Shown here piece by piece: positions 1 to 64,000 of a DNA stretch of 64,000 bases. The translations under genes and the position numbers were made by a program. How positions within the stretch are numbered: the stretch's first letter is position 1; every line of letters begins with the position of its first letter. Under the pieces are notes generated by a model. The model was not told the DNA's origin. It saw only the letters and a program-made list of their open reading frames with translations, and made no database searches. Source of the DNA: Aliiroseovarius sp. F20344 (lineage in GTDB: Bacteria > Pseudomonadota > Alphaproteobacteria > Rhodobacterales > Rhodobacteraceae); the NCBI RefSeq assembly GCF_023016155.1, contig NZ_JALKBG010000005.1, forward strand, positions 124,001-188,000, written 5' to 3'.

Positions 1-288
1 GCTCGAAGTCATCTCTTCATGCTTGGCCCGCGCCAGAGCAAGTTGGATATTTAGGTGACGCAACTGCCCCTCGGCCTGTTTTTGCCATCGGTCAAAATGC
101 CCGCACGAGAGGGCTGGATTCTGCCCCGTTTCGGCATCAAGTCCCGGTAGGTGTAGTAGGCGATCCCGAAGGTCTGCAATCAGCCCTTCAAGATGCACAA
201 TTGTCGCCGCGCTGGCAGAAAGTTCTGCCATGGCGTGATCAAGTTTCATCGCGGTCAGATCCGCAAGTTGCGCGATAGGTTCAGCCAT
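1..288 (-). CDS. Uncharacterised flagellar-locus protein, partial (N-terminal 96 residues)
   Basis: I translated this frame by hand. It opens with an ATG that overlaps the end of flhB (the flhB stop lies inside its first codons) and runs off the left window edge without a stop, so only about 96 residues are present. The protein starts MAEPIAQLADLTAMKLDH, is soluble, rich in Ala, Leu, Glu and Gln, and looks mostly helical, possibly coiled coil. I do not recognise the family. Overlap with flhB implies translational coupling, so a role in flagellar export or assembly (for example as a small export-associated helical protein) is an inference from position only. Confidence 0.7.
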   Translation of the reverse strand, partial: MAEPIAQLADLTAMKLDHAMAELSASAATIVHLEGLIADLRDRLLHLPGLDAETGQNPALSCGHFDRWQKQAEGQLRHLNIQLALARAKHEEMTSS

Positions 289-1378
289 CAGGGTTCCTCA
301 AGGATTTTTTGGCGCGTTGACGCATGTTTTCAGCAAAGCGAATGGCCGCTGCGACAGCTTGGTATTGGTCTGGTGGCACTTCGCTGCCAATTTCGACCGT
401 GGCGTAAAGTGCGCGCGCGGTTGGCGGGTCGCGATGAATCGGCACACCGTTTTCGGATGCGACCTCGCGGATACGGGCTGCGATTTCGTCCACGCCTTTC
501 GCCACACAGATCGGAGCATCCCCGGGCGAACGCGACCATTTCAAAGCCACCGCGTAGTGGGTCGGGTTGACAACAATAACATCAGCATCAGGAACATCCT
601 GAAACATCTGGTTTGTGGCAATGTCATACCCCTTTTGCCGCCTTTGGTTTTTCATGTGCGGATCGCCTTCATTTTGCTTGATCTCGTCCATGAGCTCTTT
701 GTGCGACATGCGGTTCTTGCGCAGGTGCTCTTGCTTCTGCCACATGAAGTCTATGCCCCCGATGATCACTGCGACCAGAAGGACGATGGCGAAGAATTCG
801 ATCGATAGATCCAACAGTAAGACCGAGACCATGCCGGGGTTCAGGGCAAGCGCCGCCAGCATGAGTGGGAGCTTGATCCAAATGAAGATCCCCAAAATCA
901 CGCCGTAGATTGAAAGCTTCACAAAGCTTTTAAAGAACTCAAACAGCCCCGAGCGTCCGAATTTGTTTTTGGCATTGGAGAGAGGGGACACGCGGTTAAG
1001 CTTGGGCATCAGTTTTTCTGGGGAAACGACGAAGCTGCGCGTGGCTACTGTTAAACCCAGAACGCCAACCATCGGCACCAAAAGCCAAGGCGCCAGATGC
1101 CAAGCGATCAACGTCATAGCATTTGCCAGAACGGGCCCACCCCGGCCTTGAAAGGCGGTTTTTGCAAGTTGATCCGATTGCTCAAGGATACTGGAAAACA
1201 CACTGCCCAAGCCGCTCATCGTTGATGCGCCAATCGTCGTCGCGAGCAGAAGTAGGACCATGTAGGACATCGCAGTATTCAGGTCTGTCGACCGCGCGAT
1301 TTCACCTCGTTTCCGGGCATCGTCCAGCTTCTTCTGCGTCGGCTCGTGTTGTTTGCTGTCATCTTCTTCGTCGGCCAT
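281..1378 (-). CDS. flhB: Flagellar biosynthesis protein FlhB (export-gate substrate switch)
   Basis: FlhB is the inner-membrane component of the flagellar type III export gate that switches substrate specificity from rod/hook to filament. The 365-residue length is normal for the family. Residues about 1-30 are the charged cytoplasmic N-terminus, four membrane segments lie between about 35 and 210, and the cytoplasmic domain carries the autocleavage motif NPTH at residues 271-274 (VVNPTHYAVALKW), with cleavage expected between Asn and Pro. The gene starts directly after the fliR stop with no gap and its end overlaps an unknown gene, so it is the tail of the fliL-to-flhB operon. Confidence 0.97.
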   Translation of the reverse strand: MADEEDDSKQHEPTQKKLDDARKRGEIARSTDLNTAMSYMVLLLLATTIGASTMSGLGSVFSSILEQSDQLAKTAFQGRGGPVLANAMTLIAWHLAPWLLVPMVGVLGLTVATRSFVVSPEKLMPKLNRVSPLSNAKNKFGRSGLFEFFKSFVKLSIYGVILGIFIWIKLPLMLAALALNPGMVSVLLLDLSIEFFAIVLLVAVIIGGIDFMWQKQEHLRKNRMSHKELMDEIKQNEGDPHMKNQRRQKGYDIATNQMFQDVPDADVIVVNPTHYAVALKWSRSPGDAPICVAKGVDEIAARIREVASENGVPIHRDPPTARALYATVEIGSEVPPDQYQAVAAAIRFAENMRQRAKKSLRNPDG

Positions 1379-2152
1379 CTACCATCCCCCGAACGGATCA
1401 AGCAGCAAAGCTTCGAGTGCATTTTGCCAGATCGGCAATAACACGGGCGTTGTCAGTGCTAGCAGAATAAGTCCCCCCGCTGTAATGGCCGGGGCGCCCA
1501 CAAAGGCCACCATTAACTGGGGCATAGCACGGTTAATGATCCCCAGCGCCACGTTGTAGAGCAGTGAAACGATGACGAAGGGGGCCGCCAGCGTGAACGC
1601 AAACCCGAAGCTGCGCGCAATATGCATGACGCCCCAGTCTGAAAAGCCCTTGGGAGTGGGAAGCTGCCCAATGGGGAATGCCTGATAGGACAGTATGAAG
1701 CCTTCGACGATCCGCACATGCAGGTCCAACATAACCGCAAGGGCCAAACCCGAGATCATAAGGACATGCCCAATGGCGGGTTGTGGGTCAGAATTGTTGC
1801 CCCCCATGAGCTGGGCAAGAGAGGTTGATTGAGCCGCAATGCTGCCTGCCACCTGAAGGGAGACGATCGCAAGGCGTAAGACAAATCCAAACCCAAGCCC
1901 GATGATCGGCTCGCTCAGTAAATATATCGGCGAGGTCAATTGGCTAAGTGAAAGCTCAACATTGGACGCGACGGTGGGTGTGACGATCGCAGTAAAGGCC
2001 AACCCCATGAACAAACGTACCCGTACTGGAACCATGGTTTCGCCAAAGGCCGGAAGAAACGCCATGGCTGCGCCCACGCGAAGAAACACAACAAAGCCCA
2101 ACATGAAAAACGCCTGAGACTGTTCGAGAAGCTGGGCATATTGCGCGTTCAT
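1379..2152 (-). CDS. fliR: Flagellar biosynthesis protein FliR (export gate)
   Basis: FliR is a core subunit of the FliPQR export gate in the inner membrane. The 257-residue protein is almost entirely hydrophobic with about six membrane segments, beginning with AFFMLGFVVFLRVGAAMAFL near residue 14, and ends in a short amphipathic tail, as is usual for FliR. Its start codon overlaps the flhA stop by four bases and its stop abuts flhB, giving the common flhA-fliR-flhB order. fliQ is not between fliP and fliR here and must lie outside the window. Confidence 0.95.
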   Translation of the reverse strand: MNAQYAQLLEQSQAFFMLGFVVFLRVGAAMAFLPAFGETMVPVRVRLFMGLAFTAIVTPTVASNVELSLSQLTSPIYLLSEPIIGLGFGFVLRLAIVSLQVAGSIAAQSTSLAQLMGGNNSDPQPAIGHVLMISGLALAVMLDLHVRIVEGFILSYQAFPIGQLPTPKGFSDWGVMHIARSFGFAFTLAAPFVIVSLLYNVALGIINRAMPQLMVAFVGAPAITAGGLILLALTTPVLLPIWQNALEALLLDPFGGW

Positions 2153-4230
2153 GCGGGCACCAATCCGACAAGTGACGGTCGCGCCTCGGTCCCGATTTCT
2201 TCGAATGACAGGACCGGGTTTGCGATCCCTTTTGCAGAAAGGACGGTTCGGAGAAAGCGCCTCCTGCGTGAGGAGGTGACAACAGCCGGGTAAATGCCGG
2301 TTTCACCAGCGCGCGCAATCTTGTCTGCGACAGCGTTTGCAAGACGGTTGAACTCCTCTGGTGGCAAGGCCACTTCTCCACGTTCCGGGTCCAGTTGATA
2401 CGACTGAAAACAGGCTTCCCATTCCGGGGCCAACTGGATCAGTGGGACGGTTCCATCCTCTCGCTTCAATTCTGAGAGGAGTTGAAAGTTCAACCGCTGT
2501 CTAACGTGGTCGCAAATGGCCTCGGGGGTTCCGAATACGGGACGGGCTTCGGCGACACTTTCCAGAATGACGGGCAGATTTCGAATGGATACCCGTTCTT
2601 CCAAAAGCAGACGCAACACTGAGTGCAGCAAGTCCAGAGGAACCTTGTCGGGAACCAGTTCGTCCAATAGCCGCCTATTGGCTTCGGCCCGCGCCGGGTC
2701 CGAGAGGTTCACGAATTCGTCCAAAAGCCTGCGTAGGGCCTTTAGTCCCAGTAACCGTGGGAAGTTCTGCTTCATGATCTCAAGCAAGTGGGTCGCAAGG
2801 ACTTCAGTAGGTGAAACAACAGCACAGCCTGCCAATGCGGCCTGTTCCTGGTCGTCGTTTGATATCCAGCGCGCCGGTGCTTGGTAAACGGGCTCTTGCA
2901 CGTCTTCCCCGTCAGGCAGCAAGGCTTCATCTCCGCTGAGAATGACCAAGGCCCGATCAGGGTGAAGCCGATTTCGAGCTTGTTCCACGCCTTGTATCTT
3001 GATCGTGTAAGTTCCGGGCGGAAGTGATCCATTATCCGTCAAACGGATCTCAGGCAGGATCAACCCAAATGCGCTGGCGGTGTGATTTCGGATGCTGGAT
3101 ATACGCGCATCCAAGCCCGTGGCCGGGTCTAGAACCATCGCGACCAAATCGGCGGCAAACTCCACGTGGATATCATCTAGATCTAGAATGTCACCGATAC
3201 TTTCCTGAGGAGTATCAGCCTCGACATCGTCATGGTCTTGCGCCTGCTCCGCAGAAGCAGCGCTCTGTTTGGCCGCTGACCAAGCCGCAAAACCAAGCGC
3301 CGCTGATCCAAGAACAAATGGTATGAATGGCAGACCGGGGACCAAGCCAAACAGCCCCATTAGAAAGGCAACGGTTGCGAGTGCAGACGGGTGTTTGGCG
3401 AACTGTGAGAACAGTGCCAGATCGGTTGATCCCGACGTGCCACCCCGCGCAAGCAACAAGGCGGAGGCGATCGAGATGATTACCGCGGGAATTTGCGTAA
3501 CAAGCCCATCTCCTACCGTCAGAATTGCATAGGTTTGAAACGCAAGGGACAGGTCCATCCCGTGAATGACAACACCGATGATTAGGCCCATCACAAGGTT
3601 CAGGAAAGTTATCAGAAGCCCCGCGACGGCATCCCCCTTCACGAATTTTGAAGCACCATCAAGCGACCCAAAAAATGTTGTTTCAGCTTGTTCACGTTCG
3701 CGCCGCGCTTTCGCCTCCGCGTGATCAATAGCACCAGCGGACATGTCGCTGTCGATGGCGAGTTGCTTACCAGGCATGCCGTCCAACGCGAACCGAGCGC
3801 CGACCTCAGCCATACGTGTGGCACCCTTTGTGATAACGATGAAGTTCACGATCAACAGCACACAAAAGACGACAAGCCCCAGAAGGATGCTGCCGCCCAT
3901 GACAAAGCTGGCAAAGCCCTCGATGACGCTTCCAGCGGCGGAGGTTCCAGTATGCCCATTTCCAATAATGAGTTTTGTTGAAGAAACATTCAGCGACAAT
4001 CTCAGCATGAGCGACGCGAGCAGCACCGTTGGGAATGCCGAGAAATCCAAAGGTCGCTCAATAAACAAAGTGACCGTGAACATCAGGATGGCCAGTGCAA
4101 AAGACGCGGCCAATCCCAGATCCAAAACCCATGCGGGCATGGGCAAAATCATCATCACGATGATCGCCATCAGCGCCAATGCAAGCAGGATTGTCGGGCG
4201 GAATATGTCCTTGGCCGCACGCAAGATCAT
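2149..4230 (-). CDS. flhA: Flagellar biosynthesis protein FlhA (export gate)
   Basis: FlhA forms the nonameric ring of the flagellar export apparatus and couples the proton-motive force to secretion. The 693-residue length is typical. About eight membrane segments lie in residues 10-310, including the conserved loop around FALDGMPGKQLAIDSD (near residue 147) between TM4 and TM5. The C-terminal half (about 340-693) is the cytoplasmic export-substrate docking domain. A 219-bp gap separates it from the upstream gene, so it may also have its own promoter; I could not define one convincingly. It is coupled to fliR by a four-base overlap. Confidence 0.97.
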   Translation of the reverse strand: MILRAAKDIFRPTILLALALMAIIVMMILPMPAWVLDLGLAASFALAILMFTVTLFIERPLDFSAFPTVLLASLMLRLSLNVSSTKLIIGNGHTGTSAAGSVIEGFASFVMGGSILLGLVVFCVLLIVNFIVITKGATRMAEVGARFALDGMPGKQLAIDSDMSAGAIDHAEAKARREREQAETTFFGSLDGASKFVKGDAVAGLLITFLNLVMGLIIGVVIHGMDLSLAFQTYAILTVGDGLVTQIPAVIISIASALLLARGGTSGSTDLALFSQFAKHPSALATVAFLMGLFGLVPGLPFIPFVLGSAALGFAAWSAAKQSAASAEQAQDHDDVEADTPQESIGDILDLDDIHVEFAADLVAMVLDPATGLDARISSIRNHTASAFGLILPEIRLTDNGSLPPGTYTIKIQGVEQARNRLHPDRALVILSGDEALLPDGEDVQEPVYQAPARWISNDDQEQAALAGCAVVSPTEVLATHLLEIMKQNFPRLLGLKALRRLLDEFVNLSDPARAEANRRLLDELVPDKVPLDLLHSVLRLLLEERVSIRNLPVILESVAEARPVFGTPEAICDHVRQRLNFQLLSELKREDGTVPLIQLAPEWEACFQSYQLDPERGEVALPPEEFNRLANAVADKIARAGETGIYPAVVTSSRRRRFLRTVLSAKGIANPVLSFEEIGTEARPSLVGLVPA

Positions 4231-4449
4231 CTTGGCGTGTTCGCAATTGGCGGCAATTCAATCCGAGCGACGTTGCTCAATTGTTGCTGGAGCACGAGTG
4301 GGGAAACCCAAATTTTGAGTGTAATGCTTACGTTGCGGGTGCTGCTATCGTGCTCAGAATAGAGAGGTGTTTTGCATTGGATCTTCATTGACGCGCATTT
4401 CTTGCTGCTGATTTCGAAACGAGCCTAGAAGATCATGCTTAATGATCAG
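4231..4449. other. Intergenic gap upstream of flhA
   Basis: This 219-bp gap lies between the large unknown flagellar gene and flhA on the same strand. The only structure I see is a short imperfect palindrome, GATCAT-gctta-ATGATC near 4431-4447, directly after the upstream stop, which could be a weak terminator or processing site. No clear sigma-factor or CtrA site was found, and no open frame of note. Confidence 0.4.
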
Positions 4450-6669
4450 TTACTTGCCGTCTACGAGTGACGGATAAAGATCAAGAAGGGTGTTCAAGGC
4501 ACTTCGTGTGGATTGGCTGCTATCCAATACCGCTTGATACGTTTGTAGATCTGATTGCGGATCAGGCTGGGGAGGGTCGTTTAAACCGCTTAGGATCGCT
4601 GAAACCTTGTCCGAGATTGCTCCCGTGGGGCCGTCGCGCATTTGTGAGGCCGTTACTAAATCTGATGTTTGGGCAGATGAAATAGCGGGGCCGTAGCTTT
4701 CCTGCTGCTCTAGATTGGGTTTAGGGCGCCGTTTTAAGGCCTGCTGCCGTAAAGCAATTGCAGATTTCGTATTTAAGCCAGCCAGATAACCCAGCGCCAC
4801 ATCAGGTTTCTGTTGCTGCAAGGCCAACTCTGCTAAGAATTCGCGCGTTGCCCTAGTTGGGGTGTTTGGGCTTGCCAGTACAAAGCTCCGCGCTTTTTCC
4901 GCAAACCCTAACCGCATAAGGCGCTTAGCGAGTTTTAATCTGGTTTCATCGGAGACAGCGTCCCAATCGTTGCGCGTCATGATGAAGGTTAAAAACTCGG
5001 CGTCTGCACTGATATGCAGTAAATTCGAGCTCGCTTTTTCAAGTGTAGTTTGTAATTGAACTTGTTTCAGGTCGCTCCTGATATCGTCAAATTGCGCATA
5101 CCCTTGTGCAAATCGCCCCATGTGAAATAGGGCGCGGATGTGTAGTGTCTGCAGCTCGAGTCCAACTGGGCTTTTCCCGTGTTCAAACGCAATGGACTGG
5201 AGCAACGTAAGGTCCTGATCTGATATTCCGCGATCATTTTCTATCTTGCTTTCAATCAACGCTGTTACCGCGGGTTGGGTTTGTGAAAGGTCATCCTGAA
5301 CTGCGGCGGCAAGATCGTTTTCCGCTTCATTCGGTATTCCCGTTGCGATTTTGATATCTGCTTCAAGTTGCGCTTCTTTCAGGGGGCGTTCACGTCCGGA
5401 CCTTGCCGCGATGTTTCGGATTTCGATCGCGGTATTTGTTTCGCCAGCATCCAAGAATTTACGTGCCAATATGGTTCCCAAGTGATTTCTCAGGTGTGAG
5501 GGCAGCTCCGAGTAGGACCTTAATAGGGCAGACGTGTTAACTCCTTCAGGTAGCGTTTTTTGCGCAAGTGCCGCCCACAGGGCGCTTCTGGTATTGCACC
5601 CGATTTGAGCAAGCCATTGGTCAGCATTTTCTGAGTGCCCGAATTCCATAACTTGCGCCATCATACTTAGACTGGAAATGTCCGGCAGTACCCCATCATA
5701 GCTTTCGATGAGTTGTAGCGCTTCATGTCCGAATGTCATAAAAATTGTCTGTCTGATGTGTGCGAGAAGTAGGTTTTTATTTGGGCGATCGAACTCCTCC
5801 AAATAGCCTTGCGAGTAACCGATTGGTTGGGTGGTTGTGGGGGCTATTTGACCCCAGGTTGCAATATCAAACTGATCATCGGGCAGGCATGCTTGTGTCG
5901 CAATTGTCTGACCTGGACCCACAGAGCGCGCGATATCATGCGCTGTTTGCATTTTAACGTGATCATTTGGGGAATGTGGCAGCGGTTGATACGCGGGGTC
6001 TTCAGGCTTTGGGTCTGGGTCAGATGTTGCGTTTGGTGGTTCAGGTTGATCGATATCCGCTTCGATCAAGCCCTCGGCCACGGCTTTTGAGAGCTGAACA
6101 AGGAGCCGTTGTTTATCTACCAAAGACTGTTCAGTCCCAGCCGGTGTCGGATTCGATTGCGGTGTATAGTCCTTAGGGTTGTTTTGTTTTTCAGAGCTTT
6201 TGTGTTCGTGCCCTGAGCCAAAAAGAGGCAAGAGACTTCTGTTCTCAGCGGATTGAACAAAACCCTCTTCATTTGTGAGTGGGGAGTGCTGCTCAGTTTC
6301 GACACTTGGACCAGCGCCATCTACCAAGTCGATAACCAATTCTCCGGAGGGAAGACGAAGTTCTTTAATGTGGCAGTCGCAGGATCTGAGTATGAGGATC
6401 TCTCCCTCCCCGCCGGATATCAAATCCCCAACGCGTGTGCGGGGGATCAGGTTGAAAACCCGGGTCGCATCAAATCCTGAAACATCAGTGGGAAACGTAA
6501 GCCGATACCCATCATCGACCCGGGATAAGATATATGTGTCAGTCGGCGCGGTATAAAAAACCAAGCGCGAGAAATTCGGATGCTCGCCCGATCGGATCGT
6601 GATGTCACGCGCTGCAGCAGGCGTCACAAGCAAAAGGATCGCTGTTGTCAGGACAAGCCAATTCCTCAT
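4450..6669 (-). CDS. Large exported protein of the motor operon, function unknown (possible MotC-like stator factor)
   Basis: This 739-residue protein has a clear signal peptide (MRNWLVLTTAILLLVTPAAA, cleaved before RDITI), so it is periplasmic. Residues about 21-120 form a beta-rich domain that resembles an AMIN-type fold (segments HPNFSRLVFY, GYRLTFP, SGELVIDLVDG) with a Cys pair CDC near residue 98. A polar linker (about 120-260) follows, then a long alpha-helical region (about 290-640) with helix-turn-helix spacing like TPR repeats. The start overlaps the motA stop by four bases, so it is co-translated with the stator gene. I do not recognise a named family. By position (after motA, with a MotE-like gene in the same operon) it could play the role of rhizobial MotC; this is inference. 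G+C looks lower than in its neighbours (38-55% in four 60-base lines counted). Confidence 0.85.
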   Translation of the reverse strand: MRNWLVLTTAILLLVTPAAARDITIRSGEHPNFSRLVFYTAPTDTYILSRVDDGYRLTFPTDVSGFDATRVFNLIPRTRVGDLISGGEGEILILRSCDCHIKELRLPSGELVIDLVDGAGPSVETEQHSPLTNEEGFVQSAENRSLLPLFGSGHEHKSSEKQNNPKDYTPQSNPTPAGTEQSLVDKQRLLVQLSKAVAEGLIEADIDQPEPPNATSDPDPKPEDPAYQPLPHSPNDHVKMQTAHDIARSVGPGQTIATQACLPDDQFDIATWGQIAPTTTQPIGYSQGYLEEFDRPNKNLLLAHIRQTIFMTFGHEALQLIESYDGVLPDISSLSMMAQVMEFGHSENADQWLAQIGCNTRSALWAALAQKTLPEGVNTSALLRSYSELPSHLRNHLGTILARKFLDAGETNTAIEIRNIAARSGRERPLKEAQLEADIKIATGIPNEAENDLAAAVQDDLSQTQPAVTALIESKIENDRGISDQDLTLLQSIAFEHGKSPVGLELQTLHIRALFHMGRFAQGYAQFDDIRSDLKQVQLQTTLEKASSNLLHISADAEFLTFIMTRNDWDAVSDETRLKLAKRLMRLGFAEKARSFVLASPNTPTRATREFLAELALQQQKPDVALGYLAGLNTKSAIALRQQALKRRPKPNLEQQESYGPAISSAQTSDLVTASQMRDGPTGAISDKVSAILSGLNDPPQPDPQSDLQTYQAVLDSSQSTRSALNTLLDLYPSLVDGK

Positions 6670-7535
6670 GCGGCAGCTTTCTTGATCTCTTTCAGCGCCT
6701 CTTCTAGATCGGTGAAGCTGGGCCGGTGCGAGCCGGGGGTGTTTTGGCGGCCAACTTCAATGCAGATGTTGACCGAGTGGTTGTAGAGATTGGCCACCAG
6801 AACCTCTCGGATGAGTTGATAGAAATGTGCTTCTTCCTCGGTCACGGTTTTCACCTTCGCGGAAAACGGGCCAACCAACCCGTAGGCCAGGAAAACACCC
6901 AAGAATGTGCCCACGAGAGCACCACCAATCATTTTCCCGAGGATTTCAGGCGGCTGATCAATCGAACCCATGGTTTTGATCACACCAAGAACAGCGGCCA
7001 CAATTCCAAGTGCAGGTAGGCCATCGGCAACGGCTTGCAAGGCGTGGCTGGAATGCAGGGCGTGATGGAGGTTCGCTTCCATTCGTTTTTCAAGCACCTC
7101 TTCCACTTGATGGGGATCATCATAGTTCATTGAGGCAGAGCGGAGCGTGTCACAGATGAGCTCAATCGCTTCTTTGTCCGCTAGAATATTGGGGTATCGC
7201 TGGAAAATCGGGCTATCCTCTGGCGCCTCAATATGTTCCTCAAGCGCAACTGCGTTCAGGCGCGCTTGGCGGATCAATTCGAACAAAAGGCAGAGCAGGT
7301 CGCGGTAGTCATCGGGGTGCCATTTTGGTCCCTTGAACACCTTTTTGATGTCTTTGAGTGTATGCTTGATGGCCGACATGTCATTCGAGATCACGAAAGC
7401 GCCGGCCGCAGCGCCACCAATCATTGTGAATTCAAAAGGTAGGGATTTCAGAATGATCCCCATTTTTCCGCCAGCAGCCAGATAGCCACCAAAAACCATT
7501 ACGAAAATCAGAGCGATGCCAACGAAACCAATCAT
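6666..7535 (-). CDS. motA: Flagellar motor stator protein MotA
   Basis: MotA forms the pentameric outer part of the proton-driven stator that turns the flagellar rotor. The 289-residue protein has the expected four membrane segments (about 1-20, 33-52, 165-190, 200-222), a large cytoplasmic loop between TM2 and TM3, and the conserved proline segment GLPALGIVAAVLGVIKTMGS in TM3 plus a second Pro at the end of TM4 (YGLVGP). motB is not adjacent and must be elsewhere. The gene is coupled by a four-base overlap to the downstream exported protein and preceded by a CtrA-like site. Confidence 0.97.
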   Translation of the reverse strand: MIGFVGIALIFVMVFGGYLAAGGKMGIILKSLPFEFTMIGGAAAGAFVISNDMSAIKHTLKDIKKVFKGPKWHPDDYRDLLCLLFELIRQARLNAVALEEHIEAPEDSPIFQRYPNILADKEAIELICDTLRSASMNYDDPHQVEEVLEKRMEANLHHALHSSHALQAVADGLPALGIVAAVLGVIKTMGSIDQPPEILGKMIGGALVGTFLGVFLAYGLVGPFSAKVKTVTEEEAHFYQLIREVLVANLYNHSVNICIEVGRQNTPGSHRPSFTDLEEALKEIKKAAA

Positions 7536-7588
7536 AAAAAAACCTCTGCTATTCTAAGCCTGTCCCCAACTTTCATCGCATGGCTGGG

Positions 7589-7603
7589 TTAAAACTTGAT
7601 TAG
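7589..7603 (-). promoter_or_regulatory. Candidate CtrA-type box upstream of motA
   Basis: Read on the minus strand the site is CTAA-TCAAGTT-TTAA, one base off the CtrA consensus TTAA-N7-TTAA. It lies 54 bases upstream of the motA start, in the only gap between motE and motA. A site of the same form and orientation relative to its gene lies upstream of fliF. CtrA control of flagella is known in Rhodobacterales; binding here is inferred. Confidence 0.4.
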
Positions 7604-7607
7604 TCGC

Positions 7608-8222
7608 TTATTTGGTCGGGGCTGAAGCATTCCGACCTGCCAGAACCACGCTGATTGCATAAGAGGATTGGGGGTCGAGCCCGGCCATGATTTGGGCCGC
7701 CGCCGCAGGCTTCATCTTGGCGATAAAACCTGCCGCGAAATCTGGTTCCATTGCTGCGAAGAGTGGGATCGCCTGCTTTGGTTTCATATTTTCGTAAAGA
7801 GTGGTCAACCGATCCAGATCGTCTGCTGCGGCGGTTTTGGCCATGGCCATGGTGGAAGCCAGCACCTCTTCCGCCTTGGTGAGTTCTTGGAGCTTCTCTG
7901 TGACCCGAACTTCTGCAATGCTAAGAGCGGTAAGCCGTTGCGAAAGTTTTTGCTCTCTTTCCTCCAGCAGCGCCTCTCTTTCTTGCAGGGCAGCCAGTAC
8001 GACAGCCACGTCCGGTTGCGCCGGCTGTGACGTGGTTGAACTCGTATCCGCAGATGTTCCAGACAGCAGTTCGGACAAATCTTCTGCGAATGCCGCTGTA
8101 ACAGGTCCGAGCCTGAGCACACCAGACGCTACCAAGGTCACGGCAAGCAGCACCAGAATGCTACGTTTGCGAATCCGGGGTATTCTTTTGGGCTTGCGGG
8201 TGATCTGGGGTGCGTCCGTCAT
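7608..8222 (-). CDS. motE: MotE-like protein (MgtE N-terminal-type domain, motility chaperone family)
   Basis: The 204-residue protein has a basic N-terminus, one hydrophobic segment at about 23-45 (signal anchor), a coiled coil at about 70-125 (ALQEREALLEEREQKLSQRL) and a C-terminal MgtE_N/FliG-like helical domain (FAAMEPDFAAGFIAKMKPAA). This is the architecture of the MotE family; in Sinorhizobium MotE is a periplasmic chaperone for the motor protein MotC. It sits between motA and fliL. The start overlaps the end of the upstream gene by four bases. The family call is good; function in this species is inferred. Confidence 0.8.
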   Translation of the reverse strand: MTDAPQITRKPKRIPRIRKRSILVLLAVTLVASGVLRLGPVTAAFAEDLSELLSGTSADTSSTTSQPAQPDVAVVLAALQEREALLEEREQKLSQRLTALSIAEVRVTEKLQELTKAEEVLASTMAMAKTAAADDLDRLTTLYENMKPKQAIPLFAAMEPDFAAGFIAKMKPAAAAQIMAGLDPQSSYAISVVLAGRNASAPTK

Positions 8223-8626
8223 TCCGCGGCCTCCACAATGCGATTGCTGAGAAAGAGCGGGGAATTTGCGTGGCGCGACGATGTGAAGCCAACCTCATCT
8301 GTGGTCGGATCCGGAACGCTTTCAGGGGCGGAGAAAGATGGGTCCGGCAAGTCATGAAGGCTTGCCATCATCAATTCCAACTTGCGCGCGGAAACTTCGG
8401 CGCGCTCGGTGAGCTCCGTCAGAACAGAAGCGCTGTGACCCGCGGCCGATTGTGCCTGATTGAGGGACTTTGTCATGTCGTCAACTTGCGCGCTCAGGAC
8501 GGCAACTGCGCCGCCCATACCGTCTTGCAAGTTGTTGAACCGTTTCAGACGGCGCGAAAGGATCAGGCAATAGATGCCTGCACCAAAGGCACCCAGACCA
8601 AGGATAATATCGGCGATGTAGTCCAT
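8219..8626 (-). CDS. Small membrane-anchored coiled-coil protein of the flagellar operon
   Basis: A 135-residue protein with one N-terminal membrane segment (IADIILGLGAFGAGIYCLIL, about 4-23), a basic cytoplasmic flank (SRRLKRF), a helical coiled-coil region (about 40-90) and a disordered acidic Pro/Ser-rich tail. I do not recognise a characterised function. Position between fliL and motE and the four-base overlap with motE indicate a conserved motor or assembly accessory protein. It starts 13 bases after the fliL stop. Confidence 0.85.
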   Translation of the reverse strand: MDYIADIILGLGAFGAGIYCLILSRRLKRFNNLQDGMGGAVAVLSAQVDDMTKSLNQAQSAAGHSASVLTELTERAEVSARKLELMMASLHDLPDPSFSAPESVPDPTTDEVGFTSSRHANSPLFLSNRIVEAAE

Positions 8627-8639
8627 GTCCTACTCCAGT

Positions 8640-9140
8640 TTAGTTGAGCACGAATTCGAGAATTAACAAGTTGCGTACGCGGCCTTCGCCGGTCACCAGC
8701 TGTATGCGGCGCAGCATTTGTGCGCGCAGCTTCACCAAGGCCTGAGGGTCTTCCAGCATCGCAGTGTCTACGGCCCGCAAATACGAATTCAGAATGTCCA
8801 CGACGCGCGGCTTCAGCTTCACGACATCCTCTTCATAGGTCGGCTCGACCTCAAGCGACGCTCGAAACCTTAGATGGCGATTGCTGGTGTTTGGCCCGAG
8901 CGATACGACAAGCGGGTCAAGATCCACGAAGCTGACCGCAGGCAACTCCTGAACGTCCGGCGTTTCTTCCCCTACCGTTTCAGGTGAGGGCTTGGAGCCG
9001 ACAAGGCCTGCGTAGGTCGCATAGAACGCGCCGCCGCCAAGCAACAATGCGCCAACGAGTCCGATCGCCAGACCCTTCTTCGATTTCTTTCCCGAGGTTT
9101 GTTCATCCTCGGAGCCCTGAGTGGTTTCGTCGTCAGACAT
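8640..9140 (-). CDS. fliL: Flagellar basal-body-associated protein FliL
   Basis: FliL is a single-pass inner-membrane protein that surrounds the stator and supports torque. I chose the ATG at 9140 (MSDDETTQGSEDEQ, 166 residues) over an upstream in-frame start, because the family begins with a short acidic cytoplasmic tail. The tail is followed by a Lys-rich stop (GKKSKKG), one membrane segment (GLAIGLVGALLLGGGAFYAT, about 25-44) and the periplasmic FliL domain ending in the typical VRNLLILEFVLN. It is the first gene of the minus-strand flagellar operon, divergent from fliF. Confidence 0.95.
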   Translation of the reverse strand: MSDDETTQGSEDEQTSGKKSKKGLAIGLVGALLLGGGAFYATYAGLVGSKPSPETVGEETPDVQELPAVSFVDLDPLVVSLGPNTSNRHLRFRASLEVEPTYEEDVVKLKPRVVDILNSYLRAVDTAMLEDPQALVKLRAQMLRRIQLVTGEGRVRNLLILEFVLN

Positions 9141-9187
9141 GCGATCCCCGAATCCATTTGTATTGGGTCGATATAAACTGATGGGCA

Positions 9188-9202
9188 CTAACCAATTATT
9201 AA
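9188..9202 (+). promoter_or_regulatory. Candidate CtrA-type box in the fliL-fliF divergent region
   Basis: The sequence CTAA-ccaatta-TTAA matches TTAA-N7-TTAA with one mismatch. It lies 64 bases upstream of the fliF start and 47 bases upstream of fliL, in a 126-bp region shared by the two divergent flagellar operons. One site could serve both. Binding is inferred from the consensus only. Confidence 0.45.
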
Positions 9203-9266
9203 GGGCGATGGGGGAAACAGGTTGACATGACGGGGGTAGAAGCCCGCTCGGAAAAGGAGTTACGTC

Positions 9267-10904
9267 TTGCAGCACTTGATCTCGGTTTGGGGGGCGATGG
9301 ACCTACGTAAAAGGGGTATCGTCGTTGCGGCAACTTTGGCCATGTTTATGGCCGTGATTGGCCTGTCCCGCATGGCCACAAGCACGCAGATGACGCTTTT
9401 ATATGCGGGACTGGAAAGCAGTGCAGCGGGTGACGTGGTTCAGGCGCTTGAGGGTCGAAACGTGGCCTTTGAAATTCGCGGGGATTCCATATTTGTCGAC
9501 GCAACCCAGCGAGATTCGCTGCGCATGACTTTGGCCAGCGAAGGGCTGCCTGCGAACTCCGGCAAAGGGTACGAACTGCTTGATGGACTCAGCGGTTTTG
9601 GCACCACGTCTCAAATGTTCGATGCCGCCTATTGGCGGGCGAAAGAAGGAGAGATTGCCCGCACTATTGTTGCCAGCCCCATGGTGCGAAATGCACGAGT
9701 ACACATTGCAAACGCGTCGTCCCGACAGTTTAGGCAACGCAACGATCCCACGGCGTCTGTCACGATCACAACCGCAAGCGGCACACTGCCAACCCACCAG
9801 ATCAAGGCGTTCAAGTTTCTGGTTGCATCCGCAGTTCCTGGATTGTCGCCAGAGAAGGTCTCGGTGATCGATAGCCGTGCTGGATTGATGGGGGGCGACG
9901 AGGTAACGGCGGACGGGCTTTTCGGCGCGCAGGACCGTGCCGAACGCCTAAAGCAAAATGTTGAACGGCTTCTGGAAGCCCGCGTGGGCTTTGGAAATGC
10001 CGTTGTTGAGTTGAACCTGGAAACGGCGACCGAGCAAGAATCCATCCGTGAACGACGGTTTGATCCTGAAAGCCGTGTGGCGATTTCGACGGATACGTCT
10101 GAAAGCTCCAACGCCGCCAATGACAGTGAAGCGGGTGGCGTCAGCGTGGCTTCAAACCTACCAGACGGGGATGCCGCAGGTGGCAGCGGATCGTCATCCT
10201 CCAACACTTCAGAGACACGCGAACGCGTGAACTATGAAGTGTCCGAAACGACGCGCGAAGTGTTGAAAACACCGGGTGCGGTGAAAAGGCTGACCGTTGC
10301 AGTGTTGGTGGATGGAATTCGAACGCTGCAGGAAGATGGCTCAATCGAATGGGCGCCTCGTACAGAGGCGGAGCTTGAAGGCTTACGCGAGCTTGTTGCT
10401 GGGGCTGTAGGGTTCAATGAACAGCGTGGTGACATCATCACCATCAAGACTATGGAGTTTGAGGCCATCGCTGATGTGGGAAGTGATGCTTCGCCGGGGC
10501 TTCTAAGCTCGCTCAATATTGATGTTATGTCGCTGATCAAGCTTGTCGTGTTGGCGATCGTCACACTTGGTTTGGGGCTTTTTGTTCTGCGGCCGATGTT
10601 GACCGCTCAGGCGACCGAATCCGAGGCGTCAGGTGCTGGGCCCGCACTTGGGTTGCCTAATGCATCTATCGATCGGCCGAGCGGAGTTAACCAACCCAAC
10701 TTCGACGAGATGCCAGCGCAGTCTGCAACACCAGCTTTGGTTTCGGAGGTTCAGCCCATTCAGAATGCCGCAGACGCCGTGGTCGCGGTGGAAGCGGCAG
10801 CTGACCCAGTGCAACGGCTCCGTGACCTCATTTCCGAGCGTCAAACCGAAACGGTTGAGATCCTGCGCGGCTGGATGGAAGAAGATGAGGAGGCGGCAGG
10901 ATGA
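9267..10904 (+). CDS. fliF: Flagellar MS-ring protein FliF
   Basis: FliF builds the membrane-embedded MS ring on which the flagellar basal body is assembled. The start is a TTG (MQHLISVWGAMDLRKRG) with AAGGAG seven bases upstream; 545 residues is usual. Membrane segment 1 is at about 18-37 and segment 2 at about 423-445 (LIKLVVLAIVTLGLGLFVLRP), flanking the periplasmic ring-building domains (SASVTITT and the VSVIDSRAGLM region). A Ser/Gly-rich low-complexity loop lies near residues 275-315. The acidic C-terminus (LRGWMEEDEEAAG) is the FliG-binding tail. The gene overlaps the fliH-like gene by four bases. Confidence 0.97.
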   Translation: MQHLISVWGAMDLRKRGIVVAATLAMFMAVIGLSRMATSTQMTLLYAGLESSAAGDVVQALEGRNVAFEIRGDSIFVDATQRDSLRMTLASEGLPANSGKGYELLDGLSGFGTTSQMFDAAYWRAKEGEIARTIVASPMVRNARVHIANASSRQFRQRNDPTASVTITTASGTLPTHQIKAFKFLVASAVPGLSPEKVSVIDSRAGLMGGDEVTADGLFGAQDRAERLKQNVERLLEARVGFGNAVVELNLETATEQESIRERRFDPESRVAISTDTSESSNAANDSEAGGVSVASNLPDGDAAGGSGSSSSNTSETRERVNYEVSETTREVLKTPGAVKRLTVAVLVDGIRTLQEDGSIEWAPRTEAELEGLRELVAGAVGFNEQRGDIITIKTMEFEAIADVGSDASPGLLSSLNIDVMSLIKLVVLAIVTLGLGLFVLRPMLTAQATESEASGAGPALGLPNASIDRPSGVNQPNFDEMPAQSATPALVSEVQPIQNAADAVVAVEAAADPVQRLRDLISERQTETVEILRGWMEEDEEAAG

Positions 10905-11527
10905 GCCTTCGATACTCCTTAGAAGATTTTGGCGACGCAACATCTGTTGTTGGACATTCGGCAGAAGATGCCGCGCTGACACTAAAACAATCGGACCTGA
11001 ACGCTCAGTTCGAGGCTCGCAAGCTTGAGGGCTACGAGGCGGGATATAAAACGGGTTGGGATGACGCCGCGGCATCGATGGAGGAAGGCAGCGACCGTGT
11101 GAAAGCAGAATTCGCGCGCAATCTCGAGGATTTGGGTTTTACCTATCAAGAGGCGCGCAGCCATGTGTTGTCTACACTTGAGCCTCTGTTGACCCAGTTG
11201 CTTACGGTGGTTTTGCCTAAGGCGCTTGAAACAGCCATCGGCCCCATCGTTTCTGAGGCCATGATGCCCATGGCCGAAGAATTGGCTGATGGGCCCATTC
11301 AGGTTCTTATCTCACCCATCAATAGGGCTTCATTGGAAGTGTTTCTGGAAAAAGCCGTTTCGGTACCTTTCGAGATTATAGAGAAAGATACGTTGCCAGA
11401 TGGGCAGATCTATTTGCGGTCCGGTAAAAGCGAATGCTGCGTCGATCTTTCAGAGGCTGTTTCGCGGATCACACAAGCCGTCGAAACGTTATACCACGTG
11501 AACGAGAAGGCATTTCAACATGGCTGA
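10901..11527 (+). CDS. fliH: FliH-like flagellar export regulator
   Basis: This 208-residue soluble protein lies where fliH is expected, between fliF and fliN. Residues 35-100 contain Gly-x3-Gly-type repeats (EGYEAGYKTGWDDA) in a helical stretch, the mark of FliH, and the C-terminal part (about 110-205) resembles the FliH/V-ATPase E fold. FliH regulates the FliI ATPase and docks it at the export gate. Sequence divergence from enteric FliH is large, so the symbol rests on the repeat plus position. It overlaps fliF by four and fliN by eight bases. Confidence 0.75.
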   Translation: MSLRYSLEDFGDATSVVGHSAEDAALTLKQSDLNAQFEARKLEGYEAGYKTGWDDAAASMEEGSDRVKAEFARNLEDLGFTYQEARSHVLSTLEPLLTQLLTVVLPKALETAIGPIVSEAMMPMAEELADGPIQVLISPINRASLEVFLEKAVSVPFEIIEKDTLPDGQIYLRSGKSECCVDLSEAVSRITQAVETLYHVNEKAFQHG

Positions 11528-11810
11528 ACCCTCACTCCATCCAGACCTTGAAACCGACGGCAGCCCGTTTGCTCGTGTTCCCATCGCGGTGACGATTTCG
11601 GTCGGCGTGGCGCGACCAACAGTGAAAGAGCTTTTGCGCCTGAAGCAAGACGACGTTCTGCCGCTGGACAAACGGATAGAAGATCCCGTCGAGCTATACG
11701 TCGGCGATCGACTGATTGCCCATGGCGAGCTCGAGGAGGTCGAGGGCGACCCAGCCGGGCAGATCGCTGTGCGTTTGACCAAGATCGTTGACCTGAAGTC
11801 GGGGTTGTGA
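11520..11810 (+). CDS. fliN: Flagellar motor switch protein FliN
   Basis: FliN is a C-ring protein that helps switch rotation and binds FliH during export. This short form (96 residues) consists mainly of the SpoA domain (VPIAVTISVGVARPTVKELL through PVELYVGDRLIAHGELEEVE and the terminal VRLTKIV), as in alphaproteobacteria. It overlaps the fliH-like gene upstream and fliP downstream by four bases. Confidence 0.93.
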   Translation: MAEPSLHPDLETDGSPFARVPIAVTISVGVARPTVKELLRLKQDDVLPLDKRIEDPVELYVGDRLIAHGELEEVEGDPAGQIAVRLTKIVDLKSGL

Positions 11811-12559
11811 ACGCAATGCCGGGGCGGATGTTTGGGTTGTGTTTGCTGGTCGCCGGATCGATTTGGGTTGGGTCCGGATCCGAGCTGATGGCACAAGAAA
11901 TCTCGATCTCGCTGGGGGAAGACGGATCGCTTGCCACCCGAACCATTCAGATTTTCTTGCTGGTTACAGTGCTTAGCTTGGTTCCCGGTTTGGCGATCAT
12001 GATCACGTGCTTTCCATTCATCGTAACTGTTCTGTCCATCCTCAGGCAAGCAATTGGCCTGCAGCAATCACCTCCGAATATGTTGATCATTTGCCTCGCG
12101 TTGTTTCTGACGTATTTCATCATGGAACCGGTGTTCATGGAGGCTTGGACCGCAGGTGCCAAACCATTCTCGGAAGGGGCGATGGAGCTTGAACCCGCAT
12201 TCAATGCCGCAATAGAACCCTTTCGTTTTTTCATGGCCAACCGCATTGATCCGGAAACCTTCACCCATCTGGCCACGTTGCGCGAGGAAACGGCAGGGGC
12301 TGATCTTGCTGGTTCGTCGCCTCTGTCACTTTTAGTGCCGTCTTTCCTTCTGTCCGAAGTCGAACGCGCCTTTCAGATCGGTTTTCTGATCTTTCTACCG
12401 TTCCTGGTCATTGATCTGGTTGTCGCAGCGATCCTGATGTCCATGGGGATGATGATGGTTCCACCGGCAATCGTATCGCTACCGTTTAAACTGGCGTTTT
12501 TCGTAGTTGCTGATGGGTGGGTGTTGATATCAGGTGCGTTGGTGCGCAGCTATTTTTGA
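11807..12559 (+). CDS. fliP: Flagellar biosynthesis protein FliP (export gate)
   Basis: FliP is the main pore-forming subunit of the FliPQR export gate. The gene starts with GTG inside the fliN stop region (GTGA overlap). The 250-residue product has an N-terminal cleavable signal (to about residue 27), then the family hallmark ITCFPFIVTVLSILRQAIGLQ followed by SPPNMLIICLALFLT, and C-terminal membrane segments FLIFLPFLVIDLVVAAILMS. It is the last gene of the plus-strand flagellar operon; the convergent lldD gene ends 52 bases later. Confidence 0.96.
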   Translation: MNAMPGRMFGLCLLVAGSIWVGSGSELMAQEISISLGEDGSLATRTIQIFLLVTVLSLVPGLAIMITCFPFIVTVLSILRQAIGLQQSPPNMLIICLALFLTYFIMEPVFMEAWTAGAKPFSEGAMELEPAFNAAIEPFRFFMANRIDPETFTHLATLREETAGADLAGSSPLSLLVPSFLLSEVERAFQIGFLIFLPFLVIDLVVAAILMSMGMMMVPPAIVSLPFKLAFFVVADGWVLISGALVRSYF

Positions 12560-12611
12560 GGGTTGGCCAATTCGAAATCGGCCAACCTCGATTCCAGAAC
12601 GGGAAAACAGA

Positions 12612-13778
12612 TCAGTCTTGCCAATCGCCGGAAAACCCTTTGGGAATCCGAAGAATGCTTCTGTTGACTTTTTCAATGTCCGTATGGCCACAGAAAGCCA
12701 TCGAGATATCGAGCTCCTTGTGAAGCACCTCTAGCGCGCGAGTGACTCCCGCTTGTCCCATTGCACCCAGCCCATATGTGTAGGCGCGGCCGATATAGGT
12801 GCCTTTGGCGCCCATCGCGATTGCTTTTAGGACGTCCTGACCGGACCGGATGCCGCTGTCCAGATGGACCTCAACCTTGTCGCCCACGGCGTCCAGAATG
12901 GCGGGTAGCGCCCGAATGGAACTGAGTGCTCCATCTAACTGTCGCCCACCATGATTGGACACGATGATCGCATCTGCCCCTGCATTCACGGCGGCGATGG
13001 CATCTTCAGGTTCCATGATGCCTTTAACGATCATGGGGCCATTCCACATCTTTTTGAATTGCCTGATCCGATCCCAGTCCAAGGACGGATCAAATGCCTG
13101 CGCGGTCCAGGTGTGCAGAGACGATGGATCCTCGACGCCTTCGGCATGCCCGACAATGTTGCCAAAGAAGCGGCGCTTGGTGCCCAGCATGCCAAGCCCC
13201 CACTGAACCTTTGTCATCATGTCGGCGACAGATTTGACGGTCAATTTGGGTGGGGCCGAAAGCCCGTTTTTCAGGTCCTTATGACGCTGACCAAGGACCT
13301 GTAAATCTACGGTGACAACGATGGCGGGGCAATTGGCGGCCCGCGCACGATCGAACAAACGACGCATGAAGTCATCGTCCTTCAAGGTGTAAACCTGAAA
13401 CCAGAAAGGAGCGCTGGTGTTTTCGGCGACATCTTCGATCGAGCAAATGGACATTGTCGACAGCGTGTAGGGAACGCCAAATGCCTCGGCCGCACGTGCC
13501 GCTTTAATCTCTCCATCAGCGTTTTGCATGCCTGTCAGACCAACCGGTGCCAGCGCCACTGGCATCGAAACGTCTTGCCCCAACATCGTGGTTTTGGTCG
13601 AGCGGTTGTCCATATCCACAGCGACACGCTGCCTAAGATAGATCTTTTCGAAGTCCGTGCTGTTCTCGCGAAAGGTTTGTTCAGTCCAGCTGCCGCTCTC
13701 GGCGTAGTCATAGAACATTTTCGGCACACGTCGTTTATAGATGCGGCGAAGGTCTTCGATTTCGGTGATGACGGGCAT
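12612..13778 (-). CDS. lldD: FMN-dependent L-lactate dehydrogenase (alpha-hydroxy-acid oxidoreductase)
   Basis: This 388-residue protein is an FMN alpha-hydroxy-acid dehydrogenase that oxidises L-lactate (or a related 2-hydroxy acid) to pyruvate and passes electrons to the quinone pool. It has the N-terminal FYDYAESGS motif (23-31), the FMN-binding APVGLTG segment (77-83) and the active-site motif SNHGGRQLDG at 274-283 with catalytic His276. Length fits LldD. Exact substrate cannot be fixed from sequence. It stands alone, with a perfect palindromic operator directly upstream, so a GntR- or similar-type repressor encoded elsewhere probably controls it. Confidence 0.88.
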   Translation of the reverse strand: MPVITEIEDLRRIYKRRVPKMFYDYAESGSWTEQTFRENSTDFEKIYLRQRVAVDMDNRSTKTTMLGQDVSMPVALAPVGLTGMQNADGEIKAARAAEAFGVPYTLSTMSICSIEDVAENTSAPFWFQVYTLKDDDFMRRLFDRARAANCPAIVVTVDLQVLGQRHKDLKNGLSAPPKLTVKSVADMMTKVQWGLGMLGTKRRFFGNIVGHAEGVEDPSSLHTWTAQAFDPSLDWDRIRQFKKMWNGPMIVKGIMEPEDAIAAVNAGADAIIVSNHGGRQLDGALSSIRALPAILDAVGDKVEVHLDSGIRSGQDVLKAIAMGAKGTYIGRAYTYGLGAMGQAGVTRALEVLHKELDISMAFCGHTDIEKVNRSILRIPKGFSGDWQD

Positions 13779-13793
13779 AAAACGCTCCTGAGA

Positions 13794-13816
13794 ATTGGTA
13801 AGAAAATATTACCAAT
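13794..13816. promoter_or_regulatory. Palindromic operator upstream of lldD
   Basis: ATTGGTAA-gaaaata-TTACCAAT is a perfect inverted repeat with 8-base arms and a 7-base spacer, 15 bases upstream of the lldD start codon, so it overlaps the leader or promoter. The TTGGT/ACCAA half-sites resemble those of GntR/FadR-type repressors such as PdhR/LldR, though the spacing is wider. No regulator gene is adjacent. Confidence 0.6.
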
Positions 13817-13984
13817 CGTGGGGCGTCTGTGCAAGGGCTCTGATGTGGCCATGATTTCAACGCCTGAGACCCGACTTGTTACCCATCTGCGACAGGTGCG
13901 ATCCGCGCGCCACAAAACCTTTACCAAGGTGATTCGCGCGTGCTACCGTTTTGGAAAAACAAATATAATGGCAGGTATATAGGC

Positions 13985-15037
13985 ATGAAGAAGGGCTACG
14001 AGGGCACTTTTGTCATCTCTTGGGCGCAGACGAAGGTCGACATGGCGGACAATGCTCCGCTTAGGGCTTTGGTTGCGGGTTCAGATTGGCAATGGAGTGG
14101 CAAAGCACTGAGAGTTGATCGATCACGAGAGCTCGAATTGCTTCAGAATGTAGGTGAGCAATCAGACATACGAAAACGCGCAGCGGTGTTTGTGCATCAG
14201 CTGGTTGGCGCCGCAACGATTGGGGCAGATGGCCTCGATATGTTGGCAGAAGACGATCCGCGACTGAATGTCGGGTTCGAAGTTACCGATGGTTATGAAA
14301 GCTATCTGGTTTCGTTGGTGGTTTCACCAAATGGCGGATGTCCCTTGTTGGTATTCGCGGGCGCTGTTCCGCCGTCAGAAACAACCTTGCGTGTTGTGCG
14401 CGCCAATATGGTTGCGACATTCAATGATGTGCTGACCGAACAACCATCAGGCATGGCGGTTCTGACGCAAGGCACACGGGTGCGCACACCGTCTGGTGAG
14501 TGCCCTGTTGAAAAACTGCGCGAGGGCAGCATCGTGCTGACCCGCGAACATGGCGGCCAGCCCGTTTTGTGGGTTGGGCGTCGTCAGGTTTCGGCTGCGC
14601 GCATGTTGGTTAATCCAGAAACCAAGCCGGTCCGCTTACGTGCCGGTGCGATCCGATCTGGCCAGCCAGATGCGGATCTATTGGTTTCACCCCATCAGCA
14701 GATTTTAGTCTCGGGCATGCGGGCGCAAAAACTGATTGGTCAGGATGAAGTTCTTGCCAGTGCTGCGGATCTTGTTGATGGCAGCCTGATTTCAACGGAT
14801 CGTATCGCGGAAGAAACCAGCTACTATCAGGTCCTGTTGGGGCGGCACGAGGTGATTTGGGCCAATGGTGTTCCATTGGAAAGCCAGCATCCGGCCTTTT
14901 CCGATTTGGGCTCCACACAGTCCGACCATCAAAGCAGGCTGACCAGCCTTTTCCCGGGACTTGGTGGGTTCACAGCGCAATCCGACGATAATGTTCATGA
15001 AATCCATGGTGCCAAAGGGCAAATCGGTGTCGCCTAG
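13985..15037 (+). CDS. Hint (hedgehog/intein) domain protein, catalytic cysteine replaced
   Basis: The ATG at 13985 (MKKGYEGTFVISWAQTK) gives 350 residues. Residues 1-150 are an unrecognised beta-rich domain. From about 165 it matches the Rhodobacterales stand-alone Hint domain: QGTRVRTPSGECPVEKLREG, HGGQPVLWVGRR, LLVSPHQQILVSG and HEVIWANGVPLES. In functional members the domain opens with Cys (CFxxGT); here the aligned position reads VLTQGT, so the self-cleaving nucleophile seems absent. There is no signal peptide. Function unknown. A hairpin terminator follows. Confidence 0.82.
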   Translation: MKKGYEGTFVISWAQTKVDMADNAPLRALVAGSDWQWSGKALRVDRSRELELLQNVGEQSDIRKRAAVFVHQLVGAATIGADGLDMLAEDDPRLNVGFEVTDGYESYLVSLVVSPNGGCPLLVFAGAVPPSETTLRVVRANMVATFNDVLTEQPSGMAVLTQGTRVRTPSGECPVEKLREGSIVLTREHGGQPVLWVGRRQVSAARMLVNPETKPVRLRAGAIRSGQPDADLLVSPHQQILVSGMRAQKLIGQDEVLASAADLVDGSLISTDRIAEETSYYQVLLGRHEVIWANGVPLESQHPAFSDLGSTQSDHQSRLTSLFPGLGGFTAQSDDNVHEIHGAKGQIGVA

Positions 15038-15076
15038 TCATTGACTCCGCTGTTCATGGCGCTATAAGCCCCAAAT

Positions 15077-15100
15077 CCGGTCCCGCGAGGGGCCGGTTTT
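15077..15100 (+). terminator. Rho-independent terminator after the Hint gene
   Basis: CCGGTCC-cgcgag-GGGCCGG forms a 7-bp stem (one G-U pair) followed by TTTT, 39 bases past the stop codon and before rpsD. Confidence 0.7.
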
Positions 15101-15190
15101 CATTGGTGTTGGTGGCCCCCGCAAGGGGATCCCTGTCAGGCGCAAGCCAGAGGACAACGCCCTTCGAAACTTTTAGAAGGAGATCAGCAG

Positions 15191-15811
15191 ATGACCAAAA
15201 GAACTGCTGCCAAGTACAAAATTGACCGCCGTATGGGCGAAAACATCTGGGGACGTCCGAAGTCGCCAGTTAACCGTCGTGAATACGGCCCCGGCCAGCA
15301 CGGCCAGCGCCGCAAGGGCAAACTGTCGGACTTCGGTCTGCAGCTGCGCGCCAAGCAAAAGCTGAAAGGCTACTACGGCGACCTGACCGAGAAACAGTTC
15401 CGTCGCATCTATGGCGAAGCCGAGCGTGTTAAAGGCGATACCGGTGAAAACCTGATCGGTCTGCTGGAGCGCCGTCTGGACGCTGTTGTTTACCGTGCCA
15501 AGTTCGTTCCGACCGTGTTTGCTGCGCGTCAGTTCGTGAACCACGGCCACGTGAAAGTGAACGGCAAGAAAGTGAACATTCCTTCGTACCGCGTCCAAGA
15601 AGGCGACGTGATCGAAGTGCGTGACAAGTCCAAGCAGATGGCCTTGGTTCTGGAAGCTGTTGGTCTGGCTGAACGTGATGTTCCTGACTATATCGAAGCT
15701 GACCATTCGAAAATGACCGCCACATTCACCCGCACTCCCGGCCTGTCGGACGTGCCTTATCCGGTGATGATGGAACCCAACCTGGTCGTCGAATTCTACG
15801 CCAAGAACTGA
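15191..15811 (+). CDS. rpsD: 30S ribosomal protein S4
   Basis: S4 is a primary 16S rRNA-binding protein that starts small-subunit assembly. The 206-residue product begins [18 protein letters not shown] and has the S4 domain around residues 95-160 ([40 protein letters not shown]). A strong AGAAGGAG Shine-Dalgarno precedes the start. Monocistronic between two terminators; codon use looks biased as in highly expressed genes. As usual in Rhodobacteraceae it is outside the main ribosomal operon. Confidence 0.98.
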
Positions 15812-15835
15812 TCTTTACGGATCATTCGAATTTGG

Positions 15836-15870
15836 AAAGGGTCGCGCCAGTCGCGGCCCTTTCTGCTTTT
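15836..15870 (+). terminator. Rho-independent terminator after rpsD
   Basis: AAAGGGTCGCG-ccagt-CGCGGCCCTTT is an 11-bp stem with one G-U pair, followed by a T-rich tail, 25 bases after the rpsD stop. Confidence 0.85.
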
Positions 15871-16000
15871 CTGGGTCACTGCGACTTTGGATATGCGGCC
15901 AAAATACAATCCTGCTTCAAAATCTCGGAACGGCCCAAACATCGCTGGTCTTGAATTTGGAGTAGGTCTAAAACCGCGCTTACGAAGGAAAGGCGACGTC

Positions 16001-17122
16001 ATGACAAAACCTGTGCCCCAGCCGGGGATCATGAAGATCAAGCCCTATGTAGGTGGTGCCTCGGGGATCGAGGGGGTGACGAACGTCATCAAGCTCAGCT
16101 CGAACGAAAACCCATTCGGGCCAAGCCCGCTGGCTGTCGAGGCGTTCCAAAAAGCCGGTCATGAGTTGCATCGCTATCCGAACACGGATCACGCCAGCCT
16201 TCGTGCGGCCATCGGGTCGCTGCACGGACTTGATCCTGAACGCATCATCTGTGGCGTCGGTTCGGACGAGATCATTACGTTTCTGTGTCAGTGCTACAGC
16301 GGTCCGGAAACGGAAGTGATTTACACCGAGCACGGGTTTTCGATGTACAAGATTTCGGCTTTAGCGGCGGGTGCGACCCCTGTCAAAGTGCCCGAACGTG
16401 AACGTATGGTCGATGTGAATGAGATCTTGCAGGCCGTGACCCCTAAGACGTCGCTGGTTTTTGTCACGAACCCGGGCAACCCAACGGGCACTATGGTCAG
16501 CCGCGCTGATCTTTCACGCCTTGCCCGCGAGCTGCCAGATGACGTTCTGTTGGTCATTGATGGCGCTTATGCTGAATATGTTGATGGGTTTGATGGCGGC
16601 GCTTCGCTTGTTGAAAAGCATCAAAATGTGGTCATGACGCGCACGTTCTCGAAGATGTATGGGTTGGGCGGTCTGCGCATTGGTTGGGGCTATGGTTCGG
16701 CCGAGATAATCGGAGTTCTGAACCGCGTGAGGGGACCGTTCAATTTGTCGATGCCTCAGCTCGATGCCGCAGAAACTGCGCTGGGCGACCGCGAACATGT
16801 TGCACGTTGCCTGCAAGAAAACACTCGTCTCAGGGCTTGGCTGGCTGAATCGTTGGCGGAACTGGGCGTTCCGTCGGACACGTCATGTGCCAACTTTATA
16901 CTCGCACGCTTCGCGGATGAGGATGAAGCAAACGCTTGTGATGAGTTTCTTCAAAGTGAAGGCATTATCGTGCGCCGGGTTGCGGGCTATGGTTTACCGA
17001 ACTGCTTGCGCATCACGGTTGGCGATGAGGCCTCCTGCCGCCGGGTGGCGCATATGATTGGGCGGTTCAAGGGCGTACCTCCGAAAGCCGAGGGCAACCC
17101 AAAGAACGGGGGCGCATTATGA
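16001..17122 (+). CDS. hisC: Histidinol-phosphate aminotransferase
   Basis: HisC is a PLP enzyme that converts imidazole-acetol phosphate to histidinol phosphate; members paired with tyrA may also transaminate aromatic precursors. I chose the ATG at 16001 ([19 protein letters not shown], 373 residues) with GAAGGAAAGG upstream. Fold-type I motifs: [20 protein letters not shown] (near 158), and the PLP lysine in [18 protein letters not shown] (near 220). It overlaps tyrA by four bases, a stable arrangement in the family. Confidence 0.95.
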
Positions 17123-18036
17123 GTGTGATATATCAACGTGTGGCCTTGATTGGGCTGGGTCTGATCGCCTCGTCGATGGCACATGCTATGCGCCGTGGCG
17201 GTTTGGCTGGCGAAATCGTAGGGACCGCGCGATCTGCGGAAACGCGCGAAACGGCCAAAGAGCTGGGGTTCTGTGACCGCATTGTGGATACGGCTGCCGA
17301 AGCCGCCGAAGGTGCTGACCTTGTCGTCCTGGCGGTTCCCGTCGGTGCGATGGGGGCTGTTGCGCAGGAAATAGGTCCGGTTCTCGCCAAAGGCGCGACC
17401 GTGACGGATGTGGGATCTGTGAAGGGTGCCGTCATTGACGCCGTATCCCCGCATCTGCCCGAAGGTGTTCATTTCATCCCGGGCCACCCCCTTGCAGGGA
17501 CCGAGCATAGCGGACCGCGATCTGGCTTTGCCGAGCTTTATGACAATCGCTGGTGCATTCTTGTGCCCAACGGTGCTGATGAAACAGCAACTCAGCGACT
17601 TTCAGATTTGTGGCGCGGCATGGGCGCAAATGTCGAAATGATGGATGCGGACCATCACGACCTCGTTCTTGCCGTAACCAGCCACGCGCCGCACCTGATT
17701 GCCTACACGATGGTCGGGGTCGCAGACGATCTTGGTCGTGTGACCGATACCGAAGTGATCAACTATTCAGCGGCGGGTTTCCGCGACTTTACGCGCATCG
17801 CCGCATCGGACCCTACCATGTGGCGAGATGTGTTTTTGTCCAACAAAGACGCAACCTTAGAGATCCTTGGCCGCTTCACAGAAGAGCTGTTTGCCTTGCA
17901 ACGCGCCATTCGCCAGGGGGATGGTGACCACCTGTTTGACTATTTCACTCGAACCCGCGCGATCCGGCGTGGTATCATTGAAGCCGGACAGGACACGGAT
18001 GCACCAGATTTTGGGCGCTCTGCAAAACACGACTAA
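17119..18036 (+). CDS. tyrA: Prephenate/arogenate dehydrogenase family protein
   Basis: TyrA catalyses NAD(P)-dependent oxidative decarboxylation of prephenate or arogenate in tyrosine synthesis. The 305-residue protein has an N-terminal Rossmann nucleotide site ([17 protein letters not shown]), the substrate-site motif [13 protein letters not shown] near residue 122 and the helical-domain motif [12 protein letters not shown]. It lacks a fused chorismate mutase or ACT domain. Coupled to hisC, so the two probably act together in aromatic amino-acid synthesis; cyclohexadienyl specificity cannot be told from sequence. Confidence 0.92.
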
Positions 18037-18054
18037 GCCATACACGAGGGTATG

Positions 18055-18894
18055 ATGACGAGTTTGATTGGCTGCAAGTATCCCATGCGGATCGGGGCGA
18101 TTGCGTTTTGGATGGTGTTCAACGCTGGTGTCGCAGCAGCCGAGACCACGCGGCCTGAGCCGCGCCCGGAAACGCAGGAAGAACCCGAGGCGTTAACGCT
18201 TCAACGCCCGCAAGCGCGCCCAACCCAAGCTGACGCTGTGATCGTGCCCGTGGTGTCTATTGCGCCAACGAAACTTGCCGTCGCACGTTCGTTGCGGCCA
18301 GCCAAACGCCCCAAGGGTTTTGCACGGAAAATCGCATCTTCAACGCCCAAACCCGCAACCTCAGGCAAGCGTGGCAGAATTTGTGGTGTGAACGAAATCA
18401 AGGGGCAGGCGGTTTCGTCGGTTCCGGGAAAGATCAAGGGTTGTGGCATTGCTTCCCCCGTCCGCGTGACCGAGGTCTCAGGCGTGAAGCTAAGTCAGGC
18501 AGCGTTGATGGACTGCACGACGGCCAAAGCGTTGAACAACTGGGTGCGCAATGGCGTGTTTCCGTCGGTTGGTCGTTTGGGGGGCGGGCCGTCGTCGCTT
18601 CGCGTCGTGGCGCATTACGCCTGCCGCACGCGCAACAACAAGCGCGGGGCGAGGATCAGTGAACACGGCAAGGGTCGCGCGGTGGATATCGCGGGGATCC
18701 GTCTGAAGAATGGCACCGAGTTATCTGTTCTGCGCGGGTGGCGCGATCCGGTGCATAGCAAAGTTCTGAAGAAGATGCACAAAGCCGCATGCGGACCATT
18801 TGGAACCGTATTGGGCCCCAATGCAGACCGGTATCATCAGGACCATTTCCATTTTGATACGGCCCGCTATCGCAGTGGTTCATATTGCCGTTGA
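18055..18894 (+). CDS. Extensin-like C-terminal domain protein, exported
   Basis: The start at 18055 leaves four bases after ACGAGGG; an ATG three bases earlier is possible. The 279-residue product has a signal peptide ending near AGVAAAE, a Pro/Arg-rich linker (about 30-110), and the extensin-like C-terminal domain (about 115-279): MDCTTAKALNNWV, ISEHGKGRAVDIAGI and QDHFHFD. The His and Asp pattern resembles metal-dependent D-ala-D-ala peptidases (VanY/MepA-like), suggesting a periplasmic cell-wall role; activity is unproven for the family. It follows tyrA by 18 bases and converges on DUF2125 with a nine-base gap. Confidence 0.88.
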   Translation: MTSLIGCKYPMRIGAIAFWMVFNAGVAAAETTRPEPRPETQEEPEALTLQRPQARPTQADAVIVPVVSIAPTKLAVARSLRPAKRPKGFARKIASSTPKPATSGKRGRICGVNEIKGQAVSSVPGKIKGCGIASPVRVTEVSGVKLSQAALMDCTTAKALNNWVRNGVFPSVGRLGGGPSSLRVVAHYACRTRNNKRGARISEHGKGRAVDIAGIRLKNGTELSVLRGWRDPVHSKVLKKMHKAACGPFGTVLGPNADRYHQDHFHFDTARYRSGSYCR

Positions 18895-18903
18895 GGTTGT
18901 GCC

Positions 18904-19905
18904 TTAGCGAATTTTGATAATCGGAGCTGTCCCGATGGGGATTGGCCCAAGGAACACGGCCCCGCCGGACAGGCGCAGCGTCACGTCCAGCGTTTCCGAG
19001 TTGCCTGATAGTCCTGCCACAAACTGAAGCGCTCCCGTCACGGTGCTGACCAGTTCAGGTGCAAGGCTGCCCGAGGCTTCGGCGATTTGCACCATCGTGC
19101 GCCAATTCTTGGCTTTGATTGCAACTTCGCCGGTTGGGATGCCGCGTTCATCAACATCAACCGTTCCCACGGCTTTCAGCCCTAGCTCTCCCCATTTTGC
19201 ATCTAGTTCTTGCAGATCAATCCGTGTGATCTGCGGCCGCGCATCTTCAACTGCGTGCCGATTCCAAGGGCTGGTAAAATCAACGCTGGCTTTCAGCAAC
19301 GCGTTCTCAAAAACCGGGGGCAGCAGCTCTCCATCCGCAAAACTTTGGATGAACGAAGAAGCGGGCAATAGGTCGGAGGCTTCGAAATGAATGTCATACC
19401 GATTGGGAGCTACCGAGGACTTTCGCGTGGCGATCTGCCCGCTCATAAGTCCCGAGGTCCAACCCGCACTGGATTGCATCGACAGGTTCTCAATCACAAT
19501 CGAGCTGCGATCCAAAGGAAGGTCCGGATGGGCATCAAATACCAACGAGCCTTTGAACTCGTCTGCTTCGAAGGTGATATTTTGTTCAGGGGATGACAGC
19601 ACTTGCTGTCCCGGCCACACCGCAATCACATGATTGGGTTGATAGGAAAGCGCGAGGATCTGAAACTCGTCCGCGCGCCACGCCAGACCGGTTTCGGGAT
19701 CGGCAAGCTCTAGCCCCGTGAAGATCGTATCAAAGCGATTGGGGAATCCTTGGGTCGAGATATCTTGTGTTTGTGATACCCAGCCTTCACTGCGGCGATC
19801 GTCGATCCATGTGTTGAATGCAGTTTCGACCCCCTTGGCACCGATAGACCAATAGCCAGCCCAAAGACCGGCCAGAACAACCGCAATCACAACCAACTTG
19901 CGCAT
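18904..19905 (-). CDS. DUF2125 domain protein, membrane-anchored or exported
   Basis: I chose the ATG at 19905 (MRKLVVIAVVLAGLWAGYWS), giving 333 residues with an N-terminal signal or anchor. The rest is a beta-rich domain with segments GFPNRFDTIFTGLELADPETGLAW and SYQPNHVIAVWPG typical of DUF2125, an alphaproteobacterial envelope family of unknown function. The upstream extension of the frame runs into the divergent chaC leader and is not supported. Confidence 0.88.
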   Translation of the reverse strand: MRKLVVIAVVLAGLWAGYWSIGAKGVETAFNTWIDDRRSEGWVSQTQDISTQGFPNRFDTIFTGLELADPETGLAWRADEFQILALSYQPNHVIAVWPGQQVLSSPEQNITFEADEFKGSLVFDAHPDLPLDRSSIVIENLSMQSSAGWTSGLMSGQIATRKSSVAPNRYDIHFEASDLLPASSFIQSFADGELLPPVFENALLKASVDFTSPWNRHAVEDARPQITRIDLQELDAKWGELGLKAVGTVDVDERGIPTGEVAIKAKNWRTMVQIAEASGSLAPELVSTVTGALQFVAGLSGNSETLDVTLRLSGGAVFLGPIPIGTAPIIKIR

Positions 19906-19976
19906 GACACTTTCCCTTTTGCACAACACGTGTTTATAGGCGTGTTTAATCTGCGTGAAACAGAAGGGCGAGCAAA

Positions 19977-20516
19977 ATGAGCAATGATGACTTGTGGGTG
20001 TTCGGATACGGTTCCTTGATGTGGAATCCCGGCTTCGATCACGACGAAGCTGTTGTCGCGACATTGCCTGAATATCATCGAAGCTTTTGCATGCGCTCGA
20101 TCCATCATCGGGGAACGGAAGAACACCCGGGGCTGGTTCTGGCCTTGGATGAGCTTGCTGGTGCGCATTGCCAAGGCTTGGCTTTTCGGGCGCGTGCCGG
20201 CACCTACGATAAGACCATGGCGGACCTGCGCGAACGCGAGCTTGTCTCGTCTGCCTATCTTGAGAAGCAATTGACGATTAATTTGCAAGACGGGCGACGG
20301 GTGCAAGCAGTGACTTATGTTATTGATCCAGATCACGTCCAATACTGCCAGATTGAGTTGGTGGAGCAGGCCCGAATTATTGCCTCTGCTATTGGTGGAC
20401 GAGGGCCAAACACAGAGTATCTGTACAACACAGCCAGCCACTTGACCGAACTTGGTATCGAGGATGAAGATTTGTCTTGGCTGTCACGTAAGGTCCGGGC
20501 GCTAACGGGCAATTGA
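19977..20516 (+). CDS. chaC: ChaC-type gamma-glutamylcyclotransferase
   Basis: ChaC enzymes degrade glutathione to 5-oxoproline and Cys-Gly in the cytosol. The 179-residue protein has the phosphate-loop YGSLMWNPGF (near 11-20), RSFCMRSIHHRGTEEHPG, and the catalytic Glu region RERELVSSAYLEKQL. The length fits the bacterial family. It is divergent from the DUF2125 gene and followed by two hairpins before the next gene. Confidence 0.92.
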   Translation: MSNDDLWVFGYGSLMWNPGFDHDEAVVATLPEYHRSFCMRSIHHRGTEEHPGLVLALDELAGAHCQGLAFRARAGTYDKTMADLRERELVSSAYLEKQLTINLQDGRRVQAVTYVIDPDHVQYCQIELVEQARIIASAIGGRGPNTEYLYNTASHLTELGIEDEDLSWLSRKVRALTGN

Positions 20517-20562
20517 TATCTGCAGACAGAAAGCTTGGCAGGGGCTGAAAACCTGCCTATCC

Positions 20563-20585
20563 TGTCGCCAATAACAATGGCGACA
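20563..20585 (+). other. Hairpin in the leader of the ExbB-like gene
   Basis: TGTCGCCA-ataacaa-TGGCGACA is a perfect 8-bp inverted repeat ending 14 bases before the ATG at 20600, directly before the ribosome binding site (aaggac). A weaker hairpin, GGCAGG...CCTGCC, lies just upstream at 20537-20556. There is no T-run, so it is more likely an mRNA-structure or operator element than a terminator. Confidence 0.45.
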
Positions 20586-20599
20586 AGGACCTTCCCCGC

Positions 20600-21799
20600 A
20601 TGGATCAACCGGATCGCGGGACGCTGACTGCGCCCAAAAGAAAAGGCATCGAGCCGTCTTTCACTCATCCCGTACGCCAGATCTTCTTGATGCTGGTTGC
20701 ATTGGGGCTTGTGGGCTTTGGCACGTTTGTTGCCTTGCCGCATGTTTTGCCTGTCTTCATGGCAAATCTCTATCTGAACGGGTTTATCCTGTTTGTCTTC
20801 GTGATCGGGCTTTTGGCTTGTTTTTGGCAAGTTTGGCAGGTGTTTGCTTCGGTCGGTTGGATCGAAGGCTTTGTGCAAAAGCGCGAACATCACGATCCGG
20901 AACGCGCACCGCGCCTTCTGGCATCTTTGGCAGCGCTGCTGCGTTCAAATCGCGGATCACAGCTTCAGATCGGCTCCGCGTCGTCACGCTCGATCTTGGA
21001 CAGTATCGCCACGCGAATTGATGAAGCGCGCGACATCACGCGCTATATCGTCAACCTTTTGATTTTCCTTGGCCTGTTGGGCACGTTCTTTGGACTGGCC
21101 ACCACGGTTCCAGCCGTGGTCGAAACCATCCGATCCCTCGCTCCGGGCGAAGGGGAAGGCGGGGTCGAGGTGTTCAACCGTCTGATGACCGGATTGGAAG
21201 AACAGCTTGGCGGCATGGGCACGGCGTTCTCGTCTTCGCTTCTTGGGCTTGCAGGATCGTTGGTCGTTGGGCTGATGGAGCTTTTCGCAGGACACGGCCA
21301 GAATCGCTTCTATCGCGAATTGGAAGAATGGCTGTCGACCATCACCAAGCTAAGTTACGCGGGCGGAGATGGAGATGACGCGGCCGAAGCTGGCGCCTAT
21401 CTGGGCATTCTGGCTGAGCAGATTGAAACCATGCAAACCATGTTCGTCCAGTCAGACGCGCAGCGCACGATGATGGACGAACGTTTGCGGTCGCTTGCGA
21501 CCAATATCGAAGCTTTGACCACACAGCTTGCGCAGGATGATGGGCAGACGCAGGCGCTGATGCAGATTGCCGAAAGCCAAGAGGCCGTGCGCGGGATCCT
21601 TGAAGCGAATGCGCAAGAAGATGAAGAAACGCAGGTGGATGCGGAAAGTCGAATGCGCCTGCGCTCGATCGATGTGCAGCTTTTGCGCATCCTGGAAGAG
21701 ATGCAGGCCGGACGGCAGGAAAGTCTGTCCGATCTTCGTGGCGATTTGGCAACCTTGACCCACGCGATCCGTGTCGCTTCGGGTCAGGAGCAGGACTAA
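20600..21799 (+). CDS. MotA/TolQ/ExbB-family proton channel protein with long cytoplasmic tail
   Basis: The 399-residue protein has membrane segments at about 28-47, 55-78, 148-170 and 205-228. The last two carry the MotA/TolQ/ExbB signature (LLIFLGLLGTFFGLATTVPA and MGTAFSSSLLGLAGSLVVG). The C-terminal 160 residues (from about 240) are a predicted cytoplasmic helical coiled-coil tail with many Gln and Glu, longer than in ExbB or TolQ. The next gene, three bases downstream, encodes the matching OmpA/MotB-like partner. It should form an ion-driven stator-like complex, but its load is unknown. It is not motA, which is found at 6.7-7.5 kb. Confidence 0.88.
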   Translation: MDQPDRGTLTAPKRKGIEPSFTHPVRQIFLMLVALGLVGFGTFVALPHVLPVFMANLYLNGFILFVFVIGLLACFWQVWQVFASVGWIEGFVQKREHHDPERAPRLLASLAALLRSNRGSQLQIGSASSRSILDSIATRIDEARDITRYIVNLLIFLGLLGTFFGLATTVPAVVETIRSLAPGEGEGGVEVFNRLMTGLEEQLGGMGTAFSSSLLGLAGSLVVGLMELFAGHGQNRFYRELEEWLSTITKLSYAGGDGDDAAEAGAYLGILAEQIETMQTMFVQSDAQRTMMDERLRSLATNIEALTTQLAQDDGQTQALMQIAESQEAVRGILEANAQEDEETQVDAESRMRLRSIDVQLLRILEEMQAGRQESLSDLRGDLATLTHAIRVASGQEQD

Positions 21800-21802
21800 G
21801 CC

Positions 21803-23539
21803 ATGGCGTTGAGCCGCCGATCTACCCAACGCATAAGCGGGTCAATCTGGCCCGGCTTTGTGGATGCCATGACGGCATTGCTGTTGGTGCTGATGTTCGT
21901 TCTGACCATCTTCATGATCGTTCAGTTTATCTTGCGTGAAACCATTTCCGGTCAGGCGGATGAACTTGATTCACTTTCCGCTCAGGTGTCCGAACTTGCG
22001 GATGCCTTGGGGCTTGAGCGCAACCGGACCGAAGCGCTTCAGGGCGAAGTTGGGACGTTGAATGCAACGCTGAGCGAGGCGCGATCGATCTCGGATGCAC
22101 AGGCCGCGCTTATTGCGCAACTGACTACGCAGACGGAAGATCAGGCTGCAGAGCTGACCGCACAGGCAGCACGGATCACAAGCTTTGAGGCGCAGGTTGC
22201 GACCTTGTTGTCGGAACGTGATCGGGCCCTAGCAGAGGGTGAAGCTCTAAGTGCCTCAGTTGCAGAGCTTGAGGAAGCCCGTACGAAGCTAATTACGGAA
22301 CAGGAAGCGCTGAATCTGGCACTTGCGAAAGCGCGTGATGAGATCGATGCGGGCACCGAGGCCGCACGATTGGCCGCCGCGAAGCGCGAGGCGTTGGAAG
22401 CGCTGGTCGCAGATCTGGAAGTCAAAGTTGAAGATGGCCAGAAAGCCCTCAGCGATGAAGAGGCTGGAAAGCTCGCCGAAGCAGCAGCTGCCGAGGCGTT
22501 GCGTGAGCGATTGAAGAACGCTGATACAGAGCTGACGGCCATGACGCTTGCGCTGGAAGAAGAGCGCAAGCGGGCGGAAGAAACGCTTACTTTGTTGGCA
22601 GCAGCAAAGGCTGCGGGTGTCGATATGGACAAGCGGTTGGCGGTGGCCTTGTTGCAACTGGAAGAACAGGCGGAAGCGGGTGCGGACACGGCCAATTTGC
22701 GCGACCGTTTGGAAGACGAATTGGCTGCACGGTTGGAAGCGGAACGCATTTCAGCAGATGCCTTGAGCGAATCCGAGGAGCGTGCACGCTTGTTGGCAGC
22801 CGCAAACCTGGCACTTGCCGAGGAAGAGGCGCAAAGCGCTGAAAGCCAGCGCAAGATCGCACTGTTAAACGAACAGGTCGCGGCATTGCGGACCCAACTT
22901 GGCAGCCTGCAAGCCATTCTGGACGAAGGTTCAACACGCGATCAGCAAGCTCAGGTGCAAATTCAGAAACTCGGGTCCGAGCTGAATGCCGCATTGGCGC
23001 GTGTCGCTGCCGAGGAACGCAAACGCGCCGAACTGGAAGAGGCTGAACGCAAACGGCTGGAAGAAGAAGCCAAAGAGCTTTCGGCCTATCGGTCTGAATT
23101 TTTTGGAAAGCTCCGTTCTGTTCTTGGAAATCGCGAAGGCGTTCAGATTGTCGGAGACCGATTTGTGTTCTCGTCGGAAGTGTTGTTCGCCAGCGCCCGG
23201 GCGGAGCTGCAGCCAGAAGGTAAAGCGCAAGTCGCACGGGTTGCCACGCTTTTGTCAGAGGTCGCTGGTGAAATCCCAAACGAAGTGGATTGGGTAATCC
23301 GCGTTGATGGGCACACTGACAACGTTCCATTGTCCGGCACGGGTGAATTCCGCAACAACTGGGCGCTCAGTCAAGCCCGTGCATTGTCGGTTGTGGAGTA
23401 CATGATCGACGAATTGGGCTTCCCACCAGAACGGTTGGCCGCCACCGGGTTTGGGGAATACCGTCCGGTCAATCCCGCCAACACCATTGAAGCCCGCGCG
23501 CAAAACCGCCGGATCGAATTGAAATTGACCGAACGCTAA
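21803..23539 (+). CDS. OmpA/MotB-like peptidoglycan-binding protein with very long coiled coil
   Basis: The 578-residue product has one N-terminal membrane segment (WPGFVDAMTALLLVLMFVLT) with an Asp at residue 21 in the position of the proton-carrying Asp of MotB. Residues about 50-430 are an uninterrupted Ala/Glu/Leu-rich heptad coiled coil, followed by an OmpA/MotB C-terminal domain (about 435-578: FVFSSEVLFASARAEL, VDGHTDNVPLSG, NNWALSQARALSVVEYM, QNRRIELKL). MotB has only a short linker at this place. With the preceding ExbB-like gene it forms a two-gene operon. Its stop overlaps that of the convergent M23 gene. Confidence 0.88.
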   Translation: MALSRRSTQRISGSIWPGFVDAMTALLLVLMFVLTIFMIVQFILRETISGQADELDSLSAQVSELADALGLERNRTEALQGEVGTLNATLSEARSISDAQAALIAQLTTQTEDQAAELTAQAARITSFEAQVATLLSERDRALAEGEALSASVAELEEARTKLITEQEALNLALAKARDEIDAGTEAARLAAAKREALEALVADLEVKVEDGQKALSDEEAGKLAEAAAAEALRERLKNADTELTAMTLALEEERKRAEETLTLLAAAKAAGVDMDKRLAVALLQLEEQAEAGADTANLRDRLEDELAARLEAERISADALSESEERARLLAAANLALAEEEAQSAESQRKIALLNEQVAALRTQLGSLQAILDEGSTRDQQAQVQIQKLGSELNAALARVAAEERKRAELEEAERKRLEEEAKELSAYRSEFFGKLRSVLGNREGVQIVGDRFVFSSEVLFASARAELQPEGKAQVARVATLLSEVAGEIPNEVDWVIRVDGHTDNVPLSGTGEFRNNWALSQARALSVVEYMIDELGFPPERLAATGFGEYRPVNPANTIEARAQNRRIELKLTER

Positions 23540-24510
23540 GGCGCGCTTTTCAGAGTGGTTGAGGACGCGGCGCGATCGACAACTTTCCCGTTGCGTAGCA
23601 ACGTGGCCGTCCCGTGATAGGAACCGGGAGTTGAGTTTGCTTGGTGCAGCTTTCGCCCAACTGCGCGCATCGCGCGGGCTTGTGTGGATGTCAGCGTTTC
23701 GGTGTGATCAACGAAAACGCCATTCGGGCCGCGAATGAGAAGATGCATTATGTCGCCTGCTTGTGCCCCAAACAGGTGTGCCCAAAACACCAGCCCACCT
23801 TCCGAGATTTCGATTGTCGGCCGATGCGCCTGCCCCCATTTGATGACTTCGAAATCCGGGACGTTGAAACGAAATCCCGCATTCACGAAACCGCTGGGCT
23901 GATATTCTGGTTCTGTGGCCCAGAGAGATGTCGTCTGATCGTCACCGCAATAGATCAAAGCGTCCGCATTAAACGGATCAACCACGCGGCCGTTTTTGCG
24001 CAGTGTTAGATGAAGGTGGGGGAACTCGGTCAGTCCCGACATGCCGATTTGTCCTAACGCCGACTGAAGCCCGACTTTCTGGCCGATGGACACCGGCACG
24101 CTGCCTTTGCGTAGGTGGCAATACTGGCTTTCCCAACCACCCCCATGATCCACGATCAAACCGTTTCCGCATTCCTGGCCATCGGGATAGTCCAAAGGGG
24201 CAGAGAAGAAATGATCGTCAGCGTCGTTTCGGATGTGCCGAACAACTCCGGGTGCGACGGGTGTAATGTTTACCCCGCCCTTGGCTGCCATGTCCGAGAT
24301 TAGCGCAATGTCCGTGCCGTCATGGCCGTCATAGCTAAGTGATCCGCAGGTAAAATCCGAAGCCCCTGCGCTTGGGTCAGCATCTACATAGTTCTGAATG
24401 AAGCAGTCGTCGCCCAGTTTGCAGTCAACCGGAAAGCTTAAGATTGGATCGCGCGCCGCAACCTGGGTTGCGGCGCTGATCAATGTGATTGCCGCCCAAA
24501 GGGCGCGCAT
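23536..24510 (-). CDS. M23-family metallopeptidase (LytM/peptidoglycan endopeptidase type), exported
   Basis: The start is the ATG overlapping the clpA stop by one base (TGATG), giving 324 residues with a short signal peptide ([19 protein letters not shown]). The M23 zinc site is visible as YDGHDGTDIAL (H and D ligands, near 64-70) and FPHLHLTL (near 167). C-terminal residues about 200-324 form a beta-sandwich-like extension. It should cleave or bind peptidoglycan cross-links in the periplasm. Coupling to clpA is odd for an exported protein; the convergent neighbour binds peptidoglycan. Confidence 0.9.
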   Translation of the reverse strand: MRALWAAITLISAATQVAARDPILSFPVDCKLGDDCFIQNYVDADPSAGASDFTCGSLSYDGHDGTDIALISDMAAKGGVNITPVAPGVVRHIRNDADDHFFSAPLDYPDGQECGNGLIVDHGGGWESQYCHLRKGSVPVSIGQKVGLQSALGQIGMSGLTEFPHLHLTLRKNGRVVDPFNADALIYCGDDQTTSLWATEPEYQPSGFVNAGFRFNVPDFEVIKWGQAHRPTIEISEGGLVFWAHLFGAQAGDIMHLLIRGPNGVFVDHTETLTSTQARAMRAVGRKLHQANSTPGSYHGTATLLRNGKVVDRAASSTTLKSAP

Positions 24511-26837
24511 CAATCTGCAGGCAGAAGCGGGGGCTTCTTGCGGCGACCAATACGCGGGGTTTTCGGCTCTTCGTAACGGATGTCCAGCTTGCCTGCTTTG
24601 ACACCCACCTGAACCAGTCCGCCCTTGGCCAGCTTGCCGAACAACAGTTCTTCGGCCAATGGTTTCTTGATGTGCTCTTGAATGACACGACCCAGCGGAC
24701 GTGCCCCCATGCGATCATCATAGCCCTTGTCTGCAATCCATTCGGCTGCAGCGCGTGTCAGTTCAATGTGAACGCCACGGTCCATCAGCTGAGCTTCCAG
24801 CTGCAACACAAACTTCTCGACCACTTGCAGGATTACTTCTTTGCCAAGAGGCGCGAAACTGATCACCGCATCCAAGCGGTTGCGGAATTCCGGCGTAAAG
24901 GTGCGTTCGATGGCGGCAGTGTCTTCGCCTTCGCGACGGTCACGACCAAAGCCGATGGCAGATTTAGCTTGCTCAGCGGCACCCGCGTTTGAGGTCATGA
25001 TCAAGACCACGTTGCGGAAGCTTACTGTGCGACCGTTGTGGTCCGTCAGCTCGCCATTATCCATGACCTGCAGCAGGATGTTGTAGACATCCGGATGTGC
25101 TTTTTCGATCTCGTCCAGCAGCAACACGCAATGCGGATGCTGATCGACGCCATCGGTCAGAAGCCCACCCTGATCAAATCCAACATAGCCCGGAGGGGCC
25201 CCGATCAGGCGCGAAACGGCGTGTTTTTCCATGTATTCGGACATGTCGAAACGCAAAAGCTCTACACCAAGATTGTCGGCCAGTTGTTTGGCGACCTCGG
25301 TTTTACCCACACCTGTCGGCCCGGCGAACAGATAGTTGCCGATGGGTTTTTCGGGTTCGCGCAGACCTGCGCGCGCCAGTTTGATGGCTGATGACAATGC
25401 GTCGATCGCATTGTCCTGACCGAACACGACGCGCTTCAGGGATTTCTCCAGATCACGCAGGGTTTCTGCATCGTCCTTCGAAACGCTCTTTGGCGGAATG
25501 CGAGCGATCTTGGCAACCACGGCCTCGATTTCTTTCGTGCCGATGGTTTTGCGTCGTTTCGAAGCAATCAGCAGATGTTGGGCTGCGCCCGCCTCATCGA
25601 TCACGTCGATCGCCTTGTCTGGCAGTTTGCGGTCATTCACGTAGCGATCAGACAGTTCAACGGCTGATTTGATGGCATCGGCCGTGTACTTTACGCCGTG
25701 ATGCTCTTCGAAATACGGTTTCAGTCCCTGAAGGATCTTCACCGCGTCATCGACTGTCGGCTCATTCACGTCGATTTTTTGGAACCGGCGGCTGAGCGCA
25801 CGGTCTTTTTCGAAATGCTGGCGGAACTCTTTATAGGTGGTCGACCCCATGCAGCGCAGTTTGCCGCCTTGAAGGGCAGGCTTCAGCAAGTTCGAGGCGT
25901 CCATCGCCCCACCAGATGTCGCACCAGCGCCGATGACCGTGTGGATTTCGTCGATGAACAAGACGGCGTCCGGGTGATCCTCAAGCTCTTTCATGACGGC
26001 TTTCAGACGCTCTTCGAAGTCACCGCGATAGCGTGTGCCAGCCAGAAGGGCGCCCATGTCGAGCGAGTAAATTGTGGTTTCTGAAAGGATATCAGGTGTA
26101 TCGCCAGCAACGATCTTCGTTGCCAGACCTTCCGCGATTGCGGTTTTACCAACGCCGGGATCGCCCACCAGTAGGGGATTGTTCTTGCGGCGGCGGCACA
26201 GCACCTGAATGCAGCGCTCAACCTCGTGGGCGCGCCCGATCAGCGGGTCGATATCCCCTTCGCGAGCTTTTGCGTTCAGGTCGACACAGTATTTTGCGAG
26301 CGCGCTGTCATTTTCTTCAGCGGGCTGGGCGTCTTGAACATCCTCATCGTCAAATTCAGGAGAACCGGAAACCTGCCGAGCTTCGCCAAAGCCGGGTTCT
26401 TTCGCCACGCCATGGGCAATGTAGTTCACGGCATCATAGCGGGTCATATCCTGTTCTTGCAGGAAGAAGGCCGCGTTCGATTCGCGTTCGGCAAAGATTG
26501 CGACAAGCACATTGGCGCCAGTGACTTCGGTCCGGCCTGAGCTTTGAACATGGATTGCTGCACGTTGAATCACGCGCTGAAAGGCGGCAGTTGGCACCGC
26601 TTCATTGCCTTCGATGTCGGTGATCAGCGTTGTCAGTTCTTCATCGATGAATTCGATCAGAACTTTGCGCAACACCTCAACATCAACGGAACACGCTTTC
26701 ATCACGCGCGCCGCATCAGGTTCGTCCAGAAGCGCCAGAAGCAGATGTTCAAGCGTTGCCAGTTCGTGCTTGCGGTCATTGGCTATCGCCAAAGCCTGAT
26801 GAATGGCTTCTTCGAGGGGTTTTGAAAAAGATGGCAT
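24510..26837 (-). CDS. clpA: ATP-dependent Clp protease ATP-binding subunit ClpA
   Basis: ClpA is the AAA+ unfoldase that feeds ClpP. The ATG at 26837 ([16 protein letters not shown]) has GAGGAG eight bases upstream; 775 residues is typical. Domains: Clp_N repeats (1-145), AAA1 with Walker [14 protein letters not shown] and Walker [13 protein letters not shown]2 with [13 protein letters not shown] and [11 protein letters not shown], then the C-terminal D2-small domain. The ClpP-docking loop IGF motif is present ([10 protein letters not shown]). clpS is not adjacent. The upstream gap of about 160 bp should hold its promoter. Confidence 0.97.
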
Positions 26838-26994
26838 GTTGCGCACTCCTCGTAAGTTCTGCGGATTTCCCGCCGGCGATTGCTTCGCCTTTTACCGTTG
26901 CCTCATAGTGTTAAGGTTCGGTTGTCCTTGCGTCGCTATCAAGACCCTTTTGGTCAATTTTTGCTCGCACAAGCGTGATTTTGCGGATTTTTGC

Positions 26995-27759
26995 TTAGAA
27001 ATTGTCTTTCCGAGCCCGAATTTCGGCAAAGACTTCAGCGTCTGTTGCGGTTTCCATATGTAGGGATGCTTTGACCGAGGGCAAGTGCGCCCGCAAAAAA
27101 GGATTGGTTTCCAGCTCTTCCGATAGCAAAGACGGGACGGTTGGCAATCCCTGCGCGCGGGCAGCTTCAATGCGTTCCCGACGGGCGCGCAGGGCCTGAT
27201 TGTCCGGTTCAATGGTGATCGCGAAGGATGCATTTCCGCCGGTGTATTCGTGGCCCGAACAGATTTGCGTATCTGGTGGCAACTTAGAAAGGCGCTGCAA
27301 ACTGTCCCACATCTGCTCTGGGCGGCCTTCGAACAGACGACCGCATCCCATAGCCATCAAGCTATCGCCGGTGAAGGCGGCTTTTGCATCTGGCACGTAG
27401 TACGCGATGTGCCCGATGGTATGACCTGATACGTCCGAGACCAGTACATCGTGACCTGAAAAACCGAAGCTCTGCCCAGCCGTGACAGCTTGATCAAGCG
27501 GCGGCAGGCGATGCTGATCCACTTCCGCCCCGACGACGCGCGCCCCGGTCGAGGCGACCAGATCTGCAACCCCATCAATATGGTCCCAGTGATGGTGCGT
27601 TAACCAGATTTCCGACAAGGTCCAACCGCGCGTTTCAAGTTCATCCTCAATCGGCAGTGGGTCTGGGGTGTCGATAAGCGCCGTTTTTCCTGTCTTGGCG
27701 TCGTGCAGTAAAAATGCATAATTATCCGAAAGGCAGGGAATTGTGACGAGTTCGAGCAT
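26995..27759 (-). CDS. gloB: Hydroxyacylglutathione hydrolase (glyoxalase II)
   Basis: GloB hydrolyses S-D-lactoylglutathione to D-lactate and glutathione. The 254-residue metallo-beta-lactamase-fold protein carries the binuclear metal motif THHHWDH at 54-60, further ligands in HTIGHIAYY and FTGDSLMAMGCGR, and the C-terminal glutathione-binding helices (CSGHEYTGGNASFA). Length is normal. It is divergent from a methyltransferase gene with an 80-bp gap. Confidence 0.96.
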   Translation of the reverse strand: MLELVTIPCLSDNYAFLLHDAKTGKTALIDTPDPLPIEDELETRGWTLSEIWLTHHHWDHIDGVADLVASTGARVVGAEVDQHRLPPLDQAVTAGQSFGFSGHDVLVSDVSGHTIGHIAYYVPDAKAAFTGDSLMAMGCGRLFEGRPEQMWDSLQRLSKLPPDTQICSGHEYTGGNASFAITIEPDNQALRARRERIEAARAQGLPTVPSLLSEELETNPFLRAHLPSVKASLHMETATDAEVFAEIRARKDNF

Positions 27760-27839
27760 TCTGGTCCTCCGTATTGGTTAATCAGTCTTGCTCAAACTAT
27801 CCCGAGCCTCAATACTGGTTATGCGCCCGAGGGATAAAA

Positions 27840-28490
27840 ATGGCAGGAGAGAAGCCCCATTCAACAGCGCATCAGCATTCTGATAGCCGCTTGTCTGCGC
27901 CCTCTGCCGCGCGCAACCTATCACCGATCCTTGAAGCCATGGGGCCGTTTGTTCCCAAACAGGGTGTTGCGTTAGAGCTGGCTTCGGGAACGGGTGAGCA
28001 TATCGTGGAATATGCCCGCGCTTTTCCAGATGTGATTTGGCAACCAACAGACATCGAACCGACCCGTTTAAACAGCATTGATGCTTGGAGGGCTGAGAAA
28101 GGTGTCCAAAATATGCGGATGGCGCAGTTTCTGGATGCAAGTGCACCGTCATGGCGTACGGGACCGATGTCGATGATCGTGACCGTAAATTTGATGCATT
28201 TGATTGATACACAGACGGCACGCGCCGTGATTGCTGGCGTGTCGCGCAATCTTGCCCCCGGTGCCAGTTGGTTCCTATACGGCCCGTTTCGGACGGGTGG
28301 AGCCTTTCGCAGCGAAGGGGACGAGGCGTTTCACGCATCCCTTACAGCTCATGATGCGCAGATCGGCTATAAGGATCTCGAGAAAATTGAAGCGTGGAGT
28401 GCAGAAGTTGGTTTGCGTCAGGCTGATTTGATCGAAATGCCCGCCAATAACTTGGCGATCGTGTTGCGTAAAACCGGGGGCGACTCATAG
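27840..28490 (+). CDS. DUF938-family class I SAM-dependent methyltransferase
   Basis: The ATG at 27840 (MAGEKPHSTAHQHSDSRLSA, 216 residues) follows GAGGG by six bases. SAM-binding motif I is ALELASGTGEHIVEYA (near residue 45) and the acidic motif II is WQPTDIEP. SAARNLSPILEAMGP near the N-terminus and WFLYGPFRTGG in the middle are typical of DUF938. The substrate is unknown. Confidence 0.88.
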   Translation: MAGEKPHSTAHQHSDSRLSAPSAARNLSPILEAMGPFVPKQGVALELASGTGEHIVEYARAFPDVIWQPTDIEPTRLNSIDAWRAEKGVQNMRMAQFLDASAPSWRTGPMSMIVTVNLMHLIDTQTARAVIAGVSRNLAPGASWFLYGPFRTGGAFRSEGDEAFHASLTAHDAQIGYKDLEKIEAWSAEVGLRQADLIEMPANNLAIVLRKTGGDS

Positions 28491-28576
28491 GACACTTGGC
28501 ATGCAGATCGGGCATTCCAATTTGCAGGTGTTCAGGTAGTCTCGGCCCTCAACAGACCTGGGTCGAGTGACGTTTC

Positions 28577-29344
28577 ATGCATCTTGATGTGCAAGATCTC
28601 AGAAATTTCTATTACCGCAGCATGCTGGGGCGTGCGGCCCAAAAGGCGATCCGCGACAAAGTCGTTGCGTTGTGGCCTGAAACTCAGTGCAAGGGGCAAA
28701 CCGTCGCTGGATTTGGCTTCGCCGTCCCCCTGTTGCGCCCCTATCTAAAAACAGCGCGCCGTGTCGTTGGGTTGATGCCCGCCCCGCAAGGGGTAATGCC
28801 TTGGCCCGCGGGGCTTCCGAATGTCTCGGTGCTGGTTGAAGACACGCTTTGGCCTCTGGATACCGGAATCGTGGACCGGCTGGTTGTGATGCATGGGCTC
28901 GAGACATCCGAGACGCCCAGCCAGCTGCTTGATGAATGCTATCGCGTGCTTGGTCCCGGGGGGAGCGCTTTGTTCATCGCACCTAACCGGGCGGGATTGT
29001 GGGCGCGTTCAGATGCGACACCGTTTGGATATGGCCGTCCGTATTCCCTTGGACAGCTCGAGGCGCAATTGCGTGAGCATGGCTTCCAAGTCGAACGGCA
29101 TCTGTCGTCGCTCTATCAACCCCCATCGGCAAAACGCTTCTGGCGCAAGACCGGAGCGTTTTGGGAAAGGGCAGGGCATCAAGTGCCGGTGATCCTTGCT
29201 GGGGGGGTGTTGATGGTGGAGGTCACCAAGCAGGTTCCTGCACCCAAACGACCGGGTCTGGCACAAGCCGTTCGCCGCCCTCTGAAAGTGCTGGAGGGAT
29301 TGGCTGTGCCGGAGCCAAGCACGCCACGACATGGTGGGTTGTAA
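28577..29344 (+). CDS. Class I SAM-dependent methyltransferase-like protein
   Basis: The 255-residue protein looks like a type-11 methyltransferase: [22 protein letters not shown] around motif [28 protein letters not shown] around motifs III and IV. The glycine-rich SAM loop is poor ([11 protein letters not shown]), so SAM binding is likely but not certain. The family is usually found beside gloB in Rhodobacteraceae. No substrate can be assigned. Confidence 0.8.
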
Positions 29345-29707
29345 CCAACAGAATCAGTTGTGTTTGTCAGGGACCGTTCAGCGCCAAAAACGTTACTGGC
29401 ACAAAGGAATCGCGATTGATGGGCAATTCGGTATGCGATGGTATTCCGAATTGAGAGCCCGGAAATTCACACCTCGATCACGAATTTGTCCCTAGGGTTA
29501 AGGGGTATGGACGAAATGAGGCTGGAATCTTACGAAACCTACGTCCAGAATGTTGGCGTTAAACCCACTCAAGCCTGTTGCGGGGTGGGGTATTCCCTGC
29601 TACATGCGACGACGATTTAGATAGCACGCGCGAAAACGCGGCTTCTGTAGGCCGCCCCGGTTTGTCCAGCAGACCATAATGGGGCTTAGTACATCGGAAG
29701 GGTGGAC
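29345..29707 (+). promoter_or_regulatory. Leader and promoter region of the atp operon
   Basis: This 363-bp gap has no convincing gene. A possible sigma-70-type promoter is TTGCGG (29578-29583), 17 bases, TACATG (29601-29606). A small hairpin (GCGGC...GCCGC, 29638-29654) and GGAAGG (29696-29701) precede atpH. The promoter call is weak and rests on spacing only. Confidence 0.3.
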
Positions 29708-30268
29708 GTGTCCGAACCAGTCTCGATCTCAACTGGCATTGCCCAACGTTATGCCACGGCCATCTTTGAGTTGGCCAAAGAGGGTAAGAAACTGAAAGCA
29801 GTTGAGGCGGATGTTACCGCTCTTGACGCTGCTCTCGCCGATAGCTCTGATCTTGTTGACCTGATCAATTCGCCGGTTCACACCCGCGATGAACAGGCCG
29901 CCGTGATCGCAGCTGTCGCCAAGAAAATGAAACTTTCGCCAATGGTCGCGAACGCGTTGGGGCTGATGGCCCAGAAACGTCGCTTGTTCGTACTGCCTCA
30001 GCTTCTGGGTGCTATGCGCGCCTTGATCGCCGAGGACAAAGGTGAGGTGACAGCAGATGTCACCGCAGCCAAAGCCATGACCAAGGCACAGCAAGACAAA
30101 CTTGCCAAGGCTTTGAAAGCCTCGATTGGCAAGGATGTGAACATCAACCTGGCTGTCGATGAATCGCTCATCGGTGGCTTGGTGGTCAAAGTGGGCTCGC
30201 GGATGATCGATACGTCGGTCAAAGCCAAGCTCGATGCACTTCAGAATTCCATGAAAGAGGTCGGATAA
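29708..30268 (+). CDS. atpH: F1Fo ATP synthase subunit delta
   Basis: Subunit delta caps the F1 alpha3-beta3 head and connects it to the peripheral stalk. I chose the GTG at 29708 ([20 protein letters not shown], 186 residues) because GGAAGG lies six bases upstream; the GTG at 29702 would leave no spacing. Family motifs: [13 protein letters not shown], the [12 protein letters not shown] segment and the C-terminal [22 protein letters not shown] with a following D. Its stop overlaps the atpA start by one base. Confidence 0.95.
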
Positions 30269-31806
30269 TGGGTATCCAAGCAGCAGAAATTTCTGCGATA
30301 CTGAAAGACCAGATCAAGAACTTCGGCCAAGATGCCGAAGTGGCCGAAGTTGGCCGCGTTCTGTCGGTCGGTGACGGTATCGCCCGTGTATACGGTCTGG
30401 ACAATGTTCAGGCAGGTGAGATGGTTGAATTCCCCGGTGGTATCCGCGGGATGGCTCTGAACCTTGAAGCCGACAACGTTGGTGTTGTTATCTTCGGTTC
30501 GGACCGCGACATTAAAGAAGGCGACACTGTTAAGCGTACGAACTCCATTGTGGACGTTCCTGCTGGTGACGAACTGCTTGGTCGCGTTGTTGACGGTCTG
30601 GGTAACCCGATCGACGGCAAAGGCCCGATCAAAACCAAAAAGCGCAACGTTGCTGACGTTAAAGCACCGGGCATCATCCCGCGTAAATCGGTTCACGAAC
30701 CGATGGCAACCGGCCTGAAGTCGGTTGATGCGATGATTCCAATTGGCCGTGGCCAGCGTGAGCTGATCATTGGTGACCGTCAGACCGGTAAAACTGCCGT
30801 TGCTCTGGACGCGATCCTGAACCAGAAGTCCTACAACGAAGCCGCTGGCGACGACGAGAGCAAGAAGCTCTACTGCGTCTACGTAGCTGTTGGCCAGAAG
30901 CGCTCGACTGTTGCGCAGCTGGTGAAAAAGCTGGAAGAAACCGGCGCGATTGAATACTCGATCGTTGTTGCTGCAACCGCTTCGGACCCCGCTCCGATGC
31001 AGTTCCTGGCACCCTATGCAGCAACCGCGATGGCCGAGCACTTCCGTGACAACGGCCGCCACGCCCTGATCATCTATGATGACCTGTCGAAACAGGCTGT
31101 GTCCTATCGTCAGATGTCGCTTCTGCTGCGCCGCCCGCCGGGCCGTGAAGCTTATCCGGGTGACGTTTTCTATCTACACTCGCGCCTGCTGGAACGTTCG
31201 GCCAAGCTGAACGAAGACTATGGTGCAGGTTCGCTGACTGCTCTGCCGGTTATTGAAACCCAAGGTGGCGACGTTTCCGCGTTTATTCCGACCAACGTGA
31301 TCTCGATCACCGACGGCCAGATCTTTCTGGAAACCGAACTGTTCTATCAGGGTATCCGCCCTGCTGTGAACACCGGTCTGTCGGTATCGCGTGTTGGCTC
31401 AAGCGCTCAGACGAAAGCAATGTCGTCGGTTGCTGGCCCGGTTAAATTGTCGCTGGCTCAGTATCGTGAGATGGCTGCATTCGCCCAGTTTGGTTCCGAC
31501 CTCGACGCCTCGACCCAGCAGCTGCTGAACCGTGGTGCGCGTCTGACGGAACTGATGAAGCAGGCACAGTATTCGCCGCTGACCAATGCTGAAATCGTCT
31601 GCGTGATCTACGCTGGTACCAACGGCTATCTCGACAAGATCGACGTATCCGAGGTTGGCCGCTTTGAAGCTGGTCTTCTGAACCACCTGCGTCAGAAACA
31701 CGCCGATCTTCTTGCCGATATCACCGACAATGACCGCAAGGTTAAAGGTGAGCTTGAGGACAAGGTCAAAGCAGCGCTGGACGCGTTCGCCGCTGACTTC
31801 GCTTAA
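30268..31806 (+). CDS. atpA: F1Fo ATP synthase subunit alpha
   Basis: Alpha is the non-catalytic nucleotide-binding subunit of F1. The 512-residue protein has the Walker [10 protein letters not shown] (near 170), the [19 protein letters not shown] segment, Walker B ([11 protein letters not shown]) and the alpha-specific [17 protein letters not shown]. Length normal. Second gene of atpHAGDC. Confidence 0.99.
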
Positions 31807-31820
31807 GGGGGCTCAGACAG

Positions 31821-32699
31821 ATGCCCAACCTTAAGGACCTCAAAAATCGGATCGAAAGCGTCAAGTCGACGCGGAAGATCACGAAGGCCATGCAGATGGT
31901 GGCCGCCGCAAAATTGCGGCGGGCACAGGAAGCGGCCGAAGCAGGTCGTCCCTATGCAGAACGGTTCAACGCCGTTCTGGGTGGGCTGGCAGCTTCGTCG
32001 GGGGGCGACAGCGCTCCGAAACTGCTTTCGGGTACGGGTTCGGATCAGGTCCACTTGCTTGTGGTCATGACTGCCGAGCGCGGCCTGTGCGGTGGCTTCA
32101 ACTCGTCGATCGCCAAACTGGCGCGTGCGAAAGCGGAAGAGCTGACAGCTTCTGGCAAAACGGTCAAAATGCTGACCGTAGGCAAGAAGGGTCGCGAGCA
32201 ACTGAAGCGTGAATTCGAAGATCAGATGATTAATCATGTTGATCTGTCGGGCGTGCGCAATGTTGGTTACGACAACGCTCAGTCCATCGCCAGCGACCTT
32301 ATCCATCGTTTTAACGAGGGTGAGTTCGACGTCGCGACGATCTTCTACAACAAGTTCGAAAGCGTGATCAGCCAGATCCCGACTGCACAGCAGGTCATCC
32401 CGGCCAGCTTTGAAGCCCCCGAAGAGGGTGCTGAAGAAGCTTCGACCGTTTATGACTATGAGCCGTCGGAAGAAGGCATTCTTGCAACGCTGCTGCCTTC
32501 GGGTGTGGCCACGCAGGTCTTCACAGCGCTGTTGGAAAACGGTGCCTCAGAGCAGGGCGCGCGGATGTCCGCCATGGACAACGCAACCCGCAACGCAGGC
32601 GACATGATCGACAAACTGACCATTCAGTTCAACCGTTCGCGTCAGGCCGTGATCACCAACGAACTTATCGAAATCATTTCGGGCGCCGAGGCGCTCTAA
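31821..32699 (+). CDS. atpG: F1Fo ATP synthase subunit gamma
   Basis: Gamma is the rotating central stalk. The 292-residue protein has the conserved N-terminal helix ([20 protein letters not shown]) with [13 protein letters not shown], the [14 protein letters not shown] motif, and the C-terminal helix ([39 protein letters not shown]). It sits 14 bases after atpA. Confidence 0.99.
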
Positions 32700-34142
<1,443 letters not shown>

Positions 34143-34168
34143 GCTGAACCGCTGAAGGAGGGCCTCTG

Positions 34169-34579
34169 ATGGCTGATACGATGCAATTCGACCTGGTGTC
34201 GCCGGAACGGAGCTTGGCTTCGCTTCAAGCGACCGCGGTCCAGCTGCCGGGTGCCGATGGCGACCTGACGGCGATGCCGAACCACGCACCGACGATCACG
34301 ACGTTGCGCCCCGGTATCGTTCGCGTCGAGTCTCCGGAAGGCAACGCCGAATTTGCAGTCACTGGCGGTTTCGCCGAAGTGACCGCGGCTGGCACCTCGG
34401 TTCTGGCTGAACGTGCCCTGCCTGTTTCGGAAGTGACACAGGACGTTCTGGACGGGTTCGTTTCCGATGCGGCTGCCGCATCCGAAAACGCAACCGCTGA
34501 AAATCTGGACGAGCTGGCCAAACGCACGGTGGATATCGCTGCCATGGCAAGCGAACTGGGTCTGTCCGTGAAGGGCTAA
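34169..34579 (+). CDS. atpC: F1Fo ATP synthase subunit epsilon
   Basis: Epsilon is part of the central stalk and can regulate ATPase activity. The 136-residue protein shows the N-terminal beta-sandwich (MQFDLVSPERSLASLQA, LPGADGDLTAMPNHAPTIT, NAEFAVTGGFAEV). The C-terminal helical part is short and Ala-rich, as in other alphaproteobacteria. It is the last gene of the operon; a strong terminator follows. The Fo genes are not in the window, the usual split in Rhodobacteraceae. Confidence 0.97.
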   Translation: MADTMQFDLVSPERSLASLQATAVQLPGADGDLTAMPNHAPTITTLRPGIVRVESPEGNAEFAVTGGFAEVTAAGTSVLAERALPVSEVTQDVLDGFVSDAAAASENATAENLDELAKRTVDIAAMASELGLSVKG

Positions 34580-34601
34580 GCCCACGGTACATGAGAATTA
34601 G

Positions 34602-34630
34602 AAAGCCCCGCCCAATCGGCGGGGCTTTTT
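34602..34630 (+). terminator. Rho-independent terminator of the atp operon
   Basis: AAAGCCCCGCC-caatc-GGCGGGGCTTT is a perfect 11-bp stem followed by TT, 22 bases after the atpC stop. Confidence 0.93.
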
Positions 34631-34683
34631 GCATTTGCGCTTTGGTCCGCCACAGGTCACAGATGTGAGCAGAGGAGCAAAAC

Positions 34684-35886
34684 ATGCAAAAGCGCGGAGC
34701 GATCTGGTTCATCTTGGCCACCATCCTTCTGGATGCAGTGGGGATCGGCATTGTCTTCCCGATCATGCCAGACCTGATGGAGCGCGTGGGCGCGGCCAAC
34801 ACGGCTGACGGTGCGTTCTGGGGCGGTATTTTGATGGCCTCCTATGCTGCGATGCAGTTCCTGTTTGCTCCTATCATCGGCGGGATCTCGGACAGCCTTG
34901 GGCGTCGACCGGTGTTGCTTTTGGCATTGGTTACCCTTGCGGTGGATTACGTGATCATGGCACTGGCCACGACTTTCTGGTGGTTGTTGCTGGGACGCGT
35001 GCTCGCTGGGATAGCTGGGGCGACCTATATCACGGCGACTGCTTACCTGGCTGACATCTCGAAGCCCGAGGACCGGGCAACCAATTTCGGCCTAATCGGG
35101 GCCACCTTCGGCATCGGTTTTGTTATGGGACCTGCAATCGGCGGGTTGATCGCCAGTGTGCATATCACGGCACCCTTCTGGCTTGCCGCAGGACTGGCCG
35201 CAGCAAATGTCGCGTTTGGCCTATTCCTGCTGCCAGAAAGCCTTTCCGCGGAAAAACGCAGGCGTTTTTCGCGTCGCGATCTGAACCCTTTTGGCTCCAT
35301 CCTGGACGCATTCCGCCTGCCAGGGTTGGGGCTGCCATTGCTTCTGATCTTCGCCTTTGAATTCGCGAACATGGTTTATCCAACCCTTTGGGCCTTCTGG
35401 ACACGCGAGGTCTTTGGCTGGGGGACGGCTCTGATCGGCTTAACACTCGCCTCCTATGGTATTGGGGTCGCTTTCACGCAAGGCGTGGTTATGCGTTTTC
35501 TGATCCCGAATTGGGGTGAGTATAAAACCCTCATCTTCTCGGTCATATGCGCAATCGCGGCGCTGATTGCCTTTGGAGTTACAGCAAGCGTCTATGTTTT
35601 GTTTATTGGGATCGCTGTGGCGGCATTGGCAGACATGGCGCCCCCGACAATGACTGCCATGATGGCAAATATGGTGTCTGAAGATCGTCAGGGATTGCTA
35701 CAAGGCGTGATCGCCAGCCTTGGTTCAATTGCTGCGGTTATTGCGCCGATGGCTGTCACTGGGATCTTCCAAGTTTTTGCCGATTCTGACGCGAGTTTTT
35801 ACCTTCCTGGCGCGCCATTCCTGATTTCAGGCGTTATCATATTGGCACTACTACCACTTTTTTTGAGACTGAAGACGCAACCCTAA
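34684..35886 (+). CDS. MFS transporter, TetA/TCR drug:proton antiporter subfamily
   Basis: The 400-residue membrane protein has about 12 segments. Signature motif A (GGISDSLGRRPVLL, near 62-75) and motif C-like GFVMGPAIGGLI indicate a DHA1-type antiporter. The opening LATILLDAVGIGIVFPIMPDL is typical of tetracycline-resistance-like TCR/Tet proteins in Rhodobacteraceae. Probable small-molecule efflux; actual substrate unknown and resistance should not be assumed. AGAGGAG lies upstream. It stands alone after the atp terminator. Confidence 0.88.
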   Translation: MQKRGAIWFILATILLDAVGIGIVFPIMPDLMERVGAANTADGAFWGGILMASYAAMQFLFAPIIGGISDSLGRRPVLLLALVTLAVDYVIMALATTFWWLLLGRVLAGIAGATYITATAYLADISKPEDRATNFGLIGATFGIGFVMGPAIGGLIASVHITAPFWLAAGLAAANVAFGLFLLPESLSAEKRRRFSRRDLNPFGSILDAFRLPGLGLPLLLIFAFEFANMVYPTLWAFWTREVFGWGTALIGLTLASYGIGVAFTQGVVMRFLIPNWGEYKTLIFSVICAIAALIAFGVTASVYVLFIGIAVAALADMAPPTMTAMMANMVSEDRQGLLQGVIASLGSIAAVIAPMAVTGIFQVFADSDASFYLPGAPFLISGVIILALLPLFLRLKTQP

Positions 35887-35946
35887 CTTGATTTGGCCAT
35901 AATTGTTGGGCATTAACTGATTGAATTTTTTAGAATAAGATAAGTT

Positions 35947-36294
35947 ATGAGACGAATTCGACCCCAAATGCTGGGTGTAGACCGCGGCAGCAAAGTGCTG
36001 TTTTCGGATTTTGAGCACGACGGAGAAATGTGGACCGGAACCGGCCCGCGCAAGCTGCGCTGCCCAATCAAATTCTCAGAACCTTTTCTGTCCCCACCCA
36101 TCGTAACCGTGTCGATGTCCATGTGGGACATTGCAGGGGAAAGCAATCAACGGGCAGATGTGACCACCGACAACGTGACGATCGAAGGATTTGACATCGT
36201 GTTTCGAACCTGGGGCGATACCCGGGTTGCCCGCGTGCGCACAGATTGGTTTGCGATGGGCGAAGTCGCAGATGATGAAATCTGGGACGTCTAG
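35947..36294 (+). CDS. H-type lectin domain protein
   Basis: A 115-residue protein consisting of one H-type lectin (discoidin C-terminal) domain: KVLFSDFEHDGEMWTGTGPR, the FSEPFLSPPIVTVSMSMWDI core and the C-terminal VARVRTDWFAMGEV strand with the invariant Trp. There is no signal peptide, so it is predicted cytosolic or secreted by another route. In eukaryotes the domain binds GalNAc-type sugars; the ligand here is unknown. The convergent prs gene shares the following hairpin. Confidence 0.85.
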   Translation: MRRIRPQMLGVDRGSKVLFSDFEHDGEMWTGTGPRKLRCPIKFSEPFLSPPIVTVSMSMWDIAGESNQRADVTTDNVTIEGFDIVFRTWGDTRVARVRTDWFAMGEVADDEIWDV

Positions 36295-36312
36295 ATCTCG
36301 ATCTGCGCAACT

Positions 36313-36337
36313 AAAAAAGGGCCCCGCGGGGCCCTTT
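36313..36337 (-). terminator. Strong hairpin terminator between the lectin gene and prs
   Basis: AAAGGGCCCC-gc-GGGGCCCTTT is a perfect 10-bp stem. On the minus strand it is followed by TTTTTT, so it mainly terminates prs; on the plus strand only TTT follows, so it may be bidirectional. Confidence 0.9.
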
Positions 36338-36357
36338 CGTGTGTTTGAAAGCAGTGA

Positions 36358-37371
36358 TTAAGAATACATGCCTTCGTACAAGGGCTCGAGCGTGTCGTGA
36401 TCAAACAGGGACGAGACAGAAGTGCCGCCCCAGATGTTCAGGATCGCTTGTGCGAACATGGGGGCGGTGGGAACCACGCGAATGTTCTTGGCGTCGAGTA
36501 CGGGCTGGGTTGGTTCAATCGAATCCGTGATAACCAGAGATTTCATGACCGAGTTCTGGACACGCTCAACCGCAGGGCCAGACATGACGCCGTGGGTGAT
36601 ATAGGAATGCACTTCCTGCGCACCATTCTCCATCAGCACCTCGGCGGCTTTGCAAAGTGTGCCGGCTGTGTCGCAGATGTCGTCGATGATGATGCAGCGT
36701 TTGCCTTCAACATTCCCGATCACGGTCATTTCGGCAATCTCGCCCGGCTTTTCGCGGCGTTTGTCGACGATGGCCAGCGGTGCATTAATCCGCTTTGCAA
36801 GCTCACGGGCTCGCGCAACCCCGCCAACGTCAGGCGAAATCACCATCACTTCGTCCATGCAATCTTTAAAGTGATGTTTCAGGTCCAGTGCGAAGATGGG
36901 GCTGGCATACAGGTTGTCCACGGGCATATCGAAAAAGCCCTGAATCTGGGCGGCGTGAAGGTCCATGGTCAGAACGCGCTCGATGCCGGATTGTGCAATC
37001 AAGTTGGCCACCAGTTTGGCCGAGATCGGCGTTCGGGCCTTGGTGCGACGATCCTGTCGGGCATAGCCGAAGTATGGGATTACTGCGGTGGTTGTGCGCG
37101 CCGACGAACGGCGCAAGGTGTCGGCCATGATCAGCAGTTCCATCAGGTTGTCATTAGCCGGGTTCGAGGTGGGCTGGATGATGAACATATCCTCGCCGCG
37201 CACGTTCTCGTAGATCTCGACAAAGACCTCTTGGTCGTTGAAGCGCTCGACCCGGGCATCTACCAGCCCGACGTTAGAGCCGCGATGCATAGACATGCGT
37301 TTTGCGACGGCTTCGGCCAACGGACGGTTGGCATTGCCCGAGATAAGTTTCGGTTCGGTGATGGAAGGCAT
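36358..37371 (-). CDS. prs: Ribose-phosphate pyrophosphokinase
   Basis: Prs makes PRPP from ribose 5-phosphate and ATP for purine, pyrimidine, His and Trp synthesis. I chose the ATG at 37371 ([19 protein letters not shown], 337 residues). Motifs: the flexible catalytic loop ([17 protein letters not shown]), [12 protein letters not shown] and the PRPP loop [14 protein letters not shown]. It is slightly longer than the usual 310-320 residues, with a C-terminal extension (YEGMYS end). Monocistronic with a strong terminator. Confidence 0.97.
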
Positions 37372-37476
37372 GGCAGCAGACCCCAGAGTTGCTCTGTATG
37401 ACAGAATCGTGACGTTGACACCCCATAGCATCGGGATAGATTCCTTGAAACAGTTCAGGTGTCACAGGGAAGAAAA

Positions 37477-38070
37477 ATGAGCCATATCGACTATTATTTC
37501 ACAGTGCTGTCGCCATGGGCCTACTTTGGTGGGCACCGTTTTACGGAAATTGCTGGTAAGCACGGCGTTTCAGTCACCTACAAGCCTGTTGATATCGGGC
37601 AGTTGTTTGGCCGCACGGGTGGTCAATTGCCGAAAGATCGCCACCCATCCCGCATGGAATACCGCATGCAGGAGCTGAAGCGCTGGTCGAAGGCGTTGGA
37701 TATGCCGATCAACTTCACCCCGGCGCATTGGCCGACGAACGGTGCGCCCGCATCTTATGCCGTCATCGCAGCACAAAGTGCAGGGACAGGAGATGTCGGC
37801 GCGCTGGTGAACGCGCTGATGCGCTCGATCTGGGTTGATGAAAAGGACATCGCAGATGATGCGGTGATCAAGGCGTGTCTAAGTGAGGCTGGATTTGATC
37901 CATCGCTGGCGGACAGTGGGCTGTTGATGGGGGCGGAAACCTACGCCACCAACACAGATGATGCCGTCAATGCGGGCGTCTTTGGATCGCCATTCTATGT
38001 TTGCGATGATGGCGAGAAATTCTGGGGGCAGGATCGGCTTGATCTGCTCGACGCGCATTTGTCTGCGTAA
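37477..38070 (+). CDS. 2-hydroxychromene-2-carboxylate isomerase family protein (DsbA/GST-kappa fold)
   Basis: The ATG at 37477 (MSHIDYYFTVLSPWAYFGG, 197 residues) follows a GGGAAG site; an in-frame GTG at 37459 is less likely. The N-terminal segment YYFTVLSPWAYFG and the C-terminal GVFGSPFYVCDDGEKFWGQDRLDLL are family hallmarks; the active-site Ser replaces the Cys of DsbA. The family uses glutathione to isomerise aromatic breakdown products, but members are widespread and the substrate is unknown. It lies eight bases upstream of an alpha/beta hydrolase. Confidence 0.88.
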   Translation: MSHIDYYFTVLSPWAYFGGHRFTEIAGKHGVSVTYKPVDIGQLFGRTGGQLPKDRHPSRMEYRMQELKRWSKALDMPINFTPAHWPTNGAPASYAVIAAQSAGTGDVGALVNALMRSIWVDEKDIADDAVIKACLSEAGFDPSLADSGLLMGAETYATNTDDAVNAGVFGSPFYVCDDGEKFWGQDRLDLLDAHLSA

Positions 38071-38078
38071 GGGTAAGT

Positions 38079-38894
38079 ATGTTGGAAGACTTCGCAGGGC
38101 ATGCGACCTACTGGGATCGCTTGGGACAAGGCACGCGCGATACGCTGTTCATTCATTGCTCTTTGGCCCATTCAGGTGCGTGGCGCGGTGTGCGCAAAGA
38201 GCTTGAGGATGTCCTATCGTCGCTCGCTTTTGATCTGCCGGGACATGGTCGCAGCGCAGATTGGGACGGGCAGGGCGACTATCAAGACGCCGCGACGCAA
38301 GTGGCGCTGGATCTCATGAAGCGCTTCGCGTCCGGCCAAGCTGACCTGATCGGTCACAGCTTTGGGGGAACAATTGCGTTGCGCGTGGCGCAGATCGCGC
38401 CTGATTTGGTGCGCAGCCTGACCCTTTATGAGCCGGTATTGTTCACGACAGCAAAATCCGATCCCTCGTATGAAGAAAACCACCGCTACATGAACGGTGT
38501 CTTTGCTGATGCAATGCGTGCGGGCGACCGGATGGAGGCTGCGCGGTTGTTCAATTGTCAGTGGGGAAGCGACACTGCGTGGGAAGCCCTGCCAGATCGA
38601 TTAAAAGCAGACATGGCGGACCGCATTCACCTGATCCCCGCAGGCCGAAGCGTCACGCATGAGGATGTGCATGGGCAAGTGGCACCGAGGGCCTTGGAGA
38701 AGGTGCAGATACCGGTGCTGCTCATGGAAGGGGAACACTCACCCGATTTGGTGCGTGCCGTACATGACCGGATGCAGGCACGCTTTCCAAATGTCAGCCG
38801 CAGTATCATTGCCGGCGCTGGTCATATGGGCCCTATCAGCCACTCGAAAGTGGTGGCCGAAAGGATCCGTGCATTTCTAGACAAGCACCGATGA
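38079..38894 (+). CDS. Alpha/beta hydrolase
   Basis: The 271-residue protein has the alpha/beta-hydrolase triad: nucleophile elbow GHSFGG with Ser94, Asp in EGEHSPDLVRA and His in GAGHMGPISH. The oxyanion-loop region FIHCSLAHSGAW and FDLPGHGRS are typical of esterase or C-C hydrolase-like members. Co-transcribed with the isomerase-like gene; the substrate is unknown. Its end meets the convergent ltaE end with no gap. Confidence 0.87.
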   Translation: MLEDFAGHATYWDRLGQGTRDTLFIHCSLAHSGAWRGVRKELEDVLSSLAFDLPGHGRSADWDGQGDYQDAATQVALDLMKRFASGQADLIGHSFGGTIALRVAQIAPDLVRSLTLYEPVLFTTAKSDPSYEENHRYMNGVFADAMRAGDRMEAARLFNCQWGSDTAWEALPDRLKADMADRIHLIPAGRSVTHEDVHGQVAPRALEKVQIPVLLMEGEHSPDLVRAVHDRMQARFPNVSRSIIAGAGHMGPISHSKVVAERIRAFLDKHR

Positions 38895-39944
38895 TCAGCC
38901 GCGGATCAATGCGATAAACTGGTCGATATTCTCGTCGGTCATCGACCAATCTGCAACCATGCGCGCGGTCAGAATCTCGTTCGGGTCATCCCCTTCAAGG
39001 TTGTCATCCCAAACGTAGTATGCGGCCCCAGCGTCGTGCAGGCGTCGGTGACCCGCGCGGGACCACCCGGCAAAGCTGATATTGGCCTGCGGCTCATACA
39101 GGAAGGTGATGCCCTCAATCTGCTTCAATCCGCGGACAAGGCGCGCATTGGCATTATTGGCGCGGGCGGCGAGGTCCAGCCAAAGATTGCCTTCCAGATA
39201 GGCCAGCATCTGCGCGGCTAGGTAGCGGTTCTTCGAAAAGAGGTGCCCGCCCCGTTTGCGACGCAGTTCGAATTCCCATGCGTGTTTCGGGTCAAAGAAA
39301 ATAACTGCCTCAACACCCATACAGCCGTTCTTTGTGCCACCAAAACTGACCACATCCACGCCAGCTTTCCACGTCATCTCGGCCGGAGTGCAGCCAAGCG
39401 AAACCAAAGCATTTGCAAAACGTGCACCATCCAGGTGAACGGGAAGGTTGAACCCTTTTGCCACGTCGCAAAGCGTTTTCAGTTCAGCGACGGAGTAAAC
39501 CGTGCCGCGCTCGGTCACATTGGTGATCGAAACTGCCCCGCGTTGAGGTCCATGCACGCCACGGGACTCTTCCCCGCCGATGCTGGCCGCCAAAGCTTCT
39601 GCCGATATCTTCGCGTCCACCGCAGGCACCAGCGTCAGCTTGGCGCCGCCCGTATAGAACTCTGGCGCATTGCATTCGTCTTCGTGGATATGCGCCTCGG
39701 GTGAGCAGAAGATGGTGTCAAAGGGCTGCGTCAGCGTCGCCAGTGAAATCGAGTTCGCTGCCGTGCCGGTGGCCACAAGATAAACCGCGGCTTCAGGCGT
39801 TTCAAAAATTTCACGAATGCTGGCTGTGACCTGCTCCATCACACTGTCTGCACCATAGGGCATGGCATAGCCCTCATTCTCACGCATAAGCGCGTCCATG
39901 ATCTTGGGGTGCACGGGGCCAGTATTGTCAGAGGCAAGATACAT
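38895..39944 (-). CDS. ltaE: Low-specificity L-threonine aldolase / beta-eliminating lyase family
   Basis: A PLP fold-type I enzyme that cleaves threonine or allo-threonine to glycine and acetaldehyde. The ATG at 39944 (MYLASDNTGPVHPKIMDAL, 349 residues) has GAGGAG upstream; a longer frame is not supported. Motifs: ATGTAANSI, SPEAHIHEDE, LDGARFANALV and the PLP lysine K205 in SFGGTKNG. Its start overlaps the stop of the YcgN-like gene by one base, placing it at the end of a coupled four-gene run. Confidence 0.9.
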   Translation of the reverse strand: MYLASDNTGPVHPKIMDALMRENEGYAMPYGADSVMEQVTASIREIFETPEAAVYLVATGTAANSISLATLTQPFDTIFCSPEAHIHEDECNAPEFYTGGAKLTLVPAVDAKISAEALAASIGGEESRGVHGPQRGAVSITNVTERGTVYSVAELKTLCDVAKGFNLPVHLDGARFANALVSLGCTPAEMTWKAGVDVVSFGGTKNGCMGVEAVIFFDPKHAWEFELRRKRGGHLFSKNRYLAAQMLAYLEGNLWLDLAARANNANARLVRGLKQIEGITFLYEPQANISFAGWSRAGHRRLHDAGAAYYVWDDNLEGDDPNEILTARMVADWSMTDENIDQFIALIRG

Positions 39945-40396
39945 TAGTGAGGCTCCTCGATCAGGTGGTCTTCCCATTCGTCTTCTGGGACTTCAAATTC
40001 TGGCACGGTCCACCCCTGCACGCTGCGCCCGGCTTTGTGTACGCTGTCGGGATCACCCGACACCAGCGGATGCCAGTCATGAAGCGGCTTGCCTTCGTGG
40101 CGCAGTCGATAGGCGCAAGAGGCTGGCATGAAATATGCGGTCTCGCCGATGTTTTCTGGCGTCAGGTGGATGCATTCGGGAACGAATTGTAGCCGGATAT
40201 CATATTGCGAACACTGGCACGTGTCGCCATCCAGAAGACGGCAGGCCACGCGGGTAAAGACCACATCACCAGTGTCTTCATCTTCAAGCTTGTTCAGACA
40301 GCATTTCCCACAGCCATCACACAGCGCTTCCCACTCAGCCGGGGTTAGTTCGCCCAAAGGACGTTCCCAAAAGCGTTTGCGCAGAGCGGCGGCCAT
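39944..40396 (-). CDS. YcgN-family cysteine cluster protein (UPF0260)
   Basis: The 150-residue protein has the conserved Cys pattern of the YcgN/YkgJ-like family: CDGCGKCCLNKLED near 26-35, RVACRLLDGDTCQCSQY, ECIHLTPENI and PASCAYRLRHEGKPL. The cysteines suggest metal or iron-sulphur binding, but no function is established. Coupled upstream and downstream by one-base overlaps. Confidence 0.92.
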   Translation of the reverse strand: MAAALRKRFWERPLGELTPAEWEALCDGCGKCCLNKLEDEDTGDVVFTRVACRLLDGDTCQCSQYDIRLQFVPECIHLTPENIGETAYFMPASCAYRLRHEGKPLHDWHPLVSGDPDSVHKAGRSVQGWTVPEFEVPEDEWEDHLIEEPH

Positions 40397-40686
40397 CAGT
40401 CGGCTTCGAAATCTGCTGCAATGCGCATCTCACGCAAGGGCCGCACGCGGGTGATGGATTGCTGGTAAAGCGGATGTGCTTTGTAGGCGGCGAGCTGCGC
40501 TTCGTCCTCGAACTCACCATAGACAATGACGTCAGGCGAGGGGCCGGGGATCGGGTCTTCGAACCGGTTTTCTGCAATCTCAAGTCGGATGCAATCAGGG
40601 ATACCTTTCAGAAGCTCCAATCCTTCGCGGACAGCGCTGCGGTCATTCGGGTTCTTCGCAGTGAAAAAGACGATGTGACGGATCAT
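40396..40686 (-). CDS. Dabb (stress-responsive A/B-barrel) domain protein
   Basis: The 96-residue protein begins MIRHIVFFTAK and continues through DVIVYGEFEDEAQLAAYKAHP, the pattern of a Dabb ferredoxin-like dimeric barrel. Function is unknown; members include small stress proteins and cyclase-like folds. It overlaps ribF by four bases and the YcgN-like gene by one. Confidence 0.85.
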   Translation of the reverse strand: MIRHIVFFTAKNPNDRSAVREGLELLKGIPDCIRLEIAENRFEDPIPGPSPDVIVYGEFEDEAQLAAYKAHPLYQQSITRVRPLREMRIAADFEAD

Positions 40687-41633
40687 GGGGCGCTCTTTAG
40701 GTTTGATAGGATGTCACGGGCGCGGGCGCAGTCTGCGTCCATCTGGTTGATCAGCGCGTCTAGACCGTCAAAGACCTCTTCCGGGCGCAGATAGTCGATC
40801 AATGCGACCGAGATCTGTTCGCCATAAATGTCGCCCTTGAAATCAAAAATGAAGCTTTCGAGGTTCGGAAGGTTTTCGCCAAACATCGGGCGCGTGCCCA
40901 TCGAAGCTGCACCGCCGTAGCTGCCTTTGTGCGGGCCGGTCAGTATGTCGACTTCCACCACGTAGACACCGAATTTCGGCGGGTGTAGCCCAGCGATGGA
41001 CATATTGGCGGTGGGATAGCCCAGATCGCGCCCACGCTGGTCACCCCGGATCACTTCACCGTCGATGCGGTGCCAGTGGCCCAACATGCGGGCAGCGTCG
41101 CGCGGGCGGCCTTCAGTCAAAGCAGTGCGAATGGCGGTTGAGCTCACTTCGCCCACGTCGTCAGACATAAGGGGTGCGACGGTGACGCCAAATCCCAGCT
41201 TCTTGCCAAGTGCCTCTAGGTCGGCGGGCGTTCCAGCACGACCTTTGCCGAAATGAAAATCAGCGCCGATGAAAACATGGGTCAGGCCGAGGCCGTCCAC
41301 GATAACTTCTCGGGCAAATTCCTCTGGGGTCAATGCAGACAGCGTATCGTTAAAGCTCAGCTCGAACAGTGCTTCGATCCCCAGCTTCTCTAGCCGGTGC
41401 GCACGGGTGTCGGTGTTCATCAGGCGAAAAGGCGGGGCCTTCGGGGCGAAGTATTCGCGTGGATGCGGCTCAAACGTCATGATGCCCAAAGGCGCGCCAA
41501 GCTCGCTTGCTTTTGCACGGGCAATGTCGATCACATATTGATGGCCCAGATGCACACCATCGAAATTACCGATGACGGCTGTGGCGCCCCGGTCGGATGG
41601 ATCAACAAACTGATAGTCACGAATAATCCGCAT
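40683..41633 (-). CDS. ribF: Bifunctional riboflavin kinase / FAD synthetase
   Basis: RibF phosphorylates riboflavin to FMN and adenylates FMN to FAD. The 316-residue protein has the N-terminal nucleotidyltransferase domain (GNFDGVHLGHQ near 23, GIMTFEPHPREYF, GADFHFGKGRAGT) and the C-terminal kinase domain (GYPTANM near 205, GVYVVEV, EQISVALIDYLRPEEVFDGLDAL). Length normal. First gene of the ribF-Dabb-ycgN-ltaE run. Confidence 0.96.
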   Translation of the reverse strand: MRIIRDYQFVDPSDRGATAVIGNFDGVHLGHQYVIDIARAKASELGAPLGIMTFEPHPREYFAPKAPPFRLMNTDTRAHRLEKLGIEALFELSFNDTLSALTPEEFAREVIVDGLGLTHVFIGADFHFGKGRAGTPADLEALGKKLGFGVTVAPLMSDDVGEVSSTAIRTALTEGRPRDAARMLGHWHRIDGEVIRGDQRGRDLGYPTANMSIAGLHPPKFGVYVVEVDILTGPHKGSYGGAASMGTRPMFGENLPNLESFIFDFKGDIYGEQISVALIDYLRPEEVFDGLDALINQMDADCARARDILSNLKSAP

Positions 41634-41714
41634 ATGCTGGCATTATCGTGCGGGGCAACAGGGTGCAAGTCTGCGCTTTGGAACAGGCTTCGATCGCAAC
41701 AGAAAACGGCGTGA

Positions 41715-42158
41715 TCAGTCCAATTTCGCGGACGGTGCCAGAACCTTCGCTTCACCCTTCAAAACGGGTTTTCCATCCACCAGACACTCGGTTTTCAGGG
41801 TCACGCGGCGTTTGGAATGGTCAATGTCCAGCACGGTCACTTCTGCACGCACGACATCGCCGGGGCGCACAGGGGCAAGAAACGTCAGTTGCTGACCCAT
41901 ATAGATGGTGCCGTGACCCGGAAGCTGCTCGCCAATCACGGCTGAGATCAACCCGGCGGTCAGCATGCCATGGGCAATGCGGCCCTGAAAAATCGTGTCT
42001 TTCGCGTAGTCATCATCCAAATGCACCGGATTGCGGTCGGTCGAGACCTCGGCGAACAGCTCGATATCGCGGTCTGTCACCTCTTTGATGACGTGCCGTG
42101 ACATGCCGATTTCCAGCTCTTCAATGCAGATCGTTCCGCGTGGGAAGTTGTCCAACAT
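41715..42158 (-). CDS. MaoC-family (R)-enoyl-CoA hydratase-like protein
   Basis: The 147-residue hot-dog-fold protein has the hydratase-2 motif with catalytic Asp and His (DRNPVHLDDDYAK then FQGRIAHGML) seen in PhaJ-type (R)-specific enoyl-CoA hydratases. A role in polyhydroxyalkanoate or fatty-acid metabolism is possible; neither phaC nor fad genes are adjacent. GGAGG precedes the start. Confidence 0.88.
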   Translation of the reverse strand: MLDNFPRGTICIEELEIGMSRHVIKEVTDRDIELFAEVSTDRNPVHLDDDYAKDTIFQGRIAHGMLTAGLISAVIGEQLPGHGTIYMGQQLTFLAPVRPGDVVRAEVTVLDIDHSKRRVTLKTECLVDGKPVLKGEAKVLAPSAKLD

Positions 42159-42202
42159 TTTGTCCTCCGGGTAACAAATGGATTACTTAGCCGTTCGTAT
42201 CG

Positions 42203-42215
42203 GTAATAACATTAC
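42203..42215. promoter_or_regulatory. Short palindrome upstream of the MaoC gene
   Basis: GTAAT-aac-ATTAC lies 45 bases upstream of the maoC-like start in an AT-rich patch. The arms are short (5 bases), so it may be chance. The rest of the 187-bp gap shows nothing clear. Confidence 0.25.
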
Positions 42216-42345
42216 TTTGCAACCGCAGAAAATCAAGGGGAAATTGGTGCAGTTGATGGCAGCAAGCGTGCGAAACAAGGCCGCATCAAACCCTGCTCGT
42301 GTCGGCACGGTGATCTAAAAGATAATTTATTATCAAAGGGATGCG

Positions 42346-43221
42346 CTAACGCAGATAGCCGATTGCAAAGGTCGGAGTGATCATCTGCGACTGGATATAC
42401 TGATCCAGCGCGTCTGGATCCGGCTGCGTGCGGGTATTTGTCTCTTCCCGGGCCAAGCCGCCAGTGATGAAGAGGGAATCGATATCCTCGCCCAATGCGC
42501 CTTTGATGTCCGTGGCGATCCCGTCACCAATGGCGAGGATCCGGTTGTCTTGGGTGGCGCGTCCGTCCGCAATCATCCGACGTCGCGCCAGATCATAGAT
42601 CGGGGGGTGCGGTTTGCCGAAATACAGGCTCTCGCCCCCCATTTCGGTATACATCTTGGCGATCGCGCCGGCGCACCATTCCCGCTCTTCACCTCGGTCA
42701 ACGATGATGTCCGGGTTGGCGCAAAGAAGCTTTTGCCCCATCTGTTTGGCCATCAGCAGGGCAGGGCGCAGCTCTTCCAGATCAGCCATAGGATCGAAGG
42801 GGCCGCAACAGGCGATGCCTTCGGCCTGATCGACGGGAACGCGGGTGATTTCGACCGGATTGTCGATGACGTGCAAAGGCTCAAAGAACCCCTCGTCACG
42901 TTCCCATTCACCCATGAAATAGACCTTGTTGCCAATGGCTCCGGTGAACATCGCTGCGCGGGCGCTGTCGCCCGAGGTTGCGATGGTGTCATAGCAATCC
43001 GAGGGCACACCGAAGTCCGGCAACTGCTCCACCACACCCGCGCGGGGTTTGGGAGAATTCGTGACCAGCACGACATAGCCTCCATTTGCGCGGTAGGCTT
43101 GCAGGGCTGCCACAGCCTCGTCAAACGCTGTGATCCCGTTGTGCACACAGCCCCAGAGGTCGACGAACAGCGCGCCGTAGTTCGCGGAAATCTCAGACAG
43201 GCTGGTGATGATACGGGTCAT
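42346..43221 (-). CDS. TIGR01459-family HAD-type hydrolase
   Basis: The ATG at 43221 (MTRIITSLSEISANYGALF, 291 residues) is preferred over a longer frame. HAD motif I appears as FVDLWGCVHNG (nucleophile Asp21, with Trp where most HADs have a second Asp two residues on), motif II as VLVTNSPKPR, and motif IV as ILAIGDGIATDIKGA. CPN-like cap typical of the NagD/TIGR01459 group. Probable sugar-phosphate or nucleotide phosphatase of unknown substrate. Confidence 0.9.
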   Translation of the reverse strand: MTRIITSLSEISANYGALFVDLWGCVHNGITAFDEAVAALQAYRANGGYVVLVTNSPKPRAGVVEQLPDFGVPSDCYDTIATSGDSARAAMFTGAIGNKVYFMGEWERDEGFFEPLHVIDNPVEITRVPVDQAEGIACCGPFDPMADLEELRPALLMAKQMGQKLLCANPDIIVDRGEEREWCAGAIAKMYTEMGGESLYFGKPHPPIYDLARRRMIADGRATQDNRILAIGDGIATDIKGALGEDIDSLFITGGLAREETNTRTQPDPDALDQYIQSQMITPTFAIGYLR

Positions 43222-43380
43222 GGCGCGGTCTCCTTGGGTGTCATGGGAGATATGGCAGAGGGGAGGCGGGGTGACTAGGGGGAGTTCGAAGGTTTGGAAG
43301 CCATTGGGACGGGCTCGTCGTTCGTTGTTCATCAAGATTAGTGCTAGTGTGGCGGTTATTTGATGGTGTGGGAGGGAACC

Positions 43381-43824
43381 ATGGCAATTCACTTGATCGG
43401 TTTGGCGCTGCTAATGGGCGCAATAATTTCTATTTATCTTCCGATGATTTCGCAAACCGCTAAAATTCTGGGTTCGGGGCCGATGGCCAACATACCCTTT
43501 TTCGCAGTCGCTCTGGTTTCGTCGATTGTTATTGCGATCAGCACGGGAAGTCGGGGAGGAGAGTTCCAGAAAATTGGCGCTTTGCCACTTGGGCTCCTAA
43601 CCGCGGGTGTGATGAGTGCAGGAATGATCATCGGATCAAGCTATCTCATCCCAAGAATCGGCATCGGCGCGTTTTTTGTGCTTCTGGTTTCTGGTCAGGT
43701 TTTGGCAGGAATGGTGTTCGGCTATTTCGGCATGTTCGGCGTGCCCGCAAGCGCAATGACAACGGGAAAGGTTTTAGGGGCGTTGCTCGTTATTGCCGGC
43801 GTGTATTTGGTAACTTTCAAATAG
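43381..43824 (+). CDS. DMT-family transporter, YdcZ/DUF606 type
   Basis: The ATG at 43381 (MAIHLIGLALLMGAIISIYL, 147 residues) follows GGGAGGG. Five hydrophobic segments fill the protein, and the central SSIVIAISTG and C-terminal GKVLGALLVIAGVYLVTF resemble half-size DUF606 transporters. Substrate unknown. Confidence 0.75.
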   Translation: MAIHLIGLALLMGAIISIYLPMISQTAKILGSGPMANIPFFAVALVSSIVIAISTGSRGGEFQKIGALPLGLLTAGVMSAGMIIGSSYLIPRIGIGAFFVLLVSGQVLAGMVFGYFGMFGVPASAMTTGKVLGALLVIAGVYLVTFK

Positions 43825-43926
43825 GCATTACAGGCACTTTCCCCGGTAATCGTGTACGCATGTCCGATGTGGCGGGCACAGCTAAGTACGTATTGACCTG
43901 CGTTTTGCGGCTCACGAAGTACCGCT

Positions 43927-44475
43927 TCAGTTCCCAGAGCGTTGCATCATCATCATGTGCACCGCATGCATCCCTTGGGACGCCATGGCTGAAACTTCCT
44001 GCGCATGAAGCTGCAAGGCGGCAACGACCTCTGGATCGTCTGACGTCTGGGTCACCACAATGCCCTCGTCCGTCACCTCGATGGTGTTTGAAATCGTCTC
44101 GGCGCGGTCAAAGAAGATGTCCAATGTCGGGCTTTGAATGATGATTTTCGGATCGTCCTGACGCTCCACCCGATCGATCATGCCGACGACATGACTGACA
44201 AGCACCTCCATAACCGCGGGGTCGCTTGATAGTGTCACCGTGCGAATGCCGTTTGGTAGATTTTCAACCGTCCGTTCAAGTGTAGTGAAGTTGCGAAACA
44301 GGATCGCCAATTCCTGGCTTTCCTCTGGCGTTGCATTTTCGCCGCGCAACCCCGGCATGCGCATTTCGTCATGTCCGGTGCCATCTGCGCCATGACCATG
44401 ACCGTGGCTCATTTGGGCATTGGCGCCAAAACCGGTTGCCACGCAGACCAATGCGCTTAGCACGATTGATTTCAT
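43927..44475 (-). CDS. His/Met-rich exported protein of unknown function
   Basis: The ATG at 44475 gives a clean signal peptide (MKSIVLSALVCVATGFGANA); a start at 44514 is also open and neither has a good Shine-Dalgarno. The mature 162 residues open with MSHGHGHGADGTGHDEM and end with MHAVHMMMMQRSGN, so both ends are rich in His and Met. The middle is amphipathic helix and strand. This composition suggests copper or nickel binding in the periplasm (inference). I recognise no family. No metal-transport gene is adjacent. Confidence 0.75.
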   Translation of the reverse strand: MKSIVLSALVCVATGFGANAQMSHGHGHGADGTGHDEMRMPGLRGENATPEESQELAILFRNFTTLERTVENLPNGIRTVTLSSDPAVMEVLVSHVVGMIDRVERQDDPKIIIQSPTLDIFFDRAETISNTIEVTDEGIVVTQTSDDPEVVAALQLHAQEVSAMASQGMHAVHMMMMQRSGN

Positions 44476-44599
44476 TTTTGAGGAAAAGGGGAAATTGGTT
44501 GAGGGGTGACGCATCTAAGTTCTTTCAGTGATGTATGCAGGATCATTTATCACATTCGGAATGTCGAATGAATGAACTTCCTGTGAAGAGCCACACAAC

Positions 44600-44626
44600 A
44601 AAAAAAGCCCGCATGTACATGCGGGC
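44600..44626 (-). terminator. Rho-independent terminator of ppaC
   Basis: GCCCGCATGT-ACATGCGGGC is a perfect 20-base palindrome preceded by an A-run, which reads as a stem plus T-run on the minus strand, 28 bases after the ppaC stop. Confidence 0.9.
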
Positions 44627-44653
44627 TTCTTCGGTTCTATTGGCCAAACTGGC

Positions 44654-45574
44654 TTACACAGCCAAGTTCGGAATGATCTGTTTTTTGCGGCTCATGATGC
44701 CGGGCAGGACAACGGCGTCGCCCTCGACAGTGGCGCCAAAGCTCTTTTCAGCTACGCTTTTGACCACGTCGTTCGGGATCAGCAGGGTGGCTTCTTCCTT
44801 CAGGATGTCCACGACGAAGAGCAGAACCTGATCCACACCGTCTTCGGCTGCAACGGTTTTGAAGGTTTCCATCAGGCTTGCTTTACGGCCTAGTGGGATT
44901 TCCGGTGCGGTGGTTTCAAGAACCGAAACGCGGAATTTGGTGCCCGACACTTCGTACTCTTTCGAATCCATGCGGATCAGTTCGGCGTCCGAGAACTCGG
45001 ACACATCCGACTTGGCGGCGAACATCTCGGCTGCGTATTCGGTGACATTGATGCCCAGATCAGCGGCCAGCGCGGCCACGACTTCGCGGTCGCGGTCGGT
45101 GGTGGTGGGCGAGCGGAATTCCAGCGTGTCCGACAGGATACAGGTCAGGGCCGCGCCTTTGACCCAATCGGGCATCTTTGCAACATCGTCACCCATCAGG
45201 TCGTACATGATGGTCGCGGTGCAGGCCAGCGGACGAATTGTGATGTCGATGGGCCCTTTGGTTTCCAGACCGCCGACCAGTTTGTGGTGGTCGATGATGG
45301 CCTGAACGTCGGCGCCATTGATGTTGGCTGGCAGCTCGGCGGGATTGTTGGTGTCAACGATCACGCAGGTTTGGTCGTCGGCTACATCGTCGATGATGCG
45401 CGGTTTGGGCAGGTCCCAGCGTTCGAGCATCCAAGCAGCTTCGGTATTGGGTTCGCCCAACAAAACAGCTTCGGCATTACCGCCCTTCACTTCGTTGAGG
45501 TACCAGGCCCAAATGATGGGCGAACCGGTCGAGTCGGTGTCAGGCGATTTGTGGCCAAATACGAGGGTTGTCAT
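44654..45574 (-). CDS. ppaC: Manganese-dependent inorganic pyrophosphatase (family II)
   Basis: Family II DHH phosphoesterase that hydrolyses pyrophosphate. The ATG at 45574 (MTTLVFGHKSPDTDSTG, 306 residues) is the family start; the long upstream frame is spurious. Motifs: GHKSPDTDS (7-15), VDTNNPAEL, IDHHKLVGG and the DHHA2 domain ending IMSRKKQIIPNL with the RKK phosphate-binding segment. Length is typical. Confidence 0.96.
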   Translation of the reverse strand: MTTLVFGHKSPDTDSTGSPIIWAWYLNEVKGGNAEAVLLGEPNTEAAWMLERWDLPKPRIIDDVADDQTCVIVDTNNPAELPANINGADVQAIIDHHKLVGGLETKGPIDITIRPLACTATIMYDLMGDDVAKMPDWVKGAALTCILSDTLEFRSPTTTDRDREVVAALAADLGINVTEYAAEMFAAKSDVSEFSDAELIRMDSKEYEVSGTKFRVSVLETTAPEIPLGRKASLMETFKTVAAEDGVDQVLLFVVDILKEEATLLIPNDVVKSVAEKSFGATVEGDAVVLPGIMSRKKQIIPNLAV

Positions 45575-45766
45575 AAGCATCATCCGTCTTTGTGTGATCG
45601 AGGTTACGCGCCTTATAAGTAGGCGCTTGCGCCTTGTCATCCCTGATAGGGCCAACATTTGTGCAGATGCAGAAACCCCGCTATGCGTTTGGGGTAAGGC
45701 GCGACCCCTTGCGGATCGCTGGTCCGGACGCGAAACTGAGGGAAATCTGTTCAGGAAAGCCACTAA

Positions 45767-46414
45767 GTGAGCAAACCCGCCGAAACCGAGCTGTATGCGC
45801 CTGTCAAATCGTGGCTTGAAGATTTGGGCTACGAAGTGAAGTCCGAGATCGGACCGGCTGATGTTGTTGCGCTTCGGAATGATGAAGAGCCTGTGATTGT
45901 CGAGCTGAAGGCGGGGTTTTCGCTGACGCTGTTGCAGCAGGCGGTGGCGCGACAATCCATTACCGATCTGGTCTATGTGGCTGTACCGCGTTGGAAGGGC
46001 AAACCCGGTTGGCGAGCGTTCAAGGGAAATGTCGGATTGTGCAAGCGTTTGGGCTTGGGCGTAGTGTCTGTGCGGCTAAAAGATGGGTTTGTGCAAGTTC
46101 ACTCTGATCCGATCCCATTTCGGCCAAGAAAATCTAAGGTCAAATCCCGCCGGTTGCTTTCCGAATTTGCTCGACGCGAGGGGGATCCGAATACCGGGGG
46201 AACCCGGGGCAAGCTTGTGACAGCCTATCGACAGGACGCCGAGAAGCTTAGGAATCATCTGGCGCAGCATGGTCCCTGTAAGGGGGCTGAAGTTGCGAAG
46301 ACCACCGGAGTGACACGCGCGACCAATATCATGGCGATCAATCACTATGGCTGGTTCAAGCGGGTCGAGCGTGGTGTTTACGATCTGACAGAAACGGGTC
46401 GTGCTGGTGGATAG
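45767..46414 (+). CDS. DUF2161 protein: PD-(D/E)XK nuclease-like domain with C-terminal winged helix
   Basis: Starts with GTG, with AGGAAA eight bases upstream; 215 residues. The N-terminal half has a PD-(D/E)XK-type pattern, PADVV with Asp32 and VIVELKAG with Glu46 and Lys48, preceded by LYAPVKSWLEDLGYEV. The C-terminal part (about 155-210: LRNHLAQHGPCKGAEVAKTT, FKRVERGVYDLTETG) looks like a winged helix-turn-helix. The family is common in Rhodobacteraceae; DNA cleavage is unproven. No partner gene such as a methylase is near. Confidence 0.85.
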   Translation: MSKPAETELYAPVKSWLEDLGYEVKSEIGPADVVALRNDEEPVIVELKAGFSLTLLQQAVARQSITDLVYVAVPRWKGKPGWRAFKGNVGLCKRLGLGVVSVRLKDGFVQVHSDPIPFRPRKSKVKSRRLLSEFARREGDPNTGGTRGKLVTAYRQDAEKLRNHLAQHGPCKGAEVAKTTGVTRATNIMAINHYGWFKRVERGVYDLTETGRAGG

Positions 46415-46472
46415 CTACGTCACGTGACTGTTGCATTTGCGGTGTATTCTCGGAAATGCAATAAATCTGACT

Positions 46473-46492
46473 AATTTGATCGGAATCAAATT
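46473..46492. promoter_or_regulatory. FNR/FnrL box upstream of the cytochrome c peroxidase gene
   Basis: AATTTGAT-cgga-ATCAAATT is a perfect palindrome containing TTGAT-N4-ATCAA. With the usual activator spacing (centre at -41.5) transcription would start near 46524, which is downstream of the ATG at 46514 and so supports the GTG start at 46541. Confidence 0.85.
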
Positions 46493-46540
46493 GCGTGACC
46501 ACAAAAACGCGCTATGAGTGCCGAAAAAAGGAAATCAGAC

Positions 46541-47665
46541 GTGCGCCCATTCATTTCGATAGTTGCCCTTCTGGCTATGTCCTCTCCCGCAATGGCTTTT
46601 GATAGCTTGGAGCAGTTGGGCGAAGCACTGTTCTTTGATGTTAATTTGTCAAAGAACCGCACACAGTCCTGCGCAACCTGCCACGATCCGGATTTCGCCT
46701 TCGTCGATCCACGAGAAACTGAAGTTGGATCCGCCGTGTCGTTGGGTGATGACGGAGAAAGCCTTGGGGATCGATCAGCCCCCACAGCAGCCTATGCAAT
46801 GTTCACACCGGGGTTTGAGCAGCTGGACGAAGCTGCATGGCGCGGGGGCATGTTCTGGGATGGTCGGTCTGCTGGCTTGGCAGGGCAGGCGGGTGGCCCG
46901 CCCTTGAACCCGATCGAGATGGGTATGCCAGACAAAGCGTCTGTTGTCGTTCGGCTGAAGGAAAACCAAGATTATGTGGATGCGTTTAGCACGCAATTCG
47001 GGGACGACATCTGGGCCTCGGACGACGCAGCCTATGACGCAATGACCCAAGCGATTGCGGCGTTTGAAAGCACGTCTCTTTTCGCGCCTTTCGACAGCAA
47101 ATATGATCGCTTCTTACGGGGGGAAGTTCGGCTGACGGCGGAGGAAGAGCTCGGCCGGGTTTTGTTCACGTCACAGCAATTCACCAACTGTAATTTGTGC
47201 CACCAGCTGCGCACGTCACCGATTGCGCAGGACGAGACATTTACAAACTACGAATATCACAACATCGGTGTTCCAAAGAATTTGGTCGTCCGCGAAGCAA
47301 ACGGTGTCAAAAGTCCGGATCTTGGGCTGCAGGCAAACCCAAGCGTAGACAGCCCAAAAGCCGCAGGGCGGTACAAAGTGCCCACACTGCGCAACGTCGC
47401 GGTGACGGGGCCGTATATGCACAACGGCGTGTTTGAAGACCTTCGAACAGTTGTCTTGTTTTACAACAAGTACAACACCACCAGCCCCGATCGGCAGATC
47501 AATCCGGAAACGGGAAAGAACTGGGCGATGCCAGAAATTCCACAAAATCTCTCGGTCATGGTGCTGACCGAAGGCCCGGCGCTGGATGATAGACGTATTG
47601 ATGCTTTGGTTGCGTTTATGAAGACGCTTACCGATCAGCGGTATGAACATTTGCTTGAGGAGTGA
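46541..47665 (+). CDS. Di-haem cytochrome c peroxidase (MauG/CcpA family), periplasmic
   Basis: The family reduces hydrogen peroxide with electrons from cytochrome c. I prefer the GTG at 46541 (MRPFISIVALLAMSSPAMA, 374 residues) because AAGGAAA lies six bases upstream, it gives a normal signal peptide, and the FNR box places transcription start after the alternative ATG at 46514. Two haem motifs are visible: CATCH at 44-48 and CNLCH near the middle. The peroxidase pattern RYKVPTLRNVAVTGPYMHNGVF is present. An FNR box suggests low-oxygen induction. Confidence 0.92.
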   Translation: MRPFISIVALLAMSSPAMAFDSLEQLGEALFFDVNLSKNRTQSCATCHDPDFAFVDPRETEVGSAVSLGDDGESLGDRSAPTAAYAMFTPGFEQLDEAAWRGGMFWDGRSAGLAGQAGGPPLNPIEMGMPDKASVVVRLKENQDYVDAFSTQFGDDIWASDDAAYDAMTQAIAAFESTSLFAPFDSKYDRFLRGEVRLTAEEELGRVLFTSQQFTNCNLCHQLRTSPIAQDETFTNYEYHNIGVPKNLVVREANGVKSPDLGLQANPSVDSPKAAGRYKVPTLRNVAVTGPYMHNGVFEDLRTVVLFYNKYNTTSPDRQINPETGKNWAMPEIPQNLSVMVLTEGPALDDRRIDALVAFMKTLTDQRYEHLLEE

Positions 47666-47707
47666 AGGGTTTGCTGCATTGCGGCAACGAATTTCCACCC
47701 CACTTTG

Positions 47708-47770
47708 TTGACTCCCCCTTTTCGCACCCCTAACTATGCGCCGTTAGCACTCGCATTAGGTGAGTGCTAA
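47708..47770 (+). promoter_or_regulatory. groES promoter with CIRCE operator
   Basis: CIRCE is perfect at 47744-47770: TTAGCACTC-N9-GAGTGCTAA, the HrcA repressor site. A promoter is likely at TTGACT (47708-47713), 17 bases, TAACTA (47731-47736), which also has a CCCCTAAC-like -10 that could be read by a heat-shock sigma factor. hrcA is not in the window. Confidence 0.9.
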
Positions 47771-47803
47771 AGGAACGTTAACTGAGCTTAGGGAGCTTAG
47801 AAT

Positions 47804-48091
47804 ATGGCTTTTACCCCGCTACATGACCGCGTGCTTGTTCGCCGCGTTGAGAGCGACGAAAAAACCGCTGGCGGTCTGATCATTCCGGACAGTGCCAAGG
47901 AAAAACCCGCAGAAGGTCTGGTTGTGGCCGTAGGCGCTGGCGCTAAGGACGACGATGGCGATCGTATCGCTATGGACGTCAAAGAAGGCGACAAGATCCT
48001 TTTCGGCAAATGGTCGGGCACTGAAATCACCATCGACGGTGAAGAGCTGCTGATCATGAAAGAATCCGACATCATGGGCATTCTTGCCTGA
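47804..48091 (+). CDS. groES: Co-chaperonin GroES
   Basis: GroES caps the GroEL folding chamber. The 95-residue protein has the typical [20 protein letters not shown] opening, the mobile loop ([14 protein letters not shown]) and the terminal [10 protein letters not shown]. It lies downstream of CIRCE and 40 bases before groEL. Confidence 0.99.
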
Positions 48092-48131
48092 TCGTCTGAC
48101 TGAATTACACGATTTTACTGGAGTAAGCTAA

Positions 48132-49781
<1,650 letters not shown>

Positions 49782-50102
49782 ACTGAATTCCGTCAGGAAT
49801 TCGGCTGCGTCAGGTGAATTCTCACCCGAGAAATCACCGAAAGCCTACTGCAGAGAAAATTCTACCAAGTCTGGTAGTGCAAAGGCCTCCATCTGGGGGC
49901 CTTTGTTGCGTTCAGGCGTTGCGACTCCAGTTAGAGCGTCAATGTAAAAACTTGATGACCATCGCAGCTCGCGCTCTCCAATATCCGCCGCAAACAACCT
50001 CAAAGTGCATTGCGCATAGAAATCTTGATTATCTCCCTTACAATTAGATCGACAGCTCTTATGTTAAGGGTAGTAACATTAATTCAATGGCGGGGGACAG
50101 CC
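49782..50102. other. groEL-downstream gap with terminator
   Basis: The 321-bp gap contains a GAATTC-based inverted and direct repeat close behind groEL (GAATTC-cgtcag-GAATTC, then cgtcaggtGAATTC), the terminator at 49880-49905, and an AT-rich stretch before the next gene that may hold its promoter. No gene is supported. Confidence 0.4.
49880..49905 (+). terminator. Rho-independent terminator after groEL
   Basis: CAAAGGCCTCC-atct-GGGGGCCTTTG forms an 11-bp stem with one G-U pair, followed by TTG; it lies about 100 bases after the groEL stop. Confidence 0.8.
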
Positions 50103-51239
50103 ATGCTTCGATCCATATTTCTAATATTAGCCTCTCTTCTAACGCTGCCAGCGCACGCGCAAGAGGAATACCGCTTCGCCGATGACGCTTATATCGCCGG
50201 GGACAATGTAACTTTGTCTGGCAACGCGGTGGATGACGCTTTCGTTGCGGGCAACACCGTCGTCATTTCCGCGCCGGTTGAAGGCAGCGCACATGCTGGC
50301 GGGCGGTCGGTGTCGATCTCTGGTCCGGTTGGGCAAAGCCTTTATGCGGCAGGTATGAATGTCAGCGTATCCGCGCCAGTTGGTGGTGATGCGCAGATGT
50401 TGGGGGATACGGTGCTGGTCACGGCTCCTGTTTCAGGCGATCTGCGTATTGCAGCGCAACGCGCCGAAATCACGGCCCCCATTGGGGAAAGCGCTTTGAT
50501 TGCGGCTGAGCATATCTTGCTGACAGAAGCGATTGCCGGTGATGCGAGCATCTCGACCAAATCCGTGAGCTTTGGTGAAAACGCGCGCATTGAAGGCACG
50601 CTTTACATCTACGCTGAAGACGCAGACGATATCGTTATTCCGGCGCATGTCGCTCCGCCCGAGCGGATTGAACGTCATGATGCGGATGATTTTGACCCAA
50701 CAGCGGACCCAGAAGGGGGCGCTACAGTTCAGCCAGAATCTGGCGGCTGGGCGTCGTGGTTTGGAGGTAAGGTCAGTTCGATCTTGATCCTGACGGCTTT
50801 GGCAACCTTGATTGCTGCGATGGCGCCAGCGTTCCTGATGAACCTGCGCGAGCGGACGCTTGAGACACCGATGCGCGCGCTGTGGATGGGGTTCCTGTCT
50901 ATCTCGGCTGTGGCGGGTTCGCTGTTTCTGTTTGCCCTGACCGGATACGGCATTTTGCTTATCCCGGCTTCGATAATCCTGGCGCTGCTCTTGGGCATCG
51001 CGGGCTACGTGATCGGCACCTATATCCTTGGTGTCGGAGTGCTGGGTGTGATGAGCCGGCCGCTTCCTGAAACGCTGGGCGAGCGTGCGATTGCAGCACT
51101 GATAGGAGCCGTTGCAATCACAATTATGGCAATGATCCCTGTGATCGGATGGTTGGCTGTATTGGCTGTTGCGATTGCTGGAGCAGGTGCCTTGATCATC
51201 CGGTGGTTTGCACCGGGGTTCCATACCGAGATCCGGTAA
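50103..51239 (+). CDS. Exported bactofilin-like beta-helix protein with C-terminal membrane domain
   Basis: The ATG at 50103 gives a signal peptide (MLRSIFLILASLLTLPAHA) and 378 residues. Residues 22-205 are a regular repeat of about 17-18 residues (DAYIAGDNVTLSGNAVDDAF, VAGNTVVISAPVEGS, MNVSVSAPVGGDAQ) that should fold as a beta-helix like bactofilins. After an acidic linker (210-240) there are four to five membrane segments (about 250-370). Bactofilins are cytoplasmic and lack this, so the protein is a distinct envelope type. Its job is unknown. Confidence 0.82.
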   Translation: MLRSIFLILASLLTLPAHAQEEYRFADDAYIAGDNVTLSGNAVDDAFVAGNTVVISAPVEGSAHAGGRSVSISGPVGQSLYAAGMNVSVSAPVGGDAQMLGDTVLVTAPVSGDLRIAAQRAEITAPIGESALIAAEHILLTEAIAGDASISTKSVSFGENARIEGTLYIYAEDADDIVIPAHVAPPERIERHDADDFDPTADPEGGATVQPESGGWASWFGGKVSSILILTALATLIAAMAPAFLMNLRERTLETPMRALWMGFLSISAVAGSLFLFALTGYGILLIPASIILALLLGIAGYVIGTYILGVGVLGVMSRPLPETLGERAIAALIGAVAITIMAMIPVIGWLAVLAVAIAGAGALIIRWFAPGFHTEIR

Positions 51240-51258
51240 GCCAATCAAAAAGAACACA

Positions 51259-51290
51259 ACGCCCTCTGCCAAAAGCAGGGGGCGTTTGTT
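51259..51290 (+). terminator. Rho-independent terminator after the bactofilin-like gene
   Basis: ACGCCCTCTGC-caaaa-GCAGGGGGCGT is an 11-bp stem (one G-U pair) followed by TTGTT, 20 bases after the stop. Confidence 0.88.
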
Positions 51291-51392
51291 GTTACTGCTC
51301 CTGAAGTTTCCACGTGCGCTAAGAATTGCCAGTCACTGGGGCGTGGCGTCATGTCACTCGAAACTCCGCGTTGTTGTGACTATCTAAACCGC

Positions 51393-52148
51393 ATGAGATT
51401 GATATTCGGCTTCTCAATTCTTGCTTTGCTTAGCAGCATGTTGCCTGCCCGTGCAGACTGCGTGGTGATGCTGCATGGCCTTGCACGATCTCCATCTTCG
51501 CTTTGGGTGATGGAAGAGACGCTTGAAGCAGAAGGCTATCAAGTTGTGAACCTTGGCTATCCTTCAACCTCTGCCGAAATCTCAGTTCTGGTGAATGAGG
51601 CTATTCCGCCTGCGATCCAGGCCTGTGGAGACGACAAGATTCATTTTGTTACCCACTCGATGGGAGGCATTTTGGCGCGCGTGTGGCTTGAAACAAACCG
51701 TCCCGCCAAAATGGGTCGCGTTGTGATGCTGGCGCCTCCTAATCAGGGGTCGGAATTGGTGGATGAGTTCGCAGGGCTTGAACCGTTCGAATGGCTTAAC
51801 GGACCTGCCGGATTGCAATTGGGCACCGATAAAGACTCGGTTCCCAATCAGGTTGGATTTCCACGGTTTGAGCTTGGTGTGATTGCAGGAAACCGATCGC
51901 TGAACCCCATCTATTCAGCGATCATCGAAGGGGCTGATGACGGGAAAGTCTCGGTCGAGAGCACGCGCATTAAAGGCATGGATGACCATATCACTTTGCC
52001 TGTGACCCATACGTTCATGATGGTGAACCCGCTGGTGATCGCACAGGTCGAAAACTTCCTACGCGAAGGCGCGTTTGAGCATGGGTTAACTTTGGCACAG
52101 GTGCTTGATCGCATCGCTGTCGAAGCGGGCTATCGCAAAAAGAACTGA
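51393..52148 (+). CDS. Exported lipase/esterase-like alpha/beta hydrolase
   Basis: The ATG at 51393 gives a signal peptide ([21 protein letters not shown]) and 251 residues; an in-frame ATG at 51351 is less likely. The triad is plausible: THSMGG with Ser89, an Asp in the [11 protein letters not shown] region and a His in LPVTHTFMM. The [11 protein letters not shown] loop resembles PGAP1/lipase-like proteins. Substrate unknown. Confidence 0.85.
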
Positions 52149-52200
52149 AGCGTCGCGTAGGCAGCTCAGGGCGACCAAAAACCAAATCGAGCTTGATTGA

Positions 52201-53556
52201 TCAGACTGCCTGACTGTGACCGCTTTCGTTCACTTCATACGCATCGAAATGCCTTGCAATCATCCGCGCCAAGGGCCGTGCATGATCTTCAATGGACAAT
52301 GTATTACCATCCAGCTTGGTTGTGCCCGGCAGGACGTTTTCAAGCCCATCCACCCAGCCGTGGAAGGTTTCAATTGGCAAATCAAGCTCGGCTGACAAAG
52401 CATCAAAGTCCGCGCGGAAATAGCAAAGCAGCTCTTCAATCACGCGCCCGCGGGAGATGTCATCGCCCGTAAAGGCGTGACCTTTCGCGGCAGCCAGTTT
52501 TCCGTCACGCGCTGCGGCTTGATACTTCGCGGTGGCGGGTTCGTTCTGAACATATCCTTGCGGGTAGCGTGCAATCGAACTGGCGCCAATGCCCATCAGC
52601 ACTTCGGACACATCTTCAGTATACCCTTGGAAGTTTCGTTTCATGGTGCCCGCGTTATGCGCCTTGGCCAAGCCGTCGGACGGAAGGGCGAAGTGATCAA
52701 TGCCGATCTCGTCATATCCGTTGGCGACAAACAGATCGCGAGCGGTGTTGTAAAGCTCCAACCGTTCTTCTGCAGACGGAAGCGCTTCGGTCGGGATCAG
52801 CGTCTGACGGCGCGCCATCCAAGGCACATGTGCGTATCCAAACAGTGCCACGCGGTCCGGACCAAGGCTGATCAGTTTCTCAACAGAATCCGTTATCCGC
52901 GCTGCATTCTGGTGGGGAAGCCCATAAAGGATGTCCATGTTCAGACTCTCGATGCCGCGGGTCCGCAGTCCATCAACAGCTTCTTTTGTGATTTCGTAGC
53001 TTTGAGGGCGTCCGATCACCTCTTGGATCATGGGGTCGAAATCCTGCACGCCAATTGACGCCCGGTTCATCCCCGCCTTTGCCAACGCATCCAAACGGAC
53101 CCCGTCAACTTCAGAGGGGTCGATCTCGACTGAAAATTGTGCGCCATCGGCAAGAGGCATTGTGTCCAAAATAGCCTTGGTCAGATCGGTGATCATCTCG
53201 GGTTGCAATAGCGTCGGCGTGCCGCCACCCCAGTGCAGATGTTCGATCTCGATCCCCTGGGCCAAAAGGGCTTTGATGGTTGCAAGCTCTTGTTTCAAGC
53301 TTTCGACATACGCAGCTACAGGCTCGGCAGTTGATGTGCCTTGTGTCCGGCAGGCACAAAACCAGCATAAGCGTCGGCAGAACGGAATGTGGACGTAAAG
53401 CGAAACCTTGTTGCCTGCTGGGATCGCACTGATCCAGTTTGCAAGTGTCTCGGATCCGAAACCAGCCTTGAAATGTGGCGCGGTCGGATAACTTGTGTAA
53501 CGGGGCACGCGCGCGTCAAAAAGACCAAGGCGTTTGAGTTGCGTAAGTGTATGCAT
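52201..53556 (-). CDS. hemN: Oxygen-independent coproporphyrinogen III oxidase
   Basis: HemN is a radical SAM enzyme that makes protoporphyrinogen IX without oxygen in haem synthesis. The ATG at 53556 (MHTLTQLKRLGLFDARVPR, 451 residues) is chosen over a GTG at 53577. The 4Fe-4S site is C60-x3-C64-x2-C67 (CRRLCWFCACRTQG), followed by HWGGGTPTLL. A perfect FNR box lies 36 bases upstream; at activator spacing the transcript would begin at about the ATG, so it may be leaderless. Confidence 0.96.
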   Translation of the reverse strand: MHTLTQLKRLGLFDARVPRYTSYPTAPHFKAGFGSETLANWISAIPAGNKVSLYVHIPFCRRLCWFCACRTQGTSTAEPVAAYVESLKQELATIKALLAQGIEIEHLHWGGGTPTLLQPEMITDLTKAILDTMPLADGAQFSVEIDPSEVDGVRLDALAKAGMNRASIGVQDFDPMIQEVIGRPQSYEITKEAVDGLRTRGIESLNMDILYGLPHQNAARITDSVEKLISLGPDRVALFGYAHVPWMARRQTLIPTEALPSAEERLELYNTARDLFVANGYDEIGIDHFALPSDGLAKAHNAGTMKRNFQGYTEDVSEVLMGIGASSIARYPQGYVQNEPATAKYQAAARDGKLAAAKGHAFTGDDISRGRVIEELLCYFRADFDALSAELDLPIETFHGWVDGLENVLPGTTKLDGNTLSIEDHARPLARMIARHFDAYEVNESGHSQAV

Positions 53557-53589
53557 TCGAATACGCTGTAACACCAAATGCGCAACATA

Positions 53590-53607
53590 CTTTGATCAGG
53601 ATCAAAG
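53590..53607. promoter_or_regulatory. FNR/FnrL box between hemN and fnrL
   Basis: CTTTGAT-cagg-ATCAAAG is a perfect palindrome with TTGAT-N4-ATCAA, midway in the 78-bp divergent region. Its centre is about 42 bases from the hemN start and 36 from fnrL. The distance to fnrL is too short for classical activation of fnrL if its leader carries the AGGAAG ribosome site, so repression of fnrL there is possible. Confidence 0.85.
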
Positions 53608-53634
53608 CAGGATACTTATCTTGTTTAGGAAGCC

Positions 53635-54375
53635 ATGAACCATTCAAGTTTCAACTCCAGAGATTGCGGAACGTGTCCGATTCGCCATCGGGCCGTCTGT
53701 TCACGGTGTGAGCCGGATGAGTTGGAGCATCTGGATGAAATTAAGTATTACCGCACCTACGAAGCGGGTCAGCCAGTCATTTGGGCCGGCGATCCGATGG
53801 AATTCGTTGCTAGTGTGGTGACAGGCATCGCCACGCTGAGCCAAACCATGGAAGACGGCCGGACACAGATGGTTGGGTTGCTTTTGCCTTCCGACTTTAT
53901 CGGTCGTCCGGGTCGGGAAATCGCCCCGTTTGATGTGGTGGCCGTCACGGATCTGACCCTGTGCTGTTTCCGCAAAAAACCGTTCGAAGATCTGATGGGG
54001 TCCACTCCGTCAATCGGCACGCGTTTGTTACAGATGACATTGGACGAACTGGACAGTGCGCGGGAATGGATGCTTGTACTGGGCCGCAAAACTGCGCGTG
54101 AGAAGATTGCCAGCCTTCTTTTGATCATCGCGCGCCGGGATGCAGCGCTTTACAAACGTTTGCCCGCGGATGGAATGGCGTTTGATCTTCCTTTGACCCG
54201 TGAAGCCATGGCGGACTATTTGGGACTGACGCTGGAAACGGTAAGCCGTCAGATATCGGCCTTGAAGAAGTCAGGTGTTATTCAGCTGCAGGGTAAGCGC
54301 CAGGTACACATCCCCGATCTGCAAAGACTCGTGTCTGAGACCGGGGATGATTTGGATGGCGGTCCAATCTTTTAA
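53635..54375 (+). CDS. fnrL: FnrL, Crp/Fnr-family oxygen-sensing regulator
   Basis: FnrL is the FNR-type 4Fe-4S regulator of low-oxygen respiration in Rhodobacterales. The 246-residue protein has N-terminal Cys at 11, 14, 22 and 25 (CGTCPIRHRAVCSRC) plus Cys 110/111, a cyclic-nucleotide-like beta-roll, the dimer helix (LDELDSAREWMLVLGRKTAREK) and the HTH LTLETVSRQISALKKSG whose E-x2-SR pattern reads TTGAT half-sites. The gene is divergent from hemN; adjacent genes carry its predicted sites. Confidence 0.97.
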   Translation: MNHSSFNSRDCGTCPIRHRAVCSRCEPDELEHLDEIKYYRTYEAGQPVIWAGDPMEFVASVVTGIATLSQTMEDGRTQMVGLLLPSDFIGRPGREIAPFDVVAVTDLTLCCFRKKPFEDLMGSTPSIGTRLLQMTLDELDSAREWMLVLGRKTAREKIASLLLIIARRDAALYKRLPADGMAFDLPLTREAMADYLGLTLETVSRQISALKKSGVIQLQGKRQVHIPDLQRLVSETGDDLDGGPIF

Positions 54376-54395
54376 CGCCGAATGCGTCGTATGGC

Positions 54396-55235
54396 TTAGT
54401 GCGCCATAAGGACAGGAACCGCAGCAATTTCAAGCATATGCCGGGTGGCTCCGCCCAAAATGGATTCGCGGAATCGCGAATGACCATAGGCGCCCATGAC
54501 AATCAGATCAGCGTTCTTATCGCTTGCATGTCGGTTCAGGATATCCGCCACGCGAGGCATGGTTTTTGCAAGGACTGATACCTCGGCCCGAACGCCGTGA
54601 CGCGCCAACATCTGGCTGAGAGCACCCCCGGGGTCGGATCGCTCCGGTCCGTGTTCTGGTGGATCAATGATCGCAATGGAAACCGTATCAGCAGCTTGCA
54701 GAAATGGCATGGCTGCACGGATTGCGCGCAACGACTCAGAGCTTTCATTCCATGCGATGACCACGTTCGATGGGCATTGCTCGAGGGAAACCTCATCCGG
54801 CAATACCAACACAGGAACGCCACCATCGAACATTGCGCTTTCGATGACGGCCTCGGATTCGTGGCCGCGCCCTTCGCCATAGGGTCGCGGTAAGACGACC
54901 AGATCAGCGAATCTGCTACGATGCGCGACAACGTGGTTCAGAGTGACAGATTGCGTCGCCACAGCGGTTGATGACCACGGAAGGACGTTTGACGCGAGAA
55001 TTTGCCTGACTTCAGCCTCAAGGGCTTCGGTGTTTTCGCGGACTTGCGCCAGATTGTCCTGAATCATCATTGCGGATGCTCCAGCATAGTAAAACCCTTG
55101 CTGAGAAGGGTCGATGCCCAAGCAAACTGCTTCAAGATGGGCGTCAAATCGCTCGGATAAACAGCGCGCTGTGTCCAGTGCAGGACGGTAGGGTGCGTTT
55201 TCCGAGATGATCGTCATAATGGTCTTGTAGTTCAT
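54396..55235 (-). CDS. Universal stress protein, tandem UspA domains
   Basis: The ATG at 55235 (MNYKTIMTIISENAPYRPAL, 279 residues) has GGAGG seven bases upstream. Two UspA-like domains (about 1-140 and 150-279); the C-terminal one holds the nucleotide-binding pattern VMGAYGHSRFRESILGGATRHML. An FNR-like palindrome upstream suggests oxygen control together with the neighbouring oxidase operon. The function may be survival under low oxygen, as for other Usps. Confidence 0.9.
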   Translation of the reverse strand: MNYKTIMTIISENAPYRPALDTARCLSERFDAHLEAVCLGIDPSQQGFYYAGASAMMIQDNLAQVRENTEALEAEVRQILASNVLPWSSTAVATQSVTLNHVVAHRSRFADLVVLPRPYGEGRGHESEAVIESAMFDGGVPVLVLPDEVSLEQCPSNVVIAWNESSESLRAIRAAMPFLQAADTVSIAIIDPPEHGPERSDPGGALSQMLARHGVRAEVSVLAKTMPRVADILNRHASDKNADLIVMGAYGHSRFRESILGGATRHMLEIAAVPVLMAH

Positions 55236-55289
55236 ATCAGGCCTCCAGACGGTGTTATCTGAGGGTGCCAAGGCTTTGCCTGCGACGCT

Positions 55290-55303
55290 TTGACATGGGT
55301 CAA
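55290..55303. promoter_or_regulatory. FNR-family-like site upstream of the universal stress gene
   Basis: TTGAC-atgg-GTCAA is a symmetric variant of the FNR/FixK palindrome. Its centre is about 61 bases upstream of the usp start and 44 bases away from the second site at 55334-55347. Confidence 0.55.
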
Positions 55304-55333
55304 TTGATGAATTCTGCCCGGGTGCGGCAAGTT

Positions 55334-55347
55334 TTGACATGGATCAA
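55334..55347. promoter_or_regulatory. FNR-type box upstream of ccoNOQP
   Basis: TTGAC-atgg-ATCAA has one mismatch to TTGAT-N4-ATCAA and lies 100 bases upstream of the ccoN start. With activator spacing transcription would begin near 55382, giving a 66-base leader. Confidence 0.75.
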
Positions 55348-55447
55348 AGCGAAGCGTGGGGGTTAAGTCCAAACCGACACAAGTCGAAAGATGCCCCGAG
55401 TCTATTTTGGGTCGAGTGGGCATATGACAATGACGAAGGGACGCAAA

Positions 55448-57049
55448 ATGTGGGATTACCTCAAATTGGCGATCTACGGCCTGCTTGCAGTGCTGGCCGC
55501 AATCGCCGCAAGCTATGCCCGCGACGTAGCCTACCAAGTACACGCAGTTTTGGTGGTTTTGATCGCGGCAGGCCTGTTCGTTTACACGCTTCGCGGCGTG
55601 GGGGACGAAAAGGTCGTTGAAACCGGATATATGGATGGGCCTGTTCGCGTGGGCGTCGCCTTGACCGCCTTCTGGGGCGTGGTGGGCTTCTTGGTCGGGA
55701 CGTTTATTGCGTTCCAGCTGGCCTTTCCGGACCTGAACTTTGCCTGGGCTGATGGCTATCTGAACTTTGGCCGCCTGCGCCCACTGCACACCTCTGCAGT
55801 GATTTTTGCATTTGGTGGTACGGCTCTGATCTCCAGCTCGTTTTATGTTGTGCAGCGCACATCAGGAGCGCGCCTTTGGGGCGGCAATCTGGCTTGGTTC
55901 GTTTTCTGGGGATATCAGATTGTAATCCTGCTGGCTGCGACCGGCTATTTGCTGGGTGCAACACAGTCGAAAGAATACGCTGAACCCGAATGGTACACTG
56001 ACCTGTGGCTGACAATTGTCTGGGTTGCTTACCTTCTGGTGTTCATGGGCACTCTGATGAAGCGGAAAGAGCCGCACATCTATGTGGCTAACTGGTTTTA
56101 CCTGTCCTTCATCGTCACCATCGCGATGTTGCACGTTGTGAACAACCTGAGCATTCCGGTCTCGATCTTCGGTTCGAAATCAGTTCAGCTTTTCGCCGGT
56201 GTGCAAGACGCGATGACGCAGTGGTGGTATGGCCACAACGCAGTTGGCTTCTTCCTGACCGCTGGTTTCCTGGGCATGATGTACTACTTCGTACCGAAGC
56301 AGGCTGAACGCCCGGTCTTCTCGTACAAGCTGTCGATCATCCACTTCTGGGCTCTGATCTTCCTGTACATCTGGGCTGGTCCGCACCACCTTCACTACAC
56401 CGCTCTGCCGGATTGGGCATCGACCCTTGGCATGGTGTTCTCGATCGTACTGTGGATGCCCAGCTGGGGTGGTATGATCAACGGTCTGATGACCCTGTCT
56501 GGCGCGTGGGACAAACTGCGCACCGACCCGGTTATCCGTATGATGGTTGTGTCCATCGGCTTCTACGGCATGTCGACTTTTGAGGGACCGATGATGTCGA
56601 TCCGCGCCGTAAACTCGCTGTCGCACTACACTGACTGGACCATTGGCCACGTACACTCTGGTGCTCTTGGCTGGAACGGTATGATCACCTTCGGGATGCT
56701 GTACTTCCTGGTCCCCAAACTGTGGAACCGCGCAGGCCTGTACAGCCAGAAACTGGTAAGCTGGCACTTCTGGCTCGCCACCATCGGTATCGTGCTCTAC
56801 GCCGCTTCGATGTGGGTAACCGGTATTATGGAAGGCCTGATGTGGCGTGAAGTCGATGCGCAAGGTTTCCTTGTGAACTCGTTCGCTGACACCGTTGCTG
56901 CCAAGTTCCCGATGTATGTGGTTCGCGGCCTGGGTGGGGTTCTGTTCCTCGGCGGTGCAGTGATCATGTGCTACAACCTCTGGATGACCGTGAAGCGTGC
57001 ACCGGCTGCTGAAGCAGCAGGCGACGCAACTGCGGCACCGGCAGAATAA
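55448..57049 (+). CDS. ccoN: cbb3-type cytochrome c oxidase subunit I
   Basis: CcoN is the catalytic subunit of the high-affinity terminal oxidase. The ATG at 55448 ([19 protein letters not shown], 533 residues) follows GAAGGGA by six bases; upstream in-frame ATGs are possible. About twelve membrane segments. Haem and copper ligands fall in [48 protein letters not shown] and [14 protein letters not shown]. First gene of ccoNOQP. Confidence 0.97.
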
Positions 57050-57063
57050 GGAGGGAATGACTG

Positions 57064-57798
57064 ATGGGAATTCTCGACAAACACGTCGTTCTTGAAAAGA
57101 ACGCAACGCTTCTTCTGGTCGGTAGCCTTTTGGTTGTCACCGTGGGTGGCATCGTAGAGATCGCACCGCTCTTCTACCTCGAAAACACGATCGAGGATGT
57201 GGAAGGTGTGCGCCCCTACTCGCCGCTCGAGCTTGAGGGTCGGAACATCTATATCCGCGAGGGCTGCTATGTCTGTCACTCGCAGATGATCCGCCCGATG
57301 CGCGACGAAGTTGAGCGTTACGGCCACTACAGCCTTGCGGCTGAAAGCCAGTACGACCACCCGTTCCAGTGGGGCTCCAAGCGGACAGGTCCGGACCTTG
57401 CCCGCGTCGGTGGCCGCTACTCGGACGAATGGCATGTGGACCACTTGGTGGATCCGCAGTCGGTTGTGCCGGAATCGGTGATGCCGAAATACGCTTTCCT
57501 TTTGGATAAGTTGATCGAGCCGAAATACATCCAGGATGTGATGAAGACGAACCGGATCGTAGGTGTACCTTACACCGACGAGCAGATCGCAAATGCGGAA
57601 GCAGACTGGCTTAGCCAAGCTGATCCCGATGGCGACAATTCGGACGTCGATGCGCTTCTGGCACGTTATCCGAAGGCGCAAGCACGCAACTTCGATGGCA
57701 AGCCGGGTGTGTCCGAGATGGATGCTTTGGTCGCCTATATGCAGATGTTGGGTACTCTGGTCGACTTCTCGACCTTCACACCTGACGCAAGCCGGTAA
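57064..57798 (+). CDS. ccoO: cbb3-type cytochrome c oxidase subunit II (mono-haem cytochrome c)
   Basis: CcoO is a membrane-bound mono-haem subunit that passes electrons to CcoN. The 244-residue protein has an N-terminal membrane anchor (about 16-37), the haem motif CYVCH with the [15 protein letters not shown] context, and a distal Met. Starts 14 bases after ccoN. Confidence 0.98.
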
Positions 57799-57810
57799 GG
57801 AGTAGGGATG

Positions 57811-57987
57811 ATGGACACCTATGGCATTATGCGAGCCTTCGCAGACAGCTGGTTCCTGATTGCAATGTTCGCCTTTTTCGTAGGGGCAGCACTGTTTGCG
57901 TTCCGCCCGGGATCGAACAAGGTCCACAAGGACATTGCGAACATCCCCTTCCGCCATGAAGACAAACCTGCCGGTGACCGGGACTGA
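57811..57987 (+). CDS. ccoQ: cbb3-type cytochrome c oxidase subunit IV
   Basis: This 58-residue gene is MDTYGIMRAFADSWFLIAMF followed by AFFVGAALFAFRP and a charged tail; an ATG three bases earlier is equally possible. AAGGAG lies upstream. CcoQ is the small single-pass subunit that stabilises the oxidase or modulates its sensing role. The order ccoN-O-Q-P is standard. Confidence 0.92.
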   Translation: MDTYGIMRAFADSWFLIAMFAFFVGAALFAFRPGSNKVHKDIANIPFRHEDKPAGDRD

Positions 57988-58023
57988 TGTCCTCGGGCGC
58001 TCAGCTCAAAAGGAGTTGCGGCA

Positions 58024-58896
58024 ATGAGTAAAAAACCTGTTGAAAAGAAAGAGCCTGAAACGACGGGCCACGAATGGGACGGCATTCAGGAGTTTAACAA
58101 TCCGCTGCCTCGTTGGTGGGTCTGGGTGTTCTACCTGACCATTATCTGGGGTGTTTGGTACACCATCGCCTATCCCGCATGGCCGCTGATCAAAGGGGCC
58201 ACCGCTGGCTACCTTGGTTTCTCGACCCGTGCCGAAGTTGCGGAAGAAATTGACCGCTTCAAAGGCATGAACAGCGAACTTGAGGCGCAGTTGGCGTCCG
58301 CTGATCTGACCGCGCTGACCCAAGGGTCTGACCTGCACAACTACGCCATTCAGTCGGGTCGTGCGACCTTCGCGACTTGGTGTTCGCAGTGTCACGGTTC
58401 GGGTGCAGCTGGCAACGTTGGCTACCCCAATCTCTTGGACAATGACTGGCTTTGGGGCGGTTCGCTGGAAGACATCCAGATGACGATCGCCCACGGCATT
58501 CGGTCTGAAGATGACGAAGACACGCGGTATTCGGAAATGCCCGCATTCGGTGACGACTATCTAAGCGATGAAGAAATCGCACAGGTTGTGGCCTATGCCA
58601 TGTCACTGTCGCCGGTGACCAAGGATGCGGCTGACATGACATTGGTCAAGGCTGGCGCAGTTGTTTTCGAAGACAATTGCTCGTCCTGCCACATGGAAGA
58701 CGGAACGGGCGACCGTGCGCAAGGCGCGCCGAACCTGACCGACGCCATCTGGCTGTTCGGCGAGGACAAAGACACAATCACCTCGATCGTGTCAGAAGGC
58801 CCCTATGGCGTCATGCCGGCCTGGAAAGGCAAGCTGACTGACAGCCAAATCAATGCTGTGTCGGCCTATATCCACCAGCTGGGCGGCGGCGAATAA
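58024..58896 (+). CDS. ccoP: cbb3-type cytochrome c oxidase subunit III (di-haem cytochrome c)
   Basis: CcoP accepts electrons from soluble cytochrome c. The 290-residue protein has one membrane segment (about 38-58) after a cytoplasmic tail, then two class I cytochrome domains with haem motifs CSQCHG (near 120) and CSSCHM (near 220). Last gene of the operon. Confidence 0.97.
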   Translation: MSKKPVEKKEPETTGHEWDGIQEFNNPLPRWWVWVFYLTIIWGVWYTIAYPAWPLIKGATAGYLGFSTRAEVAEEIDRFKGMNSELEAQLASADLTALTQGSDLHNYAIQSGRATFATWCSQCHGSGAAGNVGYPNLLDNDWLWGGSLEDIQMTIAHGIRSEDDEDTRYSEMPAFGDDYLSDEEIAQVVAYAMSLSPVTKDAADMTLVKAGAVVFEDNCSSCHMEDGTGDRAQGAPNLTDAIWLFGEDKDTITSIVSEGPYGVMPAWKGKLTDSQINAVSAYIHQLGGGE

Positions 58897-58980
58897 GCCA
58901 CCGGCTCTGGCCAAAGAACTTTGCCCACGCGCATCCGCGCTGGGGCAGCCCAAGATCCGGGGCCTCACTCCCCGGTCAAA

Positions 58981-59027
58981 GGCACCGACCTCTGATCCTG
59001 TTCGCGCGTTTCTCCGAGGTCGGTGCC
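58981..59027 (+). repeat. Long-loop inverted repeat after ccoP
   Basis: GGCACCGACCT at 58981-58991 and AGGTCGGTGCC at 59017-59027 are perfect inverted repeats of 11 bases, with a 25-base loop, just before the terminator. It could be an mRNA 3' stem or an RNase processing site. Confidence 0.6.
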
Positions 59028-59037
59028 GACAAATTAG

Positions 59038-59066
59038 AAACCCGGGTGCGTTGCGCCCGGGTTTTT
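59038..59066 (+). terminator. Rho-independent terminator of ccoNOQP
   Basis: AAACCCGGGTGC-gtt-GCGCCCGGGTTTTTT forms a long stem with a G-U pair and a T-run. Confidence 0.88.
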
Positions 59067-59218
59067 TGTTGAGACCTGATGGCCAGTGCGACTCACTGGT
59101 TCTGGTGAAAGGTGCGCTATAACGCCACCTGCGACCAGTTGGCACTGCGACACTGTGCAAACTCGTCGTTGCACAAGGGTTTAGATACTCAAGCAATGCA
59201 GATCTGCCAAAATGTCTT

Positions 59219-59232
59219 TTGATCCACATCAA
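59219..59232. promoter_or_regulatory. FNR/FnrL box upstream of ccoGHIS
   Basis: TTGAT-ccac-ATCAA is a perfect FNR consensus. Its centre is about 71 bases upstream of the ccoG ATG at 59297; with -41.5 spacing the leader would be about 30 bases. Confidence 0.85.
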
Positions 59233-59296
59233 GGCTATGATCTGGAATTATTCTTACTTGAATAACCTAGCGAAACACAGGATCCGAGAAACAGTC

Positions 59297-60709
59297 ATGA
59301 CTGACGCCCCCGAACAGCTATACGCCCCGCGCGAGCCAATTTTCCCCAAACGGGTAAAGGGCACATTCCGTAGCCTTAAATGGTGGATTATGGGGATTAC
59401 GCTTGGGATCTACTATCTCGCCCCTTGGATCCGCTGGGATCGCGGGCCAAATTTGCCGGATCAGGCGATCTTGGTGGATATGGCAAGCCGTCGTTTCTTC
59501 TTTTTCTGGATCGAGATTTGGCCGCATGAATTCTACTTCATTGCGGGTCTGCTCATCATGGCAGGGCTTGGGTTGTTCCTTTTCACGTCGGCTGCAGGCC
59601 GGGTATGGTGCGGATATGCCTGTCCGCAGACCGTGTGGACCGACCTGATGATCCTTGTGGAACGCTGGATTGAAGGCGACCGGAACGCACGGATCCGTCT
59701 GCATCGACAGAAATGGGATGCCGAGAAGATCCGCAAACGTATCATCAAATTCACGGCGTGGATGCTGATCGCAGTCGCCACTGGTGGTGCATGGGTGTTC
59801 TATTTTGCCGATGCTCCGACGCTTTTGATGGATTTGGTAACCGGTCAAGCGCACCCCTTGGCTTATTCAACGATCTTGGTTTTGGCGCTGACGACGTTCT
59901 TCTTCGGCGGTATCGCACGGGAACAGATCTGTATTTATGCCTGTCCGTGGCCCCGTATTCAGGCCGCGATGATGGATGAAGACACCATCACAATTGCCTA
60001 TCGTGAGTGGCGCGGAGAGCCGCGCGGCAAAGGCAAGAACCGCGATGATCTGGGCGATTGCATTGACTGTAATGCATGTGTGAACGTCTGCCCGATGGGG
60101 ATCGACATTCGAGACGGTCAACAGCTGGAATGCATCACCTGTGCACTGTGTATCGATGCCTGCGACGAGATGATGGACAAGGTCGGAAAAGAACGCGGCC
60201 TGATCGATTATCTGGCGCTGAAAGACGAAGCATATGAACGTGCCGGGAACACAAAAATCCCTGTGATGAAGCACCTGATGCGTCCGCGCACCATTCTGTA
60301 TACTTCGCTTTGGGCGCTTGTCGGGGTGGCTCTGACCGTGGCCTTGTTCGCCCGTCCCAAGGTGGACGTCACAATTCGCCCCGTACGTAACCCAACTTAT
60401 GTGACGCTGGCCGATGGCTCAATCCGCAACACCTATGACGTGGGTGTGCGCAACCGGCACGGCGAAGAATGGCCCTATTACTTCACGCTGACCGATGGCA
60501 GCCCGCTGACGGTAGAACTGGAAGGCAGCGACAAACTTGTGCTAGTAGCTCCGCCTGACACTGAGGCCAAACAACGTGTCTACGTAATTGCGCCTCCGGG
60601 TTCGGAACCTGCCAAACTGGACCGTACGGATTTGCGTCTGTGGGTTGTGGATGGCGTCACCGGGGATCGTGCCCACCTTGATACGATCTTCAATGGAAGA
60701 GGGCGTTAA
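59297..60709 (+). CDS. ccoG: CcoG, cbb3 oxidase assembly ferredoxin (Cu reductase family)
   Basis: The ATG at 59297 (MTDAPEQLYAPREPIFPKR, 470 residues) is used; upstream frame positions are unsupported and overlap the FNR box. Five membrane segments surround a cytoplasmic domain with two 4Fe-4S motifs, CIDCNACVNVC and CITCALCIDAC; the C-terminus is a periplasmic Ig-like domain. CcoG supports copper delivery to the oxidase. First gene of ccoGHIS. Confidence 0.97.
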   Translation: MTDAPEQLYAPREPIFPKRVKGTFRSLKWWIMGITLGIYYLAPWIRWDRGPNLPDQAILVDMASRRFFFFWIEIWPHEFYFIAGLLIMAGLGLFLFTSAAGRVWCGYACPQTVWTDLMILVERWIEGDRNARIRLHRQKWDAEKIRKRIIKFTAWMLIAVATGGAWVFYFADAPTLLMDLVTGQAHPLAYSTILVLALTTFFFGGIAREQICIYACPWPRIQAAMMDEDTITIAYREWRGEPRGKGKNRDDLGDCIDCNACVNVCPMGIDIRDGQQLECITCALCIDACDEMMDKVGKERGLIDYLALKDEAYERAGNTKIPVMKHLMRPRTILYTSLWALVGVALTVALFARPKVDVTIRPVRNPTYVTLADGSIRNTYDVGVRNRHGEEWPYYFTLTDGSPLTVELEGSDKLVLVAPPDTEAKQRVYVIAPPGSEPAKLDRTDLRLWVVDGVTGDRAHLDTIFNGRGR

Positions 60710-60711
60710 GT

Positions 60712-61197
60712 ATGGTTGATCAGTCTCAGAAGAAAGAGTTCGAACTGACGGGCAAACATGTTTTGGCCATCGTGGTCACGGCGTTTTCGATCATTATCGG
60801 TGTGAATATTTTCATGGCTTATTCGGCCGTGGGAACCTTCCCTGGGCTCGAGACCAAGAACTCATATGTCGCCAGCCAGAAATTTGACGCCCAACGCGCA
60901 GCGCAAGAGGCGCTGGCTTGGGACGTCTCAGCCCGGATCGAGGGCGAGACGCTGTTTCTGGACATCAAAGATGCGAACGGCGATCCCGTTGCTGTCTCGT
61001 CGCTTTACGGCCTTTTGGGGCGGGCGACCCATGTGAATGAAGACCAAGAGCCAGACTTCAGCCAAAGCTCGACAGGTGCCTATGTCGCCCAAGTCGGCAA
61101 GCTGGGGGAAGGCAATTGGAACCTGCGCATGAATGCGGTGGCGGAAGATGGCACCACATTCCAACAACGCATCCCGATCTATCTGAAGGCCAATTAG
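60712..61197 (+). CDS. ccoH: CcoH/FixH-family cbb3 oxidase assembly protein
   Basis: The 161-residue protein has one N-terminal membrane segment (HVLAIVVTAFSIIIGVNIFM), the conserved segment YSAVGTFPGLETKNSYVASQ, and a periplasmic beta domain. It starts three bases after ccoG. FixH/CcoH is needed for stable oxidase assembly. Confidence 0.95.
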   Translation: MVDQSQKKEFELTGKHVLAIVVTAFSIIIGVNIFMAYSAVGTFPGLETKNSYVASQKFDAQRAAQEALAWDVSARIEGETLFLDIKDANGDPVAVSSLYGLLGRATHVNEDQEPDFSQSSTGAYVAQVGKLGEGNWNLRMNAVAEDGTTFQQRIPIYLKAN

Positions 61198-61230
61198 GCC
61201 TTCACCTAACGCGCGAACAAGGAACACATT

Positions 61231-63426
61231 ATGGCTGCTCCGATCTCTGCCTGTCCGGCGTGTGACGCTGCCCCTCTTGCGGAAGAGCAAGCGGGCAAGG
61301 GCTATCGCGGCAATGGCATGGAAGCGAAGCGGATCATGCTGTCGCTGCCCCAGATCTATTGTGCGGCCTGTATCGCGGGTGTTGAGCGTGGTTTGGCTAA
61401 GCAGGACGGTGTGCGCGCGGCGCGCGTGAACCTGACCTTGAAACGTGCTGTTGTGGATGTGGATCCAAATGTCGAAGCCCAGGACTTGGCTGACTATCTG
61501 ACCGGAGTTGGGTTTGAAGCATACGAGCTTGATCCGGGGCAGTTGACCGCGACTGCCACTGATAAACACGGCAAAGATCTTTTGATGCGTTTGGGCGTAT
61601 CTGGCTTTGCCATGATGAACGTGATGCTGCTGAGTGTTGCGGTCTGGTCCGGTGCCACAGACGCAACGCGGGATCTGTTCCACTGGATCAGTGCGGGCAT
61701 TGCCATACCGACAGTTGGGTTTTCAAGCCAAGTGTTCTTCCGGTCGGCTTGGTCGGCCTTGAAAGTGCGCCGCCTGAACATGGATGTGCCGATTTCACTC
61801 GCTATCCTTCTGGCGCTGGGCATGTCGATTTACGAGACGATGAACTCAGGTGAGCATGCGTATTTTGACGCGGCCCTGTCGCTAACTTTCTTCCTTCTGG
61901 CGGGCCGTTACCTGGACTACCGCACCCGCGCTGTTGCCCGGTCTGCCGCTGAGGAGCTGGCCGCGTTGGAAGTCCCGCGAGCTCTGCGCGTCATTGATGG
62001 CCAAGCCGATGAACAGGTTCCCGTATCCGAGTTGGAGCCGGGGCAGATCGTGCGCGTCGTTCCCGGATCCCGTGTGCCTGTAGACGGCATCGTGACTGGC
62101 GGCGAAAGCGAGCTGGACCGCTCTCTTCTGACCGGTGAAAGCCTACCTGTGGCCGCGTCACCCGACAGCATTGTCTCGGCGGGTGAAGTCAACCTGACCG
62201 GCCCCCTGACAGTGCGCGTGACCGCCGCCGGGCGTGACAGCTCGCTGCACCGGATGGCGGATCTGGTTGCCATCGCCGAAACCGCGCGCAATCGTTACAC
62301 GTCGCTGGCTGACAAAGCCGCTGCTGTCTATGCGCCGGTCGTGCATCTGCTGTCCTTCGCGGCCTTCTTGTTTTGGTTCTGGTATTCCGGCGACTGGCGC
62401 ATGTCGATGAATATCGCGGTGGCCACTCTGATTATTACCTGTCCTTGTGCGCTGGGCCTTGCTGTTCCGGCCGTGACCACAGCGGCGTCGGGTCGCTTGT
62501 TTAAACAGGGCATGTTGTTGAAATCAGCCACGGCAATGGAGCGTCTGGCCGAGGTTGATCATGTCGTGTTCGATAAAACCGGCACTCTGACAGAAGGCAA
62601 ACCCGCGCTGGATGCGCAGAGCCGTCATAAACCGCGCGATCTTGAAATCGCTCTGGCGCTGGCCGAAGGCTCCAGCCACCCGCTGGCGCAGTCCCTAACC
62701 CAAGCCGCCCGTACCGCTGGGATACAGCCAGCCGAAGTGGCGCAAGTCACCGAAGTGCCGGGTAAGGGCATCGAAGGGCAGTGGAACGGAAAAACCGTCC
62801 GCCTAGGCCGTGCCGAGTGGCTGGGGGCAAACGCTGTTGGGCAGACGGCCACATATCTGTCGATTTCGGGTGCCAAGCCAGTGGCCTTCACGTTCACTGA
62901 CGCGCTGCGTCCAGGGGTTGAAGAAGCTGTCACCGCCCTGAAGGCCAAGGGAATGGGCGTCACGCTGATTTCAGGTGATGTGCCAGCCGCTGTGGCTGAT
63001 ATTGCTGGCCGCGTGGGTGTCGAAGACTGGAAGGCTGACACTCTGCCAGAAGACAAGGCCGAGTTCGTGGCTCGTCTAGGCAAATCTGGTCGCAAGGTTC
63101 TGATGGTTGGCGACGGTCTGAATGACACCGCTGCCTTGGCTGCGGCGCATGTCTCGATCTCGCCCGCGTCCGCGCTCGAGGCCGCTCGCGTGGTGTCGGA
63201 CATCGTGCTTCTGGGCAAATCAATGGAGCCGCTGGCTGGTGCAATCGATATGTCAAAATCGGCCACCCGCCGTATCAAAGAAAACTTTGCGATTGCTGCC
63301 GGCTATAATGCCATCGCTATCCCGATTGCCTTGATGGGATTCGCCACGCCTTTGGCTGCAGCCCTTGCCATGTCGACCTCATCAGTGACAGTGTCATTGA
63401 ACGCGCTGCGTTTGAAGAAAGGCTAG
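61231..63426 (+). CDS. ccoI: CcoI/FixI-type copper-exporting P-type ATPase
   Basis: The 731-residue P1B-ATPase carries the ATPase core motifs DKTGTLTEG (phosphorylation Asp), the metal-site CPCALGLAVP in TM6, TGES, and GDGLNDTAALAAAHV. The N-terminal part has CPACDAAPL and the metal-binding-like YCAACIAGVERGL. It supplies copper for the cbb3 active site. Followed four bases later by ccoS. Confidence 0.96.
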   Translation: MAAPISACPACDAAPLAEEQAGKGYRGNGMEAKRIMLSLPQIYCAACIAGVERGLAKQDGVRAARVNLTLKRAVVDVDPNVEAQDLADYLTGVGFEAYELDPGQLTATATDKHGKDLLMRLGVSGFAMMNVMLLSVAVWSGATDATRDLFHWISAGIAIPTVGFSSQVFFRSAWSALKVRRLNMDVPISLAILLALGMSIYETMNSGEHAYFDAALSLTFFLLAGRYLDYRTRAVARSAAEELAALEVPRALRVIDGQADEQVPVSELEPGQIVRVVPGSRVPVDGIVTGGESELDRSLLTGESLPVAASPDSIVSAGEVNLTGPLTVRVTAAGRDSSLHRMADLVAIAETARNRYTSLADKAAAVYAPVVHLLSFAAFLFWFWYSGDWRMSMNIAVATLIITCPCALGLAVPAVTTAASGRLFKQGMLLKSATAMERLAEVDHVVFDKTGTLTEGKPALDAQSRHKPRDLEIALALAEGSSHPLAQSLTQAARTAGIQPAEVAQVTEVPGKGIEGQWNGKTVRLGRAEWLGANAVGQTATYLSISGAKPVAFTFTDALRPGVEEAVTALKAKGMGVTLISGDVPAAVADIAGRVGVEDWKADTLPEDKAEFVARLGKSGRKVLMVGDGLNDTAALAAAHVSISPASALEAARVVSDIVLLGKSMEPLAGAIDMSKSATRRIKENFAIAAGYNAIAIPIALMGFATPLAAALAMSTSSVTVSLNALRLKKG

Positions 63427-63430
63427 GCTG

Positions 63431-63592
63431 ATGAACGTCCTTGTATACCTGATCCCTATATCTCTGCTTTTGGGCGGGCTGGGTCTGGCTGCGTTCTTCT
63501 GGACTTTAAAGACGGAACAATACGACGATCCAGACGGGGATGGTCAGCGCATTCTCAGTGATCGGTGGGACGACGAACCGCCTGAGGGTTGA
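63431..63592 (+). CDS. ccoS: CcoS, cbb3 oxidase assembly/maturation protein
   Basis: A 53-residue protein found by hand: MNVLVYLIPISLLLGGLGLA then AFFWTLKTEQYDDPDGDG and an acidic tail. The pattern of one N-terminal membrane segment followed by AFFW-x-L-x3-QYDDPxGDxxRIL is the CcoS family signature. Starts four bases after ccoI. CcoS is needed for cofactor insertion in CcoN. Confidence 0.94.
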   Translation: MNVLVYLIPISLLLGGLGLAAFFWTLKTEQYDDPDGDGQRILSDRWDDEPPEG

Positions 63593-63598
63593 GCCGGG

Positions 63599-64000
63599 TC
63601 AAACCAAGTCGTTGCGCAATGCAATCATGGCGGCGTGCGTGCGGTTCTTTGCACCCAGTTTATTGATGATGGCGCGCATATGCATCTTCACCGTGACTTC
63701 CTGAATGCCAAACATATGTGCGATCTCTTTGTTTTGCTGCCCCTCGCACAAAGAGGTCAGAATTTGAAGTTCGCGGCGCGAAAGCCCGGTTGTATCTTGT
63801 TTTAGATCTGGCTTGGCTTGTTTAGGATAGACCATCATCCCAAGGTCTTCGTCAATCAGGGTCAAAATGCTAGCGAGCGCTTTGTCGGAAAGCTCGACTG
63901 GCGCTCCGGCACAGATACCAGTTCGCAGCGCATGACGAGCGAGGTCCACGTCTTGTTTGGGTAAAAGCAGCACAACCGCCAATTTCTTTTTGCGGCGGCA
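63599..64000 (-). CDS. LuxR-family response regulator, partial (C-terminal part)
   Basis: The frame is open to the right window edge, so the N-terminus is missing. The visible 133 residues include a linker, then a LuxR helix-turn-helix: GLSRRELQILTSLCEGQQNK, EIAHMFGIQEVTVKMHMRAI and INKLGAKNRTHAAMIAL. A receiver-like domain probably lies upstream. The target genes are unknown. It converges on ccoS. Confidence 0.88.
   Translation of the reverse strand, partial: CRRKKKLAVVLLLPKQDVDLARHALRTGICAGAPVELSDKALASILTLIDEDLGMMVYPKQAKPDLKQDTTGLSRRELQILTSLCEGQQNKEIAHMFGIQEVTVKMHMRAIINKLGAKNRTHAAMIALRNDLV

Follow-up and report, generated by a model that had tools for sequence, protein, structure and literature searches.

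A motK homologue, assigned by sequence, follows motA in Aliiroseovarius sp. F20344 and is predicted to encode a periplasmic partner of MotE

The 739-residue protein encoded next to motA in Aliiroseovarius sp. F20344 is, on the basis of its sequence, MotK, and as that family has already been described it is not new and the find is an ordinary one. The assignment nevertheless gives a name and a likely function to a gene with no match in Pfam or NCBIfam. We consider it very probable that the explanation holds as a whole, with the product being an exported AMIN and TPR protein that partners MotE and MotB and enables flagellar rotation. Throughout, the window denotes the whole 64,000-nucleotide stretch of DNA that was analysed.

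All genes of the locus lie on the minus strand. The motK gene (4450..6669, ATG start) encodes a predicted periplasmic partner of the stator and E-ring and overlaps motA (6666..7535; TIGR03818, with 359 bits where the cut-off is 304) by four bases, and motA starts 72 bases after the end of motE (7608..8222), which encodes 204 residues and matches collar_FlbB with 25 bits (E 1.2e-5), under that model's cut-off of 110. A pflI-like gene (8219..8626, 135 residues) shares four bases with motE and has the operon place of the published pflI; its product has a DUF6468 match scoring under the cut-off of that family. Before it lies fliL (8640..9275, PF03748), for which the listed open reading frame begins at GTG, an in-frame ATG at 9140 being the likelier start. 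The 739-residue frame is not a chance reading frame, and the open reading frame coordinates, together with a signal peptide judged by eye, confirm the earlier note in its description of an exported protein of this length that overlaps motA by four bases, with a MotE gene upstream of motA. MotB_plug is matched once in the genome, on contig C3, and the window belongs to contig C5.

This gene order, fliL, pflI, motE, motA and motK, is that of the operon of Cereibacter sphaeroides, in which MotK was reported in 2024 (PMC10954123). According to that report, motK mutants of C. sphaeroides build flagella that are paralysed, and the protein is periplasmic, needed for rotation and binds MotE and MotB (MotB2). 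The suggestion that the family was undescribed is not supported. As a reference we used genome L041, judged to be C. sphaeroides-like by the published lengths of MotK (652 residues) and MotE (185 residues) and by the cysteine of its MotE, as well as by its MotK, which shares 91% identity with the Cereibacter johrii protein. The window protein aligns with this 652-residue MotK at 27% identity over 599 residues (E 6e-46), the window MotE with its L041 counterpart at 45% over 191 residues, and the pflI-like product at 56% over residues 1–110. In one annotated record, a relative of the window MotK is labelled a hypothetical protein. C. sphaeroides carries a CtrA-like site before fliL2, and we looked for one here: the CtrA-like motif TTAA-N7-TTAA has no match across the window, and a variant ending in C, with one mismatch allowed, occurs four times against 4.0 expected, with none before fliL.

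The domain make-up of the window MotK comprises a Sec signal at residues 1–20 (hydrophobic core and PAAA|RD, judged by eye), an AMIN-like domain at residues 21–117 (with 6304..6609, minus strand, coding for the β-sandwich taken as residues 21–122), a disordered linker, a TPR solenoid at about residues 264–647 and a C-terminal helix at residues 707–731. Sequence searches of Pfam, NCBIfam and the PDB returned nothing significant or close for this protein, and no Pfam AMIN or AMIN-like match was obtained at E≤0.1; among 30 relatives at the same threshold, AMIN was matched in one, AMIN-like in five and TPR_19, absent from the window protein, in five. The AMIN-like N-terminus and TPR-like helices proposed in the earlier note are, however, borne out by structure prediction. 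Predicted separately, the N-terminal domain reaches a pLDDT of 96.2, and its model compares best with PilQ (Z 11.4, rmsd 3.0 over 98 residues) and AmiC (Z 11.2, rmsd 2.2 over 97), ahead of small heat-shock proteins, with Z of 8.7 or less; Foldseek also places AmiC first, at E 9.3e-3, with no match at E≤0.001. The modelled solenoid resembles TPR and PPR proteins with Z up to 15.3, on a scale where values below about 13 may, for helical repeats, reflect a common arrangement.

An AMIN fold so near that of AmiC, in a protein that by eye is exported, is also what one would expect of a protein that acts on or is targeted to the cell wall, for example to open the peptidoglycan for the motor, and whose gene lies within a flagellar operon by chance. 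We regard this as highly improbable, given that the window protein lacks any Pfam or NCBIfam match, that no amidase family is listed among the matches of the 30 relatives, that MotK co-occurs with MotE and that the motK mutants of C. sphaeroides make flagella without turning them (PMC10954123).

The co-occurrence with MotE to which the earlier note had pointed is indeed found. MotK is present in 131 of 198 Rhodobacteraceae genomes by a single-sequence search and in 132 by a profile search, and comparison by hand of the profile match lists places MotK and MotE together in 129 genomes, MotK alone in three, MotE alone in 12 and neither in 54; in genome G056, MotK is found but nothing matches MotE. 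For one genome count, further pieces of the same open reading frame had been removed from the list beforehand. Because a profile built from 107 MotK proteins missed a MotK-like match in genome G234 that another profile found, MotK-like profile counts are lower bounds. At 107 of the 110 loci examined, motA lies directly upstream of the motK homologue; two of the three others sit at contig ends, and at L093 a transposase-like open reading frame (IS110-like by eye) precedes motK, with motA at the opposite end of the same contig. The named genome records, which were found by a scan with the MotA of L041, give the same picture, with a MotK-like frame after motA in 77 of 80 and the remaining three ending within 761 bases past motA; nine of the 107 MotK proteins reappear among these 77. 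A scan of the named genome contigs with the window MotK alone found no relative.

The presence of MotE also raises the question of MotC, its partner in rhizobia, and the earlier note had suggested a diverged MotC counterpart. A rival reading is accordingly that the protein is a diverged MotC, which would share ancestry and role with the rhizobial protein and have MotE as its dedicated chaperone. MotK and MotC are both partners of MotE, a short C-terminal helix with the pattern S-x-x-x-R-x-x-[LI]-x-x-LL can be read by eye in both, and homology of the two has been argued from structure (PMC13023049). Their best profile–profile alignment is collinear in the helical repeats (MotK 330–562 with MotC 80–315), and its hhalign probability of 1.4% is higher than those of four controls from the same run, namely MotK with MotE (0.3%), MotE with MotC (0.2%) and a YbgF set with MotC (0.3%) or with MotK (0.0%), the YbgF set being a rough control as it consists of the longest open frame per locus. 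With an E-value of 0.036, however, the MotK–MotC alignment is not significant, for a MotK profile of 181 sequences and a MotC profile of only six (Neff 2.2); MotK-like proteins of other families reach 11.9% with MotC. Nor does the window protein match any NCBIfam model at E≤0.1, the curated MotC models included; a Phyllobacterium MotC scores 357 bits against one of these models, itself under that model's cut-off of 776. Moreover, the MotC gene follows motB whereas the window gene follows motA, and the stability of C. sphaeroides MotE depends on MotK and not the reverse, which is the opposite of the chaperone case in S. meliloti (PMC10954123). Of the proposed MotC counterpart, a stator role as MotE partner in Rhodobacterales like that of rhizobial MotC is supported, and similarity at the level of sequence profiles is not. 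We hold a diverged MotC to be rather unlikely and retain the assignment to MotK.

What this analysis shows is that the protein belongs to the family, how the genes are ordered, which folds are predicted for the domains and that MotK and MotE occur together; by analogy we infer that the functions of C. sphaeroides MotK carry over to Aliiroseovarius sp. F20344. The MotK product would be exported to the periplasm, where the N-terminal AMIN domain may hold peptidoglycan or neighbouring ring proteins and the TPR solenoid, as the presumed MotE-binding part, would bind MotE and MotB. MotE probably forms the E-ring round the basal body, and MotE and MotK together may form a ring with spokes, by which stators would be recruited or opened and the flagellum would turn.

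Diverged MotK-like proteins also adjoin MotE in other alphaproteobacterial families, and a profile derived from the window protein reaches these distant neighbours, whereas the MotK paper tied the Caulobacter proteins to MotK by structure and not by BLAST (PMC10954123). The open reading frames are 988–1,354 residues long in 17 of 18 cases, and 10 of the 18 have two AMIN-like matches. As for MotE, collar_FlbB matches 30 of 30 MotE proteins of the family Rhodobacteraceae at E≤0.1 (best 1.6e-9). A MotE cysteine is needed for the stability of the protein in C. sphaeroides and S. meliloti, as published, and in L041 the sole cysteine is at precursor position 49, mature position 20. The window MotE has none, cysteine is likewise missing from 25 or more further MotE proteins of the Rhodobacteraceae, and cross-tables gave no association between the MotE cysteine and the cysteines of MotK. 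Such cysteine-free proteins offer a means to tell a disulfide as mechanism from a lineage-specific stability trait. We give roughly even chances to the joint proposal that, throughout the Alphaproteobacteria, MotE usually has MotK as its E-ring partner, in most families with about 1,000–1,350 residues and often with two AMIN-like domains, that the single-AMIN form of Rhodobacterales is a shortened branch, and that many Rhodobacteraceae, among them this organism, hold their MotE ring together without the disulfide needed by the two MotE proteins studied so far, which would then stand outside the basic mechanism.

When the whole MotK model is searched with Foldseek, the first match (E 3.6e-6) is 9hmf_K, from the periplasmic scaffold of the motor in Campylobacter jejuni, a chain that by its length of 773 residues is probably PflA. 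With a TM-score of 0.15 and an rmsd of 40.9 the superposition is poor, so that this match backs a common domain order at most; the scaffold is absent among the 50 matches listed in the Z-scored fold comparison, which is no evidence against the likeness.

Among known systems, the closest is C. sphaeroides MotK, which shares the operon place, signal peptide, AMIN-like N-terminus, disordered linker and TPR-like helices, but differs in length (652 against 739 residues), in its low identity (27%) and in having a MotE partner with a cysteine. MotC of Sinorhizobium meliloti (PRK12798) is likewise published as a periplasmic helical-repeat protein partnering MotE, whereas no AMIN domain is reported for it, its length is 400–441 residues in six sequences and its gene follows motB. 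CC_2058 (FssB) of Caulobacter crescentus is a published distant MotK-like AMIN and TPR protein beside motE, with a Mot- mutant, and can be likened to the window MotK by its published description, while the MotK-like frames elsewhere are mostly larger. PflA of C. jejuni superposes poorly on the window MotK as a whole chain, yet it is published as having an AMIN-like β-sandwich, a flexible loop and a TPR solenoid in the same order and as partnering an E-ring protein related to MotE (PMC11870540); the parallel between MotC, MotK and PflA has already been published (PMC13023049 and PMC11870540).

The 739-aa ORF at 4450-6669 on the minus strand belongs to a known protein family, MotK. As the earlier note had observed, it overlaps motA (6666-7535) by four bases, and motE (7608-8222) lies upstream of motA; a pflI-like gene (8219-8626) and fliL (8640-9275) lie on the same strand, and ORFs that read by eye as flhA, fliR and flhB come after motK. 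The only MotB_plug match of the genome (G000) is at C3:599111-599272, on a different contig from the motA of the window, so motB is not found together with motA. Elsewhere in the window, a 365-aa ORF (13940-15037), Hint-domain-like by eye, adjoins an LldD-like FMN-dependent dehydrogenase ORF (12612-13778).

MotK has been described in Cereibacter sphaeroides, within the operon fliL2-pflI-motE-motA2-motK, as a protein that carries a signal peptide, is AMIN-like at its N-terminus and TPR-like over the rest (PMC10954123). According to the same source, mutants in motK or motE build flagella, but these fail to rotate; MotK interacts in vitro with both MotE and MotB2, and its localisation requires MotA2 and MotB2; relatives are reported in Paracoccaceae and Roseobacteraceae, and those of Caulobacteraceae were found via structure, not via BLAST (PMC10954123). 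The earlier note's reading of an exported AMIN and TPR protein was correct and well reasoned overall, but the family, which it did not recognise as a described one, was already in print. At L041, a C. sphaeroides-like reference locus (genome G051), MotK has 652 aa and MotE 185 aa, with the sole MotE cysteine at mature position 20, which exactly matches the lengths and position published for C. sphaeroides. This MotK shares 91% identity with its Cereibacter johrii counterpart, and the window proteins are 27% (MotK, over 599 aa, E 6e-46) and 45% (MotE) identical to those of L041. Candidate new points are small: one added member, a sequence-level extension of MotK across the class, and cysteine-free MotE proteins.

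Within Rhodobacteraceae, the window protein as a single query found relatives in 131 of 198 genomes, and a 30-sequence MotK profile found matches in 132. In one set of 110 loci, inspected from 110 of the 131 genomes, motA lies directly upstream of motK in 107, with the four-base overlap in 97 of these. Two of the other three loci (L076 and L080) are located at contig ends; in the third, L093 (genome G175), a transposase-like ORF (2-1036), IS110-like by eye, immediately precedes motK, and motA lies 436 bases from the opposite end of the same contig, which makes an insertion between motA and motK likely. Among 80 records surrounding the best MotA matches in genome_contigs, a MotK-like ORF comes right after motA in 77 and the remaining three break off too soon; 9 of the 107 MotK proteins recur among the 77. 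In the plasmid flagellar cluster of Paroceanicella profunda pD4M1D (L328), too, a MotK-like gene, annotated there as a hypothetical protein, follows motA and overlaps it by four bases.

The co-occurrence with MotE that the earlier note had proposed as a check was borne out. A 30-sequence MotE profile (A3) found matches in 141 of the 198 genomes; when the lists were compared by hand, both proteins occurred in 129 genomes, MotK alone in 3, MotE alone in 12 and neither in 54. Two of the MotK-only genomes (G040 and G061) have their loci at contig ends. The third, G056, is a real exception, with no match to A3 in the genome despite motA-motK; at this locus (L224), MotK has 533 aa and the pair adjoins ORFs that look by eye like ubiE and ubiB. 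Among the MotE-only genomes, the contig stops at the expected place of motK in G028 and G113, the MotE match of G072 is marginal (8e-4), and in the remaining nine MotE is distinctly diverged (E 1e-18 to 4e-24) and motA shares 49-59% identity with that of the window. The MotK profile A1 had no match anywhere in these nine genomes, and the regions read around the diverged MotE genes (L211 and 10 other loci) likewise yielded no MotK. Rhodobacteraceae have a second, diverged MotA/MotE type, with no detectable MotK and no identified MotE partner (G006, G023, G044, G107, G137, G138, G139, G170 and G177, loci L210-L218 and L276-L283; as a second copy in G088 and G092, loci L284 and L285).

Across Alphaproteobacteria, sampled at about one genome per family, MotE was found in 82 of 142 genomes and A1 had matches at E<=0.1 in 65. 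In 46 of the 65, two of them from the window's own family, the match lies less than 10 kb from MotE on the same strand. Outside Rhodobacteraceae, most of the matches cover only a portion of MotK, chiefly its AMIN region or the end of its TPR region; some consist of single low-scoring pieces. Twenty MotE loci were read through in other families, 13 with an A1 match nearby and 7 chosen without; in 18 of them (L306-L310, L312-L324), a 107-protein MotK profile recognised an ORF of 750-1,354 aa, with two matches to the AMIN part in 10 ORFs (weak in L322). In profile-profile comparison, 13 such proteins matched MotK at 99.9% for the TPR part and 66% for the AMIN part. By sequence, therefore, the protein next to MotE in these families is related to MotK.

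An AlphaFold2 model of the window MotK, built with 30 sequences (mean pLDDT 79), predicts a β-sandwich (residues 21-117), followed by a disordered linker and then a helical solenoid (about 264-647). Folded alone, the sandwich reaches pLDDT 96.2 and resembles the AMIN domains of PilQ (Z 11.4) and AmiC (Z 11.2), ahead of a Synechocystis hypothetical protein (Z 9.5) and small heat-shock proteins (Z 8.7 or less); Foldseek also ranks AmiC first, though only at E 9.3e-3. All 30 sequences have cysteines 261 and 358, and the two columns stay invariant across all 159 aligned MotK proteins (151 of 151 with repeats removed). The C-x-C pair at 97 and 99, part of a C-x-C-H motif kept or lost only as a pair, occurs in 139 of the 151 distinct proteins; the other 12 lack it as a pair. 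Together, the 261/358 pair and this motif suggest one or two disulfides in MotK.

Published work assigns MotE, like FlgY/FlbB, to the E-ring proteins and counts MotK, MotC and CC_2058, like PflA, among the spoke proteins (PMC13023049, PMC11870540); CC_2058 is FssB, a TPR protein of a stator-dependent signalling pathway (PMC7885107). For the whole MotK model, Foldseek ranks 9hmf_K first, a chain of the motor periplasmic scaffold of Campylobacter jejuni (E 3.6e-6), but the two chains fail to superpose as a single body (TM 0.15, rmsd 40.9); most of the other matches shown are TPR and PPR proteins of a general kind. For rhizobial MotC, records of Phyllobacterium, Sinorhizobium and Shinella supplied six sequences: three carry the annotation MotC, the S. 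meliloti one is labelled 'chemotaxis protein' and sits between motB and fliK, and the last two come from unannotated records. Profile-profile comparison with MotK gave a probability of 1.4% (E 0.036), which neither shows nor excludes distant homology, because the profile of MotC is sparse and sequence signal is lost in TPR proteins.

The MotE of the window has zero cysteines. Among 165 Rhodobacteraceae MotE domains, 123 carry the cysteine at a shared alignment column and 37 domains contain no cysteine; for 27 of these 37, none appears in frame even when the reading is extended 25 residues upstream. With repeats removed, the counts are 116 with the column cysteine, 36 without and 26 without by the stricter count, out of 157. 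On a MotA FastTree of 165 rows, branch support unchecked, cysteine presence changes at least 15 times. In the two studied MotE proteins, by contrast, the cysteine is required for stability: the C20A form of C. sphaeroides MotE is unstable, and the C53A form of S. meliloti MotE is cited as similar (PMC10954123). Given the cysteine-free MotE proteins in Rhodobacteraceae and these repeated changes on the MotA tree, the MotE disulfide is unlikely to be needed everywhere.
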